DNA of 23,088 nucleotides from a virus, in IMG/VR virus record IMGVR_UViG_3300023279_000560, positions 1 through 23,088 of that record, one strand, 5' to 3'. Under the pieces are notes generated by a model. It searched no databases. It saw nothing but the letters and a program-made list of their open reading frames with translations, and was not told where the DNA came from. Positions 1-23,088 of the stretch are shown here, in pieces. The position numbers were made by a program, and so were the translations under genes. Positions within the stretch are counted from its first letter, which is position 1, and each line of letters starts with the position of its first letter.

Positions 1-744
1 AGATGTTTCAGTATCAGATAGCTGAAGTATTCTGTTACCATCTTTGTCTCTAAGAGCAGCACTTTTTTTATCTCTAAGACAAGCAAACAAAGCATTGATG
101 TAAGACTTTTCATTAGAAAGTTCTTCGTATCGCATACCATGTGCAACATAAATAGTACGCAGTCTATTAAGAATAAATGTATCGTGCCACTCTCTGTAGT
201 TTAGAAACTCACCTGAGATAAACGCGCCTCTAAAATCTCCTAACAAGTCTACTGATGTCTGCCTAGATAAATTAAAGGCCATTAGATATTCTGTATTTCT
301 AAGACAAAGCATATCAACCTTGTCTTCTTCGTCTGGGAACAGCTTGTCTAGTTCCTTGGCAGTAATTTTTTTCTTAGCTATAACATCAGGATCAATCCAA
401 ACCATCCATGCGTCTGCATTATTAAACGCACACTCAGTCAGGGCAAGAACGCGAGGCAAGAACTTATGTGGGTTTAGGATATCCTGATAAGGAATCTGTC
501 CACCTTCAGTGCCATCATGTTCCTTATACTCTTCTAAGAATTTTGAATAATCTTCTAGAGTTTCTAGGTTATGATAGAAAATGTTTGGTGCTTGTGGCAG
601 GGAGTACTTACTAATATCTATCTGATAATAATAGCAATGAAATTCAAAGCTTGGTTCCCAAATTTCTTTAAATTGATTTAATACTGTATTGGCTGTTTGA
701 TTTAAAATGTCTTCATTAAAACAAGTTACAATTTTATATTTCAT
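1..744 (-). CDS. glycosyltransferase-like protein (partial, C-terminus outside window)
   Basis: An open frame of 248 codons runs from ATG at 744 off the left edge with no stop. The protein starts MKYKIVTCFNEDIL and has a WIDPDV segment near residue 115, which resembles the DxD metal/nucleotide-sugar site of GT-A glycosyltransferases, preceded by a stretch like those of phage sugar transferases (NPHKFLPRVLALTECAF). The start overlaps the end of the next upstream gene by 11 nt, so the two are probably translationally coupled. The neighbouring gene also looks like a glycosyltransferase, suggesting a pair that modifies DNA, virion protein or host surface glycan. The family assignment rests on motif and context only; substrate unknown. 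Confidence 0.6.
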   Translation of the reverse strand, partial: MKYKIVTCFNEDILNQTANTVLNQFKEIWEPSFEFHCYYYQIDISKYSLPQAPNIFYHNLETLEDYSKFLEEYKEHDGTEGGQIPYQDILNPHKFLPRVLALTECAFNNADAWMVWIDPDVIAKKKITAKELDKLFPDEEDKVDMLCLRNTEYLMAFNLSRQTSVDLLGDFRGAFISGEFLNYREWHDTFILNRLRTIYVAHGMRYEELSNEKSYINALFACLRDKKSAALRDKDGNRILQLSDTETS

Positions 745-1513
745 TAGTAAGTCCATGTAAGAGTAAGTAAGAGTAATCCATATTCCACTCGGCAGCGTAC
801 TGACCATCTATGGATCGACGGCATTGCCAATCCTTAAACCAAGGACCACCAGTAGTAAAGTGTACGTTACGTGCCTCAAGGTCTTCAGGAGAGTGGTTGT
901 CTAGCCAATTCCAATCCTCAGTAATCTTACCAATATCTGAAGCCTTGTCTGATAACCAGCCAAACTTATGTAGCCATGAGCCTGAGTTAGAATTAATTTC
1001 GTTTACTGTTAGCTTCTGATGTGCAGGATGTCCACAGTTCCATAACACAAAGCTCGACCAGTTTTTTCTAAAGTAATTTTCTTGTAGCTTACCATCCATC
1101 TTATGTGTATCTTTAGGCGCGTAGTCATGCTGCACACAGAACAAAGGATAGAAGTCTGAATAATCTTGTGTTGTATAGTCCTCGAACAGTTCGATAATAT
1201 CTGTTCTCATATACATATCACTGTCCATATACAAAGCCCATCCTTCATACATGTTAAGTGCTGGAACTAAGAACCGAGTGAAGCTAAAGTCTGTAGAGAA
1301 TGGTCGCCCATCCTTGCTGTCAATAAACTGATCGTCTACAATATCAAACTGCCTATAGTATAGACCCATGCGTTCCATTGTAGGTCTCTTGATAGGTAAG
1401 ATTCTGATAGGCTCTGATGCTGTTCGCTCTATAGAAAACTTACATACATCATAAGCTGTCTGTTCGCGTGGATCGTATCCTATGTATACAGTAAATGGTA
1501 ATTTTTTAGCCAT
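734..1513 (-). CDS. glycosyltransferase, GT-A/GT8-like
   Basis: A 259-residue protein starting MAKKLPFTVYIGYDPRE. The N-terminal 'IGYDPRE..AYDVCKFSI' block, the central ALYMDSDMYM (DxD-type metal site, about residues 93-102) and the late HFTTGGPWF block are the pattern of GT8-like phage and bacterial glycosyltransferases, which transfer a sugar from a nucleotide-sugar donor. No signal peptide or membrane segment is visible, so it should act in the cytoplasm. It lies between Hsp20 and a second glycosyltransferase-like gene. A hairpin sits directly upstream of the ATG and no good Shine-Dalgarno sequence is visible between hairpin and start, which may limit translation. Acceptor unknown. Confidence 0.72.
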   Translation of the reverse strand: MAKKLPFTVYIGYDPREQTAYDVCKFSIERTASEPIRILPIKRPTMERMGLYYRQFDIVDDQFIDSKDGRPFSTDFSFTRFLVPALNMYEGWALYMDSDMYMRTDIIELFEDYTTQDYSDFYPLFCVQHDYAPKDTHKMDGKLQENYFRKNWSSFVLWNCGHPAHQKLTVNEINSNSGSWLHKFGWLSDKASDIGKITEDWNWLDNHSPEDLEARNVHFTTGGPWFKDWQCRRSIDGQYAAEWNMDYSYLLLHGLTNEI

Positions 1514-1520
1514 ATAAATA

Positions 1521-1554
1521 GTTGTAGAGAGGAAGCTACAACCCCCTCTCTACA
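1521..1554 (-). terminator. intergenic hairpin after hsp20 (terminator or attenuator candidate)
   Basis: Two mutually exclusive hairpins can form. One is a 10-bp perfect stem, TGTAGAGAGG (1523-1532) with CCTCTCTACA (1545-1554). The other is a 7-bp stem, GTTGTAG (1521-1527) with CTACAAC (1536-1542). It lies between the hsp20 stop and the next ATG. On the minus strand the sequence after the stem is only moderately T-rich (CTATTTATATG), so termination would be weak. Confidence 0.5.
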
Positions 1555-1562
1555 TCCTTTCC

Positions 1563-1973
1563 TTAGTTAATTTTAATAGTCTTGGGTTGCTTTTCTTTTG
1601 GAACTTCTCTTTGAAGAGACAAAGTTAAAATACCATTCATAAGTTTAGAATCAACAACTTCCATATGCTCACTCATCTTAAACCTTTTATAGAAATCTCT
1701 TTCTGCAATACCGTTGTATAAGTTTTCAGTTTTATTTTTTGTATCTCTGCTACCTTTGATAGAAACTAAACCATCTTCAAAGGTAATTGATAATTCTTCT
1801 TTAGTAAATCCTGCTACAGCAAGACTTAATTTAAAATTATTATCGTCAATCTTGGTAATGTTATGTGGTGGATAGTTACTACTAAACTGATCTTTGATAT
1901 TTTCCAGTTCCTGAAATAAAGAATCAAACCCAATTGCATAGTTACTTAATACTGTTCTTGTAATATTTGGCAT
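1563..1973 (-). CDS. Hsp20 / IbpA-type small heat shock protein
   Basis: The protein is 136 residues from the MPNITRT start. That start follows AAAGGAG by a good distance; an in-frame ATG 13 codons upstream is less likely. The alpha-crystallin domain is clear: YPPHNI at its beginning, LAVAGFTKEELSI, then GLVSIKG, IAERDFYKRFKM, and LMNGILTLSL with a final basic tail ending KTIKIN. These proteins are ATP-independent holdases that keep unfolding proteins soluble. Hsp20 genes are known from T4-like cyanophages and other aquatic phages, where a role in virion assembly or host stress is proposed. It has its own sigma70-type promoter, so it can be expressed separately from the reductase upstream. 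The roughly 49-nt leader contains GAAGC/GCTTC pairing and may be structured. Confidence 0.92.
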   Translation of the reverse strand: MPNITRTVLSNYAIGFDSLFQELENIKDQFSSNYPPHNITKIDDNNFKLSLAVAGFTKEELSITFEDGLVSIKGSRDTKNKTENLYNGIAERDFYKRFKMSEHMEVVDSKLMNGILTLSLQREVPKEKQPKTIKIN

Positions 1974-2028
1974 AATATTTTTCTCCTTTGGCGAGTTAGT
2001 GAAGCCCCACAATGGCAGCTTCTTATAT

Positions 2029-2057
2029 ATTATATATTATTTTTTTACAATATGCAA
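2029..2057 (-). promoter_or_regulatory. sigma70-type promoter of hsp20
   Basis: On the minus strand, TTGCAT (2057-2052) is followed after 17 nt by a perfect TATAAT (2034-2029). The predicted start, near 2022, gives a leader of about 49 nt to the hsp20 ATG. It occupies the short AT-rich gap after the ribonucleotide reductase stop codon. Confidence 0.75.
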
Positions 2058-2065
2058 GTCTTTTT

Positions 2066-3748
2066 TTATACTCCGCACACTCCACCACTACCACTAATGT
2101 CGCAGATGTCATGTGTCTGTACGTTGTCCTCAAACTCTTCGCCTAGTTTTTCTACAGCTTCAGCATAGGGGACAACAGTAAGAGGCTGACCACCACGGCA
2201 TCCATCGGGGAAGCAAGTGAAACCACGTAGTCTGTGAGCATACTTAGCCAACGTCTGTGCAAAATCCTCTACACCGTTTTCGTTGTTGTCCTCTGTACCC
2301 CATGCAGGAAGGTTAATAGTACTAGAGATAGACATATCTACATACTCCTGCACGTTAGCCTGAAAGCTTAGACGCCGTTCATAGTCAGTAGCAAGATCAA
2401 TAGCAGACTCAATCTTGTCTGGCTTGGCACCATACAGATCAATCATCTCTTGTGCTGCGCTATCTACCACGTATTGATAGTGCCACTTTTTAGATTTGAG
2501 GTAGCGGCGTTTATATGCGACTGCAAATATAGGCTCAACACCTGTGGAAGTTCCAGCCAGAATACCGATTGTTCCAGTAGGCGCGATAGCTCTAACTGCT
2601 GCTGGTCGTGAAACTGATAGCTCCTTTGAAAAGTCTCTTGCAACTTTGTCGGATTCTGCTTCATAAACTTTAAGCCAGCGGTGCATTTCTGGAGTAGTTT
2701 CATATCGGTGACCGCGCTGGATAAGCCATTCGTGAAGCCCCATGAGGCCAAGCCCAAGCCGCCTGTTCTTTTCTCTAACAAGACGAATCTTATCATAAGG
2801 TAGTTGTGCGCGTAGGGTTCCGCACAGGAGAAACTTGGTTGCGAGTTGGACAACATCTTTGAGTTGGCCGAGGTCATCAATCCTAGCAAAGTTAAGACTG
2901 CCAAGATTACAAACATCACTATCATCTTCAGACGTAACTTCCGTACAGGCATTACGCAACGTCTCATTTTCTTTCTCGAAGAAGTTGAAGCTAAACCCTG
3001 GTTCCGCAGTTCTAAGAGCCTGACGTACATTATACCTAAAGACATCTCCTATATCTCCTGTCTCCCAATAGTTAAGTAACCAATCAGTATCATAGTTAAC
3101 ACTGATGTTTGTCATATCAAGAGGACAGGGAAAGTCAAAGTCGTCTTGCTTAACATCAAAGTAAGTTTGGCCTGTCTTACCAACAGGCATGTCTGCCCAG
3201 TTCTTTGCATTAAGAAAAGGCATAATATCAGCGTGCTGATGATTAAGAGATGCGTAGATAGCACTACGTCTGCTACCACCCTGCATAACCCTGCGACCAA
3301 TCTCGTTAATCATTTGCATCTTGGGTATAGGTCCACTGGCTGTGCCGCCTGTACCTTTTAGTGACGCACCCTCACCACGATACACAGAATAATCAATGCC
3401 AATGCCGCCACCTGTCATCAAGCAGGACTCAGACTTCCATGATAAGTCAGCCCAATCTTCTCTGGTATCCTCTTCAGCGCGTAGCAGATAGCAGTTATTA
3501 AAAAACTTTTTCTCTCTACCAGCATAATATAGATATCTACCACCTGGAAGAAAGCGAAGATTAGACATATGGTCTATCAGTTCGTCCTTCTCATCACGAG
3601 TAAGATAGCTCTGACACACATCCTCAACCAGAGTACATGCCAGTTCGTGCATAGTCTCCGCTCCTGTGTGTGAGTACTTAGTATTAAAAATGTCCTCGCT
3701 GAACTTAGACCTGAACTGTGGGTTTCGATTTGATTTAAACATAGACAT
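2066..3748 (-). CDS. nrdJ: adenosylcobalamin-dependent (class II) ribonucleotide reductase
   Basis: A 560-residue enzyme that reduces ribonucleotides to deoxyribonucleotides for phage DNA synthesis. Visible active-site elements: Cys86 in FFNNCYLL and Cys280 in VCNLGSLNFARI form the likely redox pair; N266/C268/E270 in NACTEV form the finger loop with the radical Cys (the more usual form is NPCxE); APTGTIG (389-395) is the phosphate-binding loop; and two Cys, eight residues apart, lie at the extreme C-terminus (CDISGSGGVC) for re-reduction. The sequence style (LMTGGGIGIDYS, TSTGVEPIFA) and the lack of an adjacent nrdB fit class II. The start is supported by AAAGGGGAAGTGT just before the ATG. 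Class II enzymes need no oxygen but require host B12. It lies in the nucleotide and replication block with ThyX and the DUF3310 protein. Confidence 0.9.
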   Translation of the reverse strand: MSMFKSNRNPQFRSKFSEDIFNTKYSHTGAETMHELACTLVEDVCQSYLTRDEKDELIDHMSNLRFLPGGRYLYYAGREKKFFNNCYLLRAEEDTREDWADLSWKSESCLMTGGGIGIDYSVYRGEGASLKGTGGTASGPIPKMQMINEIGRRVMQGGSRRSAIYASLNHQHADIMPFLNAKNWADMPVGKTGQTYFDVKQDDFDFPCPLDMTNISVNYDTDWLLNYWETGDIGDVFRYNVRQALRTAEPGFSFNFFEKENETLRNACTEVTSEDDSDVCNLGSLNFARIDDLGQLKDVVQLATKFLLCGTLRAQLPYDKIRLVREKNRRLGLGLMGLHEWLIQRGHRYETTPEMHRWLKVYEAESDKVARDFSKELSVSRPAAVRAIAPTGTIGILAGTSTGVEPIFAVAYKRRYLKSKKWHYQYVVDSAAQEMIDLYGAKPDKIESAIDLATDYERRLSFQANVQEYVDMSISSTINLPAWGTEDNNENGVEDFAQTLAKYAHRLRGFTCFPDGCRGGQPLTVVPYAEAVEKLGEEFEDNVQTHDICDISGSGGVCGV

Positions 3749-3766
3749 ACACTTCCCCTTTTACTT

Positions 3767-4072
3767 CTACTTGTTATAATATAATTCTAAGATTAACTCC
3801 GCATAGTGTATAGCTTTTCTGATGTCTTTCTCTCCCTCTCCTTTAGCACGGTGGCGAGTGATATACTTTACCACGTTACCCTCAAAGTAGTCAAGGCTAT
3901 TGGCATGAATATATTCTACTGGTTGGATGCCACAATCTTTGTAATGATTTCCCCCAACCTGCTTGGTTAGGGTATTGGTTTCTTCTCTACTTTTTCTTTG
4001 TTTTCTAAACTGTCTTAGATAGTAATCGTCTGGCCCTTCGTTAGAGGAGTAAGCTGATTCTTCTTCTGACAT
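3767..4072 (-). CDS. DUF3310 family phage protein (nucleotide-kinase-like)
   Basis: A 101-residue protein. After a charged N-terminal third comes the family signature: VGGNHYKDCGIQPVEYI, then LDYFEGNVVKYITRHR and KDIRKAIHYAELILEL. The DUF3310 family is common in phages, and members related to T7 gp1.7 have been described as nucleotide kinases, which would suit a position next to ribonucleotide reductase; the activity here is inferred. The ATG follows AGGAG with a slightly long spacing. The start overlaps the upstream gene's end by 32 nt. Confidence 0.8.
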   Translation of the reverse strand: MSEEESAYSSNEGPDDYYLRQFRKQRKSREETNTLTKQVGGNHYKDCGIQPVEYIHANSLDYFEGNVVKYITRHRAKGEGEKDIRKAIHYAELILELYYNK

Positions 4073-4364
4073 TTTCTTGATCTCCTGTGTCTATAACTTT
4101 TAAAGCAAAGCTTCGTACCTTGCGTGGCTCAAGTCCTGCATAGGTACAGACAGTATCAAAGTCGTCGGCTGTAACACCAATAGAAGCAAAGAACCAAGCC
4201 CGTGCTTGATCCCTTTCCAAGGTAATACTGCTTGCCTCTTCTTCTCGTTCAACCTTGAGCAAGTCTAGCAACGCCTGTAAGATAACAGATATATATAAAA
4301 CTTTGTGTGGGTTCTTATTTACTTGATCGTATAAAGATTCAATAAGCTCTTCATTCATCTTCAT
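4041..4364 (-). CDS. conserved phage protein of unknown function
   Basis: A 107-residue soluble protein with the segment RDQARAWFFASIGVTADDF and then AGLEPRKVRSFALKVI. I recognise this pattern from other phage proteins of unknown function; the second part could be a small helix-turn-helix-like fold, but I cannot show DNA binding. The N-terminal half is helical and leucine-rich. AGGACTTTA precedes the ATG. It overlaps the GIY-YIG gene at its start and the DUF3310 gene at its end, so it belongs to the same transcript. Confidence 0.7.
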   Translation of the reverse strand: MKMNEELIESLYDQVNKNPHKVLYISVILQALLDLLKVEREEEASSITLERDQARAWFFASIGVTADDFDTVCTYAGLEPRKVRSFALKVIDTGDQENVRRRISLLL

Positions 4365-4749
4365 TAAAGTCCTGTACTGGTCTGTAGAACTTACCGCCTA
4401 TCCAGTTGTTATAGTAGGCTGGCTCGTCCGTTCCTTCTAGTTTTGCAGTAAGGACATGTCGTATAACTTGGTGGTAACACTCATAATACTTTAAGCTTCG
4501 TTTGTTTTTAAACTGTCCTAAGATTTTAAATTTAAAAGTATCCTTACCAAACTTATCTATGTCTTCTTTAAGATGTTTGCTAGAACCAGCATAGACTTTC
4601 CAGTTAGATTCTTTTTTCTTTTTACCTTTACGATAAGTCCAGTACTGCTTGCACCCTATGTAAGCCTTCTTAGTTTTTGTGTTGGTGATGCAGTATACAA
4701 AACCAAAATACTTTTGTATGTCTAGCTTCCTATCGTAGTCCCAGTGCAT
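4351..4749 (-). CDS. GIY-YIG family endonuclease (free-standing, homing-type)
   Basis: A 132-residue protein. FGFVYCITNTKTKKAYIGCKQ (about residues 15-35) fits the GIY-YIG core (FVYxI...AYIG), followed by a YAGSSKHLKEDIDKFGKDTF block and a Tyr-Tyr-Glu segment (KYYECYHQ) supplying the expected Glu, then YYNNWIGGKF. This is the arrangement of small Seg-like phage nucleases that cut DNA and may spread by homing. It starts directly after the stop codon of the Cas4-like gene with no strong local ribosome site, so coupling is likely. It probably inserted between replication genes. Confidence 0.75.
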   Translation of the reverse strand: MHWDYDRKLDIQKYFGFVYCITNTKTKKAYIGCKQYWTYRKGKKKKESNWKVYAGSSKHLKEDIDKFGKDTFKFKILGQFKNKRSLKYYECYHQVIRHVLTAKLEGTDEPAYYNNWIGGKFYRPVQDFNEDE

Positions 4750-5613
4750 TTAGTAATGGACTTCCTCTACGTCTGGCGTCTTTGCCACCTTAACCAGATG
4801 TCTTTTGCCCGACGCATATTTAAATGTACGTAAGCCTCTGCCCTCATTTGCATCACTCCAACACTCTCTATTATGGCGACAATACACACAACCAATATGA
4901 AGACGCATGTTACCAGACTTACCATCAGGAACAGCAGGATAGCACCTATCAGGGATTGCGGCTTCCTTCGCAACCATTTGCTTGAGTTTCTTAATTCTTT
5001 CTTTGGCATTTATCATCTCCATTGAGTGTACTCTAGACAAACAAATTTCTCCTGTTGATTTATCTATCACAAGAAAGCCAGCCTCATCTAGTCCATTGGC
5101 CTGTGCATACGCAGAGATTTGTGCAATGTAACCAAAGGGATCATCGTTTACTAAATCGTTACGCCTAAACTTATCAAAGCTTCTACCTGATGCACTCTTA
5201 CAATCAATAAGCACACCATCAATCAGTGAATCCTGATGGCCCTTAACACCTTCAATAGTAAGTTCTTTCTGCTGATCTGTAACCTTGTGTCCAGATATAG
5301 ACGCACACAACAGCAGCAGTTCCTCTAAAATATATCCATACAAAAACTTAATTCGTGTGCTAGGTTTCAAGTAATCTTCAGTTGTTTCCACTCTTGAATC
5401 ATACCATAGCTGTCTATCGGGTTTGCCAATAGCTGAGAGGCGTAGTGCTGTGCGATCTTTAGGAGACTCATACATAAATGTTTTTATATGTACTTTTAGC
5501 ATCTCACCAAAGGTATCAATGTGCTTGTCTACTTCTGCCTCATCCATATCAATAGGATCAAAGGTAAATAAATTATAAATATCCTCGACTAATGTATCTA
5601 TTGTTTTTGTCAT
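4750..5613 (-). CDS. PD-(D/E)XK exonuclease, Cas4/RecB-like
   Basis: A 287-residue nuclease. The core is visible: E98-E99 on a helix, D128 in GHQDSLIDG, D137-C-K139 in VLIDCKSASG, and Q165 in YIAQISAYAQ. A C-terminal cysteine set (C224, C242, C245, C251, in RCYPA and GCVYCRHNREC) resembles the metal or Fe-S site of Cas4-like proteins. The N-terminal Cys usual before 'LWY' is replaced: the sequence is AIGKPDRQLWYDS. In T7-like phages an exonuclease of this kind trims DNA in recombination and in recycling host DNA. It follows the SSB gene, but a strong hairpin lies between them and no Shine-Dalgarno sequence is visible before its ATG. Confidence 0.82.
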   Translation of the reverse strand: MTKTIDTLVEDIYNLFTFDPIDMDEAEVDKHIDTFGEMLKVHIKTFMYESPKDRTALRLSAIGKPDRQLWYDSRVETTEDYLKPSTRIKFLYGYILEELLLLCASISGHKVTDQQKELTIEGVKGHQDSLIDGVLIDCKSASGRSFDKFRRNDLVNDDPFGYIAQISAYAQANGLDEAGFLVIDKSTGEICLSRVHSMEMINAKERIKKLKQMVAKEAAIPDRCYPAVPDGKSGNMRLHIGCVYCRHNRECWSDANEGRGLRTFKYASGKRHLVKVAKTPDVEEVHY

Positions 5614-5652
5614 AAAAATTAGAGGGGTATCTAAATTAATAGATACCCCTCT
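5613..5652 (-). terminator. rho-independent terminator-like hairpin between SSB and nuclease
   Basis: A perfect 13-bp inverted repeat, AGAGGGGTATCTA (5621-5633) with TAGATACCCCTCT (5640-5652) and a 6-nt loop. On the minus strand it is followed by AATTTTT and then at once by the nuclease ATG. This would end most SSB transcripts or limit read-through into the nuclease gene. Confidence 0.72.
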
Positions 5653-5664
5653 TCTCCTTTCAAA

Positions 5665-6171
5665 CTACGAAGCGAGGGGGAAGTCTACCGCTTCTTCATT
5701 CGTGTATCCATTAGGGACCACATCAAAGTCAGGACCGTTGCTTGTATACTCAACAAGTTCACGAACCTGTAGGGAGTCAAGATATCCTTTGACGCCTTCC
5801 TTACCACCAAAGGTCCATGCTTTAGGATATGCTTTAGCACATACCTTAGAACCATTGCCAATTAGTGTATTAGCAGGGAAAGGATTACGTTGTGCATCCA
5901 CTACTCGAATACTTCTGGGATCACCGTTATAGGTTGTAGTGAATTGCTTGAGTGTAACAAAGTTACCACGCTTATCATCTGGCTTTTCTGCTGATACATT
6001 CTTAACAGTCAGCCCGACATCCTGTGCAATCTTTAAATTATCAGGATCAAGATTACAAATATCAATAGTGTACTCAGGCTTCTCTGGGTTGATCGTGTTA
6101 GGCTCAAACACCTTTGCCCAGTAAGCTTCACCAGTGATAAAGATAGGGTCTGCGTAATTTTCGTTAGCCAT
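5665..6171 (-). CDS. single-stranded DNA-binding protein (phage, gp2.5/DUF2815-like)
   Basis: A 168-residue protein with a beta-rich, OB-like sequence: ADPIFITGEAYWAKVFEPN, TIDICNLD, NFVTLKQFTT, PANTLIGNGSKVCAKAYP, YLDSLQVRELV, and an acidic C-terminal third ending EEAVDFPLAS. Phage SSBs of the gp2.5 and DUF2815 types carry such blocks, with the acidic tail contacting the polymerase and helicase. The start follows CAAGGAGAAAATAAA. It has its own strong promoter and a hairpin after its stop, consistent with the high monocistronic output expected of an SSB. Family assignment is by pattern, without a search. Confidence 0.78.
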   Translation of the reverse strand: MANENYADPIFITGEAYWAKVFEPNTINPEKPEYTIDICNLDPDNLKIAQDVGLTVKNVSAEKPDDKRGNFVTLKQFTTTYNGDPRSIRVVDAQRNPFPANTLIGNGSKVCAKAYPKAWTFGGKEGVKGYLDSLQVRELVEYTSNGPDFDVVPNGYTNEEAVDFPLAS

Positions 6172-6232
6172 TTTATTTTCTCCTTGAGTTTCTAAATTTA
6201 GTTTCTATCTTGTCTACTACACAAGAACACAC

Positions 6233-6261
6233 ATTATAACATGTGGTATCTTATAAGTCAA
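6233..6261 (-). promoter_or_regulatory. sigma70-type promoter of the SSB gene
   Basis: TTGACT (6261-6256) and a perfect TATAAT (6238-6233) are separated by 17 nt on the minus strand. The predicted start near 6226 gives a leader of about 55 nt. The -35 box overlaps the stop codon of the upstream nuclease gene. This is the best promoter match in the window. Confidence 0.85.
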
Positions 6262-6761
6262 CAATCTTTGTCAATTAATTTGTACTCTACTTCTTTCATC
6301 AAGTCATTAACTGATACTTGAGTTAGTAGGTCGTCTCTTCCTCTTCGGCTGTAGAATTTATACTTAGCATCTGAGGCTCGTTCTACGTCTATATTCTCTA
6401 CTTTTTTAAACGCAAATTCTTTTAACCTTTTTCTATTAATCATAAGAAAATCTGTGTTTCTTTCAAAGGCAATCTCGTCTGCCTCTCCATGTAACCACCC
6501 AAAAGCGCCACGGACATTTACAAACTCAATCCATAGCCACTCGTTATTTACTTTATTATCTGAGCGGTTAGTTTTCTTCTGAGCTTTAACATCAACAGAG
6601 AAAAATTTATTTTCTTTACTATTTACTAGATGAAAGTCTATGTGCTTCTTAATGTTCTCCTCTTTCGTTGCATCATAAACGTGCCATCCTAAATCTTCCA
6701 TTGATTGTTTAAATAAATCTTCTGCTTTCTTGCCTACGGAATACTCTCGGGCGTAAGACAT
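6258..6761 (-). CDS. PD-(D/E)XK nuclease-like protein
   Basis: A 167-residue protein with E14 on the first helix, D42 in HIDFHLV and D57-V-K59 in FFSVDVKAQKK, the layout of a small PD-(D/E)XK endonuclease. It continues with WLWIEFVNVRGAFGWLHGEADEIAFE, a block seen in phage nuclease-like proteins. Possible roles are Holliday-junction or host-DNA cleavage (as T7 gp3), but specificity cannot be read from the sequence. Its ATG overlaps the stop codon of the HTH gene (TAATG), so it is probably translationally coupled. It is the second nuclease of this fold next to the SSB gene. Confidence 0.66.
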   Translation of the reverse strand: MSYAREYSVGKKAEDLFKQSMEDLGWHVYDATKEENIKKHIDFHLVNSKENKFFSVDVKAQKKTNRSDNKVNNEWLWIEFVNVRGAFGWLHGEADEIAFERNTDFLMINRKRLKEFAFKKVENIDVERASDAKYKFYSRRGRDDLLTQVSVNDLMKEVEYKLIDKDC

Positions 6762-6964
6762 TACGCTACTAGACGATAGCGAGTGTACGCATCACCGTCT
6801 GGGGTCATTGCCTTGACTGCTTCAATAACATATCCCTTCTGACGTAGGCGAGAGATAGCGGCGGTAAGGTTCTCACACCAGCCTCTTTCAATAGCCGTCT
6901 TACGGGTTACTCTCATGCCCTTCTTCAAGGCACGAAGGATTTTGTTATCTACTGATTTTGTCAT
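6761..6964 (-). CDS. small helix-turn-helix protein
   Basis: A 67-residue basic protein from MTKSVDNK, chosen because GGAGAACAAC lies just before this ATG; longer in-frame starts would run into the promoter. KILRALKKGMRVTRKTAIERG, then NLTAAISRLRQKGYVIEA and DAYTRYRLV match the small phage/prophage winged-helix family in which the helix 'ISRLRQKGY' is followed by a beta wing. It is likely a DNA-binding regulator. It has its own promoter and starts a short transcript with the nuclease, immediately downstream of a structured repeat after polA. Confidence 0.7.
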   Translation of the reverse strand: MTKSVDNKILRALKKGMRVTRKTAIERGWCENLTAAISRLRQKGYVIEAVKAMTPDGDAYTRYRLVA

Positions 6965-6992
6965 GTTGTTCTCCATTGTGATTGGTTTGTGT

Positions 6993-7021
6993 ATGGTACT
7001 ACAAGCAAGCAGGGATGTCAA
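6993..7021 (-). promoter_or_regulatory. sigma70-type promoter of the HTH/nuclease unit
   Basis: A perfect TTGACA (7021-7016) followed after 17 nt by TACCAT (6998-6993). The predicted start near 6986 leaves about 22 nt to the ATG at 6964. The -35 box is 1 nt from the edge of the family 1 element at 7023-7073. Confidence 0.6.
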
Positions 7022-7022
7022 C

Positions 7023-7073
7023 CTAATAAGTAACTACTGCTTACGTAGTAAGCTAAGTAGTAGTTACTATTAG
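7023..7073. repeat. family 1 structured 51-nt element, copy 1
   Basis: Outer arms 7023-7038 and 7059-7073 pair fully except for one bulged A (7028/7029). The inner hairpin is GCTTAC-GTA-GTAAGC (7039-7053) and the constant bulge TAAGT is 7054-7058. The polA stop codon (7070-7072) lies in the right arm. No T-run follows on either strand, so it is not a standard terminator. Confidence 0.92.
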
Positions 7074-8701
7074 TGGGTCTCTGCCCATGTCTTGCCTACT
7101 TTATATTGCGAGTCAAGTGGACACACAACAGATAGGTTACGAGACGTATTTAAGATAGCCTCTTTAGTTATTCTACAGAAATTAAGAGTATCTTTTACAC
7201 TAACTTCAAACTGATACTCATCGTGAATAGATGCAACAAGTTTAGCATCTACTCCTCTTTCATTTATTATCCTAGTTATTTGAACTAACCATTCTTTACA
7301 AATGATTGCTCCTGCACCTTGCAGTAAAGTATTTAGTGCAGCATGTTCTGATCTAATTTTTAGATGTCTACCATCCAAACCTAAGATAGAACCTGTTGTT
7401 GCAGCCTCAGTAACTTGGTTGCGTAGTCTTTTAAGGGCTGGCATATTACCTAAGAACCTTTCTATAAGTTCTCTTCCCTGTGCAGACCCGCCACCAACAA
7501 CCTTACCAATCTTGGCAGCACCAGCACCATATAAAAATGCGTAGATAAATGTCTTTGCTTGGTCTCTATTGGTTAGCCCTGCCATCTTCATGTTGGCTGT
7601 ATGTACGTCACCATTTACTACTTCATTAATGTACGCTTTGTCTTGCATGTAATGTGCAAGACAGCGTAGCTCTAATCCAGAAGCATCTGTACCTATTAGA
7701 TTGTACTTTTCTGGATCAGAGATAGTCCACAGCGATCTAAACTCTTTGCCATAAGGACTGTAAGAAGCAGGAACTTGAGCCATGTTAGGACTGTTGTGAG
7801 CCATACGGCCCGTCACAGTTTTGAGCGTCATTACCCTGCCTCTAACCTTCTCGTCGTCGTGGCACTCTTTGATCCACGACTTTAACATTCCTGTACGCTT
7901 CTGTAGCAAAAAGAACCTACTAAACATCTGAGCTTCAGGCATTTTGATATGGCTTAATGTTTCTTCATTAACAATAATATTGCCTTTGTCTGTGTGATGT
8001 TTAGGTTCCCAACCTTTCTCCATCAGTCTTTCTGCAATCTGTTTACGTGAAGCTATGTTAAATGGAATGTACTTTACTTTTGTTTTTAGTTGTAACTCTT
8101 TTGGTGGAAACATCTCAGTAGCTTTAGCAATCAAGATATCCTCTTCCTCTTGCAACTCAGACAGTAACAGCATGGCACCACGAAGGTTAAGTGTGAAGCC
8201 ATTCTTTTCCTGCTGATCTACAATTGCACGTACACAGTTCTCTAGTCTTTTACTTTTACTAGAAAACTTAGCACCTTCTTTATCAAGATACTGTGCAACC
8301 TTATGTGTAAGCCTAACGTCCTGCTTACAGTACTCTAGCATTTCAGGTGTGTAGTATTCAAACTCCTGAAACTCTATCTTTGCAAACTCCAGTTGCTCAC
8401 CCCATGCTTTGAGGGAGTGACCGCCTTCTCTGATTGGGTTATACAACTGAGATTCAATGAGGGTGTCACGGATTTGACGTAGCTGTATTGTAGAACCTGT
8501 TAGTCTGTTCAAGACAGGTGCATCAAAGCTAATGCCATTGTGCATTATAAATTGTTCTACATTCTTAGACCACGCTGCAAACTCGCGACACTCCTCACCT
8601 ACCCACGACCACTCAGTACCGTTGTCATAGTCTCTGGCTACGATGCAGTGGATAACTGTAGCATCAATAGCATCTGTTTCAATATCTACAATAGCTTTCA
8701 T
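7070..8701 (-). CDS. polA: family A DNA polymerase with 3'-5' exonuclease
   Basis: A 543-residue replicative polymerase. The exonuclease domain has D6/E8 (VDIETD), HNGISFD (54-60) and YCKQD (124-128). The polymerase domain has TVTGRMAHNSPN, motif A with D339 (GTDASGLELR), motif B R379-K383-Y387-Y391 (RDQAKTFIYAFLYG) and motif C HDE (493-495). Tyr387 aligns with E. coli Pol I Phe762 and T7 Tyr526, so this is a Tyr-type polymerase, which in aquatic phages goes with virulent replication. No 5'-3' exonuclease domain is present. It follows the primase-helicase gene by 2 nt and ends inside a structured repeat. Confidence 0.96.
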   Translation of the reverse strand: MKAIVDIETDAIDATVIHCIVARDYDNGTEWSWVGEECREFAAWSKNVEQFIMHNGISFDAPVLNRLTGSTIQLRQIRDTLIESQLYNPIREGGHSLKAWGEQLEFAKIEFQEFEYYTPEMLEYCKQDVRLTHKVAQYLDKEGAKFSSKSKRLENCVRAIVDQQEKNGFTLNLRGAMLLLSELQEEEDILIAKATEMFPPKELQLKTKVKYIPFNIASRKQIAERLMEKGWEPKHHTDKGNIIVNEETLSHIKMPEAQMFSRFFLLQKRTGMLKSWIKECHDDEKVRGRVMTLKTVTGRMAHNSPNMAQVPASYSPYGKEFRSLWTISDPEKYNLIGTDASGLELRCLAHYMQDKAYINEVVNGDVHTANMKMAGLTNRDQAKTFIYAFLYGAGAAKIGKVVGGGSAQGRELIERFLGNMPALKRLRNQVTEAATTGSILGLDGRHLKIRSEHAALNTLLQGAGAIICKEWLVQITRIINERGVDAKLVASIHDEYQFEVSVKDTLNFCRITKEAILNTSRNLSVVCPLDSQYKVGKTWAETH

Positions 8702-8703
8702 AT

Positions 8704-10362
8704 CTAGAAAGGAATATCCTGATTGTCTTCATTTTCAACAAAAGGATTATCAATCTGTGTCATGCGACCTGTTTGATTATCATAATGAAGATGTGTAGCT
8801 ATCCCTGTGTCTCCTGTATATCTGTTCTTTAGAATACGTAGTGTAGTTGTATTAGCTTCTACTGGATCATCAGCCTGTTGATTGCGCTCCAAGGCTATTA
8901 CGCTATCACTTAGATGAGCGATAGATGCTGACCCACGTAGATGCGATAGGCTCACCTCACGGCCATCCTCATGCCCCTTGTCACCTGATGGGCGACGTAG
9001 GTGACTGACCAGCAGCAAGCCAATGCCTGTCTCTTCAACAAGAGAGCGTAGCTTGGTCATAAGAATATCAATAGACTTACGCTCATCTCCATTGTCCTCT
9101 TGCCCAGAGACAAGGATAGATAGATGGTCGAGGAACACCCACTTGCAATCCAAAGCTTTTGCCATGTACCGTACACGATCCAGTATCTCGTCGTTAGAGA
9201 TAGAACCAAAGTGATCGAAGGCAAAGAACCTACCCGTTCCTACCGTTTTTTCCTGCCAATCATTTAGTTGTTCCTGTGTAAACTGATCTCTGATCTCCTT
9301 AATATATAGTCGAGCGTTAGCCTCAACAGACATAATGTTAAAGGCAGTGCTTCGGATACTCTCTTCCAAAGCTAGTACACCAATGTTCGCTTTAGTGTTG
9401 CCCATAATGTAGAGCAGCAGTTCTCTAATGATGCTGCTCTTACCCATGCCAGCACCGCTAGTGAACGTGACTAACTCACCTGTACGCATACCGTATGTCT
9501 TCTCATTAAGCTTGGACCAAGGGTAGGCCACAGTCTCAAAGTACGCTTCGTCGTACAGCGAAGAACCAAGATCACTAAGATTAATAATTCCTGCTGGTGT
9601 ATAGGATTTAGCAGCCCACCATGTATCTACAAACTTTTGTCGTTGATTTGTTTTTAGATACTCATTGGCATCCTTCATATCAAGGGTGACAATCTTACAC
9701 TTGTTAGGCTCGAACAGTTGGGCAACCTTAGTGGCTGCTTCTTTGCCTTCTTTGTCATTATCAAAACATAATACAACGCTGTCATACATATTAAGAAAGT
9801 CAAACTGTTCCTTACAGTTTTTAACTGCTGCCCCTGCACCATTCTTTAGTGAGACTACAGGCCACTTTGATCCGAGCAGTTCATACGCAGACATAGCATC
9901 TAGTTCACCCTCGCATACGGTAACGTACTTTGCTTTACGAGTAAACAAATGCTGCCCAAACAATCCTGCACCTGACAGGTTGCCTTCAGACCAGAACTTC
10001 TTGTCGGCGGTAGACCTAATCTTTCGACCTATCACCTCGCCATCTGGCCCACGGTAGTCATATAAATGATGTGTGATGTTTGCATTATCTTTAACGACCG
10101 ACGCCCCAAAAAGTTTGGCAGTTTCGGCTGTAATCTTTCGATCACCAAGGTCAGATATAACTGCATTGTCATAGCTGTTCATTGGTTTCCTTTTATCTAT
10201 TGCTACTACTGTATTTGTTTGCATACTTATTTCCTCATCGGCTGGTATAAATGCTTCGCATTTGTGACAGTATTGATGGCCGTCTGAATACAATGAGTTG
10301 GCATCAGAAGACCCACACGCTTCACATGGAAGGTGCCTTACAAAAGTTCCTGTATCTGACAT
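8704..10362 (-). CDS. fused DNA primase-helicase (T7 gp4-like)
   Basis: A 552-residue two-domain protein. A full N-terminal zinc site is present (C13, C16, C32, C35), so it should recognise primer sites. The TOPRIM primase core has CEGELDA (150-156) and FDNDKEGKEA (200-209). The C-terminal helicase has Walker A SGAGMGKS (302-309), Walker B WVFLDHLS (408-415), the LSHLRGSASIAHLSD block and an arginine finger in LKNRYTGDTG. It unwinds the fork and makes primers for the adjacent polymerase. The acidic tail (FVENEDNQDIPF) resembles the T7 gp4 tail that contacts polymerase. Confidence 0.96.
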   Translation of the reverse strand: MSDTGTFVRHLPCEACGSSDANSLYSDGHQYCHKCEAFIPADEEISMQTNTVVAIDKRKPMNSYDNAVISDLGDRKITAETAKLFGASVVKDNANITHHLYDYRGPDGEVIGRKIRSTADKKFWSEGNLSGAGLFGQHLFTRKAKYVTVCEGELDAMSAYELLGSKWPVVSLKNGAGAAVKNCKEQFDFLNMYDSVVLCFDNDKEGKEAATKVAQLFEPNKCKIVTLDMKDANEYLKTNQRQKFVDTWWAAKSYTPAGIINLSDLGSSLYDEAYFETVAYPWSKLNEKTYGMRTGELVTFTSGAGMGKSSIIRELLLYIMGNTKANIGVLALEESIRSTAFNIMSVEANARLYIKEIRDQFTQEQLNDWQEKTVGTGRFFAFDHFGSISNDEILDRVRYMAKALDCKWVFLDHLSILVSGQEDNGDERKSIDILMTKLRSLVEETGIGLLLVSHLRRPSGDKGHEDGREVSLSHLRGSASIAHLSDSVIALERNQQADDPVEANTTTLRILKNRYTGDTGIATHLHYDNQTGRMTQIDNPFVENEDNQDIPF

Positions 10363-10372
10363 GGGTTACTCG

Positions 10373-10531
10373 CTATTTGAAAACGATTGAGTAAAGATTT
10401 TTACTATCTAATTTAAGAGCGTAACATAATGTGTTACGAAAGTCAAGAGCCTCTATTGCATTTCCTCTTGTATCGAAGGTGTCTACTATAGTTTTTGTTT
10501 TTGTATTCTGTACTTTCCATTTCTTATTCAT
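10373..10531 (-). CDS. small protein of unknown function
   Basis: 52 residues from MNKKWKVQNTKTKT, preferred over an upstream GTG because AGAGG lies 8 nt before the ATG and the start overlaps the preceding stop (TAATG). The pattern (WKVQNTKTKTIVDTFDTRGNA) suggests a small beta-hairpin followed by a helix. No recognised domain. It sits between ThyX and the primase-helicase in the same transcript. Confidence 0.6.
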   Translation of the reverse strand: MNKKWKVQNTKTKTIVDTFDTRGNAIEALDFRNTLCYALKLDSKNLYSIVFK

Positions 10532-10710
10532 TACAAAGACCTCTGGTGATTTTGCCACGCATCGCTGAGAAGTTGTTTACGATAGTCTGCTAATTCTTTT
10601 TCAATTTCCACAAGCATTTCTATTTGATTTAAGATGTTCCTTTTTTTAAAGTCTTCTTGCGGTGAAAAGATTAAACCTTTTGAGTATCTAATTACAAATA
10701 ACTGCTCCAT
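10531..10710 (-). CDS. small protein of unknown function
   Basis: A 59-residue frame, MEQLFVIRYSKGLIFSPQED to the end NHQRSL. The ATG is preceded by AAGAGGTTTAGAA and the stop overlaps the next start (TAATG), a junction typical of this operon. The second half (NQIEMLVEIEKELADYRKQ) is a likely amphipathic helix or short coiled coil. No domain recognised. Confidence 0.6.
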   Translation of the reverse strand: MEQLFVIRYSKGLIFSPQEDFKKRNILNQIEMLVEIEKELADYRKQLLSDAWQNHQRSL

Positions 10711-10712
10711 TT

Positions 10713-11363
10713 CTAAACCTCTTGTTGGTTAATTAAAGCGTTCCACGAAATCGGAAACTGTTTGTTTAGTAATCCATTTATTTGCTGCGCTATGATTCTA
10801 GTTTCCAGTTGGGTATCTTCTGCAAGGCGCAGCTTACATACCCTAGCAAAGGCTGCGATGCTACCGCTCCAGTACCATTCAGTATACATACCTTGTGGTA
10901 GCACAGCCCTAGCTTGTTCTTCACATACTCCTTGGAAAAGTAAAGATTTGTATGCTTCTGTAGCATGGTCTATAGCGTTTTTGTAGATGTTGCTCATAAT
11001 TTTTGGTGACATTACTAACTCTTCTGATGATCCTTGTTTCTTATCTTCAGAAACTTTACGCCATTCTTCTGTGTACCACATCTCTGGATCATCAGACACA
11101 TAGCGACGGCTCACCTCGTTCCATACCAACCCTACCTGATGCTTGCCTAACTGTCTAGCTACAAAGATAGGAGCCTTCATGTGAAACTGTGCAGAGCAGT
11201 GGCCGAACGGTGTCCAGTGATTGTGCTTGGCAAGATAGTTAATTAACTTAATATCTTTGTCAGAGATTGGTTTGCTTTTGGGTGATCGTTTGTTGAATGA
11301 TACTCGCGCTGCGTTTGCAACAGTAATATCATTACCCATATAATCTATAAGTTTAACTGTCAT
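10713..11363 (-). CDS. thyX: FAD-dependent thymidylate synthase
   Basis: A 216-residue ThyX, which makes dTMP from dUMP using FAD and methylene-tetrahydrofolate. HWTPFGHCSAQFHMKAP and ARQLGKHQVGLVWNEVSRRY (residues 69-88) correspond to the flavin and substrate site; the classical RHR start of the ThyX motif appears as RQL here, a variant seen in phages. EEQARAVLPQGMYTEWYW and AEDTQLETR are the other typical blocks. With NrdJ it supplies dTTP for phage replication. It starts inside the last codons of the HNH gene. Confidence 0.93.
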   Translation of the reverse strand: MTVKLIDYMGNDITVANAARVSFNKRSPKSKPISDKDIKLINYLAKHNHWTPFGHCSAQFHMKAPIFVARQLGKHQVGLVWNEVSRRYVSDDPEMWYTEEWRKVSEDKKQGSSEELVMSPKIMSNIYKNAIDHATEAYKSLLFQGVCEEQARAVLPQGMYTEWYWSGSIAAFARVCKLRLAEDTQLETRIIAQQINGLLNKQFPISWNALINQQEV

Positions 11364-11865
11364 TCAGTTGTCCTAACATCCATTGTGCAATTTTCATATG
11401 TTCTTTTGCTGTTGCGTCATCTTTTAATCGGTTAGCTCTAGCAGATACCCATCCAACATTTCCTTTTACATATCCTTTATCAGGTACAATACGATCTACT
11501 TGTGCCGCATTGTCAGCATATTGGTTAGTGGCGAAAAGGTCTAACTTAACTCCCAGAATAGGACAGGTATCAGTCCAAATAGACTTTAGATATTCTTCTG
11601 TTAAATTAAAAGGTATTTGTTTACTAGTTGCTTTATGTTTAACACGCATACATCTGATATGGAATGGTTTTTCTTTTTTATTTTTCGCAATACTTTCTTT
11701 TCGACATGCAGCACAACGGGAGTCTGTACCGTCGGGGCGACCGCTGTCTTTATGATACTCAGTTAATGGTTTATTTTTTTTACATTTGCCACATACTTTT
11801 GTTGGAAGTTTTGTAAATTTGTCGAGCGCGTTAAACAAGTTAAGGTATTCTTCATCAACCATCAT
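11353..11865 (-). CDS. HNH endonuclease with N-terminal zinc ribbon
   Basis: 170 residues. The N-terminal part has CGKCKKNK ... CAACRK (two CxxC pairs). The C-terminal HNH region runs CPILGVKLDLF, AAQVDRIVPDKGYVKGNV, VSARANRLKDDATAKEHM. This is the phage HNH type in which the usual 'LDRI/SxDRI' His-position motif is followed by KGYxxGNV and RAN. It may be a free-standing homing nuclease or take part in packaging or nicking; adjacency to thyX fits homing insertion. GGGGGAAACTTTCA precedes the start, and an ATG one codon later is also possible. Confidence 0.82.
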   Translation of the reverse strand: MMVDEEYLNLFNALDKFTKLPTKVCGKCKKNKPLTEYHKDSGRPDGTDSRCAACRKESIAKNKKEKPFHIRCMRVKHKATSKQIPFNLTEEYLKSIWTDTCPILGVKLDLFATNQYADNAAQVDRIVPDKGYVKGNVGWVSARANRLKDDATAKEHMKIAQWMLGQLNDS

Positions 11866-12040
11866 TGAAAGTTTCCCCCCATAGATTATCTATAAAGTTT
11901 TCTTTGTCCTCCATGATCTCGTTGATTTCTTCCTTGGCAAGCTTCTTAGCTTCCTTCGCTGTGTATCCTTCTTCGCTATACTGTTTAGTAAGATCACGAA
12001 ACAGATGGTTACGTTCTTTTTGCCATAGATTTTTTGCCAT
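11855..12040 (-). CDS. small helical protein of unknown function
   Basis: 61 residues from MAKNLWQKERN. This start is chosen because it overlaps the previous stop as TAATG; a GTG four codons upstream is possible. It is highly charged and predicted mostly helical (KEAKKLAKEEINEIMEDKEN). No domain recognised. It overlaps the HNH start by 11 nt. Confidence 0.6.
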   Translation of the reverse strand: MAKNLWQKERNHLFRDLTKQYSEEGYTAKEAKKLAKEEINEIMEDKENFIDNLWGETFNDG

Positions 12041-12174
12041 TACTCTGCCCACTTACTCCTGTTTATTGAATGTTCTGCAAGTAACTTTTTAATTGTCTCG
12101 TCCTTATCTTGTAAGGCTTTCTTGAGTACAGTTATATACTGCTCAAGCTTTAGTATTTTCTGTGCGTCATTCAT
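12040..12174 (-). CDS. very small coiled-coil protein
   Basis: 44 residues, MNDAQKILKLEQYITVLKKA to the end NRSKWAE. Heptad-like leucine/isoleucine spacing (ILKLEQYITVLKKALQDKDE) suggests a short coiled coil. A strong AGGAAGGGAC lies directly before the ATG, and the stop overlaps the next ATG. It follows the lysin gene. No function assigned. Confidence 0.6.
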   Translation of the reverse strand: MNDAQKILKLEQYITVLKKALQDKDETIKKLLAEHSINRSKWAE

Positions 12175-12182
12175 GTCCCTTC

Positions 12183-12662
12183 CTAACAACATAGTTCGCG
12201 TCTATAAAATACATGCTCACCTACCACAGCCAGCAGAAAAAAGTTATCTGCTATAGCCCATTTAGGTGATACATATACTGCATGATAATGTGTGGCACCA
12301 AGGGTATCTCGAAGTAATACACCATCAAGTGCCATATTAACTACCTTAACAACCTCTTCTAGTGCTTTGATATTCCTCATCCTTTCAGTCTTACCATCAC
12401 ACCAATAAGAGAACTGACATTTATTTCTAACTGGGTTGCCTTCCCAATACATGCCCTGCTTTACAACTTCGCAGACACTATTAGGAAAAGTTTTATCATA
12501 CATCCTTTCAAGAATTACATTAGCTACAGCCAGCTTACCAGCAAAGGTTTCAGACCTAGCCTCAAAGTAAACTGCCTCAACTAAACATGTGCGCTCCTCT
12601 TCTGCTTTAGCTGGTGTTACTAACATAAGCAGTAACAAACTACTTAAAATATATTTAATCAT
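12183..12662 (-). CDS. cell wall hydrolase, SleB/Hydrolase_2 type (probable endolysin)
   Basis: 159 residues with a clear N-terminal signal segment (MIKYILSSLLLLMLVTPAKA, cleavage likely after AKA). The mature part has EAVYFEARSE with the catalytic Glu of SleB-type hydrolases, LAVANVILERMYD, FPNSVCEVVKQ, CQFSYWCDGK and GATHYHAVYVSPKWA. SleB-family enzymes cleave peptidoglycan glycan strands. The signal peptide implies export by the host Sec system, so lysis timing may not depend only on a holin. Two additional Cys end the protein (ELCC). This is the only lysis enzyme seen in the window. Confidence 0.88.
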   Translation of the reverse strand: MIKYILSSLLLLMLVTPAKAEEERTCLVEAVYFEARSETFAGKLAVANVILERMYDKTFPNSVCEVVKQGMYWEGNPVRNKCQFSYWCDGKTERMRNIKALEEVVKVVNMALDGVLLRDTLGATHYHAVYVSPKWAIADNFFLLAVVGEHVFYRRELCC

Positions 12663-12850
12663 TAGTGTATCCTTAGAACGTGTAGATCGTGTAGCTGATC
12701 CCCAAAGAAAGGTTTTAGAACATCGTCCATGAACAACTCTGCTTCCATCTGGGTATCAAATTTTTCGATGGTATCTCCATCGTCTGCAACCAATGGGGTT
12801 GTTTCTTCTAGGTCTAGGTTGGTAGGAATTTGTACTATAATATATGACAT
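12662..12850 (-). CDS. small acidic protein of unknown function
   Basis: 62 residues, MSYIIVQIPTNLD to LHVLRIH, rich in Asp/Glu with aromatic residues (DTQMEAELFMDDVLKPFFGD). AAAGGAGATTGCT precedes the ATG, and AATCTC upstream can pair with GAGATT to hide part of this site (12854-12872). The stop overlaps the lysin start as TAATG, so the two are coupled. No domain recognised. Confidence 0.65.
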   Translation of the reverse strand: MSYIIVQIPTNLDLEETTPLVADDGDTIEKFDTQMEAELFMDDVLKPFFGDQLHDLHVLRIH

Positions 12851-12853
12851 AGC

Positions 12854-12872
12854 AATCTCCTTTTAAGAGATT
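12854..12872 (-). promoter_or_regulatory. hairpin masking the ribosome site of the gene before the lysin
   Basis: On the minus strand AATCTC can pair with GAGATT, which contains most of the AAGGAGA ribosome-binding sequence, across a loop of about 7 nt. This 6-bp hairpin is a possible brake on translation of the gene at 12662-12850 and, by coupling, of the lysin. Confidence 0.4.
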
Positions 12873-12874
12873 TC

Positions 12875-12883
12875 ATTATATCA
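12875..12883 (-). promoter_or_regulatory. possible extended -10 promoter before the lysin unit
   Basis: TGATATAAT (12883-12875) is a perfect extended -10 box on the minus strand, overlapping the end of the cupin gene. No good -35 box is seen 16-18 nt upstream, so activity is uncertain. Confidence 0.35.
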
Positions 12884-13220
12884 TGCCACCTACATTGTCC
12901 CTAATAATATCTGTGTGATTTAATTCTGCCCAATAAATTTCAAGGGCTTTGGTTTCCTGACAGGCTTCAAAAGAGTGCTTCTCTCCAGCAGGAACCACAC
13001 ACATATCTCCCATAAACAAATGGGTTTCATCTACTAAACCATAGTCCTTGTGCCGTCTAATAATTAACTCGCCTTCCAATACATAGAAAGCATTGATCTT
13101 ACTTTGATGTGCGTGTGTGCTACAGAAACCACCGCTATTGATTTTAATCTGATGGATTTCAATAGCTGGTGTTTGTAACAGGGGACAAGTACTTCCCCAA
13201 ACTTTTCCTTCAATGTTCAT
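12876..13220 (-). CDS. single-domain cupin protein
   Basis: 114 residues forming one cupin barrel. Motif 1 is GGFCSTHAHQSKINAFYVLEG, with the HxH metal pair and a Glu-Gly end, and motif 2 is GDMCVVPAGEKHSFEA with PxG and the last His. Such small cupins resemble the C-terminal domain of sugar-phosphate isomerases and related sugar enzymes. In phages they occur as host-derived genes of unclear use. AAGGAGAACAACTATA precedes the ATG, and the start overlaps the previous stop (TAATG). The substrate cannot be read from the sequence. Confidence 0.85.
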   Translation of the reverse strand: MNIEGKVWGSTCPLLQTPAIEIHQIKINSGGFCSTHAHQSKINAFYVLEGELIIRRHKDYGLVDETHLFMGDMCVVPAGEKHSFEACQETKALEIYWAELNHTDIIRDNVGGMI

Positions 13221-13456
13221 TATAGTTGTTCTCCTTGCGCTGAAAACCCATCAAGATTAAACCAATGACCGTTGTCCTCTAGTTCAAAAAAGCTCCCCGC
13301 CTTGTCGGTTACGAGGCAGTATTGATTAATTCCCTCATTAAACCAGACCTCTTTTGTTGAGCCGAGATTAGCAAGCAGGTCGGTAAATTTTTCGGCGCGT
13401 TCGTGGTTGATAGATTTGTTGGCATCGCGTTCGATTTCAATCCATACTTTATTCAT
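13220..13456 (-). CDS. small protein of unknown function
   Basis: 78 residues beginning MNKVWIEIERDANKSINHER and ending FSAQGEQL. It has alternating charged and aromatic residues (EVWFNEGINQYCLVTD, FFELEDNGHWFNLDGF), suggesting a compact alpha-beta fold. The ATG follows AAGGAGAACTACTGTA and overlaps the methylase stop. The last codons and next ribosome site closely repeat those of the upstream gene (see findings). No domain recognised. Confidence 0.65.
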   Translation of the reverse strand: MNKVWIEIERDANKSINHERAEKFTDLLANLGSTKEVWFNEGINQYCLVTDKAGSFFELEDNGHWFNLDGFSAQGEQL

Positions 13457-14001
13457 TACAGTAGTTCTCCTTGTGAGTTATCTTGCTTACGCTGTGCTAC
13501 ACAGATCGTATCGTTGTGCGGTCCACCGTGTGAGACAAGCATTATTTCTTCTGTTATAAATCCTTCCTTACCTACTCCTGTACTATTCCACCCAAAGGAT
13601 AACACAATACCATTGTCTTTTACAAGAGGTTTTATATTATCTTTTACTTTAGTATAGAACGATGCTTGTGTATCCTGCTGTGTAACCTCAAGCCCTGCTA
13701 TTTTGTAGCACTCACTGACCTGTCGGACAGAATAGGGTGGATCATACAGCACGACATCAGCCTCAACACCTTGAGTTAAAAGACAATTTAGAAAAGCTTC
13801 TGCTTTCATATGATACTGAGCATCTGTCTCTGGGTTTAGGTCGTTGGTGATTGTTCCTACTCGTGAGTCACGCGCAAACGGATCAACAATTACGTCCGCA
13901 CCGAGCGTCCATCTAGAAACAAAGTCTTTAATAGGTTTAATACTAAACGTATCATGGTTAGGCATAGCCCATGTCTTGCTAAACCGTATGCTATTTTCCA
14001 T
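13456..14001 (-). CDS. phage DNA methyltransferase (DPPY-type, adenine-N6 or cytosine-N4)
   Basis: 181 residues. DVIVDPFARDSRVGTITNDLNPE (about 36-58) looks like the AdoMet-binding part, and VVLYDPPYSVRQV (84-96) is the catalytic DPPY motif of amino-methyltransferases. The AdoMet motif comes before DPPY, and no separate target-recognition domain is obvious, as in short phage methylases. It probably methylates phage DNA to avoid host restriction or to mark it. No restriction enzyme partner is next to it. Confidence 0.8.
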   Translation of the reverse strand: MENSIRFSKTWAMPNHDTFSIKPIKDFVSRWTLGADVIVDPFARDSRVGTITNDLNPETDAQYHMKAEAFLNCLLTQGVEADVVLYDPPYSVRQVSECYKIAGLEVTQQDTQASFYTKVKDNIKPLVKDNGIVLSFGWNSTGVGKEGFITEEIMLVSHGGPHNDTICVAQRKQDNSQGELL

Positions 14002-14003
14002 TT

Positions 14004-14189
14004 CTAAGGCTCCACATTATTTATAACTTCAACATTAAATGCTTCGTAAATAAACTCAACCAACTCATCGAAGTCATCAGGGTTGTAGTTAAAAGAAAAT
14101 ACAAAATCTCTAACAGCATCCCACGGGACCGTCACTCGCTCTGGCTCCGAGGGTCGAGAAAAGTCTACATGAATTACATTATCAGGCAT
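14004..14189 (-). CDS. small acidic protein of unknown function
   Basis: 61 residues, MPDNVIHVDFSRPSEPERVT and a Phe/Asp-rich centre (FVFSFNYNPDDFDELVEFIYEA). It overlaps the upstream gene by 8 nt and is followed after 2 nt by the methylase. The upstream GGGATAACTGAAG gives a weak ribosome site. No domain recognised. Confidence 0.6.
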   Translation of the reverse strand: MPDNVIHVDFSRPSEPERVTVPWDAVRDFVFSFNYNPDDFDELVEFIYEAFNVEVINNVEP

Positions 14190-14370
14190 CTTCAGTTATC
14201 CCACAGTAATCCATGATATAGCGACGGGCTTCGTCGCGACAAGCGGCACCGATGAAGCCTTCGCCGTACTCGTGAAAGATAGTATCAAGTATCTCACTCA
14301 TTACCCATGCCCGACGACGCGAAGCTTTACCCTCTACCATTAGTTCATCTACACGATTTTTAATGTTCAT
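14182..14370 (-). CDS. small protein of unknown function
   Basis: 62 residues, MNIKNRVDELMVEGKASRRR to YCGITEDA, probably helical with a basic ASRRRAW patch. TAGGAGAATCAAACT precedes the ATG at good spacing. It overlaps both neighbours slightly, as is normal in this operon. No domain recognised. Confidence 0.65.
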   Translation of the reverse strand: MNIKNRVDELMVEGKASRRRAWVMSEILDTIFHEYGEGFIGAACRDEARRYIMDYCGITEDA

Positions 14371-14587
14371 AGTTTGATTCTCCTATATATGTTTCTTCAA
14401 TCCACTTTTCGTAGCCAGAACTCATTTCTAAATATTCGTTTTCAATCCATCCATTTAGTTCCTTTACGTTAATAATGTCATCAACTTCTGTTAAGTAGTC
14501 TTCAATGATAGGCGAAATCCAAGAATCATATTCGTTCTCAATAAAAGACATAACTTCTTCTATGTTCTTAAATTTATTTACTGACAT
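14360..14587 (-). CDS. small acidic protein of unknown function
   Basis: 75 residues with a strongly acidic, aromatic composition and an internal echo: IENEYDSWI, WIENEYLEM and YEKWIEETY recur along the chain. It could be a small DNA mimic or binding protein, but that is only a composition-based idea. The start lies inside the end of the upstream 59-residue gene. Confidence 0.62.
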   Translation of the reverse strand: MSVNKFKNIEEVMSFIENEYDSWISPIIEDYLTEVDDIINVKELNGWIENEYLEMSSGYEKWIEETYIGESNYEH

Positions 14588-14753
14588 CTGATGACTCCAC
14601 CTCTACAAACATATCGTCGTCGTGAAAAACCTTATGCTCAATTTGGTTACCTTCAATGTCAGTAACAGTTACTCTAGTAATAGTATAATTATCGTTGCGT
14701 TCAGTTTTACACACAATTTTACTAGCCTTATGGCTCGTAGTTTCAGCGTACAT
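14574..14753 (-). CDS. small protein of unknown function
   Basis: 59 residues, MYAETTSHKASKIVCKTERN to VESSDVSK. AACGGAGACCGAA precedes the ATG, and the frame overlaps the next gene by 14 nt. The alternating pattern NYTITRVTVTDIEGNQIEHKV suggests a beta-sheet protein. It is the first gene after the tRNA-Arg and the family 1 element. No domain recognised. Confidence 0.62.
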   Translation of the reverse strand: MYAETTSHKASKIVCKTERNDNYTITRVTVTDIEGNQIEHKVFHDDDMFVEVESSDVSK

Positions 14754-14773
14754 TTCGGTCTCCGTTGTGTTAG

Positions 14774-14824
14774 CTATTAACTCACTACTGCTTACGTAGT
14801 AAGCTAAGTAGTAGTGAGTAATAG
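14774..14824. repeat. family 1 structured 51-nt element, copy 2
   Basis: Arms 14774-14789 and 14810-14824 pair with one bulged A; the inner hairpin GCTTAC-GTA-GTAAGC is 14790-14804 and the TAAGT bulge 14805-14809. The arm stem is CTCACTACT/AGTAGTGAG, where copy 1 has GTAACTACT/AGTAGTTAC, so the differences are compensated. It lies 2 nt from the tRNA-Arg CCA end. Confidence 0.92.
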
Positions 14825-14826
14825 GG

Positions 14827-14903
14827 TGGCCTCCACAGTAGGACTCGAACCTACAACCTACAGCTTAGAAGGCTGTCGCTCTATCCAGTTGAGCTATGTG
14901 GAG
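14827..14903 (-). tRNA. tRNA-Arg (anticodon UCU)
   Basis: A 77-nt cloverleaf on the minus strand, with acceptor CTCCACA/TGTGGAG, D stem GCTC/GAGC, anticodon stem ACAGC/GCTGT around loop CTTCTAA (anticodon TCT), T arm GTAGG-TTCGAGT-CCTAC, discriminator G and an encoded CCA. It reads AGA codons, which AT-rich phages use more than many hosts. Confidence 0.95.
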
Positions 14904-14909
14904 TATACA

Positions 14910-15152
14910 CTACTCGTTGTAATCTAGCAAGTCTGTTAGCTTTTTATTTAACAGATTGTGGATTACGTACATGGCGTCAGTGTTTGATGGAGCATGTAGA
15001 AAAGCCGCATCAACAGCAGCAGCAAGCGCACCATACACTACAACCAAAGGATTTTTATTTTCTGTCTCCATATTATATTCTATTTCAGCACCAAATAATT
15101 GATAAAAAGAATCTATATCTTTACTTCTTCTTTCCCATGTATCATTTTCCAT
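14910..15152 (-). CDS. small conserved-looking phage protein, unknown function
   Basis: 80 residues from MENDTWERRSKDIDSFYQLFG. This start is preferred because it overlaps the previous gene's end and follows TGGGAAACAGTTA. The C-terminal half (NPLVVVYGALAAAVDAAFLH) is hydrophobic and alanine-rich, perhaps a buried helix rather than a true membrane segment, followed by a charged end (NLLNKKLTDLLDYNE). No domain recognised. It ends 6 nt before the tRNA-Arg. Confidence 0.6.
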   Translation of the reverse strand: MENDTWERRSKDIDSFYQLFGAEIEYNMETENKNPLVVVYGALAAAVDAAFLHAPSNTDAMYVIHNLLNKKLTDLLDYNE

Positions 15153-15378
15153 TAACTGTTTCCCATGTTGTACCCCAAGGTATGCCACGCTTTTCAGTGC
15201 GGCGTAAAACATTTTTCCATTTAGATAAATTAATACGTGTATAAGTTTGTGGTACAGGGTACGTTACAGACTTTGCTCTGACCCACTTCCAACCTACCTT
15301 GGCTGTTACCAGCCGTGCGCCTGATCCTATGCGAGGCATTTCATCCTCAAGATAGACCCATCCTTTAAAGTCAGCCAC
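15142..15378 (-). CDS. small basic protein of unknown function
   Basis: 78 residues starting at GTG (MADFKGWVYLEDEMPR), chosen because AAAAGGAAAAATC lies just before it. It is rich in Lys, Arg and Trp (KVGWKWVRAKSV, NLSKWKNVLRRTEKRG), compatible with nucleic-acid binding but not proof of it. It overlaps the tiny membrane protein gene upstream and the gene downstream. Confidence 0.6.
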   Translation of the reverse strand: MADFKGWVYLEDEMPRIGSGARLVTAKVGWKWVRAKSVTYPVPQTYTRINLSKWKNVLRRTEKRGIPWGTTWETVNGK

Positions 15379-15478
15379 GATTTTTCCTTTTACGGTATAA
15401 AATTAAATTGATAATAGTGTTGAGCCACACGCCCAACAATACAGCACCCTCTACAATTAGGGTTAGGATATCTATCAT
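15371..15478 (-). CDS. tiny single-span membrane protein
   Basis: 35 residues: MIDILTLIVEGAVLLGVWLN, then TIINLILYRKRKNRG. One membrane segment of about 24 residues is followed by a very basic tail, the expected topology being tail-inside. The start overlaps the preceding stop (ATGA) and the stop overlaps the next GTG. Size and charge pattern resemble small phage membrane proteins such as holins or pinholins, but the lysin is about 3 kb away, so a lysis role is only a possibility. Confidence 0.6.
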   Translation of the reverse strand: MIDILTLIVEGAVLLGVWLNTIINLILYRKRKNRG

Positions 15479-15618
15479 CGGCCTTGCCCACGATATTTTT
15501 TGTAGCTGGCACGTTTATTCTTGTTCATAGTTTTAGTTGATAGCATCGCATGATTACCACCAATACTTGTCTTTTTCTTGGTCGGTTCTATAACTATATT
15601 TGTTTTATTTTTAGCCAT
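15475..15618 (-). CDS. very basic small phage protein, unknown function
   Basis: 47 residues from MAKNKTNIVIEPTKKKTSIG. The upstream in-frame extension is translated tRNA-Leu and is rejected; AAAGGAGTATCTTA just before this ATG supports the choice. The C-terminal KNKRASYKKYRGQGR motif recurs in short proteins of many phages in my recollection, without an assigned role. The pI must be very high, so RNA or DNA contact is plausible. Confidence 0.72.
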   Translation of the reverse strand: MAKNKTNIVIEPTKKKTSIGGNHAMLSTKTMNKNKRASYKKYRGQGR

Positions 15619-15631
15619 TAAGATACTCCTT

Positions 15632-15718
15632 TGGTGTGAGCGGCGGGACTTGAACCCGCAAGCCATAGCTGGCGACAGATTTTAAGTCTGTTGTGTTTAC
15701 CAATTTCACCACGCTCAC
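15632..15718 (-). tRNA. tRNA-Leu (anticodon UAA)
   Basis: An 87-nt type II tRNA on the minus strand, with acceptor GTGAGCG/CGCTCAC, anticodon stem ACAGA/TCTGT around CTTAAAA (anticodon TAA), a long variable arm (GCCAGCTATGGC region), T arm GCGGG-TTCAAGT-CCCGC, discriminator A and an encoded CCA. It reads TTA, a codon common in this sequence. Confidence 0.95.
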
Positions 15719-15727
15719 TTGTTTATA

Positions 15728-15967
15728 TTAGTTTCCTTGTGCTACATTGTGAGACACACGAACAAGGCGGGAGCGATTGTTCTCCACAATCCAGCGAAGA
15801 CCGCTATGCTTTGATCGAACGGTAGGCTTCACAGATGACTTACCAAACACCGTAATGCTATGGTAAGGGACATCCACACGCCACCCATTATTAATTGAAT
15901 GAAAACCATAGCCATACTTGGGTGACTTGGCGTTGACACGAGCAGTAAGTTTCACAGTCTTAGACAT
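15728..15967 (-). CDS. small basic protein of unknown function
   Basis: 79 residues from MSKTVKLTARVNAKSPKYGY, with AAGGAAAAACAA before this ATG; a start 8 codons earlier is less likely. It is beta-rich and basic (GFHSINNGWRVDVPYHSITV, RSKHSGLRWIVENNRSRLVR), suggesting a small nucleic-acid-binding fold, unproven. It ends just upstream of the tRNA-Leu. Confidence 0.62.
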   Translation of the reverse strand: MSKTVKLTARVNAKSPKYGYGFHSINNGWRVDVPYHSITVFGKSSVKPTVRSKHSGLRWIVENNRSRLVRVSHNVAQGN

Positions 15968-15998
15968 TTGTTTTTCCTTTTTCAGTTTCATATTAATT

Positions 15999-16481
15999 TT
16001 ATTTTAGCCATTCGGGAACAGGTCTGTTAGTGTACTTCAAAATATGTGACTTGTAAAGCTTATAATAATTACGATAGCCATCAACAGGATCGTCACGCTT
16101 TGCATCGTCGGGCATACATTGAGGCATTTTAGTCATAAACTTTTGCTCAATACCGAATGGCGGCATATCAAGCGGACCTCTTAACTTCTTTATAGTTAAA
16201 TGATCTTTGTTATATCTATGTTTATACTCCTTTCCAAGTTCTAAAAACAATTCATACAACCAGTGATAGTTGTTGTTAGATTGTCTGGCCCATACATTAG
16301 ATGGGTGGTTCTTATGCGTTGCTTTGTACATGCCACGCTCATCTGGGTACTCATCTCCTGCTGTGACGCGCCAAGCAGTTGATAGCAACTGACCTGTTTC
16401 CAATATCATTTTGACTACGTGCTTATCGCAATGATACTGAGCCGCCACAGCAGGATTTCTGTCAAGCATAAATATGTTCAT
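15999..16481 (-). CDS. conserved phage protein, family MNIF-LDxxPxxAAQ...DKHVVKM
   Basis: 160 residues. The start MNIFMLDRNPAVAAQYHCDK, then HVVKMILETGQLLSTAWR, HPSNVWARQSNNNYHWLYEL and GYRNYYKLYKSHILKYTNRP form a pattern I know from many phage genomes, mainly as an unnamed conserved protein. Conserved His, Cys, Asp and Arg residues in the first block suggest an enzyme. I do not know the reaction and do not assign one. The start overlaps the DUF2958 gene by 20 nt. Confidence 0.75.
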   Translation of the reverse strand: MNIFMLDRNPAVAAQYHCDKHVVKMILETGQLLSTAWRVTAGDEYPDERGMYKATHKNHPSNVWARQSNNNYHWLYELFLELGKEYKHRYNKDHLTIKKLRGPLDMPPFGIEQKFMTKMPQCMPDDAKRDDPVDGYRNYYKLYKSHILKYTNRPVPEWLK

Positions 16482-16752
16482 TTAAGTCCTCTTTGAATTT
16501 ATCAACAGGCTCACTATACCACGTGTCTCTCTCAATCTTTAGGCCCATAGGGCCAGTGACACTGGTCAAGTCTGATAGCATAAAGCTACCCCATTCCTTT
16601 TCTAATCCTTCTACAAAGCCAAAGAATAACCAATCACCGTCCTCAGTCTTCTCACCTTCGGTGACATACCAAGACCAGTTTGACCAAGGCGTAAAGAATT
16701 TAATTACTTTTTTGCCTATGTCTTTTTCGTTTTGTTTTGTTAGTATTTTCAT
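16462..16752 (-). CDS. DUF2958-like protein
   Basis: 96 residues. WSNWSWYVTEGEKTEDGDWL, FFGFVEGLEKEWGSFMLSDL, and TSVTGPMGLKIERDTWYSEP follow the DUF2958 pattern (WYxxE...FFGxVxGLExExGxFxLxxL...GPxGLxIERDxxF). The family occurs on phages and plasmids and has no known function. The ATG shares its first base with the last base of the gene upstream (TAATG). Confidence 0.78.
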   Translation of the reverse strand: MKILTKQNEKDIGKKVIKFFTPWSNWSWYVTEGEKTEDGDWLFFGFVEGLEKEWGSFMLSDLTSVTGPMGLKIERDTWYSEPVDKFKEDLNEHIYA

Positions 16753-16961
16753 TACATCACCTTTGCAATTAGATTATCTTTCATGGTTACTTCTGCGAAG
16801 AACTCTCGTCCTTTGATGCCAGTAATTGATGGTCGATTACTTCCACAGAATTTACCATCACTCTGATACTCAGGTCCAAACATGGAAGTTTCCTGATACA
16901 TCAAAGGTTTACCTACATTTTCTTTGAGTTCTTTCTTACTTTTATAATGCAAAATCATCAT
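16752..16961 (-). CDS. small conserved phage/plasmid protein, unknown function
   Basis: 69 residues, MMILHYKSKKELKENVGKPL, then ETSMFGPEYQSDG and FFAEVTMKDNLIAKV. The 'LHYKSKKELKxNVGKxLxYxETSMFGxEY' pattern is one I associate with small proteins on phages and plasmids, often beside DUF2958 as here. GGAGAATAGTT precedes the start. No function known. Confidence 0.7.
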   Translation of the reverse strand: MMILHYKSKKELKENVGKPLMYQETSMFGPEYQSDGKFCGSNRPSITGIKGREFFAEVTMKDNLIAKVM

Positions 16962-16963
16962 AA

Positions 16964-17149
16964 CTATTCTCCATAGAGTTCGCCAAGCGCCACCTCTGGG
17001 GTAACATACTCCACAGGCTTTGCATGGGCTTCGGTTTCACAAGCAACACAATAGTATATATCAGTTTGATCTATAGACATAACATATTCCATACGATTTG
17101 TCATGCCTTTGCAAACTTTACATATTTTTTCTGTGACATATGTATTCAT
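16964..17149 (-). CDS. small zinc-ribbon protein
   Basis: 61 residues with two CxxC knuckles (KICKVCKGM near residue 10 and YYCVACETEA near 34), which should hold one zinc ion. The rest is acidic (TPEVALGELYGE). Such proteins may bind RNA, DNA or protein; no specific role is visible. Confidence 0.68.
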   Translation of the reverse strand: MNTYVTEKICKVCKGMTNRMEYVMSIDQTDIYYCVACETEAHAKPVEYVTPEVALGELYGE

Positions 17150-17153
17150 TTAA

Positions 17154-17378
17154 TTATCCTCTACTTCTGTTTAATTCTATGTACATGTCTCGTTGCGTAT
17201 ACCCCTCTTGATTAAGATACTTTTCATAGTCATAAGGTGCTTGCTCTTCTGCTTCTTTAGCAGACATACCACATTCGACCTGTAAATCTTTTGCCCAGCC
17301 TATGATCCACGCTGCTTCAAATGCTGCGTGTTGGTCCTCGTCCATTTCATGGAACATAAGTGTCGAAAAATCTTCCAT
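17154..17378 (-). CDS. small acidic protein of unknown function
   Basis: 74 residues, MEDFSTLMFHEMDEDQHAAF to IELNRSRG, acidic with two probable helices (DEDQHAAFEAAWIIGWAKDL and SAKEAEEQAPYDYEKYL). It starts directly after the stop of the 36-residue gene upstream. No domain recognised. Confidence 0.62.
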   Translation of the reverse strand: MEDFSTLMFHEMDEDQHAAFEAAWIIGWAKDLQVECGMSAKEAEEQAPYDYEKYLNQEGYTQRDMYIELNRSRG

Positions 17379-17489
17379 TTAAGATTCCTTTTTCTTTCTA
17401 TTATATATTTTTTTACTTAGCACTCTACGCAACTTGAACTTCCTAGAGGCAAGTAATTTTGCATAAGGATTATGCTTTTTCTTTTTCAT
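17379..17489 (-). CDS. very small, highly basic phage protein
   Basis: 36 residues: MKKKKHNPYAKLLASRKFKL then RRVLSKKIYNRKKKES. Half of the residues are Lys or Arg. The pattern 'NPYAKxLxSxKFKxRxVxxKKxYxRK' recurs in tiny phage proteins in my recollection. AAAGGGATAGTA precedes the ATG and the stop directly abuts the next start. No function known. Confidence 0.68.
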   Translation of the reverse strand: MKKKKHNPYAKLLASRKFKLRRVLSKKIYNRKKKES

Positions 17490-17506
17490 TACTATCCCTT
17501 TGCCAT

Positions 17507-18124
17507 TTATACCCTTTCGATTGTCTGCTGGATTCCCATGATAGCATTGCTATGCAACCAAGATACATCATCACCAGATTTGAAGTGCTTCGGATACTTA
17601 TCCGCAACTAAGTTGCACCAGTTGTTCCACAACAATTCACTGCCACCAATTTCGTTACACAATGCTAAATACTTTCGTGCTTTGTTAAAGTTAGGAATAG
17701 AAAACTCTCCATTCATTTTGAACGTGTTTTCATTTACACCATACATCTTTAGGTTGTGGCAGTCAAGGCATCCTGCCTCACCAGTAGTGAGTTGCATAAT
17801 AAAGCCTGCCTTCACCAAGCCAACGCAAGGAATACGCTGCAACTTTAGCAGCAATTCTTCTGCATAAATATCCCCTGCTTTATAACTTTGTATTAAATCA
17901 TAGAGCCAAGTTGAATTTTTCAATACAAACTTGATACCCTTTTTCTGCGTAGGCATTAGAGTATTAAACGCTTTCAACCCCTTATCACGATAGTTATCCA
18001 TCATGTCTGGCAATAGCCAAGTGAAAGTCCGTATGCTTGCAATAACAAAAGTTGCTGACATAGCGGTTTGGGTTGTGCCAAGATCGGCATATTTCTGGAT
18101 CATTAGATTGTCGCGGTTATACAT
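17507..18124 (-). CDS. helix-hairpin-helix-like phage protein, unknown function
   Basis: 205 residues. The centre, LLLKLQRIPCVGLVKAGFIM followed by TTGEAGCLDCHNLKMYGV, resembles a helix-hairpin-helix (IPGxGxxKA) followed by a conserved CLDxHN block, as in some uncharacterised phage proteins. This would allow non-specific DNA contact, as in DNA glycosylases, but no catalytic residue set is evident. The ATG overlaps the stop of the zinc-ribbon gene upstream. Confidence 0.65.
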   Translation of the reverse strand: MYNRDNLMIQKYADLGTTQTAMSATFVIASIRTFTWLLPDMMDNYRDKGLKAFNTLMPTQKKGIKFVLKNSTWLYDLIQSYKAGDIYAEELLLKLQRIPCVGLVKAGFIMQLTTGEAGCLDCHNLKMYGVNENTFKMNGEFSIPNFNKARKYLALCNEIGGSELLWNNWCNLVADKYPKHFKSGDDVSWLHSNAIMGIQQTIERV

Positions 18125-18291
18125 TAGCTTTTCCTTGTTTCAATTACGATAGAAGCGACGTACTCAGACTTCGATCTAGCTGATCGCTTCGCATCTTTCA
18201 TATAGCATGGCGCACACAATAGCAAGCCGCTATCTTTTACTTTTGCAGCGTCACCACACTGGTCACACTTTGGAAGTCTGGAATCATACAT
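18124..18291 (-). CDS. small zinc-ribbon protein
   Basis: 55 residues, MYDSRLPKCDQCGDAAKVKD, then GLLLCAPCYMKDAKRSARSK. Two CxxC pairs 13 residues apart form a probable zinc site; the tail is basic. TTGGAG lies upstream of the ATG with long spacing. The stop overlaps the next start (TAATG). It is the first gene downstream of the alternating element array. Confidence 0.66.
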   Translation of the reverse strand: MYDSRLPKCDQCGDAAKVKDSGLLLCAPCYMKDAKRSARSKSEYVASIVIETRKS

Positions 18292-18327
18292 TTATTTTCA
18301 ATCTCCAATTTGTAAATCATTAAGTAA

Positions 18328-18450
18328 TTACCAGCGGACCACGAAGGTGCCGTCGTCATTCAACTTGATTACGGGACGGCAACACGGGGACCACAAAGAG
18401 ATGGCGAAGTCATAAGCGGCCCAATAGTCCTCAAACTTTCTGCGGGTCAT
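18328..18450 (-). CDS. tiny protein of unknown function
   Basis: 40 residues from MTRRKFEDYWAAYDFAISLW. A longer frame reading back through the family 2 element is rejected because AAAGAAAGAATAGCT lies before this ATG. Trp- and Cys-containing (LWSPCCRPVIKLNDDGTFVV). Last of the four single genes separated by alternating elements. No domain recognised. Confidence 0.55.
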   Translation of the reverse strand: MTRRKFEDYWAAYDFAISLWSPCCRPVIKLNDDGTFVVRW

Positions 18451-18484
18451 AGCTATTCTTTCTTTTAGTTTCTTGTTAAAGATA

Positions 18485-18538
18485 TAAATACTTAGCACAA
18501 AGTATAGCCAACTAGCTATACTCTGCACAAAGTATTTA
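18485..18538. repeat. family 2 structured element, copy A
   Basis: A 9-bp outer stem TAAATACTT (18485-18493)/AAGTATTTA (18530-18538) and an 8-bp inner stem AGTATAGC (18501-18508)/GCTATACT (18515-18522) enclose a symmetric 7x7 internal loop containing GCACA on both sides. The right arm includes the stop codon of the gene at 18536-18820. GTTAAAGATA flanks it, as in copy B. Confidence 0.85.
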
Positions 18539-18820
18539 GTGGGAAGGCCACTGCGATAGCTTTGTAGCAGTTGCTACCGCTTCCACAACTTCTGGCTTCA
18601 CTACTTCCTTCTGCTTCGCAGCTTCCCGATCTGCCGCTGCTTTGCTAAAGCCAACTGGCTTGCCTTCTGGCAACTTATCAGCGTTCTTGATGACTCTGAA
18701 AGAGCCATTGTCGAACTCGATCCGAATAGGCTTACCAGCCTTTTCAGCTTCCTTGAAAGCCTCTCGGCTTGTCAGGGCTACCCAGTTTTTACCTGCAAAT
18801 GCTTTGAATGTCTTACTCAT
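18536..18820 (-). CDS. small protein of unknown function
   Basis: 94 residues from MSKTFKAFAGKNWVALTSRE, with GGGAGTACAGACT before this ATG. The first half looks like a small beta domain (PIRIEFDNGSFRVIKNADKL); the second half is a charged, alanine-rich helix (AAADREAAKQKEVVKPEVVE). It lies between a family 1 element and a family 2 element. No domain recognised. Confidence 0.65.
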   Translation of the reverse strand: MSKTFKAFAGKNWVALTSREAFKEAEKAGKPIRIEFDNGSFRVIKNADKLPEGKPVGFSKAAADREAAKQKEVVKPEVVEAVATATKLSQWPSH

Positions 18821-18865
18821 AGTCTGTACTCCCAGTTGTGAGGCCAAGCCTCGGTTTGTGGTACT

Positions 18866-18916
18866 TAATTAACCAACTACTGCTTACGTAGTAAGCTAAG
18901 TAGTAGTTGGTAATTA
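18866..18916. repeat. family 1 structured 51-nt element, copy 3
   Basis: Arms 18866-18881 and 18902-18916 with one bulged A; inner GCTTAC-GTA-GTAAGC 18882-18896; TAAGT bulge 18897-18901. Identical over the whole 51 nt to copy 4. The right arm contains the stop codon of the gene at 18914-19111. Confidence 0.93.
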
Positions 18917-19111
18917 GCTGTTGGCAATTCGCTTCATCACTTTGGCATGGCGGCGTTGTTCTCTAGCTTGCCGTTCAATCTTTAAATTGATGCTTCGGGT
19001 GTTGTTTTTATTTTTCATTAGTTCGCTGGTAATGCTAATGCTAAAGCAAACCATAGCGGCTAGGGTTAGTACACCAACAATGCCAAAGGCAAGTAAAAAT
19101 CCGTCTTCCAT
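18914..19111 (-). CDS. small single-span membrane protein with basic tail
   Basis: 65 residues. An N-terminal membrane segment (LLAFGIVGVLTLAAMVCFSI, about residues 6-25) follows an acidic start (MEDG) and precedes a long basic helix (ERQAREQRRHAKVMKRIANS). The tail should face the cytoplasm. CGGAGATTAAAA precedes the ATG. It could be a host-membrane-directed early protein or a holin-like protein; nothing decides this. It is bounded by a family 2 and a family 1 element. Confidence 0.65.
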   Translation of the reverse strand: MEDGFLLAFGIVGVLTLAAMVCFSISITSELMKNKNNTRSINLKIERQAREQRRHAKVMKRIANS

Positions 19112-19140
19112 TTTTAATCTCCGATTAACTGTTAAAGATA

Positions 19141-19193
19141 TAAATACTCAGCACAAGACATAGCAACTAGCTATGCCTTGCACAAAGTATTTA
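19141..19193. repeat. family 2 structured element, copy B
   Basis: Outer stem TAAATACT (19141-19148)/AGTATTTA (19186-19193), inner stem CATAGC (19159-19164)/GCTATG (19170-19175), symmetric 10x10 internal loop with GCACAA on both sides. Relative to copy A, a T-A pair of the inner stem is replaced by C-G. The right arm includes the stop codon of the gene at 19191-19382. Confidence 0.83.
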
Positions 19194-19382
19194 CAGGTCT
19201 GCCCAATCTCCAGCATTTTGCTGTATAAACCTGTCCACTTCTTCAAAGTGGATACAAGTTACAAACTCTCCACTTGGAGAGTGAATATCGATAAAGCCCT
19301 TGAATGGACCAGCTACGCTGACAAACGCTTGAAAATCTGTGGCACATTCGATGTCTCGAGTTAGTTGCTGAACTATGTTCAT
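19191..19382 (-). CDS. first leftward gene, small protein of unknown function
   Basis: 63 residues from MNIVQQLTRDIECATDFQAF, chosen because TTGGAGATTGAC lies directly before it. It is acidic with the block GFIDIHSPSGEFVTCIHFEE, a probable small alpha-beta fold. As the promoter-proximal gene of the leftward operon it is likely expressed early. It is bounded by family 1 copy 4 upstream and family 2 copy B downstream. No domain recognised. Confidence 0.63.
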   Translation of the reverse strand: MNIVQQLTRDIECATDFQAFVSVAGPFKGFIDIHSPSGEFVTCIHFEEVDRFIQQNAGDWADL

Positions 19383-19401
19383 GTCAATCTCCAAGTTGTA
19401 T

Positions 19402-19452
19402 TAATTAACCAACTACTGCTTACGTAGTAAGCTAAGTAGTAGTTGGTAATTA
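19402..19452. repeat. family 1 structured 51-nt element, copy 4
   Basis: Arms 19402-19417 and 19438-19452 with one bulged A; inner GCTTAC-GTA-GTAAGC 19418-19432; TAAGT bulge 19433-19437. Identical to copy 3, 536 nt away. It is 19 nt upstream of the first leftward gene. Confidence 0.93.
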
Positions 19453-19525
19453 GCCTCATCCTGCCACTCATCAAACGGCTTGTCAAGCTACGCTTGGTTC
19501 ATCGTTTGACAAAGCAACGCTTTGT

Positions 19526-19534
19526 TGTGGATAA
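19526..19534 (-). promoter_or_regulatory. perfect DnaA-box 9-mer
   Basis: TTATCCACA on the minus strand, identical to the E. coli consensus DnaA box, lying between two hairpins of the array. It is a single copy, so binding by host DnaA is only suggested. Confidence 0.5.
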
Positions 19535-19667
19535 CCTGTAAAACTCTTAGAGTTTTCAAAGCTTTAGGCTAAAGCCTAGACTTGCTACAGAGTAGCAGAT
19601 TATGCCACCTTACCCATCCTTCGGATGATTTGGAAAGGGTTGGGTCGATTTCGGCAGCAGCTAGTTA

Positions 19668-19718
19668 TGAATTACCCTCTACTGCTTCCAAAGGAAGCTA
19701 AGTAGTAGAGGGTATTCA
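19668..19718. repeat. family 1 structured 51-nt element, copy 5 (divergent)
   Basis: Same architecture: arms 19668-19683 and 19704-19718 with one bulged T, inner GCTTCC-AAA-GGAAGC (19684-19698), TAAGT bulge 19699-19703. Both the outer arms (TACCCTCTACT/AGTAGAGGGTA) and the inner stem differ from the other copies but are fully complementary. Confidence 0.9.
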
Positions 19719-19827
19719 AAGTAGTCTACACTTGTAGACTAAAGTCGAAAAATTGCTGCAAAAAAGGTATCTGTTAGATCGCTTTTGTAAATCTTGGAAA
19801 GATTTTATCGCAGGGGTACGCGCAAAA

Positions 19828-19852
19828 ACGCGCGCGCATGTATATATATATA
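19828..19852. other. 25-nt alternating purine/pyrimidine tract
   Basis: A strictly alternating run, first CG-rich (ACGCGCGCGC) then AT-rich (TATATATATA). The CG half is Z-DNA-prone and the AT half easily melted. It is preceded by a CGCGC/GCGCG inverted repeat (19819-19834). Confidence 0.7.
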
Positions 19853-19980
19853 AAACAACATAGGGAAAAGAGTACCCAAAATCTATGGGGCAGGAAAATC
19901 TAGTATTTTTAGCACGCACTTAATATAAATATTAATATAACAATAATACTACTAACTCTAATAACTCTCTATATTAACAT

Positions 19981-20009
19981 TTGGCTAACATTAATCTATA
20001 TGTTATAAT
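19981..20009 (+). promoter_or_regulatory. sigma70-type promoter of the terminase gene
   Basis: TTGGCT (19981-19986), 17 nt, then a perfect TATAAT (20004-20009). The predicted start lies at about 20016, the A of the terminase ATG, so the transcript would be leaderless. Confidence 0.7.
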
Positions 20010-20015
20010 AATGTT

Positions 20016-21554
20016 ATGTTAAACATTGAAGAAAATTTTCTAGACTCCTACATTAATCTCCAAACCTTGTTGTCTGAGCATGTAAACCTTTCTGCTCATA
20101 CAGATTTCCTTACATTTGTACGTCTTGTAGCTCCAAGTCTTGTGTCTGGTTGGAAGATGGGTAGGCATATTGAGTTGATATCAAATAAACTAAAGGATTT
20201 GGAAGAAGGAAAGATAAAAAGACTAATGGTCTTCCTTCCTCCACGTTCATCTAAGTCTGTTATTTGCTCAAAGTTGTTTCCAGCATGGTATATTGGTAGG
20301 AATCCAGAGCATGAGATACTGACTGTCTCCCATAGTGACCAGCTATCTAGCGATTTCGGGCGATCTGTGCGAGATGTAGTCAATACTGAAGAGTTTTCTA
20401 AAATATTTCCAGGAGTTGCGCTACGAAGTGACGTTCGTGCAGCGGGTAAATGGAAAACTACGCAGAATGGTACGTATTATGCGGCGGGTGTGCGGTCACA
20501 AATTGCTGGACGAGGCGCACACATAGCAATTCTGGACGATGTGATGTCTGAAGAGGACTCATACTCGGATGCTGGTAGAAGATATATCAAAGAGTGGTAT
20601 CCTGCTGGCCTACGTACCCGTATTATGCCCAACGGTGCGATTGTTATTATTAATACGCGCTATCATTATGATGATCTTTGCGGATGGCTGCTACGACAGC
20701 AGGAAGACATGGGTGACTACGAAACTATTCCGTGGGAAGTGATTAGGATTCCTGCATGGCTGGATGAAGAAGCAGCAGAATTGTTAGATATGCCCAAGGG
20801 TGGTTGCTATTTTCCAGAATGGAAGTCCGACGACTTGTTACGTATTGATGAGAATGAGATCAAGGCTAGTAATGGTAGTCGATACTGGAACGCACTGTAC
20901 ATGCAAGACCCTACTCCAGAAGAAGGTGGTCTGATAAAGAAAAAGTGGATACAGGAATGGGAGTACGATGAGCCGCCTACTTGTGAGTTTGTTATTCAAA
21001 CAATGGATACAGCTTTCTCTACACGCAACACGGCTGACTATAGTGTTATTCAGACATGGGGCATATTCTACATGTATGACCAAGATGAAGATGGAATAGA
21101 GAACTATGCTTCTAACTTAATCTTGCTTGGTAATGTAAAGGGTAGGTATGAATACCCAGAGCTACGAAGGATTGCACAGAAACTATACAATGAATACAGA
21201 CCTGATGTCTGTATGATTGAAAAGAAAGCCAGTGGTCAGTCTTTGATTCAGGACTTACGCAGATCAGGGTTACCTATTCTAGAGTATTTGCCAGATCGTG
21301 ATAAGGTATCCAGAGTTTACTCAGCTACGCCCATTATGGAAGCAGGGCGGCTATGGCTACCTAGCTCTAAGAAATGGGCAGATGATCTAGTGGAAGAGTT
21401 AATACGTTTTCCCAACTCAGCCCATGATGACCAAGTAGATGCGCTAACTATGGCAGTGCATTATATGCGGGACTCATGGAACCTTGCACATCCTGACGAT
21501 CCAGATTGGGATGAGCCAGTTAGAGAAAAGAAAGCAACCTATTGGACATTCTAA
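20016..21554 (+). CDS. terL: terminase large subunit
   Basis: A 512-residue packaging motor. The ATPase domain has a Walker A-like LPPRSSKS (74-81), Walker B HIAILDDVMSEED (169-181) and a coupling motif in NTRYHYDD (213-220). The C-terminal RNase H-like nuclease has D331 (TMDTAFS), E402 (MIEKKASGQS) and D471/D472 (SAHDDQVDAL). It translocates and cuts concatemeric DNA into the prohead. It is the first gene of the rightward transcript. No terminase small subunit precedes it. No Shine-Dalgarno sequence precedes the ATG, and an alternative start before the ATPase domain would be Met48. Confidence 0.96.
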   Translation: MLNIEENFLDSYINLQTLLSEHVNLSAHTDFLTFVRLVAPSLVSGWKMGRHIELISNKLKDLEEGKIKRLMVFLPPRSSKSVICSKLFPAWYIGRNPEHEILTVSHSDQLSSDFGRSVRDVVNTEEFSKIFPGVALRSDVRAAGKWKTTQNGTYYAAGVRSQIAGRGAHIAILDDVMSEEDSYSDAGRRYIKEWYPAGLRTRIMPNGAIVIINTRYHYDDLCGWLLRQQEDMGDYETIPWEVIRIPAWLDEEAAELLDMPKGGCYFPEWKSDDLLRIDENEIKASNGSRYWNALYMQDPTPEEGGLIKKKWIQEWEYDEPPTCEFVIQTMDTAFSTRNTADYSVIQTWGIFYMYDQDEDGIENYASNLILLGNVKGRYEYPELRRIAQKLYNEYRPDVCMIEKKASGQSLIQDLRRSGLPILEYLPDRDKVSRVYSATPIMEAGRLWLPSSKKWADDLVEELIRFPNSAHDDQVDALTMAVHYMRDSWNLAHPDDPDWDEPVREKKATYWTF

Positions 21555-21570
21555 GTTAATGTGATATAAT
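21543..21570 (+). promoter_or_regulatory. sigma70-type promoter after terL
   Basis: TGGACA (21543-21548; 5 of 6 bases of the consensus), 16 nt, then an extended -10 TGATATAAT (21562-21570). The predicted start near 21577 precedes the AGGAAAGGGA ribosome site of the next gene. It overlaps the terL stop. Confidence 0.6.
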
Positions 21571-21595
21571 AGAGTGGGCGAGGAAAGGGAACTCA

Positions 21596-23088
21596 ATGTC
21601 TTTATTTGATTACGCATCAGAAAAACTAATCAATGAATTAGAAAAAAATAAATCACCTATGCTTACTATTAGCATGGGAAGGGAACCTGTTATGCCTATG
21701 GCACAAGGAGGTGGTCTATCTACTGTTCAGAATAGTCTGAACATTAATGGTGAGCCGCACAGGCTGGCCTATATCAATCCTAGTGAAAAAAATTTGTTAC
21801 AACAACTTGGAGGTAGTGGTAGAAAGATTGACGGTATCCCAGCTTATTATGCGGGACATGGCGCTGCCGAAGGTACTTCAGAAGAAGGAGCAGTCGGACC
21901 TGGCGAAGACTCAGGAACAGGAGATGGTCCTGGTGCTGGTGGCGACACTGGTGGCGACACTGGTGGCAATCCTGATACATTTGATGTTCCTAGTTTAGAC
22001 CCTCCTGCTCCAAATCCTGATACATTTGATATTGACTCTTTTCCTGATCTAGACGTTCCTGCTCAAAATCCTGATATATTTGATCCTAAGCCTTTTCCTG
22101 ATCTAAACCGTACTCCGTATGCGGACCTGAATATGAAAAATAAAGATCCTAAATCAAGAAGTTTTATTGACAATATTAATCCTGTTACTCTTCTCTTTTC
22201 TCCTCTAGCAACACTTGCCAAAGCTACTGTTACGACAGCAGTAAACAATAATTTTGGTATGGACCCAATGGGTGTAGACCCCAATGTTGGACACGCTCCG
22301 AGTGAGGACGACGACGATGATGGCACCGATGCTGGCGGCGACGACGCTGCTGACTACATTATTAAAGAAAAAATTGCAGCAGTTAAACAAATCCCTGTTA
22401 AAGAAGTAACAGTAGAAGAAGTTCAACGAGCTAAAAGGCTAACGGCTGCACAGCGAGTAGCTGGCACACGACTTGAAGATATACTAGATGATATTTATGG
22501 TAGCGGCCAAGGCAGTAATCTTTTGTCTTTAGCACAGTCTGGTGGTGGTATAGCAAGCTTACAAAAAAATATAAATATTAACGGCCAGCCACATCAGCTA
22601 TCTTATATTAATCCTAGTGAAGAAAATTTGTTAAAACAGCTTGGTGGTAGCGGTGAAAAAATTAATGGTATTCCAGCTTATATGATGGGAGGAGCCAATG
22701 GCGATCATGGCTATGGCGAGGCTCCTGGCGGCGATGATTCTACTTCTACGGACGATGCTGCTGCTGGTGCCAGTGCTTCTGGTGGCGGTGACCAAGCTGG
22801 TGGTGATGACGCTCCACCTGAACCTGAACCAGTTGTTGCTCCTAAAGCGCCAGAAGTTATTATTCCTAAAGTTGAAGAACCTGAACCACCAAAACAACCT
22901 AGAACTGTAAATACAAATTTAGCAGATATTCTTCAAGCTACTTATCCTAATTTATCTAGACCAGTAATTAGAGGTATGTTGGGCGGTGAAACAGTAGAAG
23001 AAGATAACGAAGAAGACTTAGAAGAAGATTTTAAAACAGATGAAAAAATTATAAGTCTTTTGAAAAAAGAAGGAAATCCTTTTCCTAC
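21596..23088 (+). CDS. repeat-containing phage protein, unknown function (partial, C-terminus outside window)
   Basis: At least 497 residues in one open frame to the right edge, starting MSLFDYASEKLINELEKNKS after AGGAAAGGGAACTCA. Two copies of a roughly 51-residue domain (residues 39-89 and 317-367, 33 identical positions) share NING-PH-L-YINPSE-NLL-QLGGSG-KI-GIPAY. Each copy is followed by a Gly/Asp-rich linker (DTGGDTGG; GGDDSTSTDD). Between them are NPDTFD/NPDIFD repeats, a hydrophobic stretch (VTLLFSPLATLAKATV, about 197-212) and charged helices; Pro/Glu-rich and very acidic parts follow the second copy. I recall the YINPxE-LL-LGGSG-GIPAY motif from uncultured marine phage proteins without a known role. 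Its position after terL suggests a virion or portal-associated protein. It is translated from its own promoter. Confidence 0.75.
   Translation, partial: MSLFDYASEKLINELEKNKSPMLTISMGREPVMPMAQGGGLSTVQNSLNINGEPHRLAYINPSEKNLLQQLGGSGRKIDGIPAYYAGHGAAEGTSEEGAVGPGEDSGTGDGPGAGGDTGGDTGGNPDTFDVPSLDPPAPNPDTFDIDSFPDLDVPAQNPDIFDPKPFPDLNRTPYADLNMKNKDPKSRSFIDNINPVTLLFSPLATLAKATVTTAVNNNFGMDPMGVDPNVGHAPSEDDDDDGTDAGGDDAADYIIKEKIAAVKQIPVKEVTVEEVQRAKRLTAAQRVAGTRLEDILDDIYGSGQGSNLLSLAQSGGGIASLQKNININGQPHQLSYINPSEENLLKQLGGSGEKINGIPAYMMGGANGDHGYGEAPGGDDSTSTDDAAAGASASGGGDQAGGDDAPPEPEPVVAPKAPEVIIPKVEEPEPPKQPRTVNTNLADILQATYPNLSRPVIRGMLGGETVEEDNEEDLEEDFKTDEKIISLLKKEGNPFP
21710..21862 (+). repeat. protein domain repeat 1 (NING-PH...GIPAY)
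   Basis: Encodes residues 39-89 of the protein at 21596; the second copy is at 22544-22696. At protein level 33 of 51 positions are identical, while the DNA has diverged more, suggesting an old duplication kept by selection. Confidence 0.85.
22544..22696 (+). repeat. protein domain repeat 2 (NING-PH...GIPAY)
   Basis: Encodes residues 317-367 of the same protein, the partner of the copy at 21710-21862. Both are preceded by a GGG and followed by a glycine/aspartate-rich linker. Confidence 0.85.

Follow-up and report, generated by a model that had tools for sequence, protein, structure and literature searches.

The window analysed here (the whole stretch of 23,088 nt, IMG/VR record IMGVR_UViG_3300023279_000560) represents a 23-kb piece of a tailed marine phage genome. 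The closest cultured relatives of this phage are pelagiphages, with 46% identity to HTVC115P for the DNA polymerase and 39% identity to HTVC023P for the terminase. The terminase gene is transcribed rightwards; the gene after it contains a 141-nt repeat (21707–21847 and 22541–22681, 74% identical), with Gly/Pro-rich repeats between the two copies. The leftward operon is dense and contains two tRNAs and, besides small genes, thyX and genes for a primase-helicase, a DNA polymerase, an ssDNA-binding/annealing protein, a Cas4-type nuclease and a ribonucleotide reductase. An array of small genes and hairpin elements of two families, F1 and F2, occupies the head of this operon, just downstream of the gap beside the divergent terminase gene. 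The operon opens with an F1 element (19667–19720), followed by a noncoding leader of 212 nt and then by the array, the genes of which are probably early genes, judging from their position. The main features are given below, where L numbers denote related phages.

20016–21554, + strand: terminase gene, rightward
19667–19720, − strand: F1, first element of the leftward transcript (covariance model R1, 70.4 bits; z −8.0)
19455–19666, − strand: noncoding leader between two F1 copies, about 212 nt (alignments)
19401–19454, − strand: F1 at the head of the array (R1, 71.7 bits; z −5.1)
19191–19382, − strand: gene A, 63 aa; in L008 it moves as the unit F1-A-F2
19130–19193, − strand: F2 copy B, carrying the gene A stop codon (hairpin 19141–19193, conserved tail to 19130)
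18914–19111, − strand: gene B, 65 aa, likely with one transmembrane segment
18865–18918, − strand: F1 between genes B and C, carrying the gene B stop codon (R1, 71.7 bits; z −5.1)
18536–18820, − strand: gene C, 94 aa, the most widespread gene in these arrays
18474–18538, − strand: F2 copy A, carrying the gene C stop codon (hairpin 18485–18538, tail to 18474)
18328–18450, − strand: gene D, 40 aa, missing at the corresponding place in L005–L008; no element behind it
18124–18291, − strand: gene E, 55 aa, Cys-rich; in relatives, the first gene downstream of the array
14773–14826, − strand: F1 directly after tRNA-Arg (14827–14903) (R1, 69.1 bits)
7022–7075, − strand: F1 with the DNA polymerase stop codon inside it (R1, 69.0 bits)
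6993–7021, − strand: sigma70-like promoter TTGACA-17-TACCAT, just downstream of the polymerase-gene F1

The minus-strand coordinates confirm the order proposed in an earlier sequence-only reading of this DNA, F1-A-F2-B-F1-C-F2-D, with one gene between elements. Three of the elements do indeed supply the stop codon of the preceding gene (TAA at 19193–19191, 18916–18914 and 18538–18536), and neighbouring genes elsewhere are tightly packed, as had been claimed: 29 of the 42 junctions in the leftward operon overlap or are no more than 20 nt apart. F1 has five copies in all, three of them, at 19667–19720, 14773–14826 and 7022–7075, in addition to the two between genes of the array or at its head. 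The two array copies of F1 (19401–19454 and 18865–18918) are identical across all 54 nt. When 854 background windows are ordered by folding energy, the array junctions take ranks 0, 6 and 0, and the gap between genes D and E folds at only −1.8 kcal/mol. The leader is conserved in close relatives and contains several small hairpins. A coding function was rejected for it, no reading frame being kept across relatives (checked by eye), and it would be freed as a small RNA if F1 is cut.

Structure and distribution of the elements

F1 is a 54-nt bulged hairpin with an outer stem mostly of 13–15 bp, a 5-nt bulge (ACUUA) on its 5′ side, an inner stem mostly of 6 bp and a small loop, making a total of 18–22 bp in 48 distinct elements. 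Double changes were found at 15 of the 20 pairs in 29 distinct copies, in which 90.8% of pair cells are standard, and the covariation score was 0.518, as against 0.140 for shuffled data and at most 0.175 when the structure was slid. F2, unrelated to F1 in sequence, forms a 23-bp hairpin that contains a single U-U mismatch; it is 100% paired, with two compensatory pairs in a small set of copies. Every element of the window folds far better than dinucleotide-shuffled versions of itself (z −4.7 to −8.4), none of 200 such versions per element being equally good. At the gathering score, Rfam yielded two tRNAs only in the window, leaving F1 and F2 without a family, and the best match to the array at a relaxed threshold (E 0.27) was far below the threshold and attributable to chance.

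The DNA pattern used to search for F1 favoured the conserved core, including the bulge. The bulge and the adjacent pairs appear invariant in the 29 aligned and 48 distinct elements, but absolute invariance cannot be claimed, because the pattern favoured these positions and the weaker covariance-model matches include a few bulge variants. The second F1 copy of L014, L018 and L027 has an enlarged loop containing TAAGTA, the complementarity of which to the ACTTA bulge makes a loop-bulge pairing or an alternative hairpin possible in these copies. A pseudoknot between the bulge and the 3′ flank was considered for F1 and rejected, because the complement UAAGU is present in some copies only. Unbulged hairpins, GTAACTCTA..CTACTACTTAGTAGTAG..TAGAGTTAC, surround the primase-polymerase genes of L173, L175, L176, L180, L196, L162 and L164 (polymerase 67–72% identical); their core, CTACTACTTAG, is common to F1, in a different structure.

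The pattern matched F1 in 41 stretches of viral contigs. These contigs were chosen by DNA alone, and yet the same terminase, at 72–79% identity or closer, is present in those examined that extend into the region. F1 lies on the strand opposite the terminase in 21 of the 21 contigs listed with F1 and at least a terminase fragment, mostly at the head of the leftward operon. A 57-kb relative has six F1 copies, all of which belong to the leftward operon; its late genes have none. Of 54 non-redundant F1 copies, 23 contain the stop codon of an ORF upstream. Among cultured phages, F1 was not found in the whole records of HTVC023P and HTVC115P or in the initial 50 kb of HTVC027P, HTVC104P and 023Pt_psg01. 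Matches to Staphylococcus phages in blastn were weak (E about 1) and were rejected, as was an origin from a bacterial host: the five pattern matches in bacterial genomes correspond to about the chance rate, and none folds as F1.

No terminator-like site (stem plus U-tract) was found on the minus strand at any array element, and a scan with a sigma70-type consensus detected no minus-strand promoter at any of them; only the polymerase-gene F1 is followed by one. Elsewhere in the leftward operon, strong terminator-like hairpins unrelated to F1 and F2 are present at 5621–5652 (terminator-like on both strands) and 1523–1554, and the top sigma70-like promoter of the leftward strand (TTGACT-17-TATAAT, extended −10) lies at 6233–6261, upstream of the ssDNA-binding protein gene.

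Reordering of gene-plus-hairpin units between relatives

The window and the fragment L004 share the order F1-A-F2-B-F1-C-F2, followed in the window by D and E. The order is F1-C-F2-B-F1-G-F1-F-F1-A-F2-E in L008, F1-A′-F1-B-F1-C-F2-E in L005, F1-A′-F1+F2-F-F1-G-F1-B-F1-C-F2-E in L006 and F1-H-F1-A′-F1-B-F1-C-F2-E in L007. Despite these differences, gene B is followed by F1 and gene C by F2 in five of five genomes (the window and L004 being counted as one), and a gene therefore moves together with its 3′ element. The strict alternation of the two families, which the sequence-only reading had emphasized, holds for the window phage and its near-copy L004 only. It is a by-product of gene content. 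The runs in other relatives are F1-F1-F1-F2, F1-F2-F1-F1-F1-F2, or F1 and F2 in tandem, and alternation is a local accident rather than a rule.

As far as the end of the second F1, the window shares 98.4% identity with L008; past this point, the blocks F1-A-F2, F2-B-F1 and F1-C-F2 are found at 91–97% identity in a different order, with seven of the eight homology-block edges at element ends. When the five genomes are compared in all pairs, 54 of the 116 edges coincide with elements, as against 26 expected, although the edges depend on one another and in many distant pairs the breaks lie away from elements. Close relatives thus differ in the order and presence of units, with the breaks located at elements, which directly supports the suggestion that these were exchangeable gene-plus-hairpin cassettes. 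Upstream of its terminase (93% identical), L067 (IMGVR_UViG_3300004280_000024) has one F2, no F1 and other small genes in place of A, B and C; its array seems to have been replaced as a block.

F1 can also be gained or lost alone. The F1 at the polymerase gene is present in seven phages, including that of the window, and cleanly absent from L146–L148, in which the polymerase is 97–98% identical and the flanks are about 94–96% identical; it is also absent from all the 88% relatives examined. With or without this element, the stop codon is intact and a sigma70-like promoter lies downstream. The outgroup pattern suggests that this F1 was gained in the window lineage. After tRNA-Arg, some relatives have a different hairpin at the same place.

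The same gene borders are marked by other hairpins in a sister clade (L080, L081 and L102–L110; terminase 76–79% identical). Homologues of genes A and C lie there behind F3 hairpins at the same positions, as does a gene F homologue in one genome. F3 is about 19–24 bp long and unrelated in sequence to F1 and F2; neither F2 nor F3 has the F1 bulge motif, and the families mainly share a length of about 20–23 bp. F3 hairpins have a conserved GA/GA internal loop (AGUA GA GUA..UAC GA UACU), which could form tandem G-A pairs, and their clade has a hairpin-leader-hairpin layout like that around the window leader. Block edges coincide with hairpins less cleanly in the F3 clade than in the window clade.

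A strong hairpin stands just upstream of all gene C (19 of 19) and gene A (15 of 15) homologues in the terminase-anchored loci, even where its sequence is unrelated, and so the situation in which relatives would carry the same genes with no conserved structure between them was not encountered. About half of the terminase relatives examined have none of F1, F2 and F3, and terminase-anchored loci of this kind have no detectable gene C. F1 requires four changes on the terminase tree, on which it is interleaved with F3 and element-free clades, and two related phages have both F1 and F3. What the gene borders retain is not a sequence but a hairpin about two helical turns long. That the hairpin is kept while its sequence changes argues for a primary role at the RNA level, with repeat-driven exchange as a consequence.

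Probable RNA processing and gene exchange

The RNase III signals of phage T7 are irregular in shape and about 20 bp long. The array elements, as candidate processing sites, are similarly irregular hairpins, with about two helical turns of double-stranded RNA in the sense transcript (F1 18–22, F2 23, F3 about 19–24 bp), and they are intergenic within one operon of probable early genes. The sequence and position of the bulge differ: that of F1 is on the 5′ side, which is not the arrangement known for T7 R1.1. The elements also differ from T7 signals in belonging to several unrelated families, in having copies that are sometimes identical within a genome and in the visible shuffling of genes. In T7, hairpins lie in the sense orientation between early genes on a single polycistronic transcript made by the host polymerase, and the five early sites give rise to mono- and dicistronic mRNAs (PMC4858673).

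The most economical model is T7-like. The host RNA polymerase would make a long leftward, probably early, RNA, and the hairpins would act as processing or end-forming sites between its genes, such that the polycistronic RNA would be cut or capped to single-gene messages, most likely by host RNase III. Exchange of units by homologous recombination is suggested because many small genes have the same element on either side and a genome can contain identical copies of it; recombination between copies would swap, reorder, gain and lose gene-plus-element units, possibly with the phage's own annealing protein (a PHROG match) acting on the repeated elements, and the outcome would be a cassette array of early genes. 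We lean towards this reading, in which T7-RNase III-type processing or end-forming hairpins permit, by their repetition, cassette swaps through homologous recombination: the hairpins probably cut or cap messages and double as joints for gene exchange. Processing is indirectly supported by the covariation, the constant orientation opposite the terminase, the location of copies directly behind a tRNA and at the stop codon of the polymerase gene, the nearly fixed length of 20–23 bp and the lack of a U-tract. The two ideas of the sequence-only reading, a processing array and cassettes, are both supported and are mutually compatible.

A bulge-reading factor is the main rival to RNase III, because the F1 core is unusually constant. 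The core (ACUUA bulge, GCUU/AAGC) is conserved beyond the needs of RNase III, which indicates a sequence-specific partner, with the reservation that the search pattern favours it. The ends of the mRNAs could be formed by a block to 3′-to-5′ exonucleases (protective 3′ stem-loops), or by another host or phage endonuclease or RNA-binding protein reading the bulge. The apparent invariance of the bulge and its adjacent pairs in the 29 aligned and 48 distinct elements would fit such a route, as would the lack of an RNase III gene in the 15 phage contigs searched and the position of the polymerase-gene F1 between a stop codon and a downstream promoter, as expected for a 3′ end. It nevertheless seems rather unlikely, given that F2 and F3 lack the motif at equivalent sites and have mainly their length in common with F1, that a dsRNA-specific nuclease reads such a length, and that the F1 search was biased to the conserved core.

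In integrons, each cassette is a single gene delimited by imperfect palindromes (attC sites) at its stop codon, and the order of cassettes varies between genomes. The array is similar in all three respects, and identical copies within one genome and the gain or loss of F1 without a gene would also suit an integron-like or REP-like exchange site, with a main role in moving genes and a structure required in folded single-stranded DNA. However, tyrosine integrase (PF00589) is absent from the 15 contigs, some of them fragments, and Y1 transposase was not found in them, making site-specific recombination unlikely; the positive controls matched (14 of 14 for the integrase). There is no integron platform, and no partner enzyme is known for exchange at the DNA level. 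The orientation and position of the elements follow transcription instead: orientation relative to the terminase never varies, copies also stand behind the tRNA and polymerase genes, and sister phages have unrelated hairpin sequences at the same sites. Such a DNA-level role is, therefore, improbable.

Antitermination or pause elements (put-like RNA), recognized by host RNA polymerase as it enters the leftward operon, would explain why the first element is in the divergent region, some 300 nt from the start of the terminase gene, and why copies recur early in the operon, but this seems highly implausible given that copies also follow the tRNA and polymerase genes, that most are at stop codons rather than near promoters, and that there are up to six of them, with F1 replaceable by unrelated hairpins.

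The PeSL of phage T4 is reportedly a repeated intergenic stem-loop between small early genes that mediates modular shuffling, and is said to carry an early promoter as its defining feature. The array elements resemble it as repeated stem-loops where small genes shuffle, and differ in having no promoter in the sigma70-type scan, in carrying stop codons and in forming several families. T4 PeSLs are cited as mobile regulatory cassettes in PMC4177764. On this comparison, the elements appear to resemble both T7 processing signals and PeSL cassettes and are assigned to neither. Mimivirus, a eukaryotic virus with polyadenylation, has transcripts ending at hairpin-forming palindromes cut by a virus-coded enzyme, according to PMC4402537; these phage contigs differ in the lack of an RNase III gene in the 15 searched.

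Early phage genes are the usual seat of takeover and counter-defence functions, and how they can be rearranged without breaking expression is a standing question. The unit (a gene plus its 3′ hairpin), the joints, the reordering between phages that are near-identical next door and the gain and loss of lone elements are all visible here. It is conceivable, and we propose it tentatively, that this marine phage lineage runs an RNA-level cassette platform, in which a dedicated RNA element, its five-base bulge nearly invariant and recognized by a particular factor of the phage or the host, would separate early genes, and the benefit of identical flanks would be that genes could be plugged in, reordered or dropped without disturbing expression, with unrelated hairpins taking the place of whole element families in the course of evolution. 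As an RNA family, F1 covaries and is new to Rfam, and its replacement, site for site, by unrelated hairpins of about equal length means that the selected trait, be it length, structure or a bulge-reading factor, can be tested directly.
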